From Brevibacillus choshinensis (GTDB taxonomy: Bacteria; Bacillota; Bacilli; Brevibacillales; Brevibacillaceae): DNA of 64,000 nt. The stretch spans positions 3,819,001 through 3,883,000 of the forward strand of contig NZ_CP069127.1 of NCBI RefSeq assembly GCF_016811915.1, read 5' to 3'. The position numbers were made by a program, and so were the translations under genes. Below are positions 1-64,000 of this stretch, one piece after another. The notes below the pieces were generated by a model. The model saw only the letters and a list, made by a program, of their open reading frames with translations, was not told where the DNA came from and did no database searches. Position 1 is the first letter of the stretch. Each line of letters starts with the position of its first letter.

Positions 1-308
1 GAAATGCCATTGATCCGTTTGAGTATCAGGTAACCTTCTTCCGCATGATAGCAGATCGGAAAGGACTGGGTCTCTCCCAGCTTGCGATACACCTCTACTT
101 CTTGTTCCCAGCCTGGTCGGCCAGGTGCATACAGCTTGATCACGAGGCTCGGATAATCCGGATGGGCAAACACCGCGGCATAGTTTCCTGTGCCTACCAG
201 CTCCCAGGGGTAGGGTGTATGCAAGACAACGACAGGATCATCAGGCGATTGGCTCTCGACCTTGACCTCCTGCAAAAAGCTTTGCAAAACGTGTTGATCA
301 ATACGCAT
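1..308 (-). CDS. Protein kinase-like protein, N-terminal lobe (partial)
   Basis: The reading frame starts at an ATG at 308 on the minus strand and runs off the left edge, so about 102 residues are visible. The translation holds a glycine-rich loop (GTGNYAAVF), an alanine-less VIKLY strand with the expected ATP-binding lysine, and a following glutamate-rich helix (EQEVEVYRKLG). This is the layout of the small lobe of a serine/threonine or aminoglycoside-type kinase. The catalytic loop lies outside the window, so activity and substrate cannot be judged. It follows the terminator of the glucan operon on the same strand and is probably a separate unit. The family assignment is inferred from motifs only. 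Confidence 0.6.
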   Translation of the reverse strand, partial: MRIDQHVLQSFLQEVKVESQSPDDPVVVLHTPYPWELVGTGNYAAVFAHPDYPSLVIKLYAPGRPGWEQEVEVYRKLGETQSFPICYHAEEGYLILKRINGI

Positions 309-367
309 AGGACCTCATCTCTTCATCAGCGACTTCTACTCTTCGATTCTAGCAAAACACCATTTTA

Positions 368-404
368 AATAAAAGAAAGAACCTCGCAGTTTCGGCGGGT
401 TCTC
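368..404 (-). terminator. Rho-independent terminator of the glucan operon
   Basis: On the minus strand a stem AGAACC/GGTTCT, with an inner CGC/GCG pairing, is followed by TTCTTTTATTT. It lies just after the stop codon of the phosphohexomutase gene and so closes the five-gene operon 415-9747. Confidence 0.75.
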
Positions 405-414
405 TTTGACAATC

Positions 415-1839
415 TTATACATTCACTTCCAAAAACCAGTCACGGATAGATTCTTTCAGCTTTTCGAGAGCTGTCGCGCTCGTCGCCTCGCAATAAATGC
501 GCACGAGCGGCTCTGTGCCGGATGGCCGAATCAGCACCCAGTGTCCTTCGTCGAGCATCAGCTTGATCCCGTCTACGCGGTTGACTTCCCGCACTCGAAA
601 CGGTCCGACCTGCTTCGGCGGGAAAGACACCATCTCGTGAATCCAGCGGTCTTTTTCCGGCAGCTGGATATCCAGACGCGTGTGGAACAGCTCCCCAAAC
701 AAATCGTACACGTCCCGTAAAATCTGATCGATCCCTTTTTCCTCTACCGCGCACATCTCGGCCAGGAGCAGGTTGATCAAGACGCCGTCCTTTTCCGGAA
801 TATGCCCGAGAATGCTCGCACCCCCGCTCTCTTCGCCCCCGATCAGGACGTCACCCTGGAGCATTTGCTCGCCGATGTACTTGAAACCGACAGGCGTCTC
901 AACCAGTTCAAGCCCATACGCCGCTGCCATTCGATCCAGCAGATGGGTCGTTGCAACGGTGCGCACGATCCTGCCCGACAGCTTGCGGTTTTTGACCAGA
1001 TGGTAGGTAAGCAGTGCGAGTACATCGTTTGGCGGTACGTACTGCCCGAAGCGGTCCACGACCCCGAAGCGATCGGCATCGCCATCATTGGCGAGACCAA
1101 GCGATGCTCCTCGGCTCACGACTTCTTTTTTCAGCAGGGCGAGATGCTTGTCATTCGGCTCAGGCAGATCCCCACCGAAAGCGGCATCCACTGTTTCGCG
1201 AATGCCCACGTTTTTGACTCCTGCCTCCGAGAGCAGCCCGCTGACATACCCCATGCCTGCTCCATGCATGGCGTCTACGACGACTTCCAGAGAAGAGTTT
1301 CGCAGAACATCCGTGTTGACCAGTCTGCGCAAATGGGCCTCGTAATGCGGGCGCAGCACGATGATCTGCAGCATTTTGCGGGACTTGGCTTCCTCCAGCG
1401 TCATGGTCCGAACATCGCCCGTTTCCTGGATTCTGGCAATCCATTCTTCCAACCGTTTGGTAATGACTGGCGTGGCGGGACCCGCGTAATGCGGAATGTA
1501 TTTCATTCCATTGTATTCCGGCGGGTTATGACTGGCAGTGATCATCACGGCACCGCTAGCTGCAAAATGCTTGACACCAAAGGCAACAGCCGGGGTTGGC
1601 GCCGCTTCATTCACCAGGTAGGTACGGATTTGATTGGCGGTCAAAACACGAACGACTTCCTCTGCGAACCTCCGCCCCAGGAATCGGGTATCGTGGCCGA
1701 CGAGGATCGCTTGCTCCTGCAGCCCCATTTCTTTCGTGTACGAGGCAATCGCCTGTGCGACGACTCGAACGTTCTCCATCGTAAATTCGTCAGCCACGAT
1801 TGCGCGCCAACCATCCGTGCCGAAACGGATCGCTCCCAT
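415..1839 (-). CDS. Phosphoglucomutase/phosphomannomutase family protein
   Basis: This 474-residue alpha-D-phosphohexomutase would interconvert sugar 6-phosphates and 1-phosphates in the cytoplasm. All four active-site signatures are visible: the phosphoserine loop TASHNP at residues 101-106 (Ser103), the metal loop DGDADR near 255, the sugar loop GEESGG near 335 and the phosphate loop RPSGTEP near 440. Unlike the fused mutase domain two genes upstream, this copy looks catalytically complete. It is the last gene of the operon, 19 bases after the GH15 gene, and is followed by a terminator. Its context suggests supply of glucose-1-phosphate or mannose-1-phosphate for polysaccharide synthesis. 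Preference for glucose, mannose or glucosamine cannot be read from the sequence. Confidence 0.9.
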   Translation of the reverse strand: MGAIRFGTDGWRAIVADEFTMENVRVVAQAIASYTKEMGLQEQAILVGHDTRFLGRRFAEEVVRVLTANQIRTYLVNEAAPTPAVAFGVKHFAASGAVMITASHNPPEYNGMKYIPHYAGPATPVITKRLEEWIARIQETGDVRTMTLEEAKSRKMLQIIVLRPHYEAHLRRLVNTDVLRNSSLEVVVDAMHGAGMGYVSGLLSEAGVKNVGIRETVDAAFGGDLPEPNDKHLALLKKEVVSRGASLGLANDGDADRFGVVDRFGQYVPPNDVLALLTYHLVKNRKLSGRIVRTVATTHLLDRMAAAYGLELVETPVGFKYIGEQMLQGDVLIGGEESGGASILGHIPEKDGVLINLLLAEMCAVEEKGIDQILRDVYDLFGELFHTRLDIQLPEKDRWIHEMVSFPPKQVGPFRVREVNRVDGIKLMLDEGHWVLIRPSGTEPLVRIYCEATSATALEKLKESIRDWFLEVNV

Positions 1840-1858
1840 TATCCTCTCTCCCCTCTCG

Positions 1859-3820
1859 TTACTGCAGCTCTTTCACCTTCTCCAAATAACGCAATACGGT
1901 AGCGACATACGTTGCATGTGACCAAGTCAGCGGAGCGACGGAAACAGGCGCTCCCGTGAAAGGATCGAGCTGCTCGGATAAGACACCGCTCTGCAGCGCG
2001 TGGCGGACGACCCAGGACAGCCTGCTCTTTGGCTCCTGCAGTTCGTCCAGCGACTTGGCTTTGGCTATCTCCCAATCTGCCACCCAGAGCGTGCAAATGA
2101 TCCACGGGTTGCCTGGCACCCTGGCCGTATCATGCGATTTCTTGAAATAATAGTCTCCCTGGTAGCGTGCAAATCCACCGATCTCCGTGTCCACTCGCAA
2201 GCTTCTCTTCACAGCCTCCATCGTGCTGGTCACGCGAGGATCGTCCACGGGCAGAACGCCAAATGCAAAAATCGAGAACAAGCTGCTTTCCACCGTAAAA
2301 TCTTTTTCCACATGACCGTCCTGGCGGATGTAGATTCCGCGCAAAAACCGGCCGATCTCGGGATCGTACAAATGGGAGAGCATCGCTTCCCGGATCCGCT
2401 CCGCCCCTTCGTCATAGCGCTTATAACGGCGGTCGTCCCCGAACAGCTGAGCAAACCTGGCAGCAGCCTTCAAACCGGCAAACACCGTCGCGCTCGTAAA
2501 GGTGAAGATGCCCCTGCGCTCCTCCCACAAGTCGTAGCTCGGTCGGGGAAGCTGATAGGCGGGCTCGATATACTGGAGTAAGAAGCGTGCAGCGGGACGC
2601 ACGAGTGTCGGATACAGCGCCTGACAATCCTCGAGCTGCTTTCCGCTTTTGTATTGCTCCCACAGAGCGTGCAGGACCAGCGCCGTTTCATCCTCCTGAA
2701 TCGGCAGCTGCATTTCTCCATCAACGATATACGGATGCCAGCTCGAACCGACCGAGCCATCCGGGTTGTACTTGTGCAGCAAATAGCCATCATCGTTTAA
2801 GGCATCCGCGCAAAAGTGGAAGAAGGGCGCAACGGTAGCGGTGTAGCCCGCCTTTGCCATGGCGCAAGCAATCAGCGCTCCATCGCGCGGCCACATATAG
2901 CTGTAATGATCCCGATTGAATTGGAGAATGTCAGAATCATTGGCCGCCAAGATCGCGCCGTTCTGGTCAATCTGGGTGCGCACCAGCAGCAGGCTGGTTT
3001 TGTAAAGTTCGACGACCTCGGGAGACAAATCGGCAAAATCCCGCTCTTCCTTGTTCACCCACCGCTGCCAATACACGCCCACTCGATTCAGCAGCCGCTG
3101 CGGGTCGCTTTCCAGAACATATTGATTCAACGACTTTACCGCATCGTAGGAATCGCCGATGCACAACCAGTACTCGAGGGATTTCTCCTCTTGCGGCCCC
3201 AGCATTAACCGAAAGGAAATGGTGCTGTCTACGGAGCCTTGGGCGATCGGATTGCCGGAGAGAATCCCGTCCTCCGCATCCCGCCACGTCCCTTCCGCAT
3301 AATTGAATCGCTTGATTCCCACGCTGTACTGATCGATTCCACCTTCTGGCGTTCGGCCGTTGACCATGATGTAGACATTTCGCTTGTAATGATAGACCGC
3401 GTTCAGCATGGGATCGAAGACGGCCGTATCGCCTACCTCTGTCTCATTGATGCTGAGATCGTGATTGAAAAACACCCGCACTTCCCGATGTTCACTCGTG
3501 AGGTTGCGCACCCTGATTTGCTTCAGGTATATCGGGTCCCGCTGGTGAACACCATCTGCTATCCGCAGGGAGAGACCGAGCCCCTCATGCTGGGCATAGA
3601 CGTCCGTCACCAGCGATTCTTTGCTGTAACCAAGGGTTCGTTTCCATCCTTCTTCATCCAGCCAGGAAAAGCGACCGGATGCCCATATCCCCAGCTTGCT
3701 GAAGTGCCCCCCCACATGATTGAGCTGCCCCACATAAGGATAGTAGAGATCGCGCATGTGAAGCCTGTCGTCAAAGTTGATCAGCAGTCTTCCATTTCCG
3801 ACCACGAGCGGTCTCGGCAT
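1859..3820 (-). CDS. Glycoside hydrolase family 15 (glucoamylase-like)
   Basis: The protein has 653 residues from the ATG at 3820, which is preceded by AAAGGA and avoids overlap with the gene upstream; a longer frame reaches 3862. The N-terminal third looks like the beta-sandwich domain of bacterial GH15 enzymes. The rest is the (alpha/alpha)6 barrel, with the MWPRDG substrate-binding motif. Catalytic acid candidates are in DLWEERRG and, near the C terminus, in EQLDPFTGAPVS just before PLTWSHA. No signal peptide is visible, so it acts inside the cell, probably releasing glucose or trimming an alpha-glucan or glucodextran. It lies between the nucleotidyltransferase fusion and the phosphohexomutase. 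Trehalase-type activity is also known in this family, so the substrate is open. Confidence 0.85.
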   Translation of the reverse strand: MPRPLVVGNGRLLINFDDRLHMRDLYYPYVGQLNHVGGHFSKLGIWASGRFSWLDEEGWKRTLGYSKESLVTDVYAQHEGLGLSLRIADGVHQRDPIYLKQIRVRNLTSEHREVRVFFNHDLSINETEVGDTAVFDPMLNAVYHYKRNVYIMVNGRTPEGGIDQYSVGIKRFNYAEGTWRDAEDGILSGNPIAQGSVDSTISFRLMLGPQEEKSLEYWLCIGDSYDAVKSLNQYVLESDPQRLLNRVGVYWQRWVNKEERDFADLSPEVVELYKTSLLLVRTQIDQNGAILAANDSDILQFNRDHYSYMWPRDGALIACAMAKAGYTATVAPFFHFCADALNDDGYLLHKYNPDGSVGSSWHPYIVDGEMQLPIQEDETALVLHALWEQYKSGKQLEDCQALYPTLVRPAARFLLQYIEPAYQLPRPSYDLWEERRGIFTFTSATVFAGLKAAARFAQLFGDDRRYKRYDEGAERIREAMLSHLYDPEIGRFLRGIYIRQDGHVEKDFTVESSLFSIFAFGVLPVDDPRVTSTMEAVKRSLRVDTEIGGFARYQGDYYFKKSHDTARVPGNPWIICTLWVADWEIAKAKSLDELQEPKSRLSWVVRHALQSGVLSEQLDPFTGAPVSVAPLTWSHATYVATVLRYLEKVKELQ

Positions 3821-3833
3821 GCCTTCACGTCCT

Positions 3834-6212
3834 TTATTGGTATTCAGCGATGCGCTTCGCATAGGAGGAAGCGAGCGTCGCCGCAGTCTCAGCTGTCGCT
3901 CCTTGGGAAATGACCTTCACGTGAGAATCTTCCGTATCTGGCAGAATCAACACCCAGCCATTGGCATCGTACACCTTGATTCCGTCGACCAGCTCCAGCA
4001 GCTTTCCTTTGTTCTCCTCGAGCATTTTCCGCATCACTTTCCCCTTGGATCCCCACGGGCAAAAAACAATCTTCTTCTCCATATGGCAGGCAGGCAGAAG
4101 CGCCAGCAGAACACTGAGCGGCTTTTCTTCCTTGGCCAGGTAGGAAAGGAGGCGCAAGAGGCTGTACACTGCATCAAACATCGGGTGGAATCGCTCTTCG
4201 GACGCTACCTCCATCATCGCGCGCGGCGCTACCTTGGTCCGGACTACTTCCAGCTGCAGCAGCTGGGCGAGGTGCTCCAGCTCCATCGGTGCGCTGACGG
4301 GAAGACCGATTTTGTTGTGGATCCCACTGCAAGCCAGCAATTGAAGAGCCAGCACTTGTTCAGGTGAGAGTTTTTCTCCATGCTCGGAGAACAAAGCGAA
4401 TTGCTCGCCATTTTTGTCCAGGCGAATGCCGAGATCTGCCCCATGCTTGCAGACCCCTTCCTGGATGGCTCCGTATTGAACGCTTACCCCCAACGAATGG
4501 AACAGGGGAGCCAAAAAAGCCGGCATGAAGCGAGGCTCGCATTCGATCAGCAGGCGGAAGCGCTGACGCTGGATGCTGGCCACATCGACCCGCTCCGTGA
4601 GGGCGCGCAAATACGCCTCCTGCACCTGATGCTCCACATGCAGCTCGCCCAGGTGATGCAAGGAGCGCACATACGTCTCCTGCCAATACGCATTTTCAAT
4701 CTTTCTCTCCATATCCCGCGAAACGGGCAGCCCCTCGTGATCGACGAACTGGATGACGATCTCTTTTTCTTCTGCCGGCTCTGCCATGTAGACATGGATG
4801 CCTCCTACGCATTGCAGACTGCGCACCCCGTATCGCATCAATGGCGAATTCCCGATGCCAAAGTCGACCGTATCGATACCGGATGAGCACAGACTCGTCA
4901 TGATGCTGTGCTTGAGCAGCTGGGCAAACGGGTGCGAGCACGCAGAGAGAGCAATCCGGCTGCCTGCCCGCAGCAGATAGGCATACGATGCTGCCAGCCG
5001 CGTGACAAATTCAGGTGTGACTTCCACATTTCCGATACCTTTGATCCCATTGGTACCAAACAGACTTTTCGACTGCTTGGTCCCGTAGATCAACGAAGTC
5101 GTAACGGTTGCACTCTCGCCGATTTCCTTGTCCGGCCAGATCTTCACGCCCGCTTTTACCACTGACTTCGAGGAGAGCCTGCAATTGTCACCGATGACGG
5201 CTCCCTCCCCCAGCAAGACGGATTCGCCGACCTGGACATTTCGGCAGAGAGTCGTCCCAGCGATTTCGGTCTTTTTGCCCACCATCGTATTTTCCCAGAC
5301 GATGGCTTGGGAGAGCTTGGTGCCTGAGGATACGACTGTGTTGGAGCCGAGAATCGAGTAGGCACCGACGGCGACTCCAGCCTGAAGATGCACGTTTTCC
5401 CCGATGTATACCGGCCCTTCCAGCCGCACGGAAGAGTCAATGCGCACATGGCTTTCCAGGAAGATGCGCGGCGCGATCTCCTGTGCTTTGATCTGTAATT
5501 GAACTTTGCCGTCCAGCAAATCGAATTGTGCCTGGCGATAGATTTCCAGCGATCCGATGTCAGACCAATATCCCTCGGCTGCATAACCGTACATCGGTTT
5601 GCCTTCACCGAGGAAGTACGGGAACACTTCTTTACTGAAATCTACCTCGCGATCATTATCTATATAAGAGAGCACTTCCGGCTCGAACACGTACATCCCC
5701 GTGTTGACCATGTCGCTGAATACCTCAGCCCAAGTCGGCTTTTCCAAAAAACGATTGATGAGTCCGTTTTCGTCCGTCATCACGACGCCGAATTCAAGCG
5801 GTGTCTCTACTTGAGTCAAAATCAGCGTCGCAAGAGCCTCTTTTTCTTCGTGAAAGCGTACGGCTGCGGACAGGTCGATGTCCGTCAACGTGTCCCCACT
5901 GATGACGATAAACCGTTCATCGAGGAAGTCTGCGCAATTCTTCACACTTCCTGCCGTTCCCAGAGGAGTCGTTTCCTCAAAATAGACGAGAGACACGCCA
6001 TACCGCGAGCCATCCCCGAATTCATTGCGAATGGCTTCCGGCAAATACTGCAAGGTCACGGCAATTTCCGTGATGCCATGCTTTTTCAGAAGATCGATGG
6101 TGTACTCCATGCAAGGCCGGTTCAGCAAAGGCACCATTGGTTTTGGAGTGTGGGAAGTCAAAGGTCGCAGACGGGTTCCCTTACCGCCAGCCATGATCAC
6201 TGCCTTCATCAA
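3834..6212 (-). CDS. Sugar-1-phosphate nucleotidyltransferase fused to degenerate phosphomannomutase domain
   Basis: This 792-residue protein starts with a nucleotidyltransferase domain (about residues 1-235) with the signature AGGKGTRLRPLT, as in GDP-mannose or ADP/UDP-glucose pyrophosphorylases. A left-handed beta-helix of hexapeptide repeats follows (about 250-360). The C-terminal 410 residues begin with FGTNGIKG, like a phosphohexomutase, but where the catalytic TASHNP loop should be there is only a GGIHVYMAEP stretch without the serine. The mutase domain is therefore probably inactive or regulatory. Similar fusions are known in actinobacteria and cyanobacteria. In this operon it would make the nucleotide sugar donor for the GT4 enzyme encoded just upstream. 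Which nucleotide sugar is made is not determined. Confidence 0.85.
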   Translation of the reverse strand: MMKAVIMAGGKGTRLRPLTSHTPKPMVPLLNRPCMEYTIDLLKKHGITEIAVTLQYLPEAIRNEFGDGSRYGVSLVYFEETTPLGTAGSVKNCADFLDERFIVISGDTLTDIDLSAAVRFHEEKEALATLILTQVETPLEFGVVMTDENGLINRFLEKPTWAEVFSDMVNTGMYVFEPEVLSYIDNDREVDFSKEVFPYFLGEGKPMYGYAAEGYWSDIGSLEIYRQAQFDLLDGKVQLQIKAQEIAPRIFLESHVRIDSSVRLEGPVYIGENVHLQAGVAVGAYSILGSNTVVSSGTKLSQAIVWENTMVGKKTEIAGTTLCRNVQVGESVLLGEGAVIGDNCRLSSKSVVKAGVKIWPDKEIGESATVTTSLIYGTKQSKSLFGTNGIKGIGNVEVTPEFVTRLAASYAYLLRAGSRIALSACSHPFAQLLKHSIMTSLCSSGIDTVDFGIGNSPLMRYGVRSLQCVGGIHVYMAEPAEEKEIVIQFVDHEGLPVSRDMERKIENAYWQETYVRSLHHLGELHVEHQVQEAYLRALTERVDVASIQRQRFRLLIECEPRFMPAFLAPLFHSLGVSVQYGAIQEGVCKHGADLGIRLDKNGEQFALFSEHGEKLSPEQVLALQLLACSGIHNKIGLPVSAPMELEHLAQLLQLEVVRTKVAPRAMMEVASEERFHPMFDAVYSLLRLLSYLAKEEKPLSVLLALLPACHMEKKIVFCPWGSKGKVMRKMLEENKGKLLELVDGIKVYDANGWVLILPDTEDSHVKVISQGATAETAATLASSYAKRIAEYQ

Positions 6213-6237
6213 TACTTCCTCCCTCTGGGGTGTTTTT

Positions 6238-9087
6238 TCATGTGGCAGCCCACATCGTAGCGGTATTCAGCAAACGATAGTCTTCAGCCGTCTGCCGGGC
6301 AAGATGAGCCCAGTCATAACGTTGACGTACATCCTCCAGTGCCTGCTGTGCCAGCTGCTGTCGGATCATCGGATTTTGAAGCAGCCAACGCAATTGATTG
6401 ACCAATGATTCCACATCACCGGTATACATCATCGCTCCGTTCTCCCCATGTCTGACGATTTCGCGAAGCCCGCCCGTGTCCGCGACCAAAAGCGGCGTTC
6501 CGTGCGCCATCGCTTCCAGAGCAACGATCCCGAACGGCTCATACAGACTCGGAAAAACGGCTACATCGGCAAGGCGAAACAGCTCATTGCGTTTTTCATC
6601 CTCGACAAATCCGAGGAAGCGTACCTGATCAGCTATCCACAGGCGCCCTGCCAAGTCTTTCAGCTCATCCGCCTCTGGCCCCTTTCCTGCCACAACCAAC
6701 CGCAGATCAGGAAACTCCCTGCCAAGACGGGACACCGCCTCCAGCAACAAATGCACCCCTTTTTCCCGCACGAGTCTTCCGACAAAAAAAAGAATTGGGC
6801 CATCTCCCAAGGAGAGTTCCTGACGAAGGTCCGCACGCGGCCCGCTCGAACCCTCTGGCACTTCGACTCCATTGAAAATCACGCTGACTTTTTCACGCGG
6901 AATCCCGAACAATCGAACGACTTCCTCCCCCATGTAATGACTGCACACAATTACCCGGTCGGAGGCGGCTGTCAGCATGCGCTCGCTATCGTGAATCCTT
7001 TGCTGCAGCGGCGTATGAATGCCTTGATTTCGACCGTGCTCGAGCGCATGGATCGTCGTAATCAACGGGATGGACATTCGCTCCTTGATCTCCATAGCGG
7101 CCCATCCAACGAGCCAGTCATGGGCGTGAATGATGTCTACCTGCATGCCGTTTCGCCGCAAGTCTTCCACTGCATCCACCATCGCGAGGTTCAGTTGAAA
7201 TACCCATTGGAAAAAGTCTCCTTGCCCCATCCGGGCATAGCTGCTCAACCGATGCACATGAATCCCGTCGATGAGCTCTTGTCTCGCTGGTGAGTCACCT
7301 GCTCCTGTGAGGACATGCACTTCCTTCCCTTGCGAGGCGAGCTGTCGCGCCAATTCATACACGGCTCGACCCAGTCCGCCGACGACATGAGGAGGGAATT
7401 CCCAGCTGAGCATCAGGACTCTGGGCTGTGAATGCTCGGATTTGCTTGCCGCAACGAGTTGATGCGCTACGTTCACTCTATGCGAACGAAATGGCAAATA
7501 GTACGACTCATCCATGGCAGGGAATAGCGGGTAAGCAGTCTCCATTTCTTGCACGCGCGACAGGTCGATCTGACCCGTCTCGATCATGGCCAGGAGTTCA
7601 CGGAAGCGCACCAAGTGATCATGAAATCTGCGCACTGCATATTCCACGACCGTCTGACCATCCAGGATGAAGGCCCAATCACTGCTCTGCGCCAGCATCA
7701 GCTCACGTGCTGCCTGCTTCAGGCACCGGCTGACCGACTCGTCCTTGCCGGGCTCTTGCCCTTTTGCCAGCTCGCTATGCTGGACGGCCTCGATCAGCTC
7801 TCGTTCGGCCTGATGCAGATGCCGGTACATCCAGCCGTTATTCTCGTTTAGCCAAACTTCCCCGTAGCCATTTCTTCCCCACGTGGACATCGGCAGACGA
7901 GCCCGATCCTGAATCGGATACTGCGCCAAATATTCCGAGGGGGTGATCAATTCGACGCTCTTGGAATCGCACACGGTTTTCCGCATCAAATAATCCAGGA
8001 ACTGCGGCCCCTCGTACCACCAGTGTCCGAAGAGCTCGGCATCATAGGTAGCGACTACAAGCGGCTTGCGATCCAGCCAGCCTGAGGCTTCCTCGATCTG
8101 CTTTTCCCTGTGGGAGAGAAAGTGACCCGCATGGGAAGCTGCTTTTTCCTTTGCCCACTCCGGTACATACCAGTCTTTCTGTCCCTCTTTTCCCGTGATT
8201 CGGTAATACTTCAATCCCGTATTGACGCGAATGCCCTCCGGATGAATATAAGGCGCAATGTAGTCCATTTCACGGTCAAAGCCAATGTCTCGATAGTATT
8301 CACGATAATCGTAATCGCCTGGATATCCGTCGAATGAGCTCCACACCTGCCTGGAAGCTTGATCATCCCGCGCAAAAGCAGCTACATCATGCGGCGTATG
8401 CAGCGGGGCATACATGCCGCGCATGGACGTGGGTGTCGCGTGCTGGATCGTATGGCTGTCGACGAAGAAGTAATCAATCCCCGCCTCTTTCAGCAAACGA
8501 TCCAGTCCTGGCGTATACCCGCACTCGGGAAGCCAGATCCCTTTTGGGCGAGACCCGAGGATGCGCTCATGTGTATCGATACCGACCTGCAGCTGGGCGC
8601 GAATGGCCTCTTCTGTCTCCACGAATGGGAGAAACGAATGCGTGGCTGCGCACGTAATCAGCTCGACGCATCCACTCTCCTGCACCCGTTTCAAGCCGGA
8701 GATGAGCTGAAAGTCGTGCTTGCGGCAGTATGTAGCGATGGCCCGGAAGCGCTCGAGATACATCTTCGCGACACGATGCTCCCGCGGTTCCAGCACCGTC
8801 CGCTTCACCTCTTTTCCAGCCAGCTCGACTGTCTTTGCGAGATGTTTCTGAAAACGGGACAAAATGAGTTCATCTTCCAGCATGGATAACAACGTTGGGG
8901 AAACAGCAAGGGTCATGCGAAATGCAATGCCATCTGAAAGAAGCTTGTCGAAGACCATAAGCAGGGGAAGATAGGATTCCAGCATAGCCTCGTAAACCCA
9001 ACGCTCTTCAAGACAATCGTCCCGATCCCCGTGCCGCACGTAAGGCAGATGGGCGTGGAGCACGAGAGAGAGGTAACCGTTCTGCAC
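6238..9087 (-). CDS. GH57 1,4-alpha-glucan branching enzyme-GT4 glycosyltransferase fusion
   Basis: The frame opens at a GTG at 9102 directly after the previous stop, but GTGAGGTG as ribosome binding site favours the GTG at 9087 (949 residues, beginning QNGYLSLVLHAHLPYVRHG). The N-terminal 525 residues are GH57: HAHLPYVRH, GIWLPECGY with the nucleophile glutamate, and TYDAELFGHWW with the catalytic aspartate. From about residue 560 a GT4 glycosyltransferase follows: SWEFPPHVVGGLGRAVYELA, HAHDW, FVGRLVREKG and EPFGIVALEA (the EX7E motif). One polypeptide thus carries chain elongation and branching activities for an alpha-glucan. It is the second gene of the operon. Donor sugar and product are inferred only. 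Confidence 0.88.
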   Translation of the reverse strand: MQNGYLSLVLHAHLPYVRHGDRDDCLEERWVYEAMLESYLPLLMVFDKLLSDGIAFRMTLAVSPTLLSMLEDELILSRFQKHLAKTVELAGKEVKRTVLEPREHRVAKMYLERFRAIATYCRKHDFQLISGLKRVQESGCVELITCAATHSFLPFVETEEAIRAQLQVGIDTHERILGSRPKGIWLPECGYTPGLDRLLKEAGIDYFFVDSHTIQHATPTSMRGMYAPLHTPHDVAAFARDDQASRQVWSSFDGYPGDYDYREYYRDIGFDREMDYIAPYIHPEGIRVNTGLKYYRITGKEGQKDWYVPEWAKEKAASHAGHFLSHREKQIEEASGWLDRKPLVVATYDAELFGHWWYEGPQFLDYLMRKTVCDSKSVELITPSEYLAQYPIQDRARLPMSTWGRNGYGEVWLNENNGWMYRHLHQAERELIEAVQHSELAKGQEPGKDESVSRCLKQAARELMLAQSSDWAFILDGQTVVEYAVRRFHDHLVRFRELLAMIETGQIDLSRVQEMETAYPLFPAMDESYYLPFRSHRVNVAHQLVAASKSEHSQPRVLMLSWEFPPHVVGGLGRAVYELARQLASQGKEVHVLTGAGDSPARQELIDGIHVHRLSSYARMGQGDFFQWVFQLNLAMVDAVEDLRRNGMQVDIIHAHDWLVGWAAMEIKERMSIPLITTIHALEHGRNQGIHTPLQQRIHDSERMLTAASDRVIVCSHYMGEEVVRLFGIPREKVSVIFNGVEVPEGSSGPRADLRQELSLGDGPILFFVGRLVREKGVHLLLEAVSRLGREFPDLRLVVAGKGPEADELKDLAGRLWIADQVRFLGFVEDEKRNELFRLADVAVFPSLYEPFGIVALEAMAHGTPLLVADTGGLREIVRHGENGAMMYTGDVESLVNQLRWLLQNPMIRQQLAQQALEDVRQRYDWAHLARQTAEDYRLLNTATMWAAT

Positions 9088-9102
9088 CAAATGACACCTC
9101 AC

Positions 9103-9747
9103 TTATTGATTCGTTTTCGAGTAGAGGGAATACGAGGAAAAATTCTCAAACCACGCGGGGGTCGCCGGATCTTTGGCAGGCTCGATCAGTGGCTCTCCCC
9201 ATGCGGCCTTTGTATTTCGCGGTGTTTCCACCGGTTCTGAACGAAGAATCGGACAAAATCTTCCTTGCTCAAACAGACCAAAATCAACCAAATACGTGCG
9301 TCCAGGTTGAATGTCCCGTACATACCAGCTGCTCGCATCTTCGTTCACGAACACATCCTGTACGCGATGCGCATTGTGACCGTCAAAGATCCGATCCGTC
9401 ACATCGTAAATCCGTAGTCCCTTCTGAATATGCCGGTAATCCGATTGCAGATAGGAGGCTACCATCCTCATGCGCGGCCACGTGATTTCCCAGTACACAA
9501 ACAGGACAGTCGGCCCCTGTGCCATGACCTTCAGCAGATCGCGTCCATAAAACGCTGGCAGCCGCCAATCGCTCTCCTGTCGCCTTTTTGGCTGTTGCAG
9601 GGCGGAGGTGTGGTCATGGTCATTTGCCACCCGGGCTCTGTCCTTTTGCAGCTGGTACTTGACCTGACCGATGGTTAACCCGCACTCTTTTGCGATTTGT
9701 GCGATGGACTTCGATTGCGACCGTAGTTCGAGTATTTTTTCCAGCAT
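9103..9747 (-). CDS. DUF4912 domain protein with N-terminal helix-turn-helix-like segment
   Basis: This is the first gene of the glucan operon, 214 residues, with AAGGAG before its ATG. Residues 1-45 contain a resolvase-like helix-turn-helix sequence (SIAQIAKECGLTIGQVKYQL). After a charged linker, a DUF4912 domain (about 70-190) shows the typical LPAFYGRD, VFVYWEIT-like and YLVDFGL segments; this domain is thought to have an immunoglobulin-like or carbohydrate-binding-like fold. No enzyme motif is visible. Because it heads an operon for alpha-glucan synthesis, it could tether glucan or regulate the operon; both are guesses. The family name is fairly sure, the function unknown. Confidence 0.75.
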   Translation of the reverse strand: MLEKILELRSQSKSIAQIAKECGLTIGQVKYQLQKDRARVANDHDHTSALQQPKRRQESDWRLPAFYGRDLLKVMAQGPTVLFVYWEITWPRMRMVASYLQSDYRHIQKGLRIYDVTDRIFDGHNAHRVQDVFVNEDASSWYVRDIQPGRTYLVDFGLFEQGRFCPILRSEPVETPRNTKAAWGEPLIEPAKDPATPAWFENFSSYSLYSKTNQ

Positions 9748-10080
9748 TGTTGAACGCTCCTTCCCGACATGTTCCCGCTTTCTTTTGACAGCGGGTAATT
9801 CATTTTTGAATCAACACAATGACATCATAGCCAATGCCTAGAACAAAGACTGTCGAATGCTGGATGCACTTCCCTTCTTCTTTTGTCGATAAAGTATCAT
9901 GTTTTCGTCATTGAAAAACAATTCTCGAGGCCATACGAATGGAAATCGCTTTCACAAGTCGAACAACCGTCTATTTTTCATCTTACAAACGTGGCCTGAA
10001 TGAAATTCATTCCTTTATGAAATACACGTCGCCCATTTTCAAAAGCTGGATGAATGCAAGCGCTATCCTGATTCGAGCGA
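9748..10080 (-). promoter_or_regulatory. Upstream region of the glucan operon with Spo0A-box-like sites
   Basis: This 333-base stretch holds no convincing gene. Two sequences resemble the Spo0A box (consensus TTTGTCGAAAA): TTTGTCGATAA at 9882-9892, one mismatch, and TGTCGAA at 9851-9857. On the minus strand TATGAT (near 9820-9830) could be a -10 element, with the 9851 box near the -35 position, an arrangement like Spo0A-activated promoters. This suggests the operon is tied to the onset of sporulation, but short boxes like these also occur by chance. Confidence 0.4.
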
Positions 10081-10113
10081 CAAAAAGCCGATGCCCGTTT
10101 GTCCGGCATCGGC
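10081..10113 (-). terminator. Rho-independent terminator of the acyl-CoA ligase gene
   Basis: On the minus strand a perfect 9-bp stem GCCGATGCC/GGCATCGGC is followed by TTTTTG, 35 bases after the stop codon of the acyl-CoA ligase gene. Confidence 0.9.
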
Positions 10114-10147
10114 TCGTTCACCCTACTTCCTGTTTCCAGCATTTTTC

Positions 10148-11740
10148 TCAATTCACCATTCTGCCCTTTTCCTCCCAAAATGGCTGTCGCAGCTCTACCT
10201 TGCGTATCTTGCCGGACGCCGTTTTGGGCAGCTCGCTCACAAAGGTAAAGCCTTTCGGGCACTTGAATGCAGCCATTTTTCCCCGGCAAAAGCTCTCCAG
10301 CACAGCTTCCGTCAGTTCAGCTCCGGGACGGGGGACTACAATGGCGTGCGGTACCTCGCCCCACTTTTCATGTGGAACCGAAATGACGGCGGCCTCCAGG
10401 ACTTCAGGGTGCTCATACAAAAGTCCCTCTACTTCAATCGAGGAAATATTTTCTCCACCGCTGATGATGATATCCTTCTTGCGGTCGACGATGTCGATGT
10501 ACCCTTCGGCATCGATTGTCGCCATATCTCCTGTATGGTACCAGCCATTCACGATTGCGGCTGCGGTCGCTTCAGGCTGCTTCCAGTACCCTTCCATGAC
10601 CATGTTGCCGCGCGCGATGACTTCCCCGATGCTATGGCCGTCCTTCGGCACATCGTTGTCTTCATCATCGACGACGCGTATTTCCACATTGTGCATGGGA
10701 ATGCCCGCCTTCGCCTTCAAGCGGAATCTGCCCTCCTCGCTCTCCTGTGCCAAATGATGCTTGATCGGGGATACCGTAATCAGCGGGGCACATTCCGTCA
10801 TCCCGTACACCTGCAAAAACTCCCAGCCTAATTGCTGTTCCACCGTCCGGACAAACGCTGTCGGCGGCGCAGATCCGGCGATGACCACACGCATCGGCCC
10901 TGTCGTTTTCTCCTCCCGAAACCGCGGCTCATTGATCAGCATATTCAGCACCGTCGGGGCCATGCAGGCTACCGTGACTCCTTCCCTCTGCATCAAGGAA
11001 TGAATCAGCGCAGGATCAATCTTGCGCAGCATGATGTGCTTGGCTCCCACTCCCGTAAAGGAAAACGGTGTTCCCCAACCATTCACATGAAAAATCGGAA
11101 GCGTATGCAGCAGGACGTCACTGTCGGCAGCCCGCAGATGGAACATCGTATTTTGCATGTTGAAATACAGTGTCCGGTGCGAGTGCATGACTCCTTTCGG
11201 CTTGCCTGTCGTACCGCTCGTGTAGAGGATGGTGGCCAGATCCGTCTCTTCAATCTCATGAATGCACGGCTCCGTGCTCTCTTTGGCCAGTAAGTCCGGA
11301 TAGGCAACCCAGCCTTCGCGCTCGCTCACCAGACCATCCACTGGCATAGAAACAAGCTGTGTCACCGTCGTGAAAGACGGAATGACCGACTCTACCAAAG
11401 GAATAAGTTCGTCGTCTGCAAAAAACAGCTTGGCTTCCGCGTGCTCGATGATATACAAATAGTCATGCGCCAGAAGTCTCGTATTTAACGGAACCACTAC
11501 CGCCCCTAGCTGAAAGCAGGCGTAGAACAATTGCAGCATTGCGGCGGTATTCGGGGATAGGACGGCTACCCGATCGCCTTTCTCCACGCCCAATCTCTTC
11601 ATGGCATGCGCCAATTGATGCACTTCATCCTGAAACTTTCGATACGTCCAGCGACGTTCACCTTCCACGATAGATTCTACGTCCGGATAAAGCAAAACGG
11701 CTCGACGCAAGGTATCATCCATCCGCAAAGCTACATGCAT
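10148..11740 (-). CDS. Acyl-CoA synthetase (AMP-binding, fatty-acid--CoA ligase family)
   Basis: The protein has 530 residues from the ATG at 11740, which follows AAGGGAA at good distance; the frame is open to 11803. It belongs to the adenylate-forming superfamily: the P-loop-like TILYTSGTTGKPKGVMHSH, the YGMTECAP loop, the YHTGDMATID motif, the hinge DRKKDIIISGGENISSIE and the C-terminal lysine in KTASGKIRK are all present. It would activate a fatty or other carboxylic acid to its CoA thioester via an acyl-adenylate. It looks like medium- or long-chain acyl-CoA ligases of Bacillus. It stands alone between its terminator and the MFS gene. Chain-length preference is not readable. Confidence 0.9.
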   Translation of the reverse strand: MHVALRMDDTLRRAVLLYPDVESIVEGERRWTYRKFQDEVHQLAHAMKRLGVEKGDRVAVLSPNTAAMLQLFYACFQLGAVVVPLNTRLLAHDYLYIIEHAEAKLFFADDELIPLVESVIPSFTTVTQLVSMPVDGLVSEREGWVAYPDLLAKESTEPCIHEIEETDLATILYTSGTTGKPKGVMHSHRTLYFNMQNTMFHLRAADSDVLLHTLPIFHVNGWGTPFSFTGVGAKHIMLRKIDPALIHSLMQREGVTVACMAPTVLNMLINEPRFREEKTTGPMRVVIAGSAPPTAFVRTVEQQLGWEFLQVYGMTECAPLITVSPIKHHLAQESEEGRFRLKAKAGIPMHNVEIRVVDDEDNDVPKDGHSIGEVIARGNMVMEGYWKQPEATAAAIVNGWYHTGDMATIDAEGYIDIVDRKKDIIISGGENISSIEVEGLLYEHPEVLEAAVISVPHEKWGEVPHAIVVPRPGAELTEAVLESFCRGKMAAFKCPKGFTFVSELPKTASGKIRKVELRQPFWEEKGRMVN

Positions 11741-11829
11741 AGGTATCGTTCCCTTCAATTGGTACTTTACCCATAGACTAGCAAGTTGCCTGCATGCAGT
11801 CAATTTACTTTTCTGAATTCACAGATTAT

Positions 11830-13269
11830 TCATCTGTCTGACGTCTCAAAAAATGGAGGCTGTGTGCTTGGCTTATTAGAGCCATTCCACGAGGATCGCA
11901 TAGCCGATTCACCGCTCATTTTGACAAACCGGGTGCGGTAAAAAATGAGTAAAGCTGCCTGAATCAACGCCAGCACGAAAAAGATATTGCTGTACATGGC
12001 TCCGTCCACGTATCCATTCGCCAGATTTAGTTTGGCCACTCCCCCAAGATCCAATAGGCTGCTGTACACTGCGGATGCGACTGCGAACATGATGAAATTG
12101 GTCATCTGCAGGATCCCGATGCCGATCCCGACCTGCTCCTTTGGCAGCGTGGACGATATGGCATTCGACATGGCGATGACCATGCACATTTGACCGACAT
12201 TCCCAAAGATCAAAAAGGCGGCAATGAACATCGGAGAAGCACCGATGAAGGTAGACAGCAAGGCGAAACTGAACAAGAGCAGCCCAGATGCAATCGTAAA
12301 GACGTACGCATTCCCTCGTCGGTCCGCCAGTTTTCCAGCCCTCCTCCCGAAAATAGCCTGGGCAGCAGCTGCCGGAACCATCGCCAGACCAACCCAGCCG
12401 GGTGAGAGGTGCTGAACTTGAGTGAGCAGCAAAGGGCAAAGAAAGCTGAGGGACGTCACGCTTCCGCTAATGAACAGCATCATGATGATCCCGAACGTAT
12501 AGCTCTTGCTGCGAAACAGCCGAGGCTGGATGAAAGGGTTCTCCACCGTACGGATACATTTGATAAACACCCCTAGCGCGACCATTCCTGCCGCCAGCAT
12601 CCAACCGCTACGATTCGTCAGACTGAGAACGAGCAGCACCACAGTCGCGCTGAGCATGCCTCCTCCCGTCCAGTCCACTTTTGCCGGACTGCTCGCTTCC
12701 TCTCCCAGATAGCGTCGATAGAGGGGCAGCAGTATCAAGACAAACAGCGGAATGCTGAACAAGTAGCGCCAGTGGGTGAAATGGAGAACAAGCGCTGAAA
12801 TCACAGGCCCAAGCACTCCCCCCAGCGCAAGACCGACCATGGCGGTACCGATCGCTGCGCCTCTTCGTTCAGGTGACATGTAACGTACGGGAATCAGTCC
12901 AGCAGTGGCGGGGATGGCTGCAGCTCCCATAGCCTGCAAACATCTTCCCGCGAGCACCATCCAGAACGTTTGTGAAAAAATCCCCACCAGCGAACCTCCC
13001 GCAAACAGCAGCAGACCGAATGTCACCAGCGATTTGAGTTTGATGCTGTCTGCCAGCTTTCCGTAAATGACGGTCCCGATTGCGTAAATGACCATGTACA
13101 GGGAAGACACCCAGCTGGTTTGAGCCAGCGTGAGTCCAAATTGCTCCCGTATTGCCGGCAGAGCCAAATTGAACATCATGGCGCTCATCGAAGAAATCGT
13201 CATCGTAAACATCAGGACCAAGATCAGTTGTTGGCCATTCGCGTGGCTTCGTTCATTTGTCGTTGCCAT
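11830..13269 (-). CDS. MFS drug-efflux transporter (DHA2-like, 14 TM)
   Basis: This is a 479-residue integral membrane protein. The ATG at 13269 is preceded by GAGGAGGG at nine bases and is preferred over a TTG two codons upstream. The N-terminal half carries the MFS motif A equivalent GKLADSIKLK after helix 2 and a conserved GPVISALVLHFTHWRYLF segment in helix 5 (motif C region), as in TetA(L)/Bmr3-type proton antiporters. About 14 hydrophobic segments can be counted. A TetR regulator lies directly upstream on the same strand, with a 20-bp palindrome between them, so the pump is probably induced by its own substrate. The substrate is unknown. Confidence 0.88.
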   Translation of the reverse strand: MATTNERSHANGQQLILVLMFTMTISSMSAMMFNLALPAIREQFGLTLAQTSWVSSLYMVIYAIGTVIYGKLADSIKLKSLVTFGLLLFAGGSLVGIFSQTFWMVLAGRCLQAMGAAAIPATAGLIPVRYMSPERRGAAIGTAMVGLALGGVLGPVISALVLHFTHWRYLFSIPLFVLILLPLYRRYLGEEASSPAKVDWTGGGMLSATVVLLVLSLTNRSGWMLAAGMVALGVFIKCIRTVENPFIQPRLFRSKSYTFGIIMMLFISGSVTSLSFLCPLLLTQVQHLSPGWVGLAMVPAAAAQAIFGRRAGKLADRRGNAYVFTIASGLLLFSFALLSTFIGASPMFIAAFLIFGNVGQMCMVIAMSNAISSTLPKEQVGIGIGILQMTNFIMFAVASAVYSSLLDLGGVAKLNLANGYVDGAMYSNIFFVLALIQAALLIFYRTRFVKMSGESAMRSSWNGSNKPSTQPPFFETSDR

Positions 13270-13344
13270 CTTCAAACGCCCTCCTCAGACTAAATTATCA
13301 ACTGCTATGGGAATTCTACCTTTCCTTGCTCATAAATAAAAATA

Positions 13345-13414
13345 TATCTATTTGAATCTATCCATACATTCAAGTGTATGAGCGATACAGTTTTGACAGT
13401 CAGTACTGACTGTC
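13345..13414 (-). promoter_or_regulatory. Promoter and TetR-type operator of the MFS gene
   Basis: A perfect 20-bp palindrome GACAGTCAGTACTGACTGTC lies at 13395-13414. Just downstream in the direction of the pump gene are TTGAAT (13368-13373) and TAGATA (13345-13350), 17 bases apart, a plausible sigma-A promoter. A second inverted repeat CATACA-N6-TGTATG (13363-13380) overlaps the -35 element. The core GTCAGTAC recurs in front of the tetR gene, which points to shared control by that repressor. Confidence 0.65.
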
Positions 13415-13423
13415 TTCTGACAG

Positions 13424-13452
13424 ATAAAAAAACTAGGGGGTTAGTGCCCTAG
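13424..13452 (-). terminator. Terminator overlapping the tetR stop codon
   Basis: On the minus strand CTAGGG-N8-CCCTAG is followed by TTTTTTT. The stem includes the TAG stop codon of the tetR gene, so tetR and the downstream pump gene are transcribed separately. Confidence 0.8.
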
Positions 13453-14023
13453 CAAAAATGCGCACGCTTTCTTCCAAAACCTCCTCCAGCGCAATGCCCG
13501 GAAAGTTTCCATCCGCTTCCAGATTGTTCATGAAGATCCCGAAATTCAGCATCAGAAATGAAAAAGCCTGAATCTGTGGGTTGGTCTTAAGCAGCTTTCC
13601 CTTGTCAGACATGACGGTGAAATAACTGGTCAGGATCTCCATCAGCTGCTGTGGATGCTTCTGTGTTCGGATGCGCAAGCCCGGCAGGTTCCCCTCTTCC
13701 TTGATGCTGATCATGATCATCTTCCGGTTTTTGTTCATGATGGCATGATACATCCGGCTGAGGAGGGTAAGGTCCGTTTCGAGATCCCAGACCAGCTTCT
13801 CATTGAACAGCTTTTGCATTTCTTCTGTGTAATGAAACCGGTCGAACGCTGATTCGAGTAGGTTTTGCTTGCTGCCAAAATGTCGAAACAGCGTCTTTTC
13901 GCTTAGTCCGGCAGCCGCAGCAATTTCCTGGGTAGTCACTCCGTTATATCCTCGATCCGAGATGAGATCGATTGCTGCCAGCAGGAGCCTGTCGCTGCTG
14001 CTTACCTTGTCGCTGCTGCTCAT
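13433..14023 (-). CDS. TetR/AcrR family transcriptional regulator
   Basis: This 196-residue protein has the N-terminal TetR helix-turn-helix at about residues 10-60 (LAAIDLISDRGYNGVTTQEI, AGLSEKTLFRHFGSKQNLL). The C-terminal ligand-binding part is not conserved enough to name a ligand. An inverted repeat in front of its own start and a related palindrome in front of the MFS gene suggest that it represses itself and the pump. Its own terminator overlaps the stop codon. Confidence 0.9.
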   Translation of the reverse strand: MSSSDKVSSSDRLLLAAIDLISDRGYNGVTTQEIAAAAGLSEKTLFRHFGSKQNLLESAFDRFHYTEEMQKLFNEKLVWDLETDLTLLSRMYHAIMNKNRKMIMISIKEEGNLPGLRIRTQKHPQQLMEILTSYFTVMSDKGKLLKTNPQIQAFSFLMLNFGIFMNNLEADGNFPGIALEEVLEESVRIFARALTP

Positions 14024-14050
14024 GATCTCCCTCCTTCTCTTGTACTTGAC

Positions 14051-14068
14051 TGTCAGTACTTACTGACA
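14051..14068 (-). promoter_or_regulatory. Putative operator in front of tetR
   Basis: TGTCAGTA-CT-TACTGACA forms a perfect 8-bp inverted repeat 28 bases before the tetR start codon. It shares the core GTCAGTAC with the palindrome in front of the pump gene and most likely mediates autoregulation. Confidence 0.65.
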
Positions 14069-14218
14069 TTGATCGTACGCCAATCCCTTCCTTTTGTCAA
14101 TTCCCATTTGAAAGAGCTTGTTTACTTTATGCATCCATTGATTCTGAATCGTTTTTTCCCTTTCCGCTCAGACCGGAACTTTTTATGATAGAGGTAATGA
14201 AGGAGGAGGATGATGTGC

Positions 14219-15355
14219 ATGTGCATGTCAACGCAATCCCCACAAGTCCGGGTGCAGCAATGGCTGGATGAATGGTCGGCCAGCCATGATTACTGCGGCA
14301 TTCAAGTGGCTGCCTACTTCCACGGAAAGCAAATCATCAACGCCTGCTCCGGGATGGCCGATCCCTTGACCCAAACCCCTGTCACAACCGACACCCTGTT
14401 TCTCGCGCAATCCTGTTCCAAAGGGGTGGCATCTACGGTCGTTCATCTGCTCGTGCAACAAGGCAAGCTCTCCTACGATGACAAAGTGGCAAAGTACTGG
14501 CCGGAATTTGCAGCAAATGGCAAAGAAAAGATTACGATACGGCAAGTGCTCTGCCATACTGCCGGGATTCCACTCATGCCTGATCATACCGACATGGATC
14601 TGATCTGCGACTGGGATGCAATGATTCGGGAAATGGAAGAGCTGTCACCAATCTGGGAGCCGGGAAGCAAGCCGGGCTATCACGGTCTCACGTATGGCTG
14701 GATACTGGGAGAGACGGCAGCCAGGGCAGATGGACGCCCTTTTCCCCGGATCGTCCAGGAAGAGCTCTGCAGGCCGTTGGGGATCGAAAACGAGCTTCAT
14801 TTTGGTGCTCCGCCGGAAGCAGAATCGAGGATAGCAAAGATCAGCGGAGAAGAACTGCCGATCGCCCTTTTGCCGGATGATCATCTGATGAAAAAAGTGC
14901 TGCCTGTGCGCGTCGTACCGATTCGCAACCCGGAATGGAATGAGCCGCTCTTTCATCAAGCAGCTGTCCCCGCTGTCAATGGCCTGATGACTGCAAATGC
15001 CCTTGCCCGGATGTACGCATCGTTATTCGAGAATGGTGCAGACGGTGTAAGATTGCTGAGCCCCGTTCACCTGGAGGAGGCAACCCGCCTGCAAGTGGAT
15101 CGAATCGATGAGATCATGCAGGTCAAGACGCGCCTCGCTCTCGGGTACGCCCTCGGCAGCGCTGAACTAGCCGATGCGTTTGGCGGACCGCATTCTTTCG
15201 GTTATGCCGGCATCGGGGGCATGATCGGTTTTGCTGATCCTGTCCATTCATTCTCTTTCGCCATCCTGACCAACCGCATGACTAGTGCACGCGACGCGGT
15301 GGCTGCCGATACATGGTTTGCCAGCCGGGTCAGACAGCTGCTCGAGCTTCGGTAA
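14219..15355 (+). CDS. Serine hydrolase, beta-lactamase/EstB family (class C-like)
   Basis: The protein has 378 residues from the ATG at 14219; the upstream AGGAGGAGG is too close to the ATGs at 14210 and 14213, and an ATG at 14225 is also possible. It has the beta-lactamase/D-aminopeptidase fold: the catalytic SxxK tetrad is SCSK (about residues 65-68), HTAG lies near 120, and a YHGLTYG segment provides the second-motif tyrosine. No signal peptide is visible, so it is a cytoplasmic esterase- or peptidase-like enzyme and not a resistance beta-lactamase. It is the only plus-strand gene in this part and is followed by a strong bidirectional terminator. The substrate is unknown. Confidence 0.85.
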   Translation: MCMSTQSPQVRVQQWLDEWSASHDYCGIQVAAYFHGKQIINACSGMADPLTQTPVTTDTLFLAQSCSKGVASTVVHLLVQQGKLSYDDKVAKYWPEFAANGKEKITIRQVLCHTAGIPLMPDHTDMDLICDWDAMIREMEELSPIWEPGSKPGYHGLTYGWILGETAARADGRPFPRIVQEELCRPLGIENELHFGAPPEAESRIAKISGEELPIALLPDDHLMKKVLPVRVVPIRNPEWNEPLFHQAAVPAVNGLMTANALARMYASLFENGADGVRLLSPVHLEEATRLQVDRIDEIMQVKTRLALGYALGSAELADAFGGPHSFGYAGIGGMIGFADPVHSFSFAILTNRMTSARDAVAADTWFASRVRQLLELR

Positions 15356-15370
15356 TCCCAGGTGAAACAA

Positions 15371-15405
15371 AAAATAGACACCGCCTTGAGTGCGGTGTCT
15401 ATTTT
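15371..15405. terminator. Bidirectional terminator between serine hydrolase and DUF4247 genes
   Basis: A 14-bp perfect stem (AAAATAGACACCGC with GCGGTGTCTATTTT) around a 7-base loop separates two convergent genes. A-rich and T-rich flanks make it functional in both directions. Confidence 0.9.
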
Positions 15406-15412
15406 CTTTGCC

Positions 15413-16198
15413 TTATCTTCGTTTCGTAATTCGGCCAAATCCACCCGTCTTCGTGCGCGGGGGTGAATTGCTCTTTGGCGAGGAAAAGATCGAGGAGCGC
15501 TTCGGTGTCACTGAGCCGCTTGAGCTGGATGAACTGCTGCTGGAATTGCGAATGATCTTTCCTGAGCTGCTCCCTGCCGGCTCTACCTGCTTTTTAAAGA
15601 TGCTGCCGTCAGAGCCCACTGAGCTGTCCGCATTTTTCGAGTTGCTGCCTCGTTTGACGATGCTGCCTTTGCCCGATGTCGTAATCGGCGGTGCCGCCTT
15701 CTTTTCTTCAGCGGTCGGCACATGATACGTTCCTGTCGGCTTGTAGATATCCTTGCTCGAGTAGCCGCGGTAGCTGCCCTTTTTATGACCATCGAACAAA
15801 TCGTCCAGAACACTGGCCAGGATGTACCCTTGCAAAAACGAGGAATCGTAGTTATTGCGCACATATTCCTTGGAGTCTACTTCGATGAGTGAATCCGTCG
15901 GCTTTGCCGCATCCTGCTGGATATGGTAGATCTCATCCGGATAGATGAGAAACATGTGCTGATCGTCTTCCTTGGACATCTCATCCGGCTGGTTCTGATC
16001 CGCGAGCTCTTTCGCTACTACCGGCACTGTTTTGTTTTCTGCCCGATAGATCCGGGAGGTCTGGCCCCTATCCTTCGAAGAGACCGATTCCAGTGGGTAA
16101 GTCTCCCCTAGAGACGGACTTCCGCATCCTGCAAGCGTCAGCAGGAACAAGGCGGGAACCAGCAAGAGCTTAATCGATTGGAACCACTTGTATGGCAT
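15413..16198 (-). CDS. DUF4247 lipoprotein of the PspA cluster
   Basis: This is a 261-residue predicted lipoprotein: a hydrophobic signal (LLLVPALFLLTLAGC) ends in the lipobox LAGC with Cys25. The middle part (about 35-170) matches the DUF4247 type found beside pspA, DUF350 and DUF4178 genes. The last 90 residues are low complexity, with a run of nine or more serines and many Arg/Lys, and end in GGFGRITKRR. It is the last gene of the cluster, after DUF4178, and is followed by the bidirectional terminator. Its role on the outer membrane face in envelope stress is inferred from context only. Confidence 0.75.
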   Translation of the reverse strand: MPYKWFQSIKLLLVPALFLLTLAGCGSPSLGETYPLESVSSKDRGQTSRIYRAENKTVPVVAKELADQNQPDEMSKEDDQHMFLIYPDEIYHIQQDAAKPTDSLIEVDSKEYVRNNYDSSFLQGYILASVLDDLFDGHKKGSYRGYSSKDIYKPTGTYHVPTAEEKKAAPPITTSGKGSIVKRGSNSKNADSSVGSDGSIFKKQVEPAGSSSGKIIRNSSSSSSSSSGSVTPKRSSIFSSPKSNSPPRTKTGGFGRITKRR

Positions 16199-16210
16199 TC
16201 CCCATCCTCC

Positions 16211-16717
16211 TTACGTCCCGCGTAAGACCTGCACGTCCGCTGGAAGAACGGTCTCTCCCTCGTACAGCATGAACCGTCCATCCTGCCATTCAATCCGCAA
16301 TAGCTGCCGCTGGTCGGATTGGAAATGCCAGATGTATTGCTCACCGGAAGCTTGGAAAGGTGTTTTTCCCAGAACGTTCACAACTCCTGAATACTGTTCT
16401 TCCAAATGGTACGCGATGTCTTCCATTTCGATGGTACTCGGCACTTCATCCACCGATTCCAAGCGACCGTCGATGGCACTGTACAGATGATAGACCGTCC
16501 GCTCCCGCTCTTCGATATAGAAGTAACGAATGGTGTTTCCGTCCTGAAGCGTGAGCATCGTTGCGTTGCGGCTGCGGTTCACAGCTTTTCCCATCACCTG
16601 ATACGTTACGAGGGATACTTCGACAAAGTCGCCAGGTCCTACTGTCAGGATGCTTTTTTCCTTTGCGGGTGGTTCAGGTTTGGCAAATATATTTTGAATC
16701 CTTTTGAACAAACTCAT
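16211..16717 (-). CDS. DUF4178 protein of the PspA cluster
   Basis: The 168-residue protein starts at the ATG at 16717, with GGAGGAG nine bases upstream; the longer frame to 16933 overlaps the next gene and is a chance extension. The sequence (SILTVGPGDFVEV, then several beta strands, IRYFYIEERER) fits DUF4178, a beta-rich domain that repeatedly co-occurs with PspA, DUF350 and DUF4247. No membrane segment or catalytic motif is visible. The function is unknown; a link to membrane stress is inferred from the gene set. Confidence 0.75.
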   Translation of the reverse strand: MSLFKRIQNIFAKPEPPAKEKSILTVGPGDFVEVSLVTYQVMGKAVNRSRNATMLTLQDGNTIRYFYIEERERTVYHLYSAIDGRLESVDEVPSTIEMEDIAYHLEEQYSGVVNVLGKTPFQASGEQYIWHFQSDQRQLLRIEWQDGRFMLYEGETVLPADVQVLRGT

Positions 16718-16740
16718 GGGTGAACTCCTCCTGCCTTCCT

Positions 16741-17145
16741 CTACAGGCATGCAGCCAGAATCAGGGCGCCAACGATGTGGAAGGACCCTGCCAGTAATGC
16801 ATGTGCGACTTTTCCTTGCTTGACCCCTTCCTCCAGATCGAATCCAGCCATGGAACGAAACACGATCTCCACGATTCTCTCCAGAATGAACAAAATGATA
16901 AATGATACCACGGATGCCAGCAAAGCCGTCCACAAATCATTGGAATTCAGAATCGATTGGGATAAGATGTACCCTTGAGCGAAGAGCTTCATCACAAAAC
17001 GGGTGGTGACCGCCATATTCCCGTTCTTCATTTCGGTCATATCCTTGTACTTGGTAAACAAGGAATCGATCCACATCAGTACAAACAGCAAGATCGCTCC
17101 TGCTCCTGTCCATACCAGCATGGCTGCTACCTCTACCCATGTCAC
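16741..17145 (-). CDS. DUF350 (YjfL-like) membrane protein
   Basis: This 134-residue protein has about four transmembrane segments (residues about 7-27, 45-65, 72-95 and 112-133). The pattern, including VVSFIILFILERIVEIVFRS and a C-terminal hydrophobic helix, is that of the DUF350 family. It is encoded between pspA and DUF4178, in the order known from other Bacillota clusters. It probably acts together with PspA at the cytoplasmic membrane. Molecular function is not known. Confidence 0.75.
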   Translation of the reverse strand: MTWVEVAAMLVWTGAGAILLFVLMWIDSLFTKYKDMTEMKNGNMAVTTRFVMKLFAQGYILSQSILNSNDLWTALLASVVSFIILFILERIVEIVFRSMAGFDLEEGVKQGKVAHALLAGSFHIVGALILAACL

Positions 17146-17221
17146 TTTTTCATTCCCCCTACCTGTCCGTACATTTCAACATTTTCATGCTTTTCACCCA
17201 CATACTTGTGGGAGTAAAAAA

Positions 17222-17250
17222 GGGGAACCGCTTGATAGCGGTTTACCCCT
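17222..17250 (-). terminator. Partial terminator or attenuator after pspA
   Basis: GGGGTAAACCGCT/AGCGGTTCCCC forms an imperfect stem on the minus strand followed by TTTTTTA. It overlaps the pspA stop codon region and may lower read-through into the DUF350 gene. Confidence 0.6.
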
Positions 17251-17908
17251 CGTATTTTTTCATCAATGCAGCCAGTTCGTCCTCGACCTGCTGATCTTTC
17301 CCCAGCTTGGCGATTTCTTCGTCCAGCGATTTTTCCTTTTTGTAGACTTCGCCGCTCGCTTCCGCCTCTGCCTCGAGCTGGAGCGCTTTGTCTTCCATTC
17401 GTTTCAAGCCTGCCATAGCGGAGTTGGAGTCGAAACCGGCCATCGCTTGATTGATCGTTTTTTGAGCTTTCGCTGCGTTCACGCGGGCAACCAATGTCTC
17501 GCGTTTGTTTTTCAGCTCGGTCACCTGTTTTTTCATCTCGGCCAGCTTGTCGCGCAGTCCGTCTGCAGCCGCTTTGTTTTTCTCGAAAGCGTCCTTGTAC
17601 TCGTTCATTTTTTGCTCAGCCGCTTTTTTCTCTTCCAAAGCGCGGCGTGCCAGGTCGATATTTTTCGCCTGTGCGGCTACGTGCGCTTGCTCTTCCCGCT
17701 TCTTCACCAATGCTTCCTGCTCTTCATACAGGACTTTGAATTTCTTTTCCAGAGCGATTTGGGCAGCGACTGCCTTTTCCGCTTCCTCCAGATCCTCTTG
17801 CATATCGCGCAGGTATTGGTCGGTCATTTTAATAGGATCCTCTGCCTTTTCGATGAGGGCATACAGATTGGACATCGTCAAATCACGCAGTCTTTTAAAA
17901 ATGGACAT
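17243..17908 (-). CDS. pspA: PspA/IM30 family phage-shock protein
   Basis: This 221-residue protein is alpha-helical and coiled-coil throughout, as expected for PspA/IM30. It starts with MSIFKRLRDLTMSNLYALIEKAEDP, cut here for brevity to its key part: the amphipathic N-terminal helix and the conserved AEDP turn. Heptad-rich helices with many Glu, Lys and Ala follow. PspA polymers bind stressed membranes from the cytoplasmic side. A perfect sigma-W-type promoter lies 74 bases upstream, in line with the sigma-W control of pspA in Bacillus subtilis. The gene leads the DUF350-DUF4178-DUF4247 set. Confidence 0.93.
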   Translation of the reverse strand: MSIFKRLRDLTMSNLYALIEKAEDPIKMTDQYLRDMQEDLEEAEKAVAAQIALEKKFKVLYEEQEALVKKREEQAHVAAQAKNIDLARRALEEKKAAEQKMNEYKDAFEKNKAAADGLRDKLAEMKKQVTELKNKRETLVARVNAAKAQKTINQAMAGFDSNSAMAGLKRMEDKALQLEAEAEASGEVYKKEKSLDEEIAKLGKDQQVEDELAALMKKYEG

Positions 17909-17981
17909 GGATTTTCCTCCTTGAACACTTTGGCTGGAGGAGCGGCTAATTTCTGCAGCCGAACCTCTCTATACATGTATC

Positions 17982-18007
17982 TACGTTCATTAATCAAGTA
18001 AGTTTCA
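17982..18007 (-). promoter_or_regulatory. Sigma-W-type promoter of the pspA cluster
   Basis: On the minus strand TGAAAC (18007-18002), exactly 16 bases, then CGTA (17985-17982) matches the extracytoplasmic-function sigma-W consensus TGAAAC-N16-CGTA without mismatch, and lies just before pspA. Confidence 0.85.
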
Positions 18008-18058
18008 AAGTTATCATCCTGATTTTGAAAAAAACCTTGGAAGCGTACCCACAGCTTG

Positions 18059-20209
18059 TCAGTCCCGGTGCACCTTTGCCTTTTTCTCCTGCTCATCCCA
18101 AAGAAGATAGGCGTCAAATTTTTCTTTGCCCTTCTGGAAGCCCTTGATCAGATTGCTCTTTCCGGTTTCCATCACTTTCTTGACCATCGCGGCTGAGATT
18201 TTCTTGCCCAAAATCGTTTTCGAGACAGTCACACTGCACTGGCTCTTTTTGTAGTTGGCACAGCCGTAAAAGTCGCCCTTGTCGACCACATCCCCGCCAC
18301 AGGCCCTGCAGGACGCTACTTTGGAGCCAAGCGTGAACTTGGAGGCCTGCTTCGGCATCGAGGTAACATCATAGCTCTCCAGCTTCCACTCGCGAGACTG
18401 CTCCACCGCGTCCTCGACGATTTTGTGGGACAGCTTGCGCACCTGCTCCATGAACGCTTGGGCAGATGCCTCCCCTTGACCGATCTGGCCCAATCGCTGC
18501 TCCCAGCGTGCCGTCATCTCTGGCGACGCCAAGATCTTTTCACCGATCACATCGATCAGGAGCGTTCCTTTTTGCGTGGCAAACACCTGATTCTTGCGGA
18601 CCTCGATGTATTTGCGCTCTTTGAGCATGTTGATAATTCCCGCACGGGTCGCTTCCGTGCCGAGACCCTCTGTCTTCATCAGCACTTTTTCCAGCTCCTG
18701 ATTGTCCAGGTGCTTGCCGGCGGTCTTCATCAAAGTGATCAACTGACCCTCCGTATAGCGCTTGGGTGGCTGAGTCTTGCTCTCCTTTGCCTCTACCTTG
18801 CGCACTTTTCCCGTATCACCCTTTGCCAGTGGCGGAAGGATGGACTCCTTGTCTTCCTTTTCCTCATCAAACAGCACGTCCCGCCAGCCGGATCGAATCT
18901 GCACCTTGCCTTTGCTGATAAAAACAGCTCGACCATCGACCAGAGTGGTCAGGGTCGTGTAGTCAAACAACGCACTCTCACAGTGAGCTGCAATCAGCCG
19001 CCGCGCCACCAGATCGTAGATTTTCCGCTCGTCATCAGGGAGTCTCGAGATGTTTGGCACCTGTTCCGTCGGAATAATCGCGTAGTGGTCCGTTACTTTT
19101 TTCTGATTGACGTATCGGCGATCCTGTGCAATTGAAGTTTTCGGTGTTGGAAAGCACGCCTGAAAATCCGGCTGCCTGGACAGCTTGGACAAAATCTCAG
19201 GAAAAGTCTTGGCTTCTTCTGCCGTCACAAAGGAGGAATCAGAGCGCGGGTACGACAGGATTCCTTTCACATACAGCTTTTGCGCGATTTCCAGCGTCTT
19301 CTGCGGCGAGTACTTGAAGAGCTTGTTGGCCGTCGCCTGAAGGGAAGAGAGATTGAAAAGATACGGCGGCAAAAACTCTTTGCGCTCCGTCTCTACCTCG
19401 TGCACCTGTGCCGGCTTGTCTTTGCAAAACGCTGCGATCCGCTCCGCGAGAGCCTGGTCCTTGATTCGCGACTCTCCTTCATTGTGCCAAACGCCTTCGT
19501 AGCGCTTTTTGTCCACCTCGAAGGTCGCTTTCACTTCCCAAAAAGGCTCCGGTTTGAAGGAGGCGATTTCCTTTTCCCGCTTGACCACGAGCGCCAAGGT
19601 AGGCGTCTGGACACGACCCGCCGAAAAGACGTCGCTGATCCCCTTTTGCTTCAGCAAAATCGTGTAGACGCGGGAGGCATTCATCCCTACCAGCCAGTCG
19701 GCACAGGAGCGGCTGTAGGCTTCGTAGTACAGATTCCGTGTCTCGTTCTCGTCAAGCAGCGATTCAAAGCCTGCTGTGACCGCCTTCTCCGTCAAGGATG
19801 AGATCCACAGTCGCTTCATCGGCTTGTGGACACCGCACTGCTCCACGATGGTCCGGATGATCAGCTCTCCCTCGCGCCCCGCATCGCCAGCATGGATGAT
19901 GCCGTTTACGTCCGATCGCTTCAGCAATTGCTTGATGATCGAAAACTGTTTGGCTTTGGAGCGCATGACCTGATGACGAAAGGTATCCGGAATGAGCGGC
20001 AATGTCTGGATCGACCACTTTTTCCAAGCGGGATTGTACGCCTCAGGTGGAACCAGCTCACATACGTGCCCGACCGCCCAGGTAAAAAAGGCCCCCTTGG
20101 GGAAATGCCGGTTGGGATGCACCTCGAGATAGCCCTGCTGCTTTCTATGTGGAAACGGACTGGCAAGCTTCATCGCCTGGTCCGGTTTTTCTGCAATGAC
20201 GACCTTCAT
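18059..20209 (-). CDS. topB: DNA topoisomerase III
   Basis: This is a 716-residue type IA topoisomerase. The N-terminal Toprim domain shows VVIAEKP and HAGDAGREGELI (residues 107-118). The catalytic tyrosine is Tyr320 in ILSYPRSDSS, and SAGRVQTPTLALV (about 196-208) is the second family motif. The C terminus has a zinc-ribbon-like CRACGG...CANYKKSQC pattern and a basic end. It relaxes or decatenates DNA by single-strand passage. It stands between the pspA unit and the DUF2515 gene, transcribed alone as far as can be seen. Confidence 0.95.
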   Translation of the reverse strand: MKVVIAEKPDQAMKLASPFPHRKQQGYLEVHPNRHFPKGAFFTWAVGHVCELVPPEAYNPAWKKWSIQTLPLIPDTFRHQVMRSKAKQFSIIKQLLKRSDVNGIIHAGDAGREGELIIRTIVEQCGVHKPMKRLWISSLTEKAVTAGFESLLDENETRNLYYEAYSRSCADWLVGMNASRVYTILLKQKGISDVFSAGRVQTPTLALVVKREKEIASFKPEPFWEVKATFEVDKKRYEGVWHNEGESRIKDQALAERIAAFCKDKPAQVHEVETERKEFLPPYLFNLSSLQATANKLFKYSPQKTLEIAQKLYVKGILSYPRSDSSFVTAEEAKTFPEILSKLSRQPDFQACFPTPKTSIAQDRRYVNQKKVTDHYAIIPTEQVPNISRLPDDERKIYDLVARRLIAAHCESALFDYTTLTTLVDGRAVFISKGKVQIRSGWRDVLFDEEKEDKESILPPLAKGDTGKVRKVEAKESKTQPPKRYTEGQLITLMKTAGKHLDNQELEKVLMKTEGLGTEATRAGIINMLKERKYIEVRKNQVFATQKGTLLIDVIGEKILASPEMTARWEQRLGQIGQGEASAQAFMEQVRKLSHKIVEDAVEQSREWKLESYDVTSMPKQASKFTLGSKVASCRACGGDVVDKGDFYGCANYKKSQCSVTVSKTILGKKISAAMVKKVMETGKSNLIKGFQKGKEKFDAYLLWDEQEKKAKVHRD

Positions 20210-20323
20210 AGACTTCCTACTCCCTATCTGTTGCGAGTATTTCTGCGATTCCTCGGGAACAAAACATTCGTTCCCTTCCCTATTTTACTATAACCGCAGC
20301 TGAATGAAGAGGAAATCATTTCC

Positions 20324-21475
20324 TCATGGTTCTTTGGCACCAAAGATTTTCCCGCGTGCCAGGACCGCAAGCTCAATCTTTTCCAACGTTCGGCAATAGG
20401 CTTCTCCCCTATTCACTGGAGCCGGCGCCTTCTCCTTGGGAATCCGCAGGTAGGACAGGACACTTCGGTCGCGATACCACTCCCGTTCTGCAGGCATCTC
20501 GTGCTTCACCTGCTTCCAAGCCTGCCGCAGGGTGGGAGAATACAGCCGCTTGGCACCGGGGACGAGCAGACAGTCCCCTACTCTTCTTTGATAAGGCTTG
20601 CCAGGCACGCTTTCCTTGACATCGTGAAAGAGGTGCGGCCAAAAGTCTTTGCGTGAGCCCGTATGAGCCTGCCCGCGCGCCCAGCCGAAAACTGCCTGAA
20701 GCAAGAAATCGTCCCGAAACAAGAGAGCGTACAGACGTTTTCCCAGCGAGATCCGCTCGGTTACTGAGGCAAAATGGGAGACCGTCTCCCCGACGAGTCG
20801 CAGGGGCTGCCCATCGCCAGCACAGGGAAACAGGATCTGATTGAGAGCCAGCAATTCCTGAATGGCAAAAGGCAAAGTGCCGAGAACGGTCTTTTGGTAG
20901 GACTCCTCCTTCATGACCTGCTCCTCCAGATGCTGCTGCTCGTTGATAATCAGCCCCACCGCCAGGAGGTCGCGATCCCCCTCTCTCCAGAACTGATTCC
21001 AGAGGGCTTGGGTAAACACGGATACGTGAAAATGGGGCAGAAGGTGAAAAAGGTTGGTCTTCTGACGCACACATTCTTCATACAGTAGCAATTGAGGGTA
21101 GGCGTCCTGGAAGATCAGCCAATTTCCCCGCTCGAGAAACAGGAAGTAATCGTTTTGTTCTTTTGGGGAAAGCAGCTTGGGCAGAAGCTCACCTCGAAGA
21201 TCCGTCATGCTCCAGCCCGCGTTTCTGGAAACCAGATGAGCAAGCAGCGCCCAGTGAATCTCGGTATGCTTCTGGTAATATTCCACATACGCTCGGGTTC
21301 TTTCGACGTTGTCTTGATTGCGCAAAAATGTCTGCTCCTTGATGTGCTCCACGATTTTTTGCTCTTTCGCAGGGAGGGAAACTCCTTCGGGCATTTCTTT
21401 CTCCCTGGCTATGGCCTGTTTGATTTCTTTGGCAAGGGACAATAGAGGCGGATCGAACATCCATGAGAATCCCAC
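20324..21475 (-). CDS. DUF2515 (YppC-like) protein
   Basis: This 383-residue cytoplasmic protein resembles DUF2515 proteins such as Bacillus YppC: KIVEHIKEQTFLRNQDNVER, then HWALLAHLVSRNAGWSMTDL and LFLERGNWLIFQDAYPQLLL. It is rich in aromatic residues and leucine, has no signal peptide and no recognisable catalytic motif. It lies divergent from the triterpene cyclase gene and upstream of topB on the same strand. A small palindrome GAGGAAATCATTTCCTC follows the stop codon. Function unknown. Confidence 0.65.
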   Translation of the reverse strand: MGFSWMFDPPLLSLAKEIKQAIAREKEMPEGVSLPAKEQKIVEHIKEQTFLRNQDNVERTRAYVEYYQKHTEIHWALLAHLVSRNAGWSMTDLRGELLPKLLSPKEQNDYFLFLERGNWLIFQDAYPQLLLYEECVRQKTNLFHLLPHFHVSVFTQALWNQFWREGDRDLLAVGLIINEQQHLEEQVMKEESYQKTVLGTLPFAIQELLALNQILFPCAGDGQPLRLVGETVSHFASVTERISLGKRLYALLFRDDFLLQAVFGWARGQAHTGSRKDFWPHLFHDVKESVPGKPYQRRVGDCLLVPGAKRLYSPTLRQAWKQVKHEMPAEREWYRDRSVLSYLRIPKEKAPAPVNRGEAYCRTLEKIELAVLARGKIFGAKEP

Positions 21476-21525
21476 AAAAGCCCCTCCTCTCTCATCACGT
21501 CCCCTAGCATCAGGAGGTGAATGGG

Positions 21526-23430
21526 TTGCGTGAAGTAAGAAGTGAGATTCACCGCATGCAAACGGCCCTTACGCAAAGGCAGGCTCAGGACGGTTCGTGG
21601 CGTTTTTGTCTGGAGAGCGGAACGGTGACGGACGCTCACATGATCATCCTATTGCGTACCTTGGGGATTCATGATGAGGAATTGGTGCTTGGACTTGTGA
21701 ATCGAATTGCAAATCTACAGCAGGCAAATGGAGCTTGGAAGCTGTACCATGACGAGCCAGTCGGCAACCTGTCAGCGACCATCGATTCCTACTATGCCCT
21801 GCTGTACTCCGGCTATCTGAAGAAAACGGATCCACGCATGGATGCGGCCCGAAGATTTATAAAGGAAAAGGGGGGAATGACGGACGCAAACATGATGACG
21901 AAAATGACGGCCGCCTTGACAGGACAATACCCGTGGCCCAAGCATTTCGTCGTTCCTGTCGAGCTTTCCCTGCTTCCCGCTTCCTTTCCACTCAGCTTCT
22001 ATGATTTTGTCGGCTATGCGCGAGTGCATCTCGCACCGATGATGATTTTTGCCGATCGCAAGTACGTCCATCCCCGTTCTGCGTCCCCTGACTTGTCCGA
22101 TTTGTTCGTCGGCACAGCGATCTCTCCCGGTGTCTATCCGCATCGACAGATCGAGCGATTCTCCAAAGATGCACAGAGCTTTCTCGCATCCATCCACGAC
22201 TATGTCCGATCGCTTCCCTTTCTTTCTTCCCAGCTGCGTGAAGTAGCCTTGCGTCGATTAGAGACGTACATGCTGAAGAGGATTGAGCCAGACGGCACCT
22301 TGTACACCTATTCGACCTCCACCTTTTTCATGATCTTCGCCTTGCTGGCACAGGGCTATTCCCAGCAGGATCCTCGCATCCTCCATGCCATGCAGGGGCT
22401 GAAGTCCGCCGTGTATCCGACAAGGAATGGTCCTCACCTGCAGCTTGCTACTTCTGCCGTCTGGGATACCGCATTGATCACCTACGCCCTGCAGAGCTCG
22501 GGCATGGATACGTCACATCCCAGTCTTCAAAGCGCCCTGAACTACCTGCTCGGAAAGCAGCAAACCACCTATGGCGACTGGAAGCTACGTAATCCTCGAG
22601 CGACACCAGGAGGCTGGGGATTTTCGGATCAAAACACCATGAACCCAGACATCGATGACACGACGGCTGCTTTGCGAGCCATTCACCCTGCAGCACAAAA
22701 AGAACCAGCCGCCCAAGCTGCATGGAAACGAGGGCTGAACTGGCTGCTGTCCATGCAAAATGACGACGGCGGTTGGCCTGCCTTTGAAAAAAATACGAAT
22801 TCTCCTGTCATCCGCCAGCTGCCGATCGAGGGCTCTGATACGGTCAGTACAGACCCATCGTCGGCCGACTTGACGGGGCGCACGCTGGAATTTCTCGGCA
22901 ATTATGCGGGGATGAACCAGTCAGATCCTCAAGTGCAAAGAGCGATCAGCTGGCTGAAAAGAAACCAGCATGCAGATGGTTCCTGGTATGGAAGATGGGG
23001 CATCGCATACCTCTATGGCACTTGGGCTGCGCTCACCGGTATGATGGCGACCGGGGTGTCCGCTAGCGATCCAAGCGTCCAAAAAGCCGTAAACTGGCTA
23101 TTGAAACAGCAAAATCCCGATGGCGGCTGGGGTGAATCTTGCAAAAGCGATGAGCGGCTAGCGTACATTCCTCTCGGTGCAAGCACCCCCTCCCAAACCG
23201 CGTGGGCTGTCGATGCACTTGTCGCTGTCTTTTCAGAGCCGAATCCTGCAATCGAGAGAGGCATCGATTACCTTCTCCACACCGGAACCACGCAGGATTG
23301 GACGACCGCCTATTCGACAGGTGGCGGGCGTCCGGGTGGCATTTATTTTGCGTACCATAGCTACCGTTGGATCTGGCCGCTCCTTGCGCTCAGCCATTAT
23401 GAGAGAAAATACGGGCGCCCTCTTCCTTAA
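21526..23430 (+). CDS. Squalene-hopene/sesquarterpene-type cyclase
   Basis: The protein has about 634 residues. AGGAGG at 21512-21517 points to the TTG at 21526; an in-frame GTG at 21517 overlaps the ribosome binding site. It is a class II terpene cyclase: the protonating DXDD motif is Asp375-Ile-Asp-Asp378, and several QW repeats are visible (ADGSW, QNDDGGW, QNPDGGWGES). Length and sequence are close to Bacillus SqhC, which cyclises tetraprenyl-beta-curcumene and squalene derivatives; hopanoid synthesis from squalene is the alternative. No squalene synthase genes lie nearby. The product probably enters the membrane or spore envelope. It converges with a gerPD-like gene, the two stop codons sharing TTAA. 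Confidence 0.88.
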   Translation: MREVRSEIHRMQTALTQRQAQDGSWRFCLESGTVTDAHMIILLRTLGIHDEELVLGLVNRIANLQQANGAWKLYHDEPVGNLSATIDSYYALLYSGYLKKTDPRMDAARRFIKEKGGMTDANMMTKMTAALTGQYPWPKHFVVPVELSLLPASFPLSFYDFVGYARVHLAPMMIFADRKYVHPRSASPDLSDLFVGTAISPGVYPHRQIERFSKDAQSFLASIHDYVRSLPFLSSQLREVALRRLETYMLKRIEPDGTLYTYSTSTFFMIFALLAQGYSQQDPRILHAMQGLKSAVYPTRNGPHLQLATSAVWDTALITYALQSSGMDTSHPSLQSALNYLLGKQQTTYGDWKLRNPRATPGGWGFSDQNTMNPDIDDTTAALRAIHPAAQKEPAAQAAWKRGLNWLLSMQNDDGGWPAFEKNTNSPVIRQLPIEGSDTVSTDPSSADLTGRTLEFLGNYAGMNQSDPQVQRAISWLKRNQHADGSWYGRWGIAYLYGTWAALTGMMATGVSASDPSVQKAVNWLLKQQNPDGGWGESCKSDERLAYIPLGASTPSQTAWAVDALVAVFSEPNPAIERGIDYLLHTGTTQDWTTAYSTGGGRPGGIYFAYHSYRWIWPLLALSHYERKYGRPLP

Positions 23431-23615
23431 CGCAGCGTGGAGCGGATCGGCACCTGTTTGCTGATGATGAGCGAATCGACAGGGGTATCAAAAACCGAGG
23501 AGCATACGATTTCTTCGGTGTCACCAATCAATACGATCGAGGATTGCGATACACCATCACTTGAGAATTTCCCGATCTCCAGCTTTTGATTATTTACGGT
23601 CATCTTCAGTTCCAT
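23427..23615 (-). CDS. GerPD-like spore protein, second copy
   Basis: This 62-residue protein starts at an ATG after GGGGGAG. It has the short GerP-family pattern: VNNQKLEIGKF, then SQSSIVLIGDTEEI and SSVFDTPVDSLII. It resembles GerPD, of which another copy sits within the gerP operon at 24914. It lies on the opposite strand and converges with the cyclase gene, the two stops overlapping. A sequence AC-N17-CATA-N3-TG upstream resembles a sigma-K promoter, so mother-cell expression is likely. GerP proteins make the coat permeable to germinants; the role of this extra copy is unknown. Confidence 0.65.
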   Translation of the reverse strand: MELKMTVNNQKLEIGKFSSDGVSQSSIVLIGDTEEIVCSSVFDTPVDSLIISKQVPIRSTLR

Positions 23616-23673
23616 TGCTGTCTCCCCCTATTTGTGAAATCAGCCATTTATCTGTCAGCCAAGGCTGATCGTT

Positions 23674-23701
23674 CATCTTATGCCAGCGCCCATCAATAGG
23701 T
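23674..23701 (-). promoter_or_regulatory. Sigma-K-like promoter of the extra gerPD-like gene
   Basis: On the minus strand AC, 17 bases, then CATAAGATG resembles the sigma-K consensus AC-N16/17-CATA-N3-TA with one mismatch in the last pair. It lies about 60 bases before the start codon. Confidence 0.45.
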
Positions 23702-23718
23702 GGCAAAAACAGGTATGA

Positions 23719-23745
23719 ACACCCAATGGTCAATCACATACAATA
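23719..23745 (+). promoter_or_regulatory. Sigma-K-type promoter of the gerP operon
   Basis: AC at 23719-23720, exactly 16 bases, CATA at 23737-23740, three bases, TA at 23744-23745: a perfect match to the consensus AC-N16-CATA-N3-TA. It lies 33 bases before the first gerP gene, in line with sigma-K control of gerP in Bacillus. Confidence 0.8.
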
Positions 23746-23778
23746 CAAAAAGGATTTCTCCAGAAAGGTGTAGATACC

Positions 23779-24030
23779 ATGCCTGCCATCGTCGGAGTAA
23801 TCAATATCAACAGCATCAGCGGTGTCTTCAACGTCGGGGATGTCCGAAAGATCTCGCCAACGAGCTACACCAAAACCTTTGCTGGCGGGGGGTCCTTTAA
23901 TTCAGGCACCACTCTCAATGTGAAAATTCCGCGTAGCGTGATCTACGTCAATGAAATCAAGCCGGACGAATGGCCAGCCTTCGTCGAAGACATACGTGAT
24001 CCGCGCACCGAGGGACGGGATTCAACTTGA
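23779..24030 (+). CDS. gerPA: GerPA/GerPF-family spore germination protein with divergent tail
   Basis: First gene of the operon, 83 residues, with AGAAAGGTG before the ATG. Residues 1-44 match the GerPA/GerPF pattern closely (MPAIVGVININSISGVFNVG, SPTSYTKTFAGGGSFNSG). After residue 45 the usual C terminus with an NTxDPDVxDQ-like end is absent and is replaced by a longer tail (VYVNEIKPDEW-type, ending EGRDST). Neither other forward frame restores the usual end before meeting a stop. It overlaps gerPB by four bases (TTGA). It is probably located in the spore coat. Confidence 0.75.
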   Translation: MPAIVGVININSISGVFNVGDVRKISPTSYTKTFAGGGSFNSGTTLNVKIPRSVIYVNEIKPDEWPAFVEDIRDPRTEGRDST

Positions 24031-24251
24031 ACTTCTTCGTACATCAAAATATCGTCATTCACAACCTCAAGATTGATGGCCTCACCAACTCATCGGTCTT
24101 TCAAATTGGGAGTGCCGGCATGATCAAGCCATTATCCCAGTTATACAATACGGGCTGTTTTACAGAGCCGGCACCACCGGCAGGACCGCTGCCCCAAAGG
24201 GAGCGATCCGATATGTTCGTTCCTCTCGTCCCCTTGGTAGAGCCCCGCTAA
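24027..24251 (+). CDS. gerPB: Spore germination protein GerPB
   Basis: This 74-residue protein starts at a TTG that overlaps the gerPA stop. NLKIDGLTNSSVFQIGSAG followed by KPLSQLYNTGCFTEPAPP is the typical GerPB signature. The C terminus is proline-rich (PLVPLVEPR). It acts with the other GerP proteins in letting germinants pass the coat to the inner receptors. Confidence 0.88.
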   Translation: MNFFVHQNIVIHNLKIDGLTNSSVFQIGSAGMIKPLSQLYNTGCFTEPAPPAGPLPQRERSDMFVPLVPLVEPR

Positions 24252-24292
24252 ACGAGTGTGATTTTGTCAGATGAAAAGTAAGGATGATTGGT

Positions 24293-24445
24293 ATGTACAT
24301 GGGTCCCGAAATGATGCAGTACTTTCAGCAGCTCCATGAGTATTTGCATATGCAAAACAAGAATATGGAAGCGATGAGACAGCTGATTGAAAAGCTCAAC
24401 AAAGACATAGATGAATTGAAAGATAAGCATGTCCCCCGCCCGTGA
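24293..24445 (+). CDS. gerPC: GerPC N-terminal part (split gene, first piece)
   Basis: A 50-residue frame starts at an ATG with AAGGA nine bases upstream. It contains MQYFQQLHEYLHMQNKNM and a coiled-coil helix (IEKLNKDIDELKDK), which is how GerPC begins. It ends in a TGA at 24443-24445, directly after a CCCCC-G-CCC run. The rest of GerPC continues at 24442 in the frame one base back. A one-base deletion, a sequencing error in the C run, a programmed -1 shift or true splitting are all possible. Confidence 0.7.
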   Translation: MYMGPEMMQYFQQLHEYLHMQNKNMEAMRQLIEKLNKDIDELKDKHVPRP

Positions 24446-24924
24446 TCAAAAATGAATATAAATTTGATTTGTTAAAAGTCGAGCGACTGGAAGGGACGCT
24501 GAATATCGGCCTAAATCCCAATGGGGCCGATGCTGGTATGGGCGAGTATTCCATCAATCAATCGAGGGATGAAAGGCCACAGCCCGATCGCTATGATTCC
24601 CCGGCCTTCAAGCGTGTGCAAAAAGAAATCTACGATTATCTCAACCACGATGCGTACCATGCTCTGGAACGAATCGAGGAGGAGGCCGGCTACCCTCTGG
24701 ACGACAACTACCGTGCCTTCATCATGGATGATATCAAAAAGCAGATCGATCCGCGGATCCACTATTATCTCAAGCAAGCTGAAAGCGAAGGCTGGGAGCC
24801 GGAGCATATCGATGCCATTTGTGAGCGCACCATCCAGAAAGTAAAGCGCGACATCAACCGAACCTGCGAAACATTCGTCAAAAATATACCACGCGGGGTG
24901 AATGAGAACGGCCATGATTTATAA
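24442..24924 (+). CDS. gerPC: GerPC C-terminal part (split gene, second piece)
   Basis: A 160-residue frame begins with a GTG that overlaps the stop of the first piece (GTGA). KFDLLKVERLEGTLNIGLNP is the GerPC signature, followed by an acidic, helical C-terminal domain typical of GerPC. I see no ribosome binding site before the GTG, so expression would need translational coupling, frameshifting, or repair of a missing base. Together both pieces give the roughly 200 residues usual for GerPC. The gene overlaps gerPD. Confidence 0.75.
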   Translation: MIKNEYKFDLLKVERLEGTLNIGLNPNGADAGMGEYSINQSRDERPQPDRYDSPAFKRVQKEIYDYLNHDAYHALERIEEEAGYPLDDNYRAFIMDDIKKQIDPRIHYYLKQAESEGWEPEHIDAICERTIQKVKRDINRTCETFVKNIPRGVNENGHDL

Positions 24925-25102
24925 AGTCATTAATGGTGATGTACATGTAGGCTCTGTGAACATTGTCAATCTTGCTTCGGCTGCATCCTTGTTTATTGGG
25001 GATTGCCAATCCGTCATTCTTACTTCCATCAGCGAGACTCCTCCCGAGTCCTATATCGTCGGTGTCGAGCAGCCAGCAGAGACACCTGAGCCTACTCCGT
25101 AA
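24914..25102 (+). CDS. gerPD: Spore germination protein GerPD
   Basis: This 62-residue protein starts at the ATG at 24914 by homology; an in-frame ATG at 24902 is possible. The pattern VINGDVHVGSVNIVNL, ASLFIGDCQSVILTS and TPPESYIVG fits GerPD, and its place between gerPC and gerPE is the canonical one. The C terminus is proline-rich. It overlaps the end of gerPC by 11 bases. Confidence 0.8.
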   Translation: MIYKVINGDVHVGSVNIVNLASAASLFIGDCQSVILTSISETPPESYIVGVEQPAETPEPTP

Positions 25103-25122
25103 ACGAAAGGAGCCGTTCGATC

Positions 25123-25497
25123 GTGTGCAGCAGAACCAGTCACGTTCAATGCTTCACTAACCTTTCCACCGATGCTTCCTCTGTCATCGAGATCGGGGAT
25201 TCGGAGCATTTGGACGCGAACGCCAACATTCTTGCCGTGCAGCGCGATAAAGCTATTTTTTATGAAACGGAATTTGAATTCAACGATTACACGGCTTTTT
25301 CTGAACCGCTTCCCCTTCCCGAAGATTGCGAACCCATCACCATTCAAACGTTTCATGAAAACCCTACGATCCGCGTAGACAAAGTGAACGTCTCCTTTGT
25401 TGCCGCTTCTTCCGTCATTCACATCGGATCGAGTGAATGCGTGGAATTGGAAACCCGCGTCAAAAATATTCGGCACCTAGTCCGAGAACGGCGCTAG
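25123..25497 (+). CDS. gerPE: Spore germination protein GerPE
   Basis: This 124-residue protein starts at a GTG ten bases after GAAAGGAG. GerPE hallmarks are visible: an N-terminal SSVIEIGDSEHLDANANILA segment, LAVQRDKAIFY, then a repeat of the module near the C terminus (VNVSFVAASSVIHIGSSE) ending in RVKNIRHL. It belongs to the operon behind the sigma-K-type promoter. Confidence 0.85.
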   Translation: MCSRTSHVQCFTNLSTDASSVIEIGDSEHLDANANILAVQRDKAIFYETEFEFNDYTAFSEPLPLPEDCEPITIQTFHENPTIRVDKVNVSFVAASSVIHIGSSECVELETRVKNIRHLVRERR

Positions 25498-25531
25498 CCG
25501 ATGGTGGCGATTGTGAAGGGAGGAGATATCG

Positions 25532-25747
25532 TTGCCTTCAATCATTGGTGCAGTCAATATCAACAGCAACTCGGGAACCGTCAATTTTGGAGACACGCTC
25601 AACATATCTCCAAAAAGCGCAAGCAAGACCTTTTCCGGCTCAGGTGGCGGCAATACGGGGAATCTCGTGAATACCGTCAACGGGGCTAGCTCTACGAATA
25701 CGCTCGACCCGAGTGTTGTGGATCAACCCATTTTGGGGAATGTTTGA
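25532..25747 (+). CDS. gerPF: Spore germination protein GerPF
   Basis: The 71-residue protein starts at a TTG six bases after GGGAGGAG. It shows the full GerPF pattern: IIGAVNINSNSGTVNFGD, SPKSASKTFSGSGGGNTG, and the C-terminal NTLDPSVVDQPILGNV. It is the last gene of the operon and is followed by a terminator. Compared with it, the GerPA-like first gene clearly lacks the usual C-terminal end. Confidence 0.9.
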   Translation: MPSIIGAVNINSNSGTVNFGDTLNISPKSASKTFSGSGGGNTGNLVNTVNGASSTNTLDPSVVDQPILGNV

Positions 25748-25749
25748 TG

Positions 25750-25784
25750 CAGTGTTAATGGGCTCATTAACACTGTTTTGTTTG
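25750..25784 (+). terminator. Rho-independent terminator of the gerP operon
   Basis: A perfect 10-bp stem CAGTGTTAAT/ATTAACACTG with a 6-base loop is followed by TTTTGTTT, directly after the gerPF stop. Confidence 0.9.
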
Positions 25785-25804
25785 AAAAATGGACGTGCTC
25801 GGAT

Positions 25805-25826
25805 TTAGAAAACTTGGCAAGCCAAG
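25805..25826. repeat. Palindrome sharing a 14-base core with 40045-40058
   Basis: TTAGAAAACTTGGC at 25805-25818 occurs identically at 40045-40058. In both places it leads into a short palindrome (here CTTGGC-AA-GCCAAG). Read on the minus strand, the stem is followed by TTTTC, so it looks like a small terminator module present at several places. Confidence 0.6.
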
Positions 25827-25840
25827 AAATTCTTATCTGT

Positions 25841-25871
25841 ATAATAAAAAGAGGAGGGCAGCTCCCTCCTC
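25841..25871 (-). terminator. Rho-independent terminator of the Hsp20 gene
   Basis: On the minus strand an 8-bp stem GAGGAGGG/CCCTCCTC with a 5-base loop is followed by TTTTTATTAT. It overlaps the stop codon region of the Hsp20 gene. Confidence 0.85.
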
Positions 25872-26473
25872 TACAATTTGGCCCGAAAGGTGGTCTTCCT
25901 CTCTTTCGGTGTCCCATCCCTCGGCAGATACAGCTCCAGTATTCCGTCTTCGTATTGCGCCTTCATCCCTTTTGCACTTACGGATACCGGCAGCTCGATT
26001 AGTCTGTAAAAAGCCCCATAGGCTCGCTCTTGCAAAATACAGGAGCGGTTATGATCAGGCTTTTTGATCATCCCTTTCAACTCCAGCGTCCGCTGCTCCG
26101 TCAACGTGACTTCCAGACTATCCCTGGCGAATCCTGGCAATTCACAGCAAAGAATCACCAAATGCTCCGTCTGGAAAATATCCATCGCCGGAAATCCATT
26201 GCTATTGCTTCGGCTCACGATCATCGGCTGCTGTTCTTTCGCTTTTTTCTTCTGCTTGGAAACAGCGGGGATGATTTCACCAGCCTGCTGCGTTGCATGC
26301 GAAGCCGTAGTGGTCGTCAGATTCGTCAGGTGATCCCAAAAATTGGCATCGAGGATTTGATTCATTTGGGACAGCGCCTTCCAAGGGTGCTCATGATCCA
26401 GGCTTAATTTTGAAAGGCTTTCGGAAGCCTTTTGCAGTTGTTTCATTGTCTCCTGCAGGTTTTTCACGCTCAC
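25871..26473 (-). CDS. Hsp20/alpha-crystallin family protein
   Basis: This protein has up to 200 residues; a GTG at 26467 is better spaced from AAAGGGGG than the GTG at 26473. Residues about 90-190 form an alpha-crystallin domain: DIFQTEHLVILCCELPGFAR, VTLTEQRTLELKGMIK and AQYEDGILELYLPRD with the conserved G-x-L core. The N-terminal 80 residues are Gln-, Ser- and Thr-rich. It lies convergent to gerP; some sporulation-specific Hsp20 proteins are coat-associated, so a spore role is possible. The IXI motif at the C terminus is not evident. Confidence 0.8.
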   Translation of the reverse strand: MSVKNLQETMKQLQKASESLSKLSLDHEHPWKALSQMNQILDANFWDHLTNLTTTTASHATQQAGEIIPAVSKQKKKAKEQQPMIVSRSNSNGFPAMDIFQTEHLVILCCELPGFARDSLEVTLTEQRTLELKGMIKKPDHNRSCILQERAYGAFYRLIELPVSVSAKGMKAQYEDGILELYLPRDGTPKERKTTFRAKL

Positions 26474-26549
26474 GCCCCCTTTCCTGCGCCGAGGTCAGGA
26501 ATCCAATGAAGCTCTCCTGCAGTATATGTACGATAGCCCATGGATGGTG

Positions 26550-27905
26550 CTACATGCCGTTCTGTCCAGAGTCAACACTCTCCACCGGAGTTGGTGGAGC
26601 GAGGATATCAGGAGGAGGCATGTCTGGAGAAACAGGTGGCTCGTCCTGACCAGGCTGTCCATTGGTGGGATCGTCAGCGGGCTGGGAAGGCGTCTCATCC
26701 GGCTGCTTTGGCCGGTTGGGAACGGATGTCCCTTTTGAAGGGGACGTAGGCGTACGCTCCTGGGCCGGTGGCTTGGATACTTGCTTGGGCTGCGCCTTGA
26801 TTTCTGCCTGTGCGACTTCCACGACAGGCGCATCGCTGAGTTCTCCCTGAACGATCCCATTAGCCTCTCCCAGCTCTGCCTGTAAACTCGTGCGGACCGC
26901 TTCCATCTTCTCTCTCGGCCACAGAGAGTAAGGCGAGCTCCAGACCGCTCCATTATCGAGCGATACCATCTTTTCAGAGGAAATCGTACCGAAGTCCACC
27001 GCCAAGCCCTTGATTTGGTCTTTGGATAAATCGGTCCGGATATGCTTGCCTACGGTTTCCAAAATGCCGGTCAAACTGCCTATGCCGTCGACAGAGGCGA
27101 CTTTTTCTGCGACAGCCTTGATCACCTGCTGTTGTCGTCTATTCCGGTCAAAGTCACTGGAATTGTATGCCGATCCCCGTCTGTCCAGGCGGTGACGCAC
27201 GAATCCCAGCGCTTGCTCCCCGTTCAGCACCTGTGTCCCTTTTCTTAACTGGCGGTAGACACCTCCCTGCGGCAGCTCGTAGACCAAATCCTTATCGACG
27301 TCTACCTGTACTCCTCCCAGCTTATCGATGACCGCGGTAAAGCCCTCGAAGTCGAGCTGGACGTAATGCCCGACCGATACGCCCAACGTATGCTCCAGCG
27401 TTTTTTTCAACAAGGTCATTCCGTTTTCCGTTACTGTCTGCCCCTTGCTCTCTGCTGCTTTCTTCATTTCCTCACCCAAGGCAAAGACCTCATTGATTTT
27501 GTGATAGCCCGGGTATCCTGGAATTTGCACCCGGGTATCACGAGGCAAGGATACCATCGTCAGCTTTTGCGTCACCGGATTCGCAACGGCAACAACCAGT
27601 ACATCTGTATTCAACATTCCTATATTTTTTCGCGTATCCAATCCCACGATGACAAAGGAAAGGGACTTCTTTTGCTCATAAGGCTGTTCGACTTTCGGCT
27701 GATCGGGGAGCTTGTACGGATCTTCCGTTACGACCTCCAACGTCTTTTCCACTTCACTCAGGGCAAAGCCTGCTCCCACCGCCAGCAGACAAAGAAACAA
27801 GCAACTGGCAAGCAGCACAAGCATTTTTTTGCTTCGACGTCCACGCCGCTTTTTTTTGCTCGCCTGGTTTGAAGGAGCTTGTGGTTTTTCCATTTTTGCG
27901 GGCAT
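26550..27905 (-). CDS. LytR-CpsA-Psr (LCP) family protein
   Basis: This 451-residue protein starts at the ATG at 27905, nine bases after AAGGAG; a TTG at 27914 overlaps the site. A basic, cytoplasmic N terminus (KKKRRGRRSKK) and one membrane helix (about 27-50) are followed by the LCP catalytic domain: VGLDTRKNIGMLNTDVLVV, SLPRDTRVQIPGY, HKINEVF and FVRHRLDRRGSAYNSSDFDR. LCP enzymes attach anionic glycopolymers such as teichoic acids to peptidoglycan outside the membrane. The last 85 residues form an unusual Pro/Gln/Ser-rich tail (PPAQERTPTSP, PDMPPPD), which may span the wall. Confidence 0.88.
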   Translation of the reverse strand: MPAKMEKPQAPSNQASKKKRRGRRSKKMLVLLASCLFLCLLAVGAGFALSEVEKTLEVVTEDPYKLPDQPKVEQPYEQKKSLSFVIVGLDTRKNIGMLNTDVLVVAVANPVTQKLTMVSLPRDTRVQIPGYPGYHKINEVFALGEEMKKAAESKGQTVTENGMTLLKKTLEHTLGVSVGHYVQLDFEGFTAVIDKLGGVQVDVDKDLVYELPQGGVYRQLRKGTQVLNGEQALGFVRHRLDRRGSAYNSSDFDRNRRQQQVIKAVAEKVASVDGIGSLTGILETVGKHIRTDLSKDQIKGLAVDFGTISSEKMVSLDNGAVWSSPYSLWPREKMEAVRTSLQAELGEANGIVQGELSDAPVVEVAQAEIKAQPKQVSKPPAQERTPTSPSKGTSVPNRPKQPDETPSQPADDPTNGQPGQDEPPVSPDMPPPDILAPPTPVESVDSGQNGM

Positions 27906-28176
27906 GCTGGTCAACTCCTTTTCTGCGTCGAATTTCTCATATCCATTTTTATTCTCTCAACATTCTGGAAAATCATGTCCCATTTTACCACATTCTCCCG
28001 TTCATTTGTAGAATGCTGACGGAAGCTGGCACTCGGAATCCGCTGAACGTTCTTGCACTCCGCAAATGAAACAGGTAGTCTAAACGTAAGGAAACCTCTA
28101 GGCGTGGCTTCTTTTGAAGGGAGAACGCATACGTATAGACATGATAAGAACGCAAATGGGAATCGGGGGACATAGA

Positions 28177-29091
28177 GTGGAACACGTACAGGTGCTGATT
28201 GCGGGTGGCGGCATCGGGGGGTTGTCCGCGGCAATTTGGTGCCATCGATTGGGATTATCCTGCCTGCTCGTGGAAAAAGCAGATCAGCTTGGGGGACAAT
28301 TGCTGCAAATCGGCAATGAAATAGTGGACCTTCCTCCCCGTGTTTATCCCCACGGGAGTGAACTTTTGGAGGAGCTGAAGCGGCATCCAGCCCTCCAAAC
28401 GCTTGATCCGCGATTAGAAGAAGCCGTCATTTCCATTGATCCTCTCTCGCATATCGTCACCACAACCACGAACCGCTATCATGCCGATTTTGTAATCCTG
28501 GCGACGGGAGTGAGCCCGAATCTCATCCCCGCTCTTGCAGGGTGCTCGCGCGTTTTGACCACGGCGTTTTCCACGACGGCCAACGCAGCTTCCGTAGCTG
28601 GCCAGGATATCGCTGTCATCGGCGGAGGCGACCGCGCCCTGGAAAGTGCCGCCAATCTGAGCAAATATGCCAACCACGTCGACATCCTCGTTCGCCGTGA
28701 TCATCTGCGTGCTCGCTCACAATGGTCGGAAAAGCTGGAAAAGCTGTCCAACCTTCGCATCCTCTGGGAAACGGAAATTGCTTCCTACGAACCGCGAGAG
28801 GAGCGAGTCCTCCTCACCCTGCACACCAAACGCGCCGGACAGCCGTCGGAGATCACCGTGGATTGGATTTTGCCGCGAATCGGCGTCCATGGGAACAGTG
28901 ATTCCTTCCCTGCACTCCGAACTTTTGGAGACGGCTATTTACATACGGATGAATACCAAAGAACCAGTCCTAGCTGGATCTACGCACTCGGGGACGTCAG
29001 CAATGGCGCTTCCTATGCCAGCTTGTCGCTCGCAGTCGGTCAAGCAATGAAAGCCGTCAAGCATATCTCACAGCAGATTCACCAACCATAA
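28177..29091 (+). CDS. FAD-dependent NAD(P)H oxidoreductase (thioredoxin reductase-like, no CXXC)
   Basis: The 304-residue protein starts at the GTG at 28177, six bases after GGGGGA; the frame is open to 28114. The FAD-binding GGGIGGLSAA motif at the N terminus, LATGV, the second dinucleotide fold IGGGDRALESA and the C-terminal ALGDVSNG place it with the two-domain thioredoxin-reductase/ferredoxin-NADP reductase group. The redox-active CAxC pair of thioredoxin reductase is absent, so a YumC-like ferredoxin/flavodoxin reductase role is more likely. It lies divergent from the LCP gene and 33 bases before the Nudix gene. Confidence 0.8.
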   Translation: MEHVQVLIAGGGIGGLSAAIWCHRLGLSCLLVEKADQLGGQLLQIGNEIVDLPPRVYPHGSELLEELKRHPALQTLDPRLEEAVISIDPLSHIVTTTTNRYHADFVILATGVSPNLIPALAGCSRVLTTAFSTTANAASVAGQDIAVIGGGDRALESAANLSKYANHVDILVRRDHLRARSQWSEKLEKLSNLRILWETEIASYEPREERVLLTLHTKRAGQPSEITVDWILPRIGVHGNSDSFPALRTFGDGYLHTDEYQRTSPSWIYALGDVSNGASYASLSLAVGQAMKAVKHISQQIHQP

Positions 29092-29124
29092 GCGATCGAT
29101 CGCATTTTAAAAGGAGATCAGGTC

Positions 29125-29598
29125 ATGCACGCGTTTCAAGATGACTTTGGCTTGCCTGTCGAGCTGACTTTCGACCCACTCGAATATGAACAGCATGAGG
29201 CTCGCCACGTTCTCATCTTTCCCTTTTGGCAAGGCAAGCTTTTGTTTACCCGACATCGAACGCGGGGGATTGAGCTTCCCGGCGGAAAAATAGAAGCCGG
29301 AGAAACCAGCCTGGCTGCTGCCGTCCGCGAAGTGTACGAAGAGACAGGATCGGTTCTGGAAGGGATCGAGCGAATTGGTCAGTACAGGATCGATCACTCC
29401 ATGGTAAAAGACATTTATGTCGCCCGTGTCCAGCACTATGCCGACATTCCATCTGGCAGCGATGTGGCAGAGACCATCCTCTACGACAAGCCCCCAACGG
29501 ATGTGAAAGGCAATCCAGCGTTTAGCCGCCTGCTCTATGATGATGTCTACCCGCTGGCGCTTGTCCGCGCATCTGCCCATCGATTCTCAAAAGAATAA
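29125..29598 (+). CDS. ytkD: Nudix hydrolase, YtkD/MutTA-like
   Basis: The 157-residue protein starts at an ATG with AAAGGAG upstream. The Nudix box [18 protein letters not shown], followed by YEETG, is complete, with all the metal-binding glutamates. The flanking [20 protein letters not shown] and a YLPL-like C-terminal part resemble Bacillus YtkD, which removes oxidised nucleotides such as 8-oxo-dGTP and acts on mRNA 5' ends. The gene symbol is given by similarity. It is probably co-transcribed with the flavin oxidoreductase. Confidence 0.78.
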
Positions 29599-29608
29599 AG
29601 AGAAACCT

Positions 29609-29688
29609 AAAAAGCAGGCCCTCCCTGACCAGCCGCTGCCCTCATTGAGAGTTACGCGACGGATCGGGGGGTGCCTGCTAATTTTTTT
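29609..29688. terminator. Terminator between Nudix and MFS genes
   Basis: A long imperfect hairpin is closed by AGCAGGC (29613-29619) and GCCTGCT (29673-29679) and followed on the plus strand by seven T. It overlaps the stop of the convergent MFS gene and can also serve the minus strand (TTTTT). Confidence 0.55.
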
Positions 29689-31066
29689 CCTTCTCCTTCT
29701 TGCCCGACAGGATCCGTTTAATCAGATCATCAGGGTCGAAGCCGTATCTCTCCACGGCGCCCTCTTTTCTTTTTTCCTCAGGGGTTTGCGGCTCGATCCC
29801 AAGCACCTCGGAGATTTGCCTCCAAGCCTTTGTCTCTTGATCCTTTTGATTTTGCACACCAGCTCCCTCCGTTTGCTGCTGTGCTTGCTTCGGCTTCAGG
29901 AAAAAGATAGCCACGATGGCAAACACGAGGGACAATCCCGCAATGGTGCTGAACATGACCGTACGGGAAATACTGAGAAGCCAGGTGAAAATGGGCGGAC
30001 CGATCGCAACGCCGATGAAACGCACGCCACTATACAGCGACGTGATCATTCCCCGCTCTTGCTTTTGCACAGCTCCCACGATCATGCTGTTCAAGCAGGG
30101 CAGGATCAGCCCCGTACCCAAGCTTCCGATGACCAGGATACCGATCAGAGCGTACGCTCCTTTTACAAAGCTGGCCAAAATGTAGGAAGCCCCCAGCATG
30201 AACATGCCGATGATCACGAACCAGCGCATGAGCCCCAGCTTTTTCTTGATGATCAATCCCGTTACGTACGCTGTGATGCTCATGACGAGGAGTGGAATGG
30301 CGAGAAAGCCCCCTTTGATCACCCCGTCGATCTTATACTTTTCTTCCAGTAAATCGGACAGATAGAACAGGACCCCAAACAGGGTAAACAAGCAAATGCT
30401 TCCGATAAAAAAAGCGGGAATGAGCCACTTGCCGTGCTGCTTGAATACCTGTCCGATGGAATGCAAATACTGTCCCACCGGCATCGGCTTTTTCTCCTGC
30501 TTCTTTTCTTTGGTCAAAAACAAAAACAGAAGCAAAACGACTGCGCATATGATCGGAAATGCCAGAAACACCATGTACCAGGAAATCAGTGCAAGCAGGG
30601 AGCCAAAAATGGGGCTGAGCACTTTTCCCAATCCATTCGACGTTTCCATCAGCCCGAGCGCTTTGCTCTCCGAGGCTCCATTGAACAAATCTCCCGCCAG
30701 TGCCATGGCAATCGGTGCCGTACCTGCCGCTCCTATCCCCTGCAGCACACGTCCAATCATGATGATGGAGTATGGGTTATCCCACCACAAGGCGGCGAGA
30801 CCTGCCACCAGCCCTCCAAGCCCATAGATGACGAGTGAAAAGATAATGACAATCTTGCGGCCAAACCGGTCTGACAAATACCCGGCCAACGGAATGACGA
30901 TGCCTGCTGCGATGGAAAAGGCCGTAATGAGAAAGCTGGTTTGCAGAGAAGTGAGATCCATTTTGGCTTTCATTGTCGGCAAAACAGGGATTAGCATGGA
31001 ATTGCCTAACACCATGACGAGCGGTATCCCAGTCAGTCCAATGAGGTTTTTCGCATTTTGCGCCAT
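29678..31066 (-). CDS. MFS transporter (DHA1-like, 12 TM) with hydrophilic C-terminal tail
   Basis: This 462-residue protein has about 12 membrane helices. Motif A is YLSDRFGRKIVI in the loop between helices 2 and 3, and GRVLQGIGAAGTAP and SNGLGKVLSPIFGSLL mark helices 4 and 5. The last 70 residues are hydrophilic and charged (ETKAWRQISEVLGIEP, DPDDLIKRILSGKKEKEKN), longer than is usual for the family. It follows the enolase-superfamily gene by 15 bases and is probably co-transcribed with it, so it may import or export that enzyme's substrate. Confidence 0.85.
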   Translation of the reverse strand: MAQNAKNLIGLTGIPLVMVLGNSMLIPVLPTMKAKMDLTSLQTSFLITAFSIAAGIVIPLAGYLSDRFGRKIVIIFSLVIYGLGGLVAGLAALWWDNPYSIIMIGRVLQGIGAAGTAPIAMALAGDLFNGASESKALGLMETSNGLGKVLSPIFGSLLALISWYMVFLAFPIICAVVLLLFLFLTKEKKQEKKPMPVGQYLHSIGQVFKQHGKWLIPAFFIGSICLFTLFGVLFYLSDLLEEKYKIDGVIKGGFLAIPLLVMSITAYVTGLIIKKKLGLMRWFVIIGMFMLGASYILASFVKGAYALIGILVIGSLGTGLILPCLNSMIVGAVQKQERGMITSLYSGVRFIGVAIGPPIFTWLLSISRTVMFSTIAGLSLVFAIVAIFFLKPKQAQQQTEGAGVQNQKDQETKAWRQISEVLGIEPQTPEEKRKEGAVERYGFDPDDLIKRILSGKKEKEKN

Positions 31067-31081
31067 ACGAGACTCCTTCTT

Positions 31082-32200
31082 TTACACGTATGCGCTGCCA
31101 TCCCAGCGCATCGCGTTGATCATGTCCCAGTCCGGTTCAATGCCGATTCCCACTCCGGATGGGATCGTTATCTTTCCGTTCACGGGTTGCAGAGGAAACA
31201 GTTGAGTAAAGGGATTCTCCATCGCATCCCATTCGACTGGCTCGATGGGATCTGAGTCCATCTTGGACCAAGCCGGCAAACAAGCTTGGGCAAAGAGAGT
31301 GTACAGTCGGGCCAGCCCTCCATCAAACGAGTGGGGAGATACACGGAAGCCGAACTGCCGGGCGACCTGCAAATGGGTCCTGTAAGCATCGATCCCGTCC
31401 GTGTGCAGCAAATCCGGCTGAGCAATATCGAGCGCCCCTGTTTGGTAGAGCGGCAAAAATTGATCGCAATGAACCAGATTTTCTCCTCCTGCTATAGGGA
31501 TATGGATGGCAGCCCGCAGTTTGACGTACTCTTGCGTCCGATCGAGCGGCATTGGCTCCTCCAGCCACAGCCAGTTGGGATAGCGGGTAAACACGCGGTC
31601 CCAAAAGCGAGCATGGGAGTGATCGTAGCTCTGGTTTGCGTCCAGTGCGACCAGGACCTCTTTCGGAATCGTGCTCATCAGCCGATCGATATGCTTCTGA
31701 TCCTCCATGATGGATCTTCCGCCAATTTTCACTTTGATTTGAACGTGCCCTGCCCGGATCTGCTCACTCACCAGATGAATCGAACGGTCCATCCAGTCAT
31801 CGCGTTCCCAATAGGATTGAAAAGAGGCGTAAACGGGGATCTCCTGATGAAATTTGCCCCCCCACAGATCACATACCGATAAACCTGCATGCTTGGCAAG
31901 AATTTCGGTCAATGCCATGCTCACTCCAGCAGCAGCACGTTGATGCCATTTCCCAATGACATCGACAATGCTCAATCGGTCAGTTGCTTTTTTCCCGAGC
32001 AAATATGGGATGATACGCTCCCGAAAGCCTTTATCGAGTGTGGGGAGCCAATCCACGATCTCTCCCCACCCATCCATACCTGATCGGGTGATCAATCGGA
32101 TTAAATAGGAGGTTCGGTAACGTTTATATCCATTCGCATCCCCATAGGCTTCTGAAAGCTTATGAAGCAATGGATATGTTTCCACGCGTTCGATTTCCAT
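31082..32200 (-). CDS. Enolase-superfamily enzyme (mandelate racemase/muconate lactonizing type)
   Basis: This 372-residue protein has the MR/MLE architecture: a capping domain (1-120), then a barrel with the catalytic lysine motif KVKIGG (about residues 160-165), and metal ligands in LDANQSY, WLEEPMPLD and GGENL. A histidine in SPHSFDGG near the C terminus could be the second base. Racemase, dehydratase or epimerase activity on a carboxylate is likely, but the substrate cannot be assigned. It lies between yteA (14 bases) and an MFS transporter gene, which may supply its substrate. Confidence 0.82.
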   Translation of the reverse strand: MEIERVETYPLLHKLSEAYGDANGYKRYRTSYLIRLITRSGMDGWGEIVDWLPTLDKGFRERIIPYLLGKKATDRLSIVDVIGKWHQRAAAGVSMALTEILAKHAGLSVCDLWGGKFHQEIPVYASFQSYWERDDWMDRSIHLVSEQIRAGHVQIKVKIGGRSIMEDQKHIDRLMSTIPKEVLVALDANQSYDHSHARFWDRVFTRYPNWLWLEEPMPLDRTQEYVKLRAAIHIPIAGGENLVHCDQFLPLYQTGALDIAQPDLLHTDGIDAYRTHLQVARQFGFRVSPHSFDGGLARLYTLFAQACLPAWSKMDSDPIEPVEWDAMENPFTQLFPLQPVNGKITIPSGVGIGIEPDWDMINAMRWDGSAYV

Positions 32201-32214
32201 CCTGCGCTCCCCCG

Positions 32215-32976
32215 CTACATGAGATCATCGCGCCCTTCCCGTGCGGCACGCTCTTCCTCGTAATCGTCGTAATTGAGATAATTGCCTTTTCCTTCACCTT
32301 TTCTCATGTACTCTTCATACGTCCCGCTGCGCATGAAATTCACACTTTCCGGTCCGTGATACCCGTCAATGCCTGTGTACCCGATTTCTTCTACGGCTTG
32401 CACGAAGCCATCAGGCTCATCGCTTTCGATGTACATTTCCTTGTAGTCGGTCTTGTCGTTGTCTACGAAGGAAAACGGCGTACTGGACGTTCCCCATGCC
32501 TCGACAATTTGCCAAGCGTCTTCACCGTCAAAGCCATTCTGTCCTTCCTTTTCATCGAGGGAGGTCCGGCCAAACGGTGGCATCAAAAATTCTTCCTCAA
32601 TCGGACGAGATTCATTAATGATTGGTGCAGGTGCATGTTCTTTGCAGGTCTGAGTCTGGGGCAGAGCCTCCAGTCTCTCCTCTGGAATGTCTTCACCGCA
32701 AACCGTGCATTTTCCATAATTCCCTTCGTCCATTCGCGTCAGGGCCTGATCGATTTCCTTCAGTGTCTCTCTGTCCAGACTGTCCAGAGCCAAATCTTTT
32801 TCCCGCTCGAACAATTCGCTCCCAATGTCGGCGGGATGGTTATCGTACATGGCGAATTCCTGCAGGGAAGTCGTCATCGGTTCTCTCATGCCGTAATGGT
32901 CCTGCACGCGATCTTCCAATTCTTTTTTATGCTCCAGCAGCTTCACTCGAAAAAGTGCCAGCTTGTCTTGGTCCAC
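32215..32976 (-). CDS. yteA: YteA-family C4-type zinc-finger (TraR/DksA-like) protein
   Basis: The protein has 253 residues from the GTG at 32976, eight bases after AAAGGTGG; the frame is open to 33129. The N-terminal half shows the YteA pattern: LREPM-like SLQEFAMYDNHPADIGSELFE, REKDLALDSLD and the DksA-type zinc finger CTVCGEDIPEERLEALPQT followed by CKEHA. The second half is acidic, with several YxxDDYEEER-like segments. This type is found in sporulating Bacillota, but a defined function is lacking. It is the next gene after ileS, separated from it by a terminator. Confidence 0.8.
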   Translation of the reverse strand: MDQDKLALFRVKLLEHKKELEDRVQDHYGMREPMTTSLQEFAMYDNHPADIGSELFEREKDLALDSLDRETLKEIDQALTRMDEGNYGKCTVCGEDIPEERLEALPQTQTCKEHAPAPIINESRPIEEEFLMPPFGRTSLDEKEGQNGFDGEDAWQIVEAWGTSSTPFSFVDNDKTDYKEMYIESDEPDGFVQAVEEIGYTGIDGYHGPESVNFMRSGTYEEYMRKGEGKGNYLNYDDYEEERAAREGRDDLM

Positions 32977-33084
32977 GCCAGACACCACCTTTTGTTTGGT
33001 TTCCTCACAGGGTAGTATGTCTTGGCGTGTGCCGAAATAACCGATTTCGCGGGCGTCCCCAAGTCTTTCCTGACTGCGGGCAAA

Positions 33085-33120
33085 GAAAAAACCTGCCATC
33101 CCTATTCGGGTTGACAGGTC
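33085..33120 (-). terminator. Rho-independent terminator of ileS
   Basis: On the minus strand ACCTGTCAACCC-loop-GGGATGGCAGGT forms a stem with a single mismatch followed by TTTTTTC, 25 bases after the ileS stop. Confidence 0.85.
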
Positions 33121-33144
33121 TTCCATCACTGATTTTCTATCTTT

Positions 33145-35928
33145 TTATTCCCCTACGTGCGCGTAATGTTTTTCCACGATATCCGCGCAGCGGCCGCAAA
33201 TGGTCGGCAAGGAAGGGCGGGAACCTACATCGAGCTTGACGACACGGCAGCGTTCGCATTTGACACCATCGGCAGCGGATACCACTGCAGCGATGCCCTC
33301 CAGCTGAGTTGCGTCTGCCGGTGCTGCTGTTCCTTGCGGGTGAAGCTCGACATCCGCCACGATGAACAGGTCAGCCAGATCGTCCATGGCAGCCAATGTT
33401 TTCGCCACTTCTTCTGTTTGCGGATACAGAGCCAGCTTCGCATCCACAGAGTTACCGAAGACTTTGTTGCGGCGAGCTTCCTCCATTGCTTTCAATACTT
33501 CATCGCGAACGGAGAGGAACGCATCCCATTTGCTTTCTTCTTCTACAGAAATGCTCAAGTGCTCTTCGTTTGCTTCCGGCATATCAGTCAGCTGAACACT
33601 CTTCTCTTCCACGCCTGGGATGAAGCCCCATACTTCGTCTGCTGTATGTGGCAAGAGCGGCGCTACCAGCTTCACCAGGTTCAGGAGGCAATCGTACATG
33701 ACCGTTTGGGCCCCGCGACGCTTCAGGCTATCCGGTGCCTCCACGTACAGGCGATCTTTACAAATGTCCAGGTAGAATGCGGACAAATCGATCACGCAGA
33801 AATTGCGCACAGAATGGAAAACGGTATGGAATTGGTAGTCATCATACGCTTTGCGTACGCGTTTCACCATTTTCGCTGCTTTTGCAAGCACATAGCGGTC
33901 CAGCTCACCGAGTTCACTGTAAGCCACGCGATCTTTTGCAGGATCAAATCCATCCAGGTTACCCAGCAAGAAGCGGAAGGTGTTGCGGATTTTGCGGTAA
34001 ACCTCAGCGATTTGGCTGAGGATCGCATCCGAGATCCGCTGATCTGCTTGGTAATCAACAGAAGCAACCCACAGGCGCAAAATGTCAGCACCCAGATTGT
34101 TGATGACTTCTTGCGGCACGATGGTATTTCCGAGCGACTTGGACATTTTGCGACCTTCGCCATCGAGCGTAAAACCGTGGCTCAAGACGCCTTTGTATGG
34201 TGCGGTGCCATAGACTGCAACGCTGGTGGACAACGAAGAGTTGAACCAACCGCGGTATTGGTCAGAGCCTTCCAGATACAGATCTGCTGGCCAGCTGATG
34301 CCGCGTTCTTTCAGCACAGCTACATGGCTGGAACCGGAGTCAAACCAAACGTCCATGATGTCTGTTTCTTTGCGGAAGTCTTTGCAATCGCATTTGCTGC
34401 AAGACAGACCCTCTGGCACCAGTTCATTCGCTTCGCGTGCGAACCAGACGGAGGAGCCTTCTTTACGGAACAAGTCTGCGATATGGTTGATCGTCGTGTC
34501 GTTGATGATCGGCTCATTGCAGGATTTGCAATAGAAGATCGGGATCGGAACGCCCCATACACGCTGACGGGAAATGCACCAGTCTCCGCGATCCGCGATC
34601 ATGTTGGCCAGACGGGTTTCTCCCCAATGTGGAATCCATTTGACTTGTTTGATGGCTTCCAGCATTTGCTCGCGGAATCCGTCGATGGATGCGAACCATT
34701 GCTCTGTCGCACGGTATATCACTGGCTTTTTCGTCCGCCAGTCATGCGGATAGGAGTGCGTGAAAAAGCTGAGCTTGAGCAATGCGTCTTTTTCCTTCAG
34801 CTTTTCGGTGACGACTTTGTTTGCATCTTCATAGAACAGACCTTCGAAGCCTGGGGCTTCGCTTGTCATTTTGCCTTCATGGTCAACCGGGCAAAGCACG
34901 CCCAGATTGTATTTTTGCCCTACATTAAAGTCATCTTCCCCGTGTCCAGGTGCAGTATGAACGCATCCCGTACCGGCGTCGAGCGTCACATGCTCACCCA
35001 AAATCAGCGGAGAAGTGCGGTCGTAGATCGGGTGCTGCGTCACAACGCCCTCAAGTTCTTGACCTTTATGAGTGGAGAGAACCTCCACGCTCTCCCAACC
35101 GATTTCTTTGCTCGCTGCTTCGATGAGGCCACTCGCTACCAGGAATTTACGACCATCTGCTTTTACGACGCTATATTCCAGCTCAGGGTGCAGGGTAATC
35201 GCCAGGTTGGCCGGAATGGTCCAAGGCGTGGTCGTCCAGATCACTACCCCTGTTTCGTTATCCAGTTGTCCTTTTCCATCCACGACTTGGAAGCTCACAT
35301 AAATGGAAGGGGAACGCTTGTCTTTGTACTCGATTTCCGCGTCAGCGAGAGCGGTCTCAGATGATGGCGACCAGTACACGCAGCGAAGGCCTTTGTAAAT
35401 GTAGCCTTTCTTCGCCATTTCTCCAAACACGCGGATTTGGTTTGCTTCGTATTCAGGCAACAGCGTCACATAAGGGTTTTCCCAATCACCGCGAATTCCC
35501 AGACGCTTGAATTGTTCACGCTGCTTGTCGATGTAGGACCATGCATACTCCTCACAGCGCTTGCGGAAGTCGTTCACCTCGATGCTGCGTCGATCCAGTC
35601 CTTGTGCGTTGACAATCGCTTGTTCAATCGGCAGGCCATGGGTATCCCAGCCTGGAATGTACGGGGCGTAGAAGCCAGCCATCGATTTATAGCGAACGAT
35701 AAAGTCCTTGAGGATTTTATTCAAGGCATGACCGATATGGATATCTCCGTTTGCATAAGGAGGGCCATCATGCAAGACAAAAGAAGGACGCCCTTGTGTC
35801 CGTTCCTGAACCTGTTTGTAAACATCCATCTCTTCCCAAGCTGACTGCATTTGTGGCTCCCGGTTCGGCAGGTTGCCGCGCATTGGGAAATCGGTTTTTG
35901 GCAGCGATAAGGTTTTGCTGTAATCCAT
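33145..35928 (-). CDS. ileS: Isoleucyl-tRNA synthetase
   Basis: This 927-residue class I synthetase starts at the ATG at 35928 (AGGAG upstream); the frame is open to 36006 but that part belongs to the leader. HIGH lies at residues 64-67, KMSKS in [10 protein letters not shown] near 595, and the editing domain (CP1) with [15 protein letters not shown] is present. The C-terminal zinc finger CERC...CGRC is present, as in the bacterial type. Expression is controlled by the T-box leader directly upstream, and a terminator follows. Confidence 0.97.
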
Positions 35929-35980
35929 GGCTTCATTCACTCCTATAAGTAATAAACTGGGTTGCCCCAAGCTTTTGGTG

Positions 35981-36280
35981 AAAATAAAAGAAAAGCCTTC
36001 GCTCATCCCGAAAAGGGACGAGAGAAGGCTCCCGTGGTACCACCCAGATTGAACGATTGTCTAGAATCGTTCCACTTGTCTCATTCGTAACGGGAATGAC
36101 GCGCTCACTTACTCCCTTGCATTCTTTTACCTGGCAAGATTTCAGCTATTGAACTCCCGGGTGATTTTCTGTGTGGGCAACTCGACGGGCTCTCACCTAA
36201 TCCCGACTCGCTTGGCAGTGCTTCCTCACATACTCGTCCCGATCATCGTCTATGAATTATTCGTTTTTGTGACAAAGTTG
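35981..36280 (-). promoter_or_regulatory. T-box leader (Ile-tRNA riboswitch) of ileS
   Basis: The 300-base leader between promoter and ileS contains the T-box sequence GGGTGGTACCACGGGAGCC (about 36029-36047 on the minus strand) that pairs with the tRNA acceptor end. It is followed by a terminator hairpin (about 35993-36030) with a T-rich tail. An AUC triplet in an AGAAAATCACC context fits an isoleucine specifier codon. Uncharged Ile-tRNA would stabilise the antiterminator and raise ileS expression. Confidence 0.92.
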
Positions 36281-36286
36281 TTTTTC

Positions 36287-36316
36287 ATTATAGTACCATC
36301 ATCAACAGAACGTCAA
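36287..36316 (-). promoter_or_regulatory. Sigma-A-type promoter of the ileS leader
   Basis: On the minus strand TTGACG (36316-36311), 18 bases, TATAAT (36292-36287). It lies right before the T-box leader and is a close match to the vegetative consensus. Confidence 0.75.
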
Positions 36317-36320
36317 TGTT

Positions 36321-36806
36321 TTATTCAACGGCAACAGCAGAATCTGCTTGTTCGATATCGTCCCATGCCCCATTCTCAAGCATTTCCAGCTGCGCTTCCA
36401 GCAATGTACGGAAACGCATGCGGTAGACGGAAGCACGTTTTTTCAATTCTTCGATTTCGATCGCGATCTTGCGGGATTTGGCCAATGCTTCATTTACGAT
36501 ACGATCGGCGTTCTTTTCTGCTTCTTTCAAAATCAGCTGCGCTTCTTTACGGGCATTGGATTTGACATCTTCTGCCGTCTCTTGCGCAACCAGAATGGAT
36601 TTGCTCAAGTTTTCTTCCAGACTCTTATAATGATCCACACGCTCATTGAGGAGAGCGATGCGTTCTTCCATTTCCTTCTTTTCTTTAATAAGGAGTTCAA
36701 AATCCTTAATGACCTGATCCAAAAATTCATTTACTTCGTCAATGTTGTATCCGCGAAAGCCCGTACTGAATTCTTTATTGTGTATATCCAATGGCGTTAA
36801 AGGCAC
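36321..36806 (-). CDS. divIVA: Cell-division/polarity protein DivIVA
   Basis: The 161-residue protein starts at the GTG at 36806, since PLTPLDIHNKEF is the usual start and GTGGGGGG lies six bases upstream; the longer frame to 36884 is not conserved. The N-terminal lipid-binding domain ends around residue 60 and contains FSTGFRGYNIDEVNEFLDQV. A long coiled coil follows (KEKKEMEERIALLNERVDHY). DivIVA binds negatively curved membrane at poles and septa and recruits division regulators. It ends the ylm block, just before the ileS promoter. Confidence 0.95.
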   Translation of the reverse strand: MPLTPLDIHNKEFSTGFRGYNIDEVNEFLDQVIKDFELLIKEKKEMEERIALLNERVDHYKSLEENLSKSILVAQETAEDVKSNARKEAQLILKEAEKNADRIVNEALAKSRKIAIEIEELKKRASVYRMRFRTLLEAQLEMLENGAWDDIEQADSAVAVE

Positions 36807-36905
36807 ATGAACCCCCCACTTTTCCCGATAATCATTACTTGTATTTTCGACAGGATCAGCTGTAGTTCCTGCCGTATTTTGCAAATTTTTGTGCTCTGCT
36901 ACATC

Positions 36906-37679
36906 TTATGTGACCAGGCCCACGATCATGCGGAGACGTCCACTGCGAGTTTGACCGGGAACTTCCAGGACTTTAAAGCGTCCAAATCCGGCCATCGAAA
37001 CCATATCGCCTGCCTGCAGCTGATGGGAAGGATCATCGATGACTTTCCAGTTCACTTTTACTTTTCCCCCACGAATGGGGACCAATGCTTTTGCCCGCGA
37101 CAGATTGTGCACCTCACCGATGATGGCATCCAGTCTGGGCGACGGCACCGTGATCGTTTTTTCGGCAAATCGCGGAGCTGGCGGGGAAAATGCCTCCCAA
37201 GGAACTCGGTCGAATTGAACAGACGTCCGATGGATTTGCGTGACCTGCGCGCATACGAAATCGGCTACTTCCTCTTCCACGATTGCATAGCAGCCCTCCG
37301 TGTCGGTAAGCATGTCCCCGAATTTTTCCCGCTTCATCCCTGCGCCAAGCATCGCTCCCATCACATCGCGGTGCTCTAGCACGTGGAAGCGCTGGTCTGC
37401 CTGGATATGCAGCAAGGCTAATCGAAAATCATCAGGTTCGACACTCATGTAGTCCGGATGGAGGATGACCCTGACACGTTCGGCACCATCGTAGCCGCCG
37501 TATGCTGTGACGGAGACATCCTGCACTTGGGAGGCAAGGCTTTGAAAGATATTGACCTGTCGCGGATCCAGAAAATCAGTAAGGCGCATGGCCTGCTTGC
37601 GCTCTACCAGCGTCAGCATTTCCAGCGCCCGTTCAACAAAGGGACGTTCTTCTTTTCCAAAATGATCGTAGATACTCAT
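36906..37679 (-). CDS. ylmH: S4-domain RNA-binding protein YlmH
   Basis: This 257-residue protein consists of an N-terminal YlmH domain (YDHFGKEERPFVERALEM, then FLDPRQVNIFQSL) and a C-terminal S4 RNA-binding domain (about 185-255: SRAKALVPIRGGKVKVNWKV, LQAGDMVSMAGFGRFKV). It lies in the standard ylm position between ylmG and divIVA. Proteins of this group have been linked to ribosome-associated quality control. The neighbour spacing suggests co-transcription with ylmG and divIVA. Confidence 0.9.
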   Translation of the reverse strand: MSIYDHFGKEERPFVERALEMLTLVERKQAMRLTDFLDPRQVNIFQSLASQVQDVSVTAYGGYDGAERVRVILHPDYMSVEPDDFRLALLHIQADQRFHVLEHRDVMGAMLGAGMKREKFGDMLTDTEGCYAIVEEEVADFVCAQVTQIHRTSVQFDRVPWEAFSPPAPRFAEKTITVPSPRLDAIIGEVHNLSRAKALVPIRGGKVKVNWKVIDDPSHQLQAGDMVSMAGFGRFKVLEVPGQTRSGRLRMIVGLVT

Positions 37680-37691
37680 ATACTCACTCGC

Positions 37692-37955
37692 CTAGAGAAG
37701 TTTGGACAAGATGGAAAGCAGCCCGCTATAAGCCAGTTGCAACACGATCAAGGCGACAATCGGCGAAATGTCGATGAAGCCAAGAGTCGGGATGAATCGC
37801 CGAAACGGAGCCAAATACGGCTCAACCAAACGTTCCAGCAATTGACCAATTCCGGTCTCCCGCATTTGGGGAACCCAGGACATCAGTATGTAAGCAATAA
37901 TCATGTACCGATAAACCGTAATCAAAAAATCTAGAATCGTCAGCAGGTAACCCAT
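37692..37955 (-). CDS. ylmG: YggT/YlmG family membrane protein
   Basis: This 87-residue protein has two hydrophobic segments and the family motif MSWVPQMRETGIGQLLERLV followed by EPYLAPFRRFIP. It lies in the sepF-ylmG-ylmH order that is conserved in Gram-positive bacteria and cyanobacteria. The role in division or membrane organisation is poorly defined. Confidence 0.9.
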   Translation of the reverse strand: MGYLLTILDFLITVYRYMIIAYILMSWVPQMRETGIGQLLERLVEPYLAPFRRFIPTLGFIDISPIVALIVLQLAYSGLLSILSKLL

Positions 37956-37985
37956 TCCCTCACCCTTTTTTCCGTTGTTGGCTCG

Positions 37986-38405
37986 CTATTCTTCCATGAC
38001 ACTGGAAATCGTACCTTGGATGTCCACGTGGTCAGGCGTGCAAACGAAAATCGTATCTCCGACTTTCTGAATATCACCATTCAAGGCGTAAACAGTCCCG
38101 CTTAAAAAGTCGATGATCCGCTTTGCCTGATCCTTTTCCACCCGGTGCAGGTTCACAACCACTGGCCTGCGGTGACGAAGGTTATCGGCAATGTCCTGTG
38201 CATCACTGTAATGACGGGGTTCACAGAGGATCAAACGAATCCCCTCCTTTTCCCGTGCTTGGAAGGGAACCACGTTGCTCGCTCTGCTAGGAACCGGCCT
38301 CTTATTCGCCGAATCGTGCTCTTCGTGTTCCTCTTCCACCGTCTCTTCGATGTACTCTTCGTTCTCAAGCCCCAAGAACCCCATCAATTTGTTCATAACT
38401 CCCAT
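37986..38405 (-). CDS. sepF: Cell division protein SepF
   Basis: The 139-residue protein has an N-terminal amphipathic helix (MNKLMGFLGLENEEY) that anchors it to the membrane, an acidic linker, and the SepF core with LILCEPRHYSDAQDIADNL, RRPVVVNLHRVEKDQAKRII and DFLSGTVYALNGDIQKVG. SepF rings bind the C-terminal peptide of FtsZ. It is placed directly after ylmE, as in Bacillus subtilis. Confidence 0.95.
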   Translation of the reverse strand: MGVMNKLMGFLGLENEEYIEETVEEEHEEHDSANKRPVPSRASNVVPFQAREKEGIRLILCEPRHYSDAQDIADNLRHRRPVVVNLHRVEKDQAKRIIDFLSGTVYALNGDIQKVGDTIFVCTPDHVDIQGTISSVMEE

Positions 38406-38458
38406 ACTTTCTCCTCCTCTCTTGCGTCGCTGCTTGTGTCAGCTAGACAGGTCACCGA

Positions 38459-39154
38459 TCAAGGCTTAACCAACACCGATCCCAGTCTGATATATGTAGC
38501 CCCTTCTTCTATCGCCACTTCAAAATCACTCGACATGCCCATGGACAACTCCTCCACATGTGCATGCGGGAAAGCCCATTCATTGATACGGTCTTTCCAC
38601 TCATAGAGACCACGGAAAACGGGGCGCGCTTCTTCCTGATTTTCGACAACAGGCGCCATCGTCATTAATCCCACGATCTTTATATGTTTCATATTACTGG
38701 TTTCGCGTAAAAAAGCCAATACATCATTGGGACTAAGCCCAAATTTTGTCTCTTCTCCCGATATATTGAGCTGGAGAAAACAAGAAACGACTTGATTCAA
38801 CGCTTCTCCTCTTTTGTTCAGCTCTTCCGCCAAGGACAATCGGTCCAGAGAATGAATGTACGGAAAACGTCCTACAACTTCTTTCGCCTTGTTGGTCTGC
38901 AAATGACCGATAAAATGCCAAATCCCTCGTTCTCCGCATTGCTCGTACTTGGGAATGCCGTCCTGCACGCGATTCTCCCCGATGTGTTCAATCCCAGCAT
39001 CCAGCAAATCACGGATAGCATCTGCATCCACGTATTTCGTCACCGCAATGATTTTCACATCTTCGCGTTTTCGATTTACCCGGTCACATGCGGCCTGAAT
39101 TCTTTTTTCTATGGTCTGCATCCGTTCTTTTAACAGTTCCATGTCCATACTCAC
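38459..39154 (-). CDS. ylmE: YggS-family pyridoxal-phosphate homeostasis protein
   Basis: The 231-residue protein starts at the GTG at 39154, six bases after AAAGGGAG and overlapping the pgeF stop (GTGA); the frame is open to 39187. The PLP-binding lysine lies in VKIIAVTKYVDADAIRDLL, and GENRVQDGIPKY, WHFIGHLQTNKAK and LSMGMSSDFEVAIEEGA are family hallmarks. It carries PLP without a known enzymatic reaction and affects vitamin B6 and amino-acid balance. Confidence 0.93.
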   Translation of the reverse strand: MSMDMELLKERMQTIEKRIQAACDRVNRKREDVKIIAVTKYVDADAIRDLLDAGIEHIGENRVQDGIPKYEQCGERGIWHFIGHLQTNKAKEVVGRFPYIHSLDRLSLAEELNKRGEALNQVVSCFLQLNISGEETKFGLSPNDVLAFLRETSNMKHIKIVGLMTMAPVVENQEEARPVFRGLYEWKDRINEWAFPHAHVEELSMGMSSDFEVAIEEGATYIRLGSVLVKP

Positions 39155-39999
39155 GACGTTCTCCCTTTCTGGTGGCTGTTTTTCCATCCTATAAACGAAG
39201 CCATACGACCGGTAGTACCTGCAGCTCCCGCTTCTTTTCTATGGGAAAAGAACAAATCGGTTCGGCAGCTTGTACACCAGTCCGTGGTGGCAATATTCGC
39301 TTTTGAAATGCCTGCCTCGAGCAAAATTTCCGTGTTCAATTTGCGCAGGTCGAGCATGTATCGACCGTTCTCGGATGGGGATACGGAGCCTTCCCAATGC
39401 TTCGCACTCTCTCGCACTCGCTCCATGATTCGCTCATCTACCTCGTAGCAGCAGCCGCCAATGGAAGGTCCGATTGCGACGAGCAGCTTATCCCTGTTTG
39501 CGTGGTACTCCGTTTCAAACGCCTTGACCATTTCCTCGGCAATACGCCCGACCGTCCCTTTCCATCCTGCATGAGCGAGTCCGATCGCCCCGGAAGCAGG
39601 ATCCAAAAAGAATAACGGAACGCAATCAGCGTAGAAGGACGCAAGCAGGACCTCCGCTTTTTCGGTGTACATTCCGTCTGTCCCCTGGATGACATTCTCC
39701 AGACTCTCCCTGCCGGCACCACTCGCCACCACGCGGCACACCTGATTCCCGTGCACCTGATCGGCGCATGTCCATGCTTCAAAAGGGAGCTGCAAATGCT
39801 CTGCCAGCGCCTTGCGATTGGTCACGACGTGCGCTGCATCGTCACCGACGTGCAACCCCATATTGAAAGACCCGTACGGTATTTCACTTACCCCGCCCGT
39901 GCGAATCGTAAACCCTGCGACTAAACCGGGAAATCTTTCTTCCCACTCCTGTAGATGCAAAAATGGCTTCTCCTCGGCCATGACAAACGGCTCTTTCAT
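39151..39999 (-). CDS. pgeF: Peptidoglycan editing factor PgeF / multicopper polyphenol oxidase-like (YlmD)
   Basis: This 282-residue protein of the laccase-domain (YfiH/YlmD) family starts at an ATG with AGGAAGG upstream. The metal-binding pattern is intact: DQVHGNQV, ADCVPLFFLDP (catalytic cysteine), GLAHAGWKGTVG (histidine) and GPSIGGCCYEVDE. The family removes non-canonical residues from peptidoglycan precursors. It begins the ylm-sepF-divIVA group, upstream of which lies the hairpin repeat region. Confidence 0.9.
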   Translation of the reverse strand: MKEPFVMAEEKPFLHLQEWEERFPGLVAGFTIRTGGVSEIPYGSFNMGLHVGDDAAHVVTNRKALAEHLQLPFEAWTCADQVHGNQVCRVVASGAGRESLENVIQGTDGMYTEKAEVLLASFYADCVPLFFLDPASGAIGLAHAGWKGTVGRIAEEMVKAFETEYHANRDKLLVAIGPSIGGCCYEVDERIMERVRESAKHWEGSVSPSENGRYMLDLRKLNTEILLEAGISKANIATTDWCTSCRTDLFFSHRKEAGAAGTTGRMASFIGWKNSHQKGRTS

Positions 40000-40047
40000 G
40001 TTGTCACCTTCCTCTTATGGCTTATCATACCATAGCGGAAATGATTA

Positions 40048-40118
40048 GAAAACTTGGCTACGCCAAGCATTGGTGGAGCCTTAGGGAAAACTTGACTCCG
40101 CCAAGGCGTGGCGGAGTC
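40048..40118. repeat. Two tandem 33-bp hairpin repeats after ylmC
   Basis: Copies at 40048-40080 and 40086-40118 align without gaps at 26 of 33 positions. Each starts GAAAACTTG and folds into a hairpin; the second copy has a perfect stem extended to 12 bp (TTGACTCCGCCA with TGGCGGAGTCAA). On the minus strand each stem is followed by a T-run, so together they serve as a double terminator after ylmC. Confidence 0.75.
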
Positions 40119-40152
40119 AATGAATTCCTATCGTTGAACCGCCTGCCTCTCC

Positions 40153-40437
40153 CTACTCTCTGTAATTCTCCGTGCCGGAGCCCCTTGCATCTACCCGGAG
40201 CGCTTCTTCCACCCGCACCAGCACGACATCTTTCCCGATTTTTACAATGTTGCGCCATGGAATCACAAAATCGTTCCCAGATGAGAAAAAGCCCAGAAAC
40301 TTTCCCGGTCCCGGTACGACAATGGCCTCTACACGTCCGTGGCGCAGATCAATTTCCAGGTCGGAAATTTGACCGAGCCGCTTCCCATCCAAAATGTTCA
40401 CCACTTCTTTGGTCTGGAAGTCAGAGATTTTTACCAT
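40153..40437 (-). CDS. ylmC: YlmC/YmxH family PRC-barrel sporulation protein
   Basis: This 94-residue protein resembles YlmC/YmxH: KISDFQTKEVVNILDGKRLG, ISDLEIDLRHGRVEAIVVPG and FVIPWRNIVKIGKDVVLV form a single PRC-barrel. It lies after sigG, from which it is separated by a terminator, and before the hairpin repeats. ATATT and CATATACT upstream hint at a sporulation-type promoter, but too weakly to assign a factor. Function unknown. Confidence 0.88.
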   Translation of the reverse strand: MVKISDFQTKEVVNILDGKRLGQISDLEIDLRHGRVEAIVVPGPGKFLGFFSSGNDFVIPWRNIVKIGKDVVLVRVEEALRVDARGSGTENYRE

Positions 40438-40574
40438 TCTCCCTCACCTACTTTTCTCCGTTACTTGTAGTATATGAGTGGAGAATGGAATATTTCCCCT
40501 CTCCGCCAAAAACCTCTTGGGACTCCATCGTAACTGAGCCGATCCTTCAACTATGCCTGCAAAGAGGCAAATAC

Positions 40575-40607
40575 ATAAAAAAACCCGAACGGACGGGGCC
40601 GTCGGGA
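40575..40607 (-). terminator. Rho-independent terminator of sigG
   Basis: On the minus strand CCCGACGG...CCGTTCGGG forms a strong stem followed by TTTTTTTATG, about 25 bases after the sigG stop. Confidence 0.88.
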
Positions 40608-40629
40608 CGAGTATGTCATCAATATGGCA

Positions 40630-41409
40630 TTACGATTGCACGTGTTTTTGCATATGGGCGATTGCCGCTTTTTCTAGGCGTGAGACCTGAGCTTGTGAAA
40701 TGCCGATCTCTTCAGCGACCTCCATCTGGGTCTTCCCTTCGTAGAAGCGCATCGACAAGATCATTTTTTCCCTGTCGCCCAGACGCTGCATGCCTTCACG
40801 CAAAGCGATCTCTTCTACCCATGTCACGTCCTTGTTCTTTTCGTCGCTGATTTGATCCATGACGTAGATCGGGTCTCCGCCGTCCTGATAGATCGGCTCG
40901 AACAAGGAAACAGGATCCTGAATCGCATCGAGAGCGAACACGACATCTTCCTTTGCCACGTTTAGTTCTTGAGAGATTTCTGTAATGGTGGGTTCGCGTG
41001 AATGCTTGTTAGTCAGATTGTCACGCACCTGCAAGGCCTTGTAAGCAATATCCCGCAAGGATCTGGATACGCGAATGGGATTGTTGTCACGCAGATAGCG
41101 TCGAATCTCACCAATGATCATCGGCACCGCATAGGTGGAAAACTTCACATTTTGACCGAGATCAAAGTTGTCGATCGCTTTCATCAATCCGATGCAGCCC
41201 ACTTGAAACAGATCGTCTACGAACTCTCCACGATTGTTGAAGCGCTGAATGACGCTCAGGACCAATCGCAGGTTTCCGTTGACCAGTTTTTCGCGGGCTG
41301 CCAGTTCGCCGCTCTGCAAACGCTCAAACAGCTCTCTCATTTCTTTGTTGGTCAGCACAGGAAGCTTGGAGGTATCTACCCCGCATATCTCTACCTTATT
41401 GCGCGTCAC
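40630..41409 (-). CDS. sigG: Forespore RNA polymerase sigma factor SigG
   Basis: The 259-residue protein starts at the GTG at 41409, six bases after GGAGGG; the start TRNKVEICGVDTSKLPVL is the conserved one, and the frame to 41499 is a chance extension. Region 2 shows LVNGNLRLVLSVIQRFNNRG, VDDLFQVGCIGLMKAIDNF and FSTYAVPMIIGEIRRYLRDN; region 4 has the helix-turn-helix MEVAEEIGISQAQVSRLEK. It directs late forespore genes. The order spoIIGA-sigE-sigG is as in Bacillus subtilis. Confidence 0.97.
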   Translation of the reverse strand: MTRNKVEICGVDTSKLPVLTNKEMRELFERLQSGELAAREKLVNGNLRLVLSVIQRFNNRGEFVDDLFQVGCIGLMKAIDNFDLGQNVKFSTYAVPMIIGEIRRYLRDNNPIRVSRSLRDIAYKALQVRDNLTNKHSREPTITEISQELNVAKEDVVFALDAIQDPVSLFEPIYQDGGDPIYVMDQISDEKNKDVTWVEEIALREGMQRLGDREKMILSMRFYEGKTQMEVAEEIGISQAQVSRLEKAAIAHMQKHVQS

Positions 41410-41527
41410 GTCTTTCCCTCCTCGAAGCAAGAAAAAAGTCCCTAACCCGGTTGTCTTGAAAGGCCGCGTACTGACGCGTAGCCGATTCAAAAGTGGCAAA
41501 ACCCACCATCTGTTTCGGTTTAGGAAC

Positions 41528-41555
41528 AGTATCCCCCTCGGATGGGAAAATATGC
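41528..41555 (-). promoter_or_regulatory. Sigma-F-like promoter of sigG
   Basis: On the minus strand GCATA (41555-41551), 14 bases, then GGGGATACT (41536-41528), which fits the sigma-F -10 pattern GGnnAnAnT. It lies between the sigE stop and sigG, where sigma-F transcription of sigG is expected. The spacing is slightly short. Confidence 0.55.
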
Positions 41556-41556
41556 G

Positions 41557-42279
41557 TTAGACCATTTTGTTGAATTCTTTTCGCAACCGTTTTATAATTC
41601 GCTTTTCCAATCGGGAAATGTACGACTGGGAGATGCCCAAAAGGTCAGCGACATCCTTTTGCGTCTTCTCTTCTTCTCCTGCGAGGCCAAAGCGCAGCTC
41701 CATGATGATCCGCTCCCGTTCGGACAATTTATCCAGCGCTTTTTTCAGCAGCTTGCGGTCCACCTGGTCCTCGATATTTTTATAGATCGTGTCGTTCTCT
41801 GTTCCCAATACATCGGACAGCAGAAGCTCATTGCCATCCCAATCGATATTCAACGGTTCATCAAACGACACTTCTGAACGAATTTTATTATTGCGGCGCA
41901 AGTACATCAGAATCTCGTTTTCAATACAACGGGAAGCGTACGTAGCCAGCTTGATGTTTTTGTCCGGATCAAAAGTGTTGACAGCCTTGATCAAACCGAT
42001 CGTGCCGATACTGACCAGATCCTCGATATTAATCCCCGTGTTCTCGAACTTGCGAGCGATGTAGACGACCAATCGCAAATTGCGTTCGATCAGCATCCCG
42101 CGTACCGCCGGGTCACCAGAAGGAAGCCGCCCTAACAGGACCTCCTCTTCTTCCCTGGTGAGAGGCGGAGGCAAGGCTTCACTCCCGCCAATGTAATAGA
42201 CTTCTTCAGCGCGTGCACCAATCCATAGCAGGAAACGATACCAGGTCAATTGGAGTTGTAGGCGAAGTTTTACGTACAT
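41557..42279 (-). CDS. sigE: Mother-cell RNA polymerase sigma factor SigE (pro-form)
   Basis: This 240-residue pro-protein has the N-terminal pro-sequence of about 27 residues and the processing region [16 protein letters not shown], with tyrosines at 28 and 29. Region 2 contains [20 protein letters not shown] and [20 protein letters not shown]; region 4 contains [20 protein letters not shown]. It is activated by SpoIIGA cleavage after septation and drives early mother-cell genes. It is encoded two bases after spoIIGA. Confidence 0.97.
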
Positions 42280-42281
42280 GA

Positions 42282-43244
42282 TTAGCCCTCCTGTTCGAGA
42301 ATTAAGGTCGATTCTTGAGAATAGGTCTCCATCATTGCTGGATGCACGATGGCCTGATATTGCCCGTCTGCGGCCAACGGAATAGGGTTGAGGCCGATCA
42401 GCACCTTTTGGGTCTCATATCGGGTACTGCCTTGCTGGACGATGACGTGGTCGGGTTTGATGGCAAGTAAAAAATCCATGCCCCGCGAAACACTTCGATA
42501 CGGAATCAGCCTGACTCGGGACTGCCACTCGATGGGGAGGTCTCCCCAGGATCCGTCCAGCTTCTCCCACACTCCACCGTTGTCATCGGTTTGTCGGAGA
42601 AGCGGCGGCGGCAGCAGATGTGCCAGCATGCGACTTTCCATGATCATGACTGGGATGCGCGTGATCGGTTCATGCAGCTGATTCCCTGTGTCCACAAGCC
42701 CTCGACAGATGACCTTCTCTCCTTGCAACGACACGACGACATCGACGAGAAAGGCTTCCATCTTACGGGGCTCCTGAATAGCTCGGTAGCTTTTTTTCCC
42801 CAGAAAGTAGATCATGGCGAAACCTGCGATGAGAATGAGCAGTGTCGGCTTGAATCCGACTCCGAATCCGTCGTTGTGCGTCACGACCAGTCCATGGACA
42901 ATTTCATTTCGAGGAGCAAGGAAGTACTGGAGGCCAAAGACACCTCCGCCAAAGACAAATGCGACAAAGTAAAAAATGATCAGGTTCTGGGTGAAGCCGA
43001 GCAGTCTTCTGTTGCCAAAAGCGATCCAGAGCATGAGAATGGAAAAAAGCAGTTTGATCGACCACTGATACATCGAAGAAAACGCCGGGAAAAAGAAGAA
43101 AGCCAAATACGTACAACCAAACAAAGAAGCGACCAGCATTCTCCACCAAACCACGCGTTCTTTTCGAAAATAAGCGGTAAACCAGAGCAACATGGTATCA
43201 ATAGCCATGTTCAGGAGTAGAATGATATCAAGATACACAACCAT
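42282..43244 (-). CDS. spoIIGA: Sporulation sigma-E processing aspartic protease SpoIIGA
   Basis: This 320-residue protein has five N-terminal membrane helices (about residues 5-150) and a cytoplasmic protease domain. The aspartic protease motif is [12 protein letters not shown] with Asp185. It cleaves pro-SigE in the mother cell once SpoIIR arrives from the forespore. The gene leads the spoIIG operon. Confidence 0.95.
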
Positions 43245-43370
43245 CTGCTTTTCACCTCCCCGCTCCCTCCCTCATCGCCAGCCAAATGAAAACTAGCTAA
43301 CTGAAGATGCGCGGGGGACGCCGTGCTCATAATCGCCTTTTCCAAAAGACGTGCACTTCCTAGTAAATGC

Positions 43371-43403
43371 AGTATATATCAATGTGTATGTAAAATCTGT
43401 CAA
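43371..43403 (-). promoter_or_regulatory. spoIIG promoter with long spacer
   Basis: On the minus strand TTGACA (43403-43398) and TATACT (43376-43371) are separated by 21 bases, far more than the usual 17. The Bacillus subtilis spoIIG promoter has the same feature (22 bases) and needs Spo0A to bring RNA polymerase into position. The adjacent GTCAAGAATTGACAG resembles degenerate Spo0A boxes. The 5' untranslated part would be about 120 bases; the rest of the 283-base gap to the ftsZ terminator holds no gene. Confidence 0.6.
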
Positions 43404-43527
43404 TTCTTGACGGTGTATTTTTGGATTTTTTGTAGAAGATTTATTTCACTATCATTCTCTCTTTTTTCAATCTGAACAAACAAATGAAGGCCCCTCCTTC
43501 CTTGGAAGCCATTCCTAGTGCATAACG

Positions 43528-43566
43528 AAAAAAAGACCTCATTCCCTAATAGGGACAAGGTCTTTT
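43528..43566 (-). terminator. Rho-independent terminator of ftsZ
   Basis: On the minus strand AAAAGACCTTGTCCCT-AT-AGGGAATGAGGTCTTTT forms a long stem followed by more T, right after the ftsZ stop. Confidence 0.88.
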
Positions 43567-43581
43567 GTCTGTCGTGGCAGC

Positions 43582-44727
43582 CTATTTTTTGTTGCGGCGA
43601 CGATTACGCAGGAACGCTGGAATATCCAGATTGTCCAGATTGCTCATAGAGAAGAAAGACTTGTCATCTTCCTCTTCTTTGGCACGGCTAGTCTGCGTAT
43701 TGGAGACAGGCGTCGGTCTGTTGCTGGACGGATTGACTTGCTGCTGCGGACGGCGCGGTGCTTCCGTTCTATGCACTTGATCAAAACCAGTAGCAATCAC
43801 AGTCACGACCAATTCGTTTTTCAAATCCTCGTTGATGACGGCACCGAAAATCATGTTTACATCTGGGTCTGCTGCAGAAGAGACAATGTCTGCGGCTTCG
43901 TTCACTTCATACAGACTCAGGTTTGTACCGCCGGTAATGTTCATAATAACTCCGCGCGCCCCATCAATCGAGGTTTCCAAAAGTGGGCTGGAGATGGCAC
44001 GACGAGCAGCTTCTGCTGCACGGTTTTCTCCACTGCCTATGCCGATCCCCATCAAAGCGGAGCCGCGTTCGGTCATAATGGTTTTTACGTCAGCAAAATC
44101 GAGGTTGATCAGACCAGGTGTAGCAATTAGGTCTGAGATCCCTTGAACACCTTGACGCAAGATATTATCCGCCTCACGGAACGCTTCGAGCATTGGCGTG
44201 TTTTTATCGACGATTTCCAGCAAACGATCATTTGGAATCACGATCAGCGTGTCGACTTTTTCTTTCAGCGCAGCAATCCCGGCTTCACCGTGCTGGGACC
44301 GCTTGCGACCTTCAAACGAGAAGGGACGGGTAACGACGCCTACTGTCAGTGCGCCCAATTCTTTAGCGATTTCCGCCACTACCGGTGCAGCACCGGTACC
44401 CGTACCTCCGCCCATACCAGCTGTAACGAATACCATGTCTGCTCCGCGCAGCGCATTTTCAATCAGATCGCGGCTCTCTTCCGCAGCCTTTTTCCCTATT
44501 TCAGGGTTGGCGCCCGCTCCGAGGCCACGAGTCAATTTTTCACCGATTTGCAGCTTGATGTCCGCACTGGACAATTGGAGTGCTTGCGCATCTGTGTTCA
44601 AGGTGATAAATTCTACCCCTTGCACACCGCCAGCGATCATTCGGTTCACAGCGTTGCTTCCGCCGCCCCCGCATCCAATTACCTTAATTCGCGCAAAGGA
44701 TTCCAAATCCATATCAAATTCCAGCAT
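43582..44727 (-). CDS. ftsZ: Cell division GTPase FtsZ
   Basis: The 381-residue protein starts at the ATG at 44727, seven bases after GGGGAGGAC; the frame is open to 44883. The GTP-binding signature GGGTGTG is at residues 106-112, the T7 loop is [11 protein letters not shown], and the C-terminal peptide that binds FtsA, SepF and others is [15 protein letters not shown] charged, Pro/Gln-rich linker precedes it. It forms the cytokinetic ring. Confidence 0.98.
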
Positions 44728-45028
44728 AGTGCTAGTCCTCCCCAATTCAACATAAGAAAGCTCCGTGTCTGCTTGCAGCCTTTGGCAAAAACAAAGCAAC
44801 ATTTCGTTGATTCTTTCCACCTTTTGCAGAAAACGAAACATTCCATTTTTCGCCATCGTCATAATTACAGCAGCAGCCGACATGTAGAAAACCTCGTACG
44901 AGGCATGCTCACAGATGAGCGACCGTGTTTAACGGAAAGTTTTACCGATAAACCCAGTCCAAGATGCAAAGGCACTTTGACCAGCACTTTGGAGTTTTTA
45001 AACGATCGCTTAAAAATACCTACACGTT

Positions 45029-46279
45029 TTAAATAAACTCACTGAACCAGTTTTTCACCTTTTCCATCAAACCATTGCCGTCTTTCGGCTTGGCCACGGT
45101 TTGTTTCTGGGTGCCTTTGAATGAGGGGGTCACGCGAACGCTACGGCGCTCCATCAACTGCAAGGCATATTGAATCAAACCTACCCCGGTGGTGTAGGCA
45201 GGATCCCTGACTCCAATATAATCCGGAATGGCGATACGGACAGGTGCATCCAGTTCTTCTTTTGCCAGCTCTAACATGCCAGGCATCGCAACCGTACCGC
45301 CTGTCAAAACATAGCCTCCCGCGATTTCGTCACGGAAACCCATTTTGTAGACAGCATCTTCTACGAGTTGGAATATTTCCGCAGCACGCGGCTCAATGAT
45401 ACTGGCCAAATCCACTTGCGTAAACTGCTTTTCGACATCGCTGCCGATACGGTTGACTTTGAATTTCACGTCTTCAGACGCTTCGTCGATCAAAGCACAA
45501 CCATTTTTCGTCTTTACTCGATCTGCTACATCCGTATGGGTGCGCAAGCCCAGCGAAATGTCGCTGGTAATGTGGTCGCCACCGATGCCGATTACGGTGG
45601 TAGCTGCCAGTTTTCCCTGTTCAAAAACACCGATCGTGGTAGAACCCGCACCGATGTCGACTAAAACGACACCCATGTTTTTGTCATCCTTGGAAAGAGC
45701 TACGGTACTGGCCGCAAGCGGTTGAAGGAAAATTCCAGCAACGCGCAGATTCGTCCTCTGGGCGCAACGAACAATGTTATGTACAACCGTTTTCAAACCG
45801 GTCACAATGGTTCCTTCCATTTCCAGTCGGACACCGATCATTCCGCGTGGGTCTTTTATACTACCTTGCCCATCAACAATATACTCCTTTGGAACGACCT
45901 CGATAATTTCTCTGTCCGGCGGGATGGCAACAACCTTTGCTGCTTGAATAACGCGTTGGATGTCTTCTTCTCGTATCTCACGGTCTTCGCTGGATACAGC
46001 GACAACCCCTTGTGTTTCATGCAGCTCAATATGATTCCCAGTGATACCGACATACACTTCTTCGATCGAAACGCCAACCATGCGCTCTGCATGGTCAACT
46101 GCTTCCCGGATGGCATGCACGGTTTGGTCGATGTCGACAATCACGCCCTTTTTAATGCCCTCTGAGTGCGATTGGCCGACGCCGATGATGTTGATGGAAC
46201 CGTTGTTGATTTCGCCGATCATTACGCGTACCTTGGATGTTCCAATATCTAGGCTGACGATGAGTTCGTTGCTTACCAA
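45029..46279 (-). CDS. ftsA: Cell division protein FtsA
   Basis: This actin-like 416-residue protein starts at a TTG ten bases after GGGGAGG. ATP-binding motifs of the actin fold are visible: SLDIGTSKVRVMIGEI, VDIGAGSTTIGVFEQGKL and VLTGGTVAMPGMLELA. The C-terminal amphipathic helix (NGLMEKVKNWFSEFI) is the membrane-targeting sequence. It tethers FtsZ to the membrane. A sigma-H-like promoter lies upstream. Confidence 0.96.
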   Translation of the reverse strand: MVSNELIVSLDIGTSKVRVMIGEINNGSINIIGVGQSHSEGIKKGVIVDIDQTVHAIREAVDHAERMVGVSIEEVYVGITGNHIELHETQGVVAVSSEDREIREEDIQRVIQAAKVVAIPPDREIIEVVPKEYIVDGQGSIKDPRGMIGVRLEMEGTIVTGLKTVVHNIVRCAQRTNLRVAGIFLQPLAASTVALSKDDKNMGVVLVDIGAGSTTIGVFEQGKLAATTVIGIGGDHITSDISLGLRTHTDVADRVKTKNGCALIDEASEDVKFKVNRIGSDVEKQFTQVDLASIIEPRAAEIFQLVEDAVYKMGFRDEIAGGYVLTGGTVAMPGMLELAKEELDAPVRIAIPDYIGVRDPAYTTGVGLIQYALQLMERRSVRVTPSFKGTQKQTVAKPKDGNGLMEKVKNWFSEFI

Positions 46280-46341
46280 ACCTGTGACACCTCCCCTGCT
46301 ACGACTTTTATTTTGCTAAAGTGAGAACACCTGCATAATTT

Positions 46342-46368
46342 ATTCCACACAGGACAACCATTCCCTTT
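46342..46368 (-). promoter_or_regulatory. Sigma-H-like promoter before ftsA
   Basis: On the minus strand AAAGGGAAT (46368-46360), 11 bases, then GTGGAAT (46348-46342) matches the sigma-H consensus RnAGGAwww-N11-RnnGAAT with one mismatch in the -35 part. In Bacillus subtilis the ftsAZ P2 promoter depends on sigma-H, so the position is as expected. Confidence 0.5.
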
Positions 46369-46418
46369 TTTTCATCTTTATTTTTTGTAAAAATATGACC
46401 ATCTTCCCATTTTTTATT

Positions 46419-46766
46419 CTAATCCTGCTGGTTAATCCAACGGGATAGAACAATCCTCCTAATTACTGCCAGATTATTGAACAAGCGCACACCGAACGCG
46501 ACGATCGCTGCCAAGTAGAGATCGATCCCCAAAAATCCGCCAATAAAAGCAAGACCGGCCGCAAAGAGCGTATTGAAAAAGAATCCGGAAAGGAAAATCC
46601 GAACATTGAACGTACGCTCCAGGAACGAACGAATCCCACCAAAGATTGTATCCAAACCGGCCAACAAGGCAATGGAAAGGTAGCTGCTATATTCCTGAGG
46701 CACACGCCAATCCAGCAAAAAGCCGACAGCGAGACCGACAATCAGTCCGAAAAGCGGGAGCCACAT
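46419..46766 (-). CDS. sbp: Small basic membrane protein Sbp (DUF1290)
   Basis: This 115-residue protein has three to four hydrophobic segments. LFGLIVGLAVGFLLDWRVP, YLSIALLAGLDTIFGGIRSF and LAVIRRIVLSRW are typical of the DUF1290 protein encoded next to ftsA in Bacillus. It overlaps no neighbour and lies one base after the DUF881 gene. Function unknown. Confidence 0.88.
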   Translation of the reverse strand: MWLPLFGLIVGLAVGFLLDWRVPQEYSSYLSIALLAGLDTIFGGIRSFLERTFNVRIFLSGFFFNTLFAAGLAFIGGFLGIDLYLAAIVAFGVRLFNNLAVIRRIVLSRWINQQD

Positions 46767-46767
46767 G

Positions 46768-47526
46768 TTACGAATCTCCTTTTTCTTTTACAGGTTTCAT
46801 ATATTGGATGGTACGTGGTTCGTTATTGGCAGAGATCATAAGCTTGTCCCTTTTTTCCGCGACCACCTTTTTATTTGCGAGCTGGAAGTTCTCTTCGACG
46901 CCTTCGAGCTTCAGTGCTGACAGCAAAACTTCCGGGTCTCCCAGGGCTTTCAGCTCGTAAGGAGGCTGAATGGTTCGGGTATCGATCTGAATGACTTCCC
47001 CCACATTGCGGATGGCGGTTGTGGAAATCAGCCTATGACCATTGATCGATACAGCCTGGGCACCATTCGCAAACAAGATGTTGACGAGCCACCGCAAATC
47101 TTCATCGTCGATCGTATATTCACTGACGACAGGCGCGGTCATATTTTCGTCCAGAATGTGCGCGTCGGGAATTTGCGCATCGACCACTTCGAGTACGACG
47201 CCCTGACCCTCCATCGCGACCATTCCTGCCATCCTGCGATTGCGTGCCAGCTCCTCTTTCATGACGGAGATGCTCTCATCTTCGCTCAGCGAGGTTTCGT
47301 ACTGGTAGTACAGCTGATTGTACTTGGAAATATCCGCGAGCAGGTTTTTATGCTTCTCCAGCTCCTTCTGCAAGGTCGTACGGAGCTCTGCGATACTTCG
47401 AGACTCCTTGTGCACGGGGTGCAGGCTGCTTCTGAGCTGTACGGTCAACATCACACCTATGATAGCACTAATAATGGCAAGAATAAATGTGATTTTACGG
47501 CTTTTTTGTAACATGGGTAAACGCAT
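46768..47526 (-). CDS. DUF881 protein (YlxX-like)
   Basis: The 252-residue protein has an N-terminal membrane helix (FILAIISAIIGVMLTVQL), a coiled coil (about 40-85) and a C-terminal DUF881 domain with MEGQGVVLEVVDA, LRWLVNILFANGAQAVSING and LKALGDPEVLLSAL. It is one of two tandem DUF881 genes between divIB and sbp, probably a duplication. It is likely outside the membrane with a short cytoplasmic end. Function unknown. Confidence 0.85.
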   Translation of the reverse strand: MRLPMLQKSRKITFILAIISAIIGVMLTVQLRSSLHPVHKESRSIAELRTTLQKELEKHKNLLADISKYNQLYYQYETSLSEDESISVMKEELARNRRMAGMVAMEGQGVVLEVVDAQIPDAHILDENMTAPVVSEYTIDDEDLRWLVNILFANGAQAVSINGHRLISTTAIRNVGEVIQIDTRTIQPPYELKALGDPEVLLSALKLEGVEENFQLANKKVVAEKRDKLMISANNEPRTIQYMKPVKEKGDS

Positions 47527-47533
47527 CCTTCAA

Positions 47534-48244
47534 CTAGGAGTGTTTGGTTTTGGAGTCGCCGACAAATGCAGGCAACTGAACGTGGTCCTTTTTGGCTACA
47601 TCAATCTGAACAAAGTCTTGTAAGGAGTGCAAAACGCCTCCCGGGAGATTCAACGCGCTCTCCATCGTGCCGGGATCCCCGATGGCTGTCACGACAAACG
47701 GCGCCGCAGATTTGATTCCATTTACAATAATCGTCGGTCCCACGCAGCGAATGGAAGAGTTGCTGACCAGTCTCTGCCCATTGATGCTGATGGCTTCTGC
47801 ACCGGCCGCCCGCAGCTCGTTTACCACCAGACGGACATCTTGCTCGTGGACGATGTAATTGGCGATGTCCGCGTTGCTCGCAGCATTCTGGCTGTCCTGC
47901 ATCGTAATCACGATCCCTGGACCTTCTACCGCCACTACTCCGGCCAGCATACGCGCCGCTTCAAGCTGACCGAGTGTATCCGCGGCTTCCGATTTACGCT
48001 CAGCCATCGCCTCTTCTACTTTACCCACCTGACGCTGCAGATCAATCAGTTGATTTTCCAGATGTCTGTTTTGCTCTTTTTCTGACAGAATCCGGTCGTT
48101 GAGTTGGGTTTCCTGCTGAAACAACTGGTCGTTGTACCGCTCCTTGCGCGTCAATTTTGTGGTCTCAATCGATGTCGCGACCAGAAATCCGGTGCAGAAC
48201 GTCACGACAGTTAAATACAGATGAAATTTGCGACGTCGACTCAT
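47534..48244 (-). CDS. DUF881 protein (YlxW-like)
   Basis: The 236-residue protein has an N-terminal membrane helix (LYLTVVTFCTGFLVATSI), a coiled coil (about 35-85) and the DUF881 domain (VEGPGIVITMQDSQ, VRLVVNELRAAGAEAISING, VVTAIGDPGTMESAL). It is encoded 22 bases downstream of divIB and seven bases ahead of its paralogue. Membrane topology like that of the paralogue suggests that the two could pair. Function unknown. Confidence 0.85.
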   Translation of the reverse strand: MSRRRKFHLYLTVVTFCTGFLVATSIETTKLTRKERYNDQLFQQETQLNDRILSEKEQNRHLENQLIDLQRQVGKVEEAMAERKSEAADTLGQLEAARMLAGVVAVEGPGIVITMQDSQNAASNADIANYIVHEQDVRLVVNELRAAGAEAISINGQRLVSNSSIRCVGPTIIVNGIKSAAPFVVTAIGDPGTMESALNLPGGVLHSLQDFVQIDVAKKDHVQLPAFVGDSKTKHS

Positions 48245-48266
48245 GGTCTGCTTTCCCCTTTATTGA

Positions 48267-49061
48267 TTACTGCGGCTTTTGGGATTGATCCTCTGTCTGC
48301 TGGAGTGGAACAGCTTCACCCCCAGCCCCGTATGGTACAAACCAAGGCTGCTCAAACAGAGACAGGACCCCTTTTGACCCTTTTGGCAGTTCCTTCACGA
48401 TCTCCGGATACCAGTTCAGCATCTTGTCCAGCTTGTAGACAACGCTGCGAACTTCATTGCCGTCACGCATGAACAAGGTGACTCGCTGCTTATCGTAGAC
48501 AGTCGGTGTCAGTGTGATATCCGATATTTCTCCCAATACGGATGGTGAGAGCTTGGACAGCGACTTGGCCAGGTTTGGCAGCAGCTCTGGCGATGCCCAC
48601 GAGCTGATCAAGGGCCTGTCCACCACACGATTAGCAAAATTGATCTCCTTGAGCACAAAGCCATTCTCCAGAAGCGGGTAGCGGCTCCCGTCCTGACCGT
48701 TCCAGAATGCCACCCTTTTTTGTTCCTTGACGTGCAATTGGATGACACCCGGGAAGGATCGGCTGACCGTTACCTCCTTGATGCCCTCCAGTGGAAGCAG
48801 GCTTTTTTGAACACTGCCCTCCCAAACATTCAGAAACTGCATATCCTTCTTCAAGCCAGATTGCGCAATAATCTGTTCCGCCGGATAGATGTCGTTGCCA
48901 AACACCTGTATTTCCTGCACTTTGCTGTAAGGAGAGCGTATAAAGACAATGATGAGTACGATTAAAAAAAACAGCACGAGCAGAAAGACCAATTTGCGGT
49001 TCCCCCTGCGGCGGGGGCGCTGCTGCTTGACTTGCGGAATGCGTTCCTCGTATGCCGCCAT
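48267..49061 (-). CDS. divIB: Cell division protein DivIB/FtsQ
   Basis: The 264-residue protein starts at the ATG at 49061 (GAGGAAGG eight bases upstream); the frame reaches 49202. A basic N terminus (QQRPRRRGNRK), one membrane helix (LVFLLVLFFLIVLIIVFI), the POTRA domain (YSKVQEIQVFGNDIYPAEQI) and the FtsQ beta domain (VTVSRSFPGVIQLHVKEQ) are in the usual order. It recruits FtsL and the late divisome at the outer membrane face. A terminator-like hairpin precedes it after murA. Confidence 0.92.
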   Translation of the reverse strand: MAAYEERIPQVKQQRPRRRGNRKLVFLLVLFFLIVLIIVFIRSPYSKVQEIQVFGNDIYPAEQIIAQSGLKKDMQFLNVWEGSVQKSLLPLEGIKEVTVSRSFPGVIQLHVKEQKRVAFWNGQDGSRYPLLENGFVLKEINFANRVVDRPLISSWASPELLPNLAKSLSKLSPSVLGEISDITLTPTVYDKQRVTLFMRDGNEVRSVVYKLDKMLNWYPEIVKELPKGSKGVLSLFEQPWFVPYGAGGEAVPLQQTEDQSQKPQ

Positions 49062-49163
49062 GACCCTATCCTTCCTCATCCATGCTAGGCTGTCGCCCGC
49101 GGATAATTTCTGATCACTTGAAATAATTGGATTGGATTGGAATATATGTAATGATACAAAACA

Positions 49164-49200
49164 GGGAAAGCGGCATAGCACTATGCCGCTTAGCTTTCCC
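49164..49200 (-). terminator. Terminator-like hairpin between murA and divIB
   Basis: A perfect 10-bp stem AGCGGCATAG/CTATGCCGCT extended by GGGAAA/TTTCCC-type pairs lies just after the murA stop, with a weak T-rich tail on the minus strand (CCCTGTTTTG). It could reduce read-through into divIB and points to separate control of the two halves of the cluster. Confidence 0.6.
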
Positions 49201-49205
49201 AACGA

Positions 49206-50462
49206 TTACACCGACACCCGCGATATGCCGGCGCCCAGCTGACTCAGTTGCTGCTCGAGACGCTCATATCCCCTGTCGATATGATGGATCTGACCCACAG
49301 TCGTCGTCCCTTCTGCAGCAAGACCTGCAAGAACCAGTGCTGCTCCAGCCCGAAGATCTGTCGCCTCCACATTCGTCGCTGTCAGCTTGTTGACGCCGCG
49401 AATGATCGCCGATCCCAAATCCACATATATGGAGGCGCCCATTCGCGCCAATTCATTCACATGTTTGAATCTTCCTTCAAAAATCGTTTCCTTGATCACG
49501 CTTGTTCCCCTGGCCTGTGACAAAAACACCATAAGCTGCGCCTGTAAATCAGTCGGAAATCCCGGAAACGGCGAAGTGATGATCCGGTCGTAGGCGCGTG
49601 GACGCGCTGTGCTTTTGATCTCCATTATATCATGGCGGGTCTTGATTTCAACACCGCAGCTACGAGCCACTTCAATCAATGCAGTGAGATGCTCCGGCAA
49701 GGTATTGGTCAATTCCACATGCCCTTGCGCAACCCCCACTGCCAATAGAAAGGTTCCAGTGACAATTCGATCCGGAATGATTCGATAACTGACTGAACGC
49801 AATTTGGGAACACCCGTGATTTCGATCGTATCGGTACCCGCTCCACGGATCCGTGCGCCCATCGCATTCAGGAAGTTTTGCAAATCAATGATTTCCGGTT
49901 CTCTCGCTGCATTGCAGATACGGGTCGTTCCTTTTGCCAAAACCGCTGCCATCATAATGTTTTCCGTCGCACCCACACTGGGGAAGGATAGAAAGATATT
50001 GGTTCCGCGCAATTGCTTCGCTCGAAAAGTAATGTACCCCTCAGATTCTTCCATTTTCGCTCCGAGCGCTGTCAATCCGGATAAATGCAAATCAATTCTG
50101 CGCTCCCCGATGTCACAGCCGCCCGGTCTGGATATCGTGACTTCCCCCAACCTCGCCAGGAGAGGGCCAGCCAGAAAAATGGAAGATCGCATCTGACTCA
50201 TCAAATGATCCGGTACCAGCGGAACGGAGACAGACGCTGTGTCCAGATCGACGCAACCGTCCTCGTATTTCGTTTTCGCCCCAAGAGAGTCCAAGATTTC
50301 TAACATCACCTTGATATCTTTCAGATGGGGGACATCATAGATATAGAATTGCCCTTCCGCGAGAACAGCAGCAGCAAGGATGGGAAGAGCAGCGTTCTTA
50401 GCTCCTTGGATCCGAAGCGAACCGGACAGAGGTCTTCCGCCTTCGATCGCAAAAGTCTCCAA
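49206..50462 (-). CDS. murA: UDP-N-acetylglucosamine 1-carboxyvinyltransferase MurA
   Basis: This 418-residue enzyme adds enolpyruvate from PEP to UDP-GlcNAc, the first committed step of peptidoglycan synthesis. The PEP/fosfomycin-reactive cysteine is Cys116 in SRPGGCDIGERRID, so fosfomycin sensitivity is expected from this residue. IQGAKNAALPILAA near the N terminus and the C-terminal GASIYVDLGSAIIRG are conserved. It lies between murB and divIB, where Bacillus subtilis has no murA. Confidence 0.96.
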   Translation of the reverse strand: METFAIEGGRPLSGSLRIQGAKNAALPILAAAVLAEGQFYIYDVPHLKDIKVMLEILDSLGAKTKYEDGCVDLDTASVSVPLVPDHLMSQMRSSIFLAGPLLARLGEVTISRPGGCDIGERRIDLHLSGLTALGAKMEESEGYITFRAKQLRGTNIFLSFPSVGATENIMMAAVLAKGTTRICNAAREPEIIDLQNFLNAMGARIRGAGTDTIEITGVPKLRSVSYRIIPDRIVTGTFLLAVGVAQGHVELTNTLPEHLTALIEVARSCGVEIKTRHDIMEIKSTARPRAYDRIITSPFPGFPTDLQAQLMVFLSQARGTSVIKETIFEGRFKHVNELARMGASIYVDLGSAIIRGVNKLTATNVEATDLRAGAALVLAGLAAEGTTTVGQIHHIDRGYERLEQQLSQLGAGISRVSV

Positions 50463-50477
50463 ACTTTCACCTCCGTG

Positions 50478-51383
50478 TTACCCCTCGCCCACCACCAGGA
50501 CTTCCGGATGCATGTCAATCCCGAACTGACTTTGGATCGTGCTCCGTACGTAATTGATCAAGGTGAGGACGTCGGTAGCCGTGGCTCCTCCGCAATTGAC
50601 AATGAAATTCGAGTGTTTTTCCGAAACTTGAGCTCCACCGATTTTGTAGCCCTTCAGCCCAGCCGCTTCGATCAGGCGGCCCGCATGATCTCCCGGAGGA
50701 TTGCGAAACACGCTACCGGCGCACGGCATTTGCAAAGGCTGCGTCAAACGTCGGCGTTCCTTGTTCGAAGCGAGCGTAGCAGCAATCTCCTTGCGATCGC
50801 CCCTGCGCAATTGGAAGCGCGCCTCGAGCACGATCCCCTTCCTCTTTTGCAAGAGAGAAGTCCGATAACTGAAGCTCAATTCCTCGTTGGTCAACACTCT
50901 CCTTTCTCCGTCTTCAAAGAGGATCTCGGCATCAATGAGAATACGTGAAAGATCAGATCCGTGCGCACCTGCATTCATGTAGACGGCACCGCCTACCGTA
51001 CCAGGAATTCCTCCCGCGAACTCCATTCCTGTCAATCCCATCTTTCCCGTTTCCATCGCCAGGCGGATCATGGAATATCCGGCACCCACACACACCTCTT
51101 CGCCCCTGAACTCGCAGTGACTCAAACCCTCAGCCACCTTGAGCACGGCCCCGCGTATCCCTCCGTCCCTCACCAGAAGGTTGGAACCGCGCCCGATTAC
51201 ACTCCAAGGAATTTCATGACGATGGATCATTTGCAAAGCTGCCTGCAAGGAGTCTTTATCCTTGGGCTGGATTAACAAGTCAGCAGGACCCCCGATCCGC
51301 CAAGTCGTATGATTGGCGAGAGGTTCATCGGTCCACACTTTGTCGATACCCGCTTGCAACAGCTCATCTGCGATTTGTTTCAT
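50478..51383 (-). CDS. murB: UDP-N-acetylenolpyruvoylglucosamine reductase MurB
   Basis: The 301-residue FAD enzyme reduces the enolpyruvyl group to give UDP-MurNAc. FAD-binding segments VIGRGSNLLVRDGGIRG and GMEFAGGIPGTVGGAVYMNA and the catalytic serine in CAGSVFRNPPGDHAG are visible; the C terminus has GYKIGGAQVSEKHSNFIVN. It lies 15 bases ahead of murA, which supplies its substrate. Confidence 0.96.
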   Translation of the reverse strand: MKQIADELLQAGIDKVWTDEPLANHTTWRIGGPADLLIQPKDKDSLQAALQMIHRHEIPWSVIGRGSNLLVRDGGIRGAVLKVAEGLSHCEFRGEEVCVGAGYSMIRLAMETGKMGLTGMEFAGGIPGTVGGAVYMNAGAHGSDLSRILIDAEILFEDGERRVLTNEELSFSYRTSLLQKRKGIVLEARFQLRRGDRKEIAATLASNKERRRLTQPLQMPCAGSVFRNPPGDHAGRLIEAAGLKGYKIGGAQVSEKHSNFIVNCGGATATDVLTLINYVRSTIQSQFGIDMHPEVLVVGEG

Positions 51384-51490
51384 CTGTGAACCTCCTGATA
51401 CACATGCTTGCTAGGTCGGACCTAGTTCTTATCACGTGTTTGCTCCATACTATGCGCCCGCCCAGAGCGGCGTGACAATCGCCCATCTGT

Positions 51491-52594
51491 TCATTTTTTT
51501 CGAGCGATTGAACGCAGTTGTTCGACGATATCTGTTGCTGCTTTCGGCATCCCGAGTGACAAGGAGCTTTTTCGCATCTCTTCCCAGCGCTTTTGGTTAT
51601 TCAAGAGCTCTGTCAACGCCTGGAGCAGAGATTGCCCATTCAGGTCACGCTCGACGATCACTTGCGCAGCCCCTGCACGTTCAAGTCCGCGCGCGTTCTT
51701 TTCCTGGTGGTTGTTGGTCACGTACGGGGACGGAATCAGAATCGAAGGTACCCCGAGCGCCGTTACCTCTGCCAGTGTCGACGCGCCTGCGCGGCTTACC
51801 AGCACATGCGTCGCTGCCAAAACATCCGGCATATTGTGGACGAAAGAAAGAACGGAAAGGTTGCCGGGAAGGCTTTCCATTTCCTTCAAGGAAGTCGAGA
51901 TTTTTTCGTAATGAACGTCCCCCGTCACATACACGAAATGCGTATCGGGAAAAGCAGACATGTGCTCGACCATGGCCAATACGGCCTCATTGATGGCACG
52001 AGCCCCCCGACTGCCGCCGAAGATCAGCACGATTTTTTTGCTGGCATCCACACCTAAAAAGCGGCGTCCAGCCTCTGCGTTCCCATGCATGACCTCTGTC
52101 GCGCGAGGATTTCCCGTCAGCACGGTTTTCCCAGCAGGAAAGAAGGCGAGTGACTCGGAGAACGACACGGCAACCTTGCTTGCTGATCGAGACAAAAATT
52201 TGTTCGTCAATCCGGGAACCACGTTTTGCTCGTGAACGAGTGTAGGAATCCCCAGCTTGGCTGCAGCATAAACGACCGGCCCGCAGACGTAGCCGCCCGT
52301 ACCGATGACGACATCCGGCTGGAACTCGCGAAGCATGCGCTTGGCGTCTGAAACCGCGCGGATAAACTTCCATACGGTTTTCACATTATCGAGACTGAGC
52401 TTTCTTTTCAGCCCACTGATTTCGACAGATTGAAAAGGAATATCAGCCCTCGGAACCAACTGGGCTTCCAACCCTTGCTTACTACCGATATACAAAAAGG
52501 CAGCCTGCGGATTTTGGCGAGAAACCTCCCTCGCCACCGCAAGCGCCGGATAAATATGTCCACCTGTGCCACCGCCTGTTAGGACGACGCGCAT
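51491..52594 (-). CDS. murG: Lipid II synthase MurG
   Basis: This 367-residue GT28 glycosyltransferase transfers GlcNAc to lipid I at the inner membrane face. TGGGTGGHIYPALAVA at the N terminus, IGTGGYVCGPVVYAA, FGGSRGARAINEAV and the donor-binding VSRAGASTLAEVTALGVPSI are present. It follows spoVE/ftsW closely; the gap of about 110 bases to murB may hold a promoter. Confidence 0.97.
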   Translation of the reverse strand: MRVVLTGGGTGGHIYPALAVAREVSRQNPQAAFLYIGSKQGLEAQLVPRADIPFQSVEISGLKRKLSLDNVKTVWKFIRAVSDAKRMLREFQPDVVIGTGGYVCGPVVYAAAKLGIPTLVHEQNVVPGLTNKFLSRSASKVAVSFSESLAFFPAGKTVLTGNPRATEVMHGNAEAGRRFLGVDASKKIVLIFGGSRGARAINEAVLAMVEHMSAFPDTHFVYVTGDVHYEKISTSLKEMESLPGNLSVLSFVHNMPDVLAATHVLVSRAGASTLAEVTALGVPSILIPSPYVTNNHQEKNARGLERAGAAQVIVERDLNGQSLLQALTELLNNQKRWEEMRKSSLSLGMPKAATDIVEQLRSIARKK

Positions 52595-52608
52595 ATCTAC
52601 TCACATCC

Positions 52609-53703
52609 TTATCTAGAAAAACGGGAAATGTTCAACAGGACTCCCACGCCTGTCAGCATCAACGTAAGAGAGGAACCCCCGTAGCTTAAAAATGGTAGTG
52701 TAATTCCGGTAACGGGAAACATCCCTGTCACAACGCCGATGTTGATGATTACCTGGATGGCGATCATTCCGATGATCCCCAGTGCCAGCAAGCTGCCGAA
52801 CAAATCTGGTGCCGTAATGGCTGTTCTCATTCCTCTCCACAAGAGCAAGAGGAACAGCAGCAGAATCAGTGTCCCGCCAATAAAGCCCAATTCTTCTGCC
52901 ACGATGGAGAAGATGAAATCGTTGTAAGGCTCAGGGAGGTACAAGTGCTTTTGTCTGCTTTGTCCCAGCCCCAGTCCGAGCAGACCACCAGGTCCAATCG
53001 CGTAGAGGGACTGGATGATTTGATAGCCTGTATTCAATGGGTCGGACCAAGGATCCAGGAAGGAAGTGATCCGCTTGATCCGGTAAGGGGCTGAAAGGAT
53101 CAACCCGATGAATCCAGCTACGCCAACCATCCCAAGTGCTGCAAAATGACTGATTCTTGCACCAGCTGCAAAAATCATGACGATCGCAGTGCCGGTCAAA
53201 ACCGTACCTGTCCCCAAGTCAGGCTGCAGCATGATCAATCCGAAGCAAGCCATCGGGATAGCCAGCGCTGGAACGAGACCTTTTCGGAACAAGACAATCT
53301 GCTTTTGGTTGTCCGAGAGCCAGCGGGCCAAAAATGCGACGACACCCAGCTTGGCAAACTCTCCGGGCTGAATACCGAACGCGCCAAATCCAAGCCAGCT
53401 CTTGGAACCGTTGACCTCAATCCCTATGATCAATACGAGAATGAGCAAGCCGATGCTTGCATAGAATCCCGGCTTGGCCCATTGCTTCCAGACCCAGTAA
53501 TCGATATTCATCGTGACATACATGGCTGTGATACCGAGCAGCGCAAAAATCAGCTGCCGTTTGGCAAAGAAGTAAGGGTCGTTGAATGGCGCTTTTTGCG
53601 CGACTATCGCACTCGCACTATACACCATCACGATGCCAATTCCTAATAAAAAAAGTGTTGCAAAAATAATTACGAAGTCGGGAGCTGAGCGAACCTTGCT
53701 CAT
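52609..53703 (-). CDS. spoVE: SEDS protein SpoVE/FtsW
   Basis: This 364-residue protein has about ten membrane helices. MVYSASAIVAQK, GFGAFGIQPGEFAKLGVVAF, LQPDLGTGTVL and LPFLSYGGSSLTLMLTGVGV are the SEDS signatures. The conserved aspartate of LQPDLGT is present. It is the only SEDS gene in the cluster and sits where SpoVE is found in Bacillus subtilis; vegetative FtsW function is equally possible. With SpoVD it would polymerise cortex or septal peptidoglycan. Confidence 0.92.
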   Translation of the reverse strand: MSKVRSAPDFVIIFATLFLLGIGIVMVYSASAIVAQKAPFNDPYFFAKRQLIFALLGITAMYVTMNIDYWVWKQWAKPGFYASIGLLILVLIIGIEVNGSKSWLGFGAFGIQPGEFAKLGVVAFLARWLSDNQKQIVLFRKGLVPALAIPMACFGLIMLQPDLGTGTVLTGTAIVMIFAAGARISHFAALGMVGVAGFIGLILSAPYRIKRITSFLDPWSDPLNTGYQIIQSLYAIGPGGLLGLGLGQSRQKHLYLPEPYNDFIFSIVAEELGFIGGTLILLLFLLLLWRGMRTAITAPDLFGSLLALGIIGMIAIQVIINIGVVTGMFPVTGITLPFLSYGGSSLTLMLTGVGVLLNISRFSR

Positions 53704-53785
53704 AGTGCCAGGTCATCCTTTCTCACGCGTCCCGCTCTTCGCTTTCCGTTCTACCTGTTGTGCGGGGACGATATGCTAGGCTTGT

Positions 53786-55132
53786 TTACAGTCTATGCAC
53801 GCCGTCCTTAAACATGCTCCCCCGCACTTCAAACGAAGGAAACATGTCCCAGCTCGCACACGCCGGGCTGAGCAAAACCACATCTCCCGCGTCAGCAAAC
53901 TGCGAAGCAGCAAGAACGGCTGCCTCCACAGTATCGACACGGATTCCCTCGTTAATCCCTGCTTCTTTCGCTCGCTCGAGCAAAATTGGCGCCGTCTCCC
54001 CTAGAGCAACTACCGCTTTCACGCGGCCGCGGATGACAGGAACCAGCTCCTGAAAATCGATTCCCCGATCCAGCCCTCCGCAGATCCAGACAATCGGCTC
54101 CTTGCACGCCTGCAGCGCTCTGGATGCCGCTTCCGGATTCGTCGCCTTGGAATCGTTAAAGTACTTTACCCCGTTTTTGACAGCGACAAACTCCATCCGA
54201 TGCTCCACGCCAGGGAACGTGGAAAGAACCTGCGCGATGGATTGCTTGTCCGCACCCGCCAGCATCGTCACGATGACTGCCGCCAGGGCATTGTCCACAT
54301 GAGGTACGGTTATGTCATCGGCTGCGATGATTTCTTCCCGATTCCCTTCACCATCCACGAAGACGATCATGCCTTGATCCACAAACGCTCCGCGCGGCAC
54401 CTCCGACGTCTTGCTAAAGTAGTACGTGCGTGCACTGGGATTGCATTTCTCCCGCACTTCCAGTTGATCATAAGGCAAAATCGCTGCATCCTCTGCTGTT
54501 TGATTGGCAAACAGCTTACCTTTAGCCGCGAGGTATTCATCCATCGTGTGGTGGTAATCCAGATGGGCAGGGTACAGGTTCAGCAGGACGCCGATGCGCG
54601 GTCGAAACTCCCGGGTCCCCATCAATTGAAAGCTGCTCAGCTCCGCAACCAGCCATTGATCGGGCTCGGCCACTTCGGCCAATCCGCACAGGACGGTGCC
54701 GATGTTCCCCCCTACCATTGCGTCAATCCCAGCTTCTTTCAGGATCAGTCCAACCAGCGTCGTGGTGGTCGTCTTCCCGTTGGAACCGGTAATCCCAATG
54801 ATCGGAGCCTTGGCGATTTGATAGGCCAGCTCGACCTCGGTTACGACCGGAATGCCAAGCTCCACTGCTTTGGCTACCGGAGGAGCCTCGTAGGGAATGC
54901 CCGGATTTTTGACGACCAGAGATACCCCGGAATGAATCAGATCATCGGGGTGGTATCCACAAATGACAGGAATTCCGAGCGCCTCCAGCTCCTCTGCACC
55001 CGAAGCCTCTTCCCTTGGCTTTTTATCATTCACGACGACATTCGCACCAAAGCGGTGGAGCAGTTTTGCCACTGCCACACCGCTTTTCGCCATTCCTATT
55101 ACTACCACATGTTTATGCTGATAGCGATTCAT
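53786..55132 (-). CDS. murD: UDP-N-acetylmuramoylalanine--D-glutamate ligase MurD
   Basis: The 448-residue ATP-dependent ligase starts at the ATG at 55132, which overlaps the mraY stop (ATGA); the frame reaches 55213. The N-terminal uracil-binding [17 protein letters not shown], the P-loop [19 protein letters not shown] and [18 protein letters not shown] are conserved. It adds D-glutamate to UDP-MurNAc-L-Ala. Confidence 0.96.
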
Positions 55133-56100
55133 CTGATTGTCACCACCTCGAGGTATACACCCAGTCCGGCAAAGAACATGCCTACGAGCCAGAACGTCAC
55201 GACTACTCGCCACTCTGACCAGCCTGTCAGTTCAAAGTGGTGGTGAAGCGGACTCATCCGGAAAATGCGTTTGCCTCTGGTTTTAAAGGAAACGACTTGC
55301 ATGATGACGGAGAGCGTCTCGACGACGAAGACTCCGCCGATGATCGCGAGCAACAGCTCTGTTTTTGTCATGATGGCGATCCCCGCCAAGGCACCGCCCA
55401 ATCCCAGCGATCCCGTATCCCCCATGAATACGCGCGCAGGGTGAGCATTGAAAACGAGGAAGCCGAGAACAGCGCCGACGACAGCTGCGCTGAAGATGGC
55501 GGTGTCATAGTCCTGACCGAACCAAGCGATGATGGCATACGCACCAAACGCGATGGCTCCCGTGCCTGCCAAGAGGCCGTCCAGCCCGTCTGTCAGGTTG
55601 ACGGCATTCGTCGTTCCCACCAGCAGGAACAAGAGGAACGGGAAGTAGAAGTAGCCAAGCTCCAGCTTCCAAGGAGTTCCTGGCAAATGCAAGGAAGTAT
55701 CATGCCCCATAAGAATCAGCAGGATGTACGCCCCTACCGCCAGGAGAATTTGCCCTGCAAACTTTTGCCTTGCAGTCAGTCCCAAATTTCGCTTCTTTTT
55801 GATTTTGATAAAGTCATCCAGGAAACCAATCAGTCCGTATCCAAGCGTCACCAGTAAGAGGAAGTAAATTTCCATGTTAGCATTGGCAAACTTTAACACG
55901 GTAAAAATGAGTGCCAAAAGAATGATGGTTCCGCCCATGGTAGGGGTACCCGCCTTCTTTTGATGGGAATTCGGCCCTTCTTCCCGAATCGCCTGCCCAA
56001 ATTTGAGGCGGCGAAGTACCGGGATAAAGAGCGGACCAATGAGTACGGCAATGAGAAACGCGGCGACGATCGTGACGATGAGTACGTTGTCAGCGAACAT
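55129..56100 (-). CDS. mraY: Phospho-N-acetylmuramoyl-pentapeptide transferase MraY
   Basis: This 323-residue enzyme has ten membrane helices. [39 protein letters not shown] and [12 protein letters not shown] with [21 protein letters not shown] are the catalytic and substrate-binding loops. It forms lipid I from UDP-MurNAc-pentapeptide and undecaprenyl phosphate. It lies directly after murE, where some relatives have murF. Confidence 0.97.
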
Positions 56101-56143
56101 GCCCGAACCTCCTTTCTCCGATGCTACTTAATCGCATCTGTCT

Positions 56144-57622
56144 CTATTCTTGGTTGTACGTGGCGATCGCTTCCCGCGCAACTTCACGGTCGTCAAACGG
56201 CAGTACTTGATCTTTGATGATTTGATACGTTTCGTGTCCTTTTCCTGCGATCAGTATGACATCGCCTGGTTTTGCCTCTGAAACCGCGTAGTTGATGGCT
56301 TCACGCCTGTCAGCTATGGCGATATAGCGATCTTTTGACACTGCTGCGAGGCCGGCAAGCATGTCATCCAGGATGGCTTGCGGCTCCTCGGAGCGTGGGT
56401 TATCTGACGTTAAGACGGTCCGATCTGCATATCTCGTTGCAATCTGAGCCATAATCGGGCGCTTGGTCCGATCCCGGTCCCCGCCGCAGCCCACGATGCA
56501 AAAAGTACGCTGCTTCGCAAATTCCTTTACCGTCATGAGCGCATTTTCCAGACTGTCTGGTGTATGCGAATAATCGACGAGAACGGCAAACGGCTGTCCC
56601 GCATCTACAGCTTCGAAGCGTCCGTTTACCCCTGCGACTTCCTCCAGGCTGTTTTTAATTTCTTCCAGCGAAATACCTTCCGCCAGCGCTACCGCTGTCG
56701 CAGCCAGCGCATTGTACACGTTGAACTTGCCCATCAGCTTGAGGTTCATCCGGACATTGCCCGCAAAGGTCTCCACGGTAAAAGAGGTCCCTCTGCTGGT
56801 GATTTCGATGTCCGTCGCATGAACGTCTGCCGCACGATCGATTCCGTAAGTCAGGATTCGAGCGGGGGTCACCGTCGCGTACAGCTCGGAAGCTTCGTCA
56901 TCTGCATTCAAAACTGCCGTTTTCAGCCGATCCGGTTCATAGCTATTGCCCAATTGGGAAAACAGCAGGGATTTGGCATAGCGGTAGTTTTCCATCGTCT
57001 TGTGATAGTCCAGATGATCTTGCGTCAAATTGGTGAAGACTGCGGTATGTACATTGCAGCCACGTACGCGCCCCATTTCCAGCGCGTGGGAAGAAACCTC
57101 GATGATCGCGTATTCCGTATTTACATCACGCATCCGGCGAAAGCTCTTCTGCAGATCCAGCGCATCGGGCGTCGTGTTTTTGACGTCTTCTGTGACATCG
57201 CCGATCCGCATGTGAATCGTGCCGATCAGTCCGGTCTGCTTGCTTTGGTCGCGCAAAATCTTGTCGATCAAGTGCGTGGTGGTTGTCTTGCCGTTCGTCC
57301 CCGTCACACCGATCAGCTTCAGTTCACGCGTGGGAGAGCCGTAAAAACGGTCAGCCAGCATGGCCATTGCCCTCCGGGTATCCGGAACTTTGACAATAGT
57401 CGCTGGCACGTCCAAATCTTTTTCGGATAGTACGGCAACGGCTCCTCTTTGAACCGCTTGGGCCGCAAACGAATGTCCATCCACGGTATATCCAGTCAGA
57501 CAAACAAACAAATAGCCGGGTTTTACCTGGCGCGAGTCTGCTGTCAAACCTGTAATCTCCATGCTGTCATCCCCTGCAATCGTAACCGGCAGCAGAGGCA
57601 TGAGCAGATCCCGTAGAAACAT
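56144..57622 (-). CDS. murE: UDP-MurNAc-tripeptide synthetase MurE
   Basis: The 492-residue ligase starts at the ATG at 57622 (GGGGTG eight bases upstream); the frame reaches 57658. P-loop GVTGTNGKTTTTHLIDKIL, carbamylated lysine in GVNGRFEAV-type context and LTSDNPRSEEPQAI are visible. The DNPR motif marks addition of meso-diaminopimelate, not lysine. It works before MurF, which is not encoded here. Confidence 0.96.
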   Translation of the reverse strand: MFLRDLLMPLLPVTIAGDDSMEITGLTADSRQVKPGYLFVCLTGYTVDGHSFAAQAVQRGAVAVLSEKDLDVPATIVKVPDTRRAMAMLADRFYGSPTRELKLIGVTGTNGKTTTTHLIDKILRDQSKQTGLIGTIHMRIGDVTEDVKNTTPDALDLQKSFRRMRDVNTEYAIIEVSSHALEMGRVRGCNVHTAVFTNLTQDHLDYHKTMENYRYAKSLLFSQLGNSYEPDRLKTAVLNADDEASELYATVTPARILTYGIDRAADVHATDIEITSRGTSFTVETFAGNVRMNLKLMGKFNVYNALAATAVALAEGISLEEIKNSLEEVAGVNGRFEAVDAGQPFAVLVDYSHTPDSLENALMTVKEFAKQRTFCIVGCGGDRDRTKRPIMAQIATRYADRTVLTSDNPRSEEPQAILDDMLAGLAAVSKDRYIAIADRREAINYAVSEAKPGDVILIAGKGHETYQIIKDQVLPFDDREVAREAIATYNQE

Positions 57623-57677
57623 GAAACAGGCACCCCATTCTCCAACTAGTATAGACAAAAATTTGGTGATTTGTACA

Positions 57678-57724
57678 AAGGCGGAGGCAGAGTGCTCGTA
57701 GTGAAGCCTACTCCCCTCCGCCTT
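57678..57724 (-). terminator. Hairpin between spoVD and murE
   Basis: AAGGCGGAGG and CCTCCGCCTT form a perfect 10-bp outer stem, with further inner pairing. The tail on the minus strand (TTTGTAC) is poor in T, so it may be an attenuator or RNA-stability element rather than a full terminator. Confidence 0.5.
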
Positions 57725-57742
57725 CGAAATCTCATTTTATAG

Positions 57743-59671
57743 CTAATTGCTCAATTTGTCACCAAGGTAGATGCGAATTTTTCCGCCGTCATCGATTTTC
57801 ACACCAGGTGCCGGTGACTGCTGGATGACGTACTTTCCTTTGCCTGAAACAACTAGTGGCAAGGTCTCATAAGTGGTCGCGACATCCTGCATCGTTTGAC
57901 CTACCATGTTAGGCACCTCAATCGGACTTTTTTCACCTAGAGCCTTGTTGAGTTCTTTTGGAATCCCATCTTTTCGTTTCGGAACCCCCAAATGCTGCAG
58001 CGACGATTCGATAATGCTCCTCACGCTCGGCGCTGCAATCAGACCGCCGAATGCCAAGGCTTTGGGGTTGTCGACCGCGAAGTACACGACGATTTGCGGA
58101 TCGTCTGCCGGAGCAAACCCGATGAAGGATACGATGTACTCTCCATCCATGTAACGCCCGTCCTTGACCTTTTGGGCTGTCCCTGTCTTTCCGCCTACCC
58201 TGTATCCTTCGATGTACGCCTTGTTCCCCGTCCCCTGTGCCACGACACTCTCCAGCGCATAACGGACTTTTGCGGAAGTCTCCGGTGTAATGACTTGGCG
58301 GACCTCAGTCGGGAGCGTCCTGCCCACTACATCATGGGTCACGCTGTCCCGCCATTCTTTGGCAACGTAGGGCTTCATCAGTTTGCCGCCGTTGATCGCA
58401 GCGGAGACTGCCGCCATTTGCTGGATGGGCGTAACCGATACGCCCTGGCCAAATGAAGTCGTCCCCAGCTCAACAGGACCTACCCGATTGAGGTTGAACA
58501 GCAGGCCGTTCTCCTCACCGATCAAATCCACGCCAGTCTTTTGCCCGAAGCCGAATTTCTTGATGTAATCAAACAGTCTCTCTTTTTGCAGCCTCTGACC
58601 CATCGTCACAAACCCGGGGTTGCAGGAGTTCTCCACGACTTCCAGCATCGTTTCCTGGCCGTGCCCCTGGCGCTTCCAGCAGCGCAGACGTTTTCCGGCA
58701 ACGGTGATGTAGCCCGGATCGTAAAACCCTTCATTCAGGTTGACTACCCCTTCATTGAGCGCTGCTGCCAGAGTAACAATCTTGAAAGTGGACCCTGGCT
58801 CGTATGTTTTCCAGATGGGAAGATTGCGGTTGTACACCTCGGATGGGTAGTCCCTGTACTGGTCAGGCTGAAACGTCGGCCTGCTTCCCATCCCTAATAT
58901 TTCTCCCGTTTTTGGATTCATCGCAATAGCCAAGACGTCATCCGGCTGATAGGCGACTACTGCCTGATCCAGCTCTCTTTCGATAAACGATTGGATGCCG
59001 CTGTCCAGTGTCAGATACATGTCCATTCCATTCACCGGTGCCACATATTCCTCTGATCCGCCAGGCATCACTCGGCCCTTTGCATCAGAAGGGAAGGAAA
59101 TATGTCCCTCCGTTCCTTTCAAAAAGGGATCGTAGATGCGCTCCAGCCCTGTCAGCCCTTGATTATCAATCCCCGTGAAGCCGAGGATGTGCGCTGCCAT
59201 CGTCCCGTTCGGATAAAAGCGCTTGGTATCTCCTGCCAAGTATATGCCTGGCAAATTCAACTCTTGAACCTTCTTGGCCTTTTCCGGTGAAATCTTTTTG
59301 CCGCCAGGGATCTGGTCATTGCTCATCCCTTTTTTCGTGATCGCTTTAAAGACTGCTTCTTCCGGCTGCTCTAAAATGACCGCAAGCTTCTTGGCTGTCT
59401 CACGCGGATCCTTCAGCTGTGCCGGAACAGCAACGATCGTAGGTACGCTGACATTGGTGACAAGCTCGTTTCCTTCGCGGTCGAGAATCCGTCCCCGATT
59501 TGGCTTGAACTTGATTTCGCGATCCAATAAATTGTCTGCCATCTGCGCCAGCTTGGGACCCTCTATCAATTGCACATACCCGAGTCGGGTGATAAGAGCG
59601 CAGTACATCACGATGCCGATAATCAGTGCGACGAAGATACGACGACGAACAGTTGCATTGGATACCCGCAA
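57743..59671 (-). CDS. spoVD: Sporulation penicillin-binding protein SpoVD
   Basis: This 642-residue class B PBP starts at a TTG whose ribosome binding site lies in a strong hairpin. One N-terminal membrane helix (RIFVALIIGIVMYCALITRL), dimer domain, transpeptidase with STFK at Ser294, SCN at 349-351 (ENSCNPGF), KTGT in GGKTGTAQ, and one PASTA domain (IEVPNMVGQTMQDV) follow. Cys331 and Cys350 match the disulphide pair of Bacillus subtilis SpoVD (332 and 351) that StoA reduces in the forespore. It crosslinks cortex peptidoglycan together with SpoVE. Confidence 0.95.
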   Translation of the reverse strand: MRVSNATVRRRIFVALIIGIVMYCALITRLGYVQLIEGPKLAQMADNLLDREIKFKPNRGRILDREGNELVTNVSVPTIVAVPAQLKDPRETAKKLAVILEQPEEAVFKAITKKGMSNDQIPGGKKISPEKAKKVQELNLPGIYLAGDTKRFYPNGTMAAHILGFTGIDNQGLTGLERIYDPFLKGTEGHISFPSDAKGRVMPGGSEEYVAPVNGMDMYLTLDSGIQSFIERELDQAVVAYQPDDVLAIAMNPKTGEILGMGSRPTFQPDQYRDYPSEVYNRNLPIWKTYEPGSTFKIVTLAAALNEGVVNLNEGFYDPGYITVAGKRLRCWKRQGHGQETMLEVVENSCNPGFVTMGQRLQKERLFDYIKKFGFGQKTGVDLIGEENGLLFNLNRVGPVELGTTSFGQGVSVTPIQQMAAVSAAINGGKLMKPYVAKEWRDSVTHDVVGRTLPTEVRQVITPETSAKVRYALESVVAQGTGNKAYIEGYRVGGKTGTAQKVKDGRYMDGEYIVSFIGFAPADDPQIVVYFAVDNPKALAFGGLIAAPSVRSIIESSLQHLGVPKRKDGIPKELNKALGEKSPIEVPNMVGQTMQDVATTYETLPLVVSGKGKYVIQQSPAPGVKIDDGGKIRIYLGDKLSN

Positions 59672-59676
59672 AGCGA

Positions 59677-59724
59677 GTCCCCCCTCGAATAGGTTGTCTC
59701 TTTTACCCTATTCGTCGGGGGGAC
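59677..59724 (-). promoter_or_regulatory. Hairpin covering the spoVD ribosome binding site
   Basis: The mRNA reads GTCCCCCC-GA-CGAATAGG, a 13-base loop, then CCTATTCG-A-GGGGGGAC and, five bases on, the TTG start. Two 8-bp perfect stems flank a small bulge, and the ribosome binding site GAGGGGGG lies wholly within the 3' arm. A T-run is absent, so this is not a normal terminator; it would hold spoVD translation low when transcribed from upstream. Confidence 0.75.
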
Positions 59725-59733
59725 GACTTAGAA

Positions 59734-62214
59734 CTATGGACTTGTACTCGCACCGGACTGGCTAGATTGGTTAGACTGGTAGGATTCGCCAGTCTGTCCC
59801 ATTCCGTTGTCATTCGGAGTTCCTGTCGGATTTACAGGCGTGGAAGATCCTCCAGTCGTTCCTGCTCCTCCGGAAGCCCCTCCCGCGGGGGTGTTTGCGG
59901 TTGTCCCTGCTGGGTTCGTAGTGCCAGGGGGCACCATGCCTCCCTGCCCCTCCCCCGTACCCGATTGGCTTGTGGATGATGCAGGCGGCTCTGATTCGGA
60001 ACGCAGGGTAACTTGCAGTTTTTCTGATCCTGTGAGGACTGTCCCTGCCGGAATGCTCTGCGAGGCGACGAAGCCTGCACCTGTTGCTCTGACCGGGATG
60101 TTCACCAGCGAGCTGAATTCCATCACATCACGCAGCGACTTGCCTGTGAAATCCGGCATTTTGGAGCCTTTGACGCGATCCGTCACCAGAACGACCTGAC
60201 TTCCTGACACTACCTTTTCATAGGGAGCCGGGTATTGCTCGACAATTTTGGTTCCCGTACCGATGACAGACACGGTCAGCTTGTCCTGCTTCGCCCGGAG
60301 TTGAGCTGCCGTATTGGACATCCCCACAAACTTCGGCAGGGTCACTTCCTGAACGGGTTGCGATGCCTGTGCTGCTACTTGCGCTTTTCCTTTATTCGAC
60401 GATGCCGATTTGGCAGCTTGAATGTCCGGCTGCTGCTGCAGGTACTGCAGACTGCGCTCCATGACGGATTTGAAGATCGGAGCGATGATCGTTTTCCCCC
60501 AAGTCCCGTACCATTCATCGGTTGTCGGGTCATCCACCACAACGTAAACCAGCAGTCTCGGATTGTCTTTCGGAGCGAAACCGATAAAGGAAGCGAGGTA
60601 ATGACCTTCCATGATCTTGCCCGTATTGGGGTCGTATTTTTGCGCGGTACCCGTTTTCCCCGCCACATGATAACCCTCGATCTGGTAGGATTTCCCTGTA
60701 CCGGCATCCCCTGATACGACTGTCTCCAGAATGTCCCGCGTCTGCTTGGCGGTCGCTTCGCTTACAACGCGGCGCACTACCTCACGTTCTGTTCGTTTTA
60801 CGACGGCGCCGGTATGCGGATCGCGCAATTCTTTCACAATGTGAGGCTTGAGCAGTTCACCGCCATTTGCGATCGCCCCTACTGCCGCAATCTGCTGAAT
60901 GGCCGTCACGGTTACACCCTGTCCGAACGTAGTAACCGCCCAGTCACGCGGAGACTGCGGTTTTTCGAGGTTGATCAGGTTTCCTTTTTTCTCGTAAGGA
61001 AGCTCGATGCCCGTCAAAGCCCCAATTCCAAATTTTGAGAAGTATTCCTTTAGCTTCTCAAGCTTTAATTTTTCGTAACCGAGAATCACAAAGATAACGT
61101 TACTGGAGCGCTGCACGCCTTCCAGGTAGCTGATGCGGCCCCACCCTTGCCCATTGTTGTGGTCACGGATCGGAATCTGCCCTTTGATCGTGTATGTACC
61201 GGAATTGTACGTATCATTCGGATTGAACAAGCCTTCTTCGATCGCCGCGGCCAGCGTGATGATCTTAAAGGTCGAACCCGGCTCAAACATCGACGTAACG
61301 GCGTGGTTCGTATAGTTCGTAATCCCGTTGTAGTACGTATTCGGATTGAACTGGGAGCGGTTGCCCATCGCCAAGATCTCACCCGTCTGCGGATCGGACA
61401 CCACGACCGTCAGTCCTTTTGGCTTGAAATCTCGCTCTGCTTTGTCCAGCGCTTGCTCTACGTAATCCTGGATCTGGCGGTCAATGGTCAGATAGACGTT
61501 ATCGCCATCCTTTGCCGGCTTGTACTTCCTCTCGCCATCTGGCAGCTGGTAGCCTGCACCGTCCGTCATGACCTCCATCTCCCCTTTTTCACCGCGCAAT
61601 TCCTTGTCTAGCTGAAGCTCGATCCCCATTTTCGGCTGTTCATCCAAGTCCAGGTAACCGAGAACATGTGCGGCGAAGCTGTTGTTGGGATAGAAGCGGC
61701 GAGTCGTTTCCGTCAAGTAAATCCCCGGCAGCTGATTGTTTTCCACCTGTTCCCCGCTTGGAAGCTTCGGAAACTGAGCATCCTGAATCAGCTTTTTCTG
61801 CTCTTCCGTAATCTTGCTGCCGTATCGGCCGAGCAGTACCACTTTGGAGTTTTGCTTGGTCAGCGGCTTCAGCAGCTCGTCTACGGGAGCATTCAAAATT
61901 TTGGCCAAGGTTGTAGCCGTATAATAAGGATCTTTCACAAAATCCTGATCCTTATCATTTTGCGGCTTTAGCCGTGCGTTCACGGTATACGCCTTACCTT
62001 CGTAGGCGAGAATTTCACCATTGCGGTCCATGATGGCTCCGCGCTTAGGCTTGAGCGTTTTGGCCCAATCCCACTGCCCGCTCGCGTAATCCATGATCTT
62101 GGCTGCATCTACAGTCTGGATCCACCAGACGCGAAAGCTCAACCCGGAGAATACCAGGATCAAACACAGGGCAAAGATGAGAATTCGCCAGTTCACGCGT
62201 CGTTTCGCTTCCAT
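59734..62214 (-). CDS. pbpB: Penicillin-binding protein 2B (division transpeptidase)
   Basis: This 826-residue class B PBP has one N-terminal membrane helix (LIFALCLILVFSGLSFRVWW), a dimer domain, the transpeptidase with STFK at Ser314 (SMFEPGSTFKIIT), RSSN and KTGT (GKTGTAQKY), and two PASTA domains (about 630-740). From about residue 742 on, 85 residues of Gly, Thr, Ser, Pro and Asn form a low-complexity tail (GTTANTPAGGASGGAGTTGG), absent from the usual PBP2B. It crosslinks septal peptidoglycan in the divisome with FtsL and DivIB. Confidence 0.95.
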   Translation of the reverse strand: MEAKRRVNWRILIFALCLILVFSGLSFRVWWIQTVDAAKIMDYASGQWDWAKTLKPKRGAIMDRNGEILAYEGKAYTVNARLKPQNDKDQDFVKDPYYTATTLAKILNAPVDELLKPLTKQNSKVVLLGRYGSKITEEQKKLIQDAQFPKLPSGEQVENNQLPGIYLTETTRRFYPNNSFAAHVLGYLDLDEQPKMGIELQLDKELRGEKGEMEVMTDGAGYQLPDGERKYKPAKDGDNVYLTIDRQIQDYVEQALDKAERDFKPKGLTVVVSDPQTGEILAMGNRSQFNPNTYYNGITNYTNHAVTSMFEPGSTFKIITLAAAIEEGLFNPNDTYNSGTYTIKGQIPIRDHNNGQGWGRISYLEGVQRSSNVIFVILGYEKLKLEKLKEYFSKFGIGALTGIELPYEKKGNLINLEKPQSPRDWAVTTFGQGVTVTAIQQIAAVGAIANGGELLKPHIVKELRDPHTGAVVKRTEREVVRRVVSEATAKQTRDILETVVSGDAGTGKSYQIEGYHVAGKTGTAQKYDPNTGKIMEGHYLASFIGFAPKDNPRLLVYVVVDDPTTDEWYGTWGKTIIAPIFKSVMERSLQYLQQQPDIQAAKSASSNKGKAQVAAQASQPVQEVTLPKFVGMSNTAAQLRAKQDKLTVSVIGTGTKIVEQYPAPYEKVVSGSQVVLVTDRVKGSKMPDFTGKSLRDVMEFSSLVNIPVRATGAGFVASQSIPAGTVLTGSEKLQVTLRSESEPPASSTSQSGTGEGQGGMVPPGTTNPAGTTANTPAGGASGGAGTTGGSSTPVNPTGTPNDNGMGQTGESYQSNQSSQSGASTSP

Positions 62215-62317
62215 GCTACCTCACTCCATCACGACTATGATCGTCGCTCATTGCTTGCGACTTCACTTCTTTAACTATCATCGGTAAATATGCCCTTCCC
62301 GATGGAGGGGATAGTAA

Positions 62318-62353
62318 GAAAAAATGTTACCGCGATTGACGCTAGTAACATTA
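62318..62353 (-). terminator. Terminator or attenuator between ftsL and pbpB
   Basis: On the minus strand AATGTTAC and GTAACATT, with inner GCG/CGC pairing, form a stem followed by TTTTTTC. It overlaps the ftsL stop codon and precedes pbpB by about 100 bases, so pbpB is expected to have reduced read-through or its own promoter. Confidence 0.7.
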
Positions 62354-62779
62354 TGGTAATGGTTGTTTCGATTGTGTAGAAGGAAGGGAGCTCGCTTTCA
62401 CTTTTTCCCCACTCTTGGCCTGGCCGATGACGTGGACGGCATCAGGATTGAACACCATCCCTTGTCGTTCCGCCTCGCTCTGAATGCGATCCCGATTGCT
62501 CATTTGCTCAATTTGCAGCTTCACCGCCGCATTTTTTTCTCCCAAAAGCCGATTCTCTTTTTTCGTACTCTGAATGTCGTAGTTGTATTGAGAAATTTGG
62601 GAGTAACGCACTCCCACCAGACCCAGACCAATGACAGTCAATGAGATAAAGAGCAAATACAACAGCTTTTCTCCCGTCGGAATCGTCGGCTTGATCCGGA
62701 TGGTTCGTTTGGTTTTCGTTACGGTTCGCGATTTCTGTTCCAATTCCACAGCAAGATTACCGCGGTAGTAATAGCTCAT
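62351..62779 (-). CDS. ftsL: Cell division protein FtsL
   Basis: This 142-residue bitopic protein has a basic cytoplasmic N terminus, one membrane helix (LLYLLFISLTVIGLGLVGV) and an extracytoplasmic coiled coil (YDIQSTKKENRLLGEKNAAV). The C terminus (KASSLPSTQSKQPLP) is flexible. Its place between rsmH and pbpB is canonical; sequence conservation of FtsL is low, so context weighs heavily. Confidence 0.88.
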   Translation of the reverse strand: MSYYYRGNLAVELEQKSRTVTKTKRTIRIKPTIPTGEKLLYLLFISLTVIGLGLVGVRYSQISQYNYDIQSTKKENRLLGEKNAAVKLQIEQMSNRDRIQSEAERQGMVFNPDAVHVIGQAKSGEKVKASSLPSTQSKQPLP

Positions 62780-62817
62780 CGCCTTTTCTCTCTCCTTTTC
62801 CCGTTAGTGCCGCCTGC

Positions 62818-63762
62818 TTATAGCTTTTCCGCTACTCGTAGCTTTGCGGATCGCGCACGCGGGTTCGCTTCCAGCTCTTCTTCTGAAGGCAAAATTGGCT
62901 TGCGTGTAATGACTTTCACTGTGGCCTCATTTCCGCACGCGCAGATCGGAAAGGACGGCGGGCAAGTGCAGCCTTTGGACAGTTCCTGATAGACTTGCTT
63001 GCAGATCCGGTCTTCTAATGAATGGAAGGTGATGACGCTCACTCTGCCTTCCGGACGGAGAACACTGATGGCATCAGCGACCGCTTCCTTGAAAGCATTC
63101 AATTCATCATTCACTGCGATACGGATCGCTTGAAAAGTTCGTTTGGCAGGATGAGGTCCTGTGCGCCGCGCAGCCGCAGGAATTCCTTCCTTGATCAGCT
63201 CTACCAGCTCACCCGTTGTCTCAACAGGCTTTTTGGCACGGTATTGAACGATTTGCCGGGCAATTCGCCGGGAAAATTTCTCTTCACCGTACTCCCAGAT
63301 GATCTTGGCAATCTCTTCTTCGTCCCATTCATTGATGATGTCGTAGGCGGTCAGTGGAGCCTGCTGATCCATTCGCATGTCCAGCGGTGCATCGGCATTG
63401 TAGCTGAATCCACGCTCTCCCTCATCCAGCTGCGGGGAAGAAACACCCAAGTCAAACAGGATCCCGTCTACTCCATCCAATCCCAAATCACTAACGATAT
63501 CCTTGATATGGCGAAAATTGCTCTTCACCAGCGTGACTCTATCCATCACAGAAGACAAGCGATCGCGTGCGTTGTTCAAAGCCCAATCGTCCTGATCGAT
63601 CGCAATCAGTCTTCCGCCTTCCGTCAGTTGGGAAGCGATCAGGCTGCTGTGCCCTGCTCCACCCAACGTACAATCCACGTATATTCCGCCTGGCCGAATG
63701 TTCAGTCCGGCGACAGCTTCGTCCCGTAATACGGTTACATGATGAAACGACAAGATCGTCAC
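62818..63762 (-). CDS. rsmH: 16S rRNA (cytosine-1402-N4)-methyltransferase RsmH
   Basis: The 314-residue methyltransferase has the SAM-binding start [53 protein letters not shown] and [19 protein letters not shown]. It methylates C1402 of 16S rRNA. It lies 17 bases after mraZ, at the head of the dcw cluster. Confidence 0.97.
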
Positions 63763-63779
63763 TCCCGTTCTTCTAGCTG

Positions 63780-64000
63780 CTACAAATCAAAATCAACCAG
63801 CTTCTCGGCAATATCGCCGAAAGAGCCCTCAGACTGGGCGAAGTAATCCTCCCAGCGCTCTTTGCTCCATACCTCCACACGATTGGATACCCCGATGACG
63901 ACGCATTCCTTTTGCACGCCAGCGTGATCGCGCAGATTCTGTGGTATATTTACCCTTCCCTGCTTGTCCCACTCGCATTCGGTCGCACCAGAAAAGAAGA
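63780..64000 (-). CDS. mraZ: Transcriptional regulator MraZ (C-terminal part)
   Basis: The last 73 codons are in the window; the start lies beyond the right edge. [19 protein letters not shown] (second SpoVT/AbrB-like repeat) and [20 protein letters not shown] are MraZ hallmarks, and the gene ends VDFDL. MraZ binds repeats in its own promoter and controls the dcw cluster. As expected, it precedes rsmH. Confidence 0.95.

Follow-up and report, generated by a model that had tools for sequence, protein, structure and literature searches.

A five-gene Brevibacillus operon around a GH57-GT4 fusion as a candidate route to a cytoplasmic branched alpha-glucan

In a 64,000-nucleotide stretch of the Brevibacillus choshinensis genome (NZ_CP069127.1; hereafter the window), we propose that the five genes at positions 415-9747 make and break down a cytoplasmic, glycogen-like branched alpha-1,4/1,6-glucan through a GT4 glycosyltransferase and not through the classical GlgC-GlgA-GlgB-GlgP route, a reading to which we assign a probability of roughly 0.63. 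The reactions, sugar donor, product and regulator proposed here are drawn from observed gene content, catalytic motifs, searched absences, gene associations, low dN and a conserved promoter element. In the proposed route, an intact phosphohexomutase would supply glucose-1-phosphate, and a nucleotidyltransferase, whose inactive mutase domain perhaps has a regulatory role, would convert it to NDP-glucose. Within a fusion protein, the GT4 half would then lengthen alpha-1,4 chains, while the GH57 half would cut segments and re-attach them as alpha-1,6 branches. A DUF4912 protein, FN3-like and probably non-catalytic, may aid glucan binding or assembly by GH57, and a GH15 hydrolase would free glucose where no phosphorylase was found. 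In family members of Brevibacillus the operon has a conserved promoter that looks Spo0A-controlled, and its role may therefore lie in the transition to sporulation. If this proposal is right, some bacteria without the classical glycogen genes still make glycogen by means of GT4 and GH57, and the role of GT4 enzymes beside glucan genes, flagged as needing clarification in the available text of a 2024 review (PMC11046441), becomes testable in one fused protein.

Gene content and catalytic residues of the operon

All five open reading frames of the operon described by the first-pass annotation were found on the minus strand with close junctions (Table 1). In gene order from DUF4912, these measure 0 nt, 25 nt, a 29 nt overlap and 19 nt, a spacing as in a putative single transcription unit. 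Given the overlap with the nucleotidyltransferase gene, GH15 may start later than called. Across 28 domain comparisons dN was 0.06-0.35, with dS at 1.3-3.5 or not computable (9/28); in every domain of the module dN is low against saturated dS.

Table 1. Features of the operon and its upstream region, in positions of the window
Feature	Position	Strand	Basis
DUF4912 protein	9103-9747	-	Pfam PF16258, E 5.9e-30
GH57-GT4 fusion, 954 aa	6238-9102	-	ORF and Pfam domains
GH57 half with BE_C	7438-9102	-	catalytic pair E193, D354
GT4 half	6241-7437	-	E-x7-E motif, HAHDW
Nucleotidyltransferase, 792 aa	3834-6212	-	NTP_transferase and degenerate phosphohexomutase-like domain
GH15 glucoamylase-type hydrolase, 667 aa	1859-3862	-	GH15 domain match
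Complete phosphohexomutase, 474 aa	415-1839	-	PGM_PMM I-IV, all four catalytic motifs
Conserved upstream element CGACAAAAGAANAA-N18-TCGACA	9851-9888	-	conserved in family loci
TGACGAA, Spo0A-box-like	9904-9910	-	53 bp from opposite-strand TGTCGAA at 9851-9857
TATGAT, possible -10	9824-9829	-	21 nt after TCGACA (9851-9856), read by eye

The fusion protein matched the Pfam models for GH57 (PF03065, E 1.3e-44), BE_C (PF09210, E 1e-29) and GT4 (E 1.9e-48). The GH57 catalytic pair, E193 (GIWLPEC) and D354 (YDAELF), is invariant in seven aligned sequences, and the GT4 E-x7-E motif, E855...E863 (YEPFGIVALEAM), accompanied by HAHDW at 659, is retained in each of 12 aligned GT4 sequences. In the predicted structure of the fusion (pLDDT 89.2), residues 7-538 compared with Thermotoga maritima AmyC at Z 47.4 (43% identity across 510 aligned residues), and residues from about 558 to 949 with MshA at Z 46.7 and GlgM at 42.7. 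By sequence, AmyC is also the solved chain closest to the GH57 half (639.7 bits), and GlgM (PDB 6TVP, E 3.2e-34) and MshA are the best solved matches of the GT4 half, whose nearest solved relatives also include sucrose-phosphate synthase and BshA. The GH57 half has the family barrel, in which Glu is the nucleophile and Asp the acid, together with the BE_C helical domain; the GT4 half carries the GT-B fold and E-x7-E of GT4 retaining glycosyltransferases. The protein is predicted to be an AmyC-type GH57 branching enzyme joined to a GT4 glycosyltransferase, with the catalytic residues of both halves intact. For AmyC, branching activity has been measured, according to the available text (PMC6616209). 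The solved GT4 chain tll1591, labelled "with alpha-glucan", was considered as a glucan synthase and set aside, since the paper that names it describes, in its available text, a glucosylsucrose synthase (PMC9909042).

The nucleotidyltransferase matched NTP_transferase (E 2.2e-57), which together with left-handed beta-helix repeats occupies residues from about 1 to 375, and PGM_PMM domain I (E 3.4e-19). The mutase motifs TASHNP, DGDxDR, GEESG and RPSGTEP were intact in none of 26 compared fused domains, that of the window included, and the idea of a second intact mutase was rejected. Some of the 26 rows are gapped at the motifs and a few keep part of DGDxDR, such as the final DR in loci L055 and L073. 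The best curated model for the nucleotidyltransferase was mannose-1-phosphate guanylyltransferase, at 253.9 bits below its cut-off of 440, and its best PDB match was a UTP-glucose-1-phosphate uridylyltransferase.

In the GH15 protein (Pfam E 3.9e-34; best structure match, a glucoamylase), E447 and E630 take the alignment positions of E438 and E636, the catalytic residues of a bacterial glucoamylase (1LF6), and the catalytic residues of GH15 are, by this alignment, intact. Of what the first-pass annotation had read from these genes, the GH15 hydrolase, the complete phosphohexomutase and the notion that one protein could couple chain extension and branching are supported; its nucleotidyltransferase with a fused mutase domain is indeed a fusion, but the mutase part is degenerate.

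In the model of the DUF4912 protein, three N-terminal helices (residues 2-42) form an HTH-like region, and an FN3-like beta-sandwich spans residues about 69-177, with AlphaFold2 pLDDT of 91-98 for residues 61-180, a best Foldseek E of 1.3e-6 and VIA-align Z of up to 10.3 to FN3 domains. Because the model is a small FN3-like sandwich, the protein is probably non-catalytic and a role as an enzyme unlikely, although a shared fold shows no function. In a search whose query contained no DUF4912, evaluated for the best 80 of 588 confirmed GH57 matches, 70 of 76 evaluable loci from many phyla had a DUF4912 gene at most 600 bp upstream of the gene for an AmyC-type GH57 enzyme. Three of the 70 neighbours score weakly (L117, 31 bits; L129, 49; L126, 52), and Thermotoga maritima has a DUF4912 match at E <=0.001. 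In the literature searched, DUF4912 is seldom named and no mention of COG3330 was found. The link of DUF4912 to AmyC-type GH57 across phyla and its FN3-like fold are new, and DUF4912 gains from them a concrete partner and a fold.

Classical glycogen genes and the nature of the product

The 6.17-Mb genome was searched for GH13, GT35, GlgA and GlgC. No match to GH13 (PF00128) was found, so the genome encodes no recognised GlgB, GlgX, GlgE or TreS, and GT35 phosphorylase gave no match here or in any of 36 genomes of the Brevibacillus family. GlgA reached at most 82.7 bits (cut-off 328), in the fusion itself, and GlgC at most 131.3 bits (cut-off 424.9), in this operon. By these searches, the claim that glgA, glgC and glgP are missing holds genome-wide. 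A GlgM-GlgE route was rejected, since the genome has no GH13 match for GlgE.

Other genomes present a different picture. The GlgA search covered 22 genomes. Fourteen of them are known to carry the fusion (nine from a first set and five more), and in 8/14 GlgA exceeds its cut-off alongside it; GT35 matched in six of the nine first-set fusion genomes, at full length in three. Because both coexist with the fusion in many other genomes, the fusion need not replace GlgA or GT35, and where GlgA and the fusion occur together the fusion system must do something else or something extra. The first-pass proposal of an operon that makes, branches and degrades an alpha-glucan is upheld in part: intact GH57, GT4 and GH15 residues, low dN, the gene associations and the lack of classical glg genes speak for it; not upheld are an intact mutase on the nucleotidyltransferase, a fusion peculiar to this genome and a fusion that must replace the classical enzymes.

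This coexistence also bears on a reading that we regard as unlikely, in which the product is a short, dedicated alpha-gluco-oligosaccharide or glycoconjugate on which GH57 sets one or a few branch points and GH15 trims. If the fusion made a second glucan that is not a storage compound, its presence beside GlgA and GT35 would be accounted for, and a similar role is proposed in the available text for mycobacterial Rv3031/Rv3032 in methylglucose lipopolysaccharide synthesis, the closest published GH57 and GT4 pair lying in the MGLP cluster (PMC2674218). Against it, a domain search found no methyltransferase or acyltransferase domain among the five genes, and in the genome itself the searches for GH13 and GT35, and for GlgA and GlgC above cut-off, found none.

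Less probable still, the GT4 half could transfer a sugar other than glucose, or act on a spore-coat or surface acceptor, to give a decorated alpha-glucan that is not a storage compound. GT4 is a broad family whose specificity is not readable from sequence, and we know of no activity for the GT4 clade of the fusion; the best-scoring mannose model of the nucleotidyltransferase half and the hint of sporulation control in the promoter also favour such a product. Against it, the structures best matched are a branching enzyme for the GH57 half and a glucoamylase for the GH15 protein, and no export or membrane protein family was found in the domain search of the five genes.

Distribution, gene loss and the promoter element

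A fusion-length frame is present in 23 of the 36 family genomes and GH57 BE_C is absent from 13 of the 36; further Bacillota hold the fusion too, and it is not peculiar to this genome. The counts over many loci draw on the best 80 of 588 confirmed GH57 matches and lean to close relatives of the window GH57. Within these, an NTP-pseudomutase gene occurs in 18 of the 22 loci with a close GT4, fused or not, and in one of the 58 without (Fisher 3.7e-13, with related loci treated as independent). In family loci, the fusion and GH15 are present together in 10/10 and both absent in 8/8 (Fisher 2.3e-5, with the same treatment of related loci). These associations, which are new, support links between NTP-pseudomutase and GT4 and between the fusion and GH15. 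Second fused copies (L147-L151) carry no NTP-pseudomutase or GH15 in the stretch examined; they were left out of the association counts and the tree, as were eleven weaker GH57 frames from the tree. The genome of L091 shares its phylum with the genomes of the Thermincola, Carboxydocella and other Bacillota loci (G071, G068, G080, G081, G084).

Behind the same promoter element, family loci are reduced to DUF4912-NTP-PGM-mutase (L028, L029, L034), DUF4912-remnant-mutase (L143), DUF4912-mutase (L035, L036, L144) and the mutase alone (L142), where the element persists. Such a series of natural gene losses could be used to test which parts cooperate. In a further reading, the locus would chiefly be a phosphohexomutase gene under regulation, with the glucan genes as a dispensable or decaying passenger. 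This would fit the stepwise loss and the mutase kept in all eight reduced loci, but is very improbable: dN is low in every domain where the module persists, fusion-length frames are held by most family genomes, L038 keeps the glucan genes while the 5 kb that follow contain no mutase, and no close mutase accompanies the glucan genes of L051, L054, L056 and L065.

The promoter element, another new observation, resembles paired Spo0A boxes. At least one TGNCGAA, the Spo0A box consensus, was found in 17/18 family rows, and a pair 53 bp apart in 11/18; for these counts the gene starts of L030, L033, L035, L037 and L143 were set by hand, and L145 and L146 were excluded as chance resemblances to the element with none of the locus genes nearby. 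The 21-nt arrangement before the possible -10 TATGAT may be like that of Spo0A-activated promoters. Outside the family there was no excess of boxes: other Bacillota loci had 4, with 3.7 expected, and the remaining loci had 3, with 6.1 expected. A sigma-70 scan restricted to 16-18 nt spacers, and so unable to reach a 21-nt promoter, gave 4 sites against 5.9 in shuffles and none in 9748-10148, and Rfam gave no known RNA match at E <=1 in 9400-10400, ahead of the operon. The sporulation link raised by the first-pass annotation thus gains a Spo0A-box-like element within the family but stays circumstantial. We put forward only tentatively, and with some doubt, the fuller view of a distinct bacterial glycogen pathway combining the GT4-GH57 fusion, a nucleotidyltransferase that feeds it and has a dead mutase domain as regulator, an FN3-like DUF4912 partner and a GH15 drain in place of phosphorylase, turned on by Spo0A as sporulation begins.

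Comparison with known glucan systems

The operon would share its product class and intracellular role with the classical GlgC-GlgA-GlgB-GlgP system, whose GH13 GlgB, GT35 and over-cut-off GlgA and GlgC were not found in this genome. A GT4-GH57 fusion is not described in the available text of PMC11046441 or PMC8790579, and may still have been published. The GH57 half is like AmyC (PDB 2B5D), but the AmyC chain (528 aa) has no GT4. GlgM, the alpha-maltose-1-phosphate synthase that best matches the GT4 half among solved chains, feeds the GH13 enzyme GlgE, and this genome has no GH13 match. In Archaea (Picrophilus, Methanoculleus), GT4 genes lie beside GH57 or GH13 glucan genes and are not described as fused in the available text of the 2024 review, which speculates that, where GT3 and GT5 are missing, as in Methanoculleus, a GT4 may be a glycogen synthase yet to be characterised (PMC11046441).

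From their published description, the mycobacterial Rv3031/Rv3032 pair may be the comparable system: in the available text, the GT4-type alpha-1,4-glucosyltransferase Rv3032 lengthens an alpha-1,4-glucan and shares a gene cluster with the potential GH57 branching enzyme Rv3031 (PMC2674218, PMC6686919). The mycobacterial cell also has GlgM, GlgE and a GH13 GlgB (PMC11046441, PMC6629080), whereas the Brevibacillus genome has no GH13 match. Rv3031 and Rv3032 are separate genes in a methylglucan cluster; in Brevibacillus the two functions would be fused, and are accompanied by GH15, the NTP-pseudomutase and DUF4912.

Operon layout and encoded proteins

The five-gene operon on the minus strand (415-9747) is real and conserved, and its predicted role is most likely that of a GT4-GH57 glycogen-like glucan system. 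The genes are transcribed in the order DUF4912, GH57-GT4 fusion, nucleotidyltransferase with a mutase-like domain (NTP-pseudomutase), GH15 and phosphohexomutase, and the junctions calculated from coordinates are 0 nt, 25 nt, a 29-nt overlap and 19 nt. Pfam backs the domain assignment of every one of the five genes; none scored over its cut-off among the NCBIfam rows listed. No signal peptide was noticed on the operon proteins on inspection by eye. Where the glucan module is retained, dN was 0.06-0.35 against a dS of 1.3-3.5, pseudomutase included (28 comparisons, with dS not computable in 9).

For the GH57 half of the fusion the best match is T. maritima AmyC, at 639.7 bits and, in structure, a Z of 47.4 with 43% identity across 510 residues; residues E193 and D354 are unchanged across the seven sequences aligned. 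Glycogen-branching activity has been measured for AmyC, and its hydrolysis was relatively high (PMC6616209). The GT4 half carries the E-x7-E motif (E855, E863). Its nearest sequences are GlgM and MshA, a likeness that fixes neither donor nor acceptor, as is also true of the fold comparison (MshA, Z 46.7; sucrose-phosphate synthase, Z 45.2; GlgM, Z 42.7). The structure model of the fusion reached a pLDDT of 89.2 and a pTM of 0.60; because the linker at 539-557 is of low confidence, the relative placement of the two halves is not given by the model.

For the nucleotidyltransferase half, the top PDB match was UTP-glucose-1-phosphate uridylyltransferase and the top model mannose-1-phosphate guanylyltransferase, under that model's cut-off. 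Its C-terminal mutase-like domain has none of the four catalytic motifs intact, nor have the 25 other such domains compared, in an alignment with gaps in some rows and the second motif partly retained in a few; all four are present in the separate operon mutase. GH15 has two glutamates aligned with E438 and E636, the catalytic glutamates of the bacterial glucoamylase 1LF6. The DUF4912 model shows an FN3-like sandwich preceded by helices at the N terminus (pLDDT 91-98 over 61-180; Z up to 10.3). A short-type DUF4912 copy occurs in all 36 family genomes, as counted from the match list. The small protein encoded after the mutase has weak kinase-like matches (Bud32 and NleH models, E ~1e-3, far under cut-off), and its gene still adjoins the mutase in reduced loci, e.g., L028, L029, L034, L143 and L144.

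The source genome is one contig of 6,166,741 bases. Our search of it covered GH13, GT35, GlgA and GlgC; it gave no GH13 or GT35 match, and neither GlgA nor GlgC models scored above cut-off. Within the family (group f1, 36 genomes with the source genome counted in), GT35 was found in none and GH13 in five. A GH13-less genome of 6.17 Mb is unusual, given a GH13 match in 13 of 14 control genomes. The sole match in the source genome to BE_C, the helical domain of GH57 branching enzymes, is the one in the operon.

Distribution and origin of the fusion

Of 60 relatives, 27 have a BE_C match; 23 of the 27 belong to the 36 family genomes, and all 23 frames there, at 884-1012 aa, are similar in size to the fusion. 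Searching the species-genome collection yielded at least 588 confirmed matches, the best 80 of which entered the multi-locus analysis. Nine of these 80 loci contain the fusion: Brevibacillus, two Paenibacillus, Alicyclobacillus fastidiosus, another Alicyclobacillaceae, and MAGs of Pelotomaculum, Thermincola, Desulfoscipio and an unnamed Firmicutes. Among the same best 80 of at least 588, 76 loci have enough upstream sequence, and in 70 of them DUF4912 precedes GH57 by no more than 600 bp; at one locus it is downstream (L080), at one it occupies a different frame that overlaps that of GH57 (L098), and at four it was not found (L101, L102, L106, L122). A close GT4 (>400 bits) is present at 22 of these 80 loci and a more distant one at 11. 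The NTP-pseudomutase gene accompanies 18 of the 22 loci with a close GT4 vs 1 of the 58 others, and GH15 is within reach at 6 of 22 vs 2 of 58; gene absences are soft, since many contigs are short.

Second, fused copies (L147-L151) occur in five genomes whose compared loci are unfused (G065, G068, G076, G079, G095), with DUF4912 just upstream in four of five and neither NTP-pseudomutase nor GH15 in any, within the stretch retrieved. An unfused AmyC-type GH57 together with a separate fused copy was also seen in G071, G142, G149 and G150. Given this coexistence in several genomes, the functions of the two forms may differ. The contig of locus L091 is labelled as an Actinobacteria MAG, yet its GH57 groups with Peptococcaceae and the phylum of its genome includes the Thermincola and Carboxydocella genomes of our set; the record is therefore probably mislabelled. 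In that phylum, 5 of 44 BE_C-positive genomes have strong matches in 935-974-aa frames, each plus an unfused copy.

In a rapidly built GH57 tree with 87 rows, which leaves out the second fused copies, the 16 fused rows (two of them, L039 and L040, with broken or partial GT4) need one change vs 14.9 with shuffled labels. With a branch support of only 40, this fits a single origin of the fusion and does not prove it. At L040 (9886-12087), GH57 is joined to just the first part of GT4, and at L094 (10004-13093) it lies within a 1029-aa frame whose tail is weakly GT4-like and of a different kind.

GlgA scored over cut-off in 12 of 22 genomes searched, including 4 of the 9 in the initial fusion count, and in 8 of 14 fusion-holding genomes once the second fused copies were counted. 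GT35 matches, many of them partial, were found in 25 of 35 genomes and in 6 of the 9 first-counted fused ones. Beyond the Brevibacillus family, the fusion thus often stands alongside classical glycogen genes, so that storage as its sole role is less well supported there.

Upstream element and gene loss in the family

Features of the locus, and gene content of the family loci marked by the shared upstream element
Feature	Location	Remark
Promoter element with paired Spo0A-box resemblance	window 9824-9910	conserved in the family at this locus
Gene following the mutase	window 3-308, minus strand	runs off the window; 213-240 aa in relatives
Second, shorter DUF4912 gene	G000:C1:3936796-3937104	source genome, ~108 kb away, outside the window
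All five genes	window, L025, L026, L027, L030-L033, L037	
All except mutase	L038	no mutase within 5 kb after GH15
DUF4912, NTP-pseudomutase, mutase	L028, L029, L034	
DUF4912, remnant, mutase	L143	
DUF4912, mutase	L035, L036, L144	
Mutase alone	L142	

The sequence CGACAAAAGAANAA-N18-TCGACA is conserved upstream of DUF4912. When up to two mismatches are allowed, 36 of 60 relatives have it (35 of the 36 family genomes and one outside); the two-mismatch matches were not used, because a reversed control pattern, also at up to two mismatches, had matches in 14 genomes. With zero or one mismatch, it occurs once per genome in 32 family genomes. It lies 155-510 bp ahead of the operon-type DUF4912 match in all 28 family genomes having that match, heads the reduced loci L142-L144 in G012, G028 and G030, and is present in G027 (L145), where no locus gene was found.

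The element contains TTCGACA, and TGACGAA lies 53 bp off on the opposite strand; the Spo0A box is TGNCGAA. This 7-mer is not in excess across the whole window (55 vs 47 expected); at least one lies no more than 300 bp from the first gene in 17 of 18 family rows (expected 0.12-0.38 each), and the 53-bp pair recurs in 11 of 18. No excess was seen outside the family (4 vs 3.7 expected in Bacillota loci, 3 vs 6.1 elsewhere). TCGACA is followed after 21 nt by TATGAT, an arrangement that resembles Spo0A-activated promoters such as spoIIG. Since the element persists at L142, which has neither DUF4912 nor any of the glucan genes, its primary role may lie with the mutase.

The fusion and GH15 are jointly present in 10 of 10 and jointly absent from 8 of 8 family loci. 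Where both are gone and the NTP-pseudomutase is kept (L028, L029, L034), its parts show 45-53% identity to those of the window and the mutase 71-74%; this difference would fit looser constraint on the donor-making enzyme once GT4 was lost. At L030 the GT4 reading frame is broken in an otherwise complete operon, possibly an early loss step or a sequencing error.

Relation to known glucan pathways

The closest published arrangement we found is the mycobacterial pair of Rv3031, a GH57, and Rv3032, an alpha-1,4-glucosyltransferase to which a part in MGLP, glycogen and capsular glucan is ascribed (PMC2674218). A survey describes Rv3032 as an alternative glucan-elongating enzyme of wider spread than GlgA (PMC6686919), and a 2024 review raises the possibility that GT4s encoded close to glucan genes in archaea are glycogen synthases (PMC11046441). 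By analogy, the operon would work like an Rv3032-type GT4 pathway. The aspects that most merit follow-up are what the GT4 half does, what part DUF4912 plays alongside GH57, and the candidate Spo0A control. In contrast to such GT4 pathways, the Brevibacillus family is without GT35 and the source genome without GlgA over cut-off, and this operon adds the fusion, a pseudomutase-linked nucleotidyltransferase, DUF4912 and GH15.
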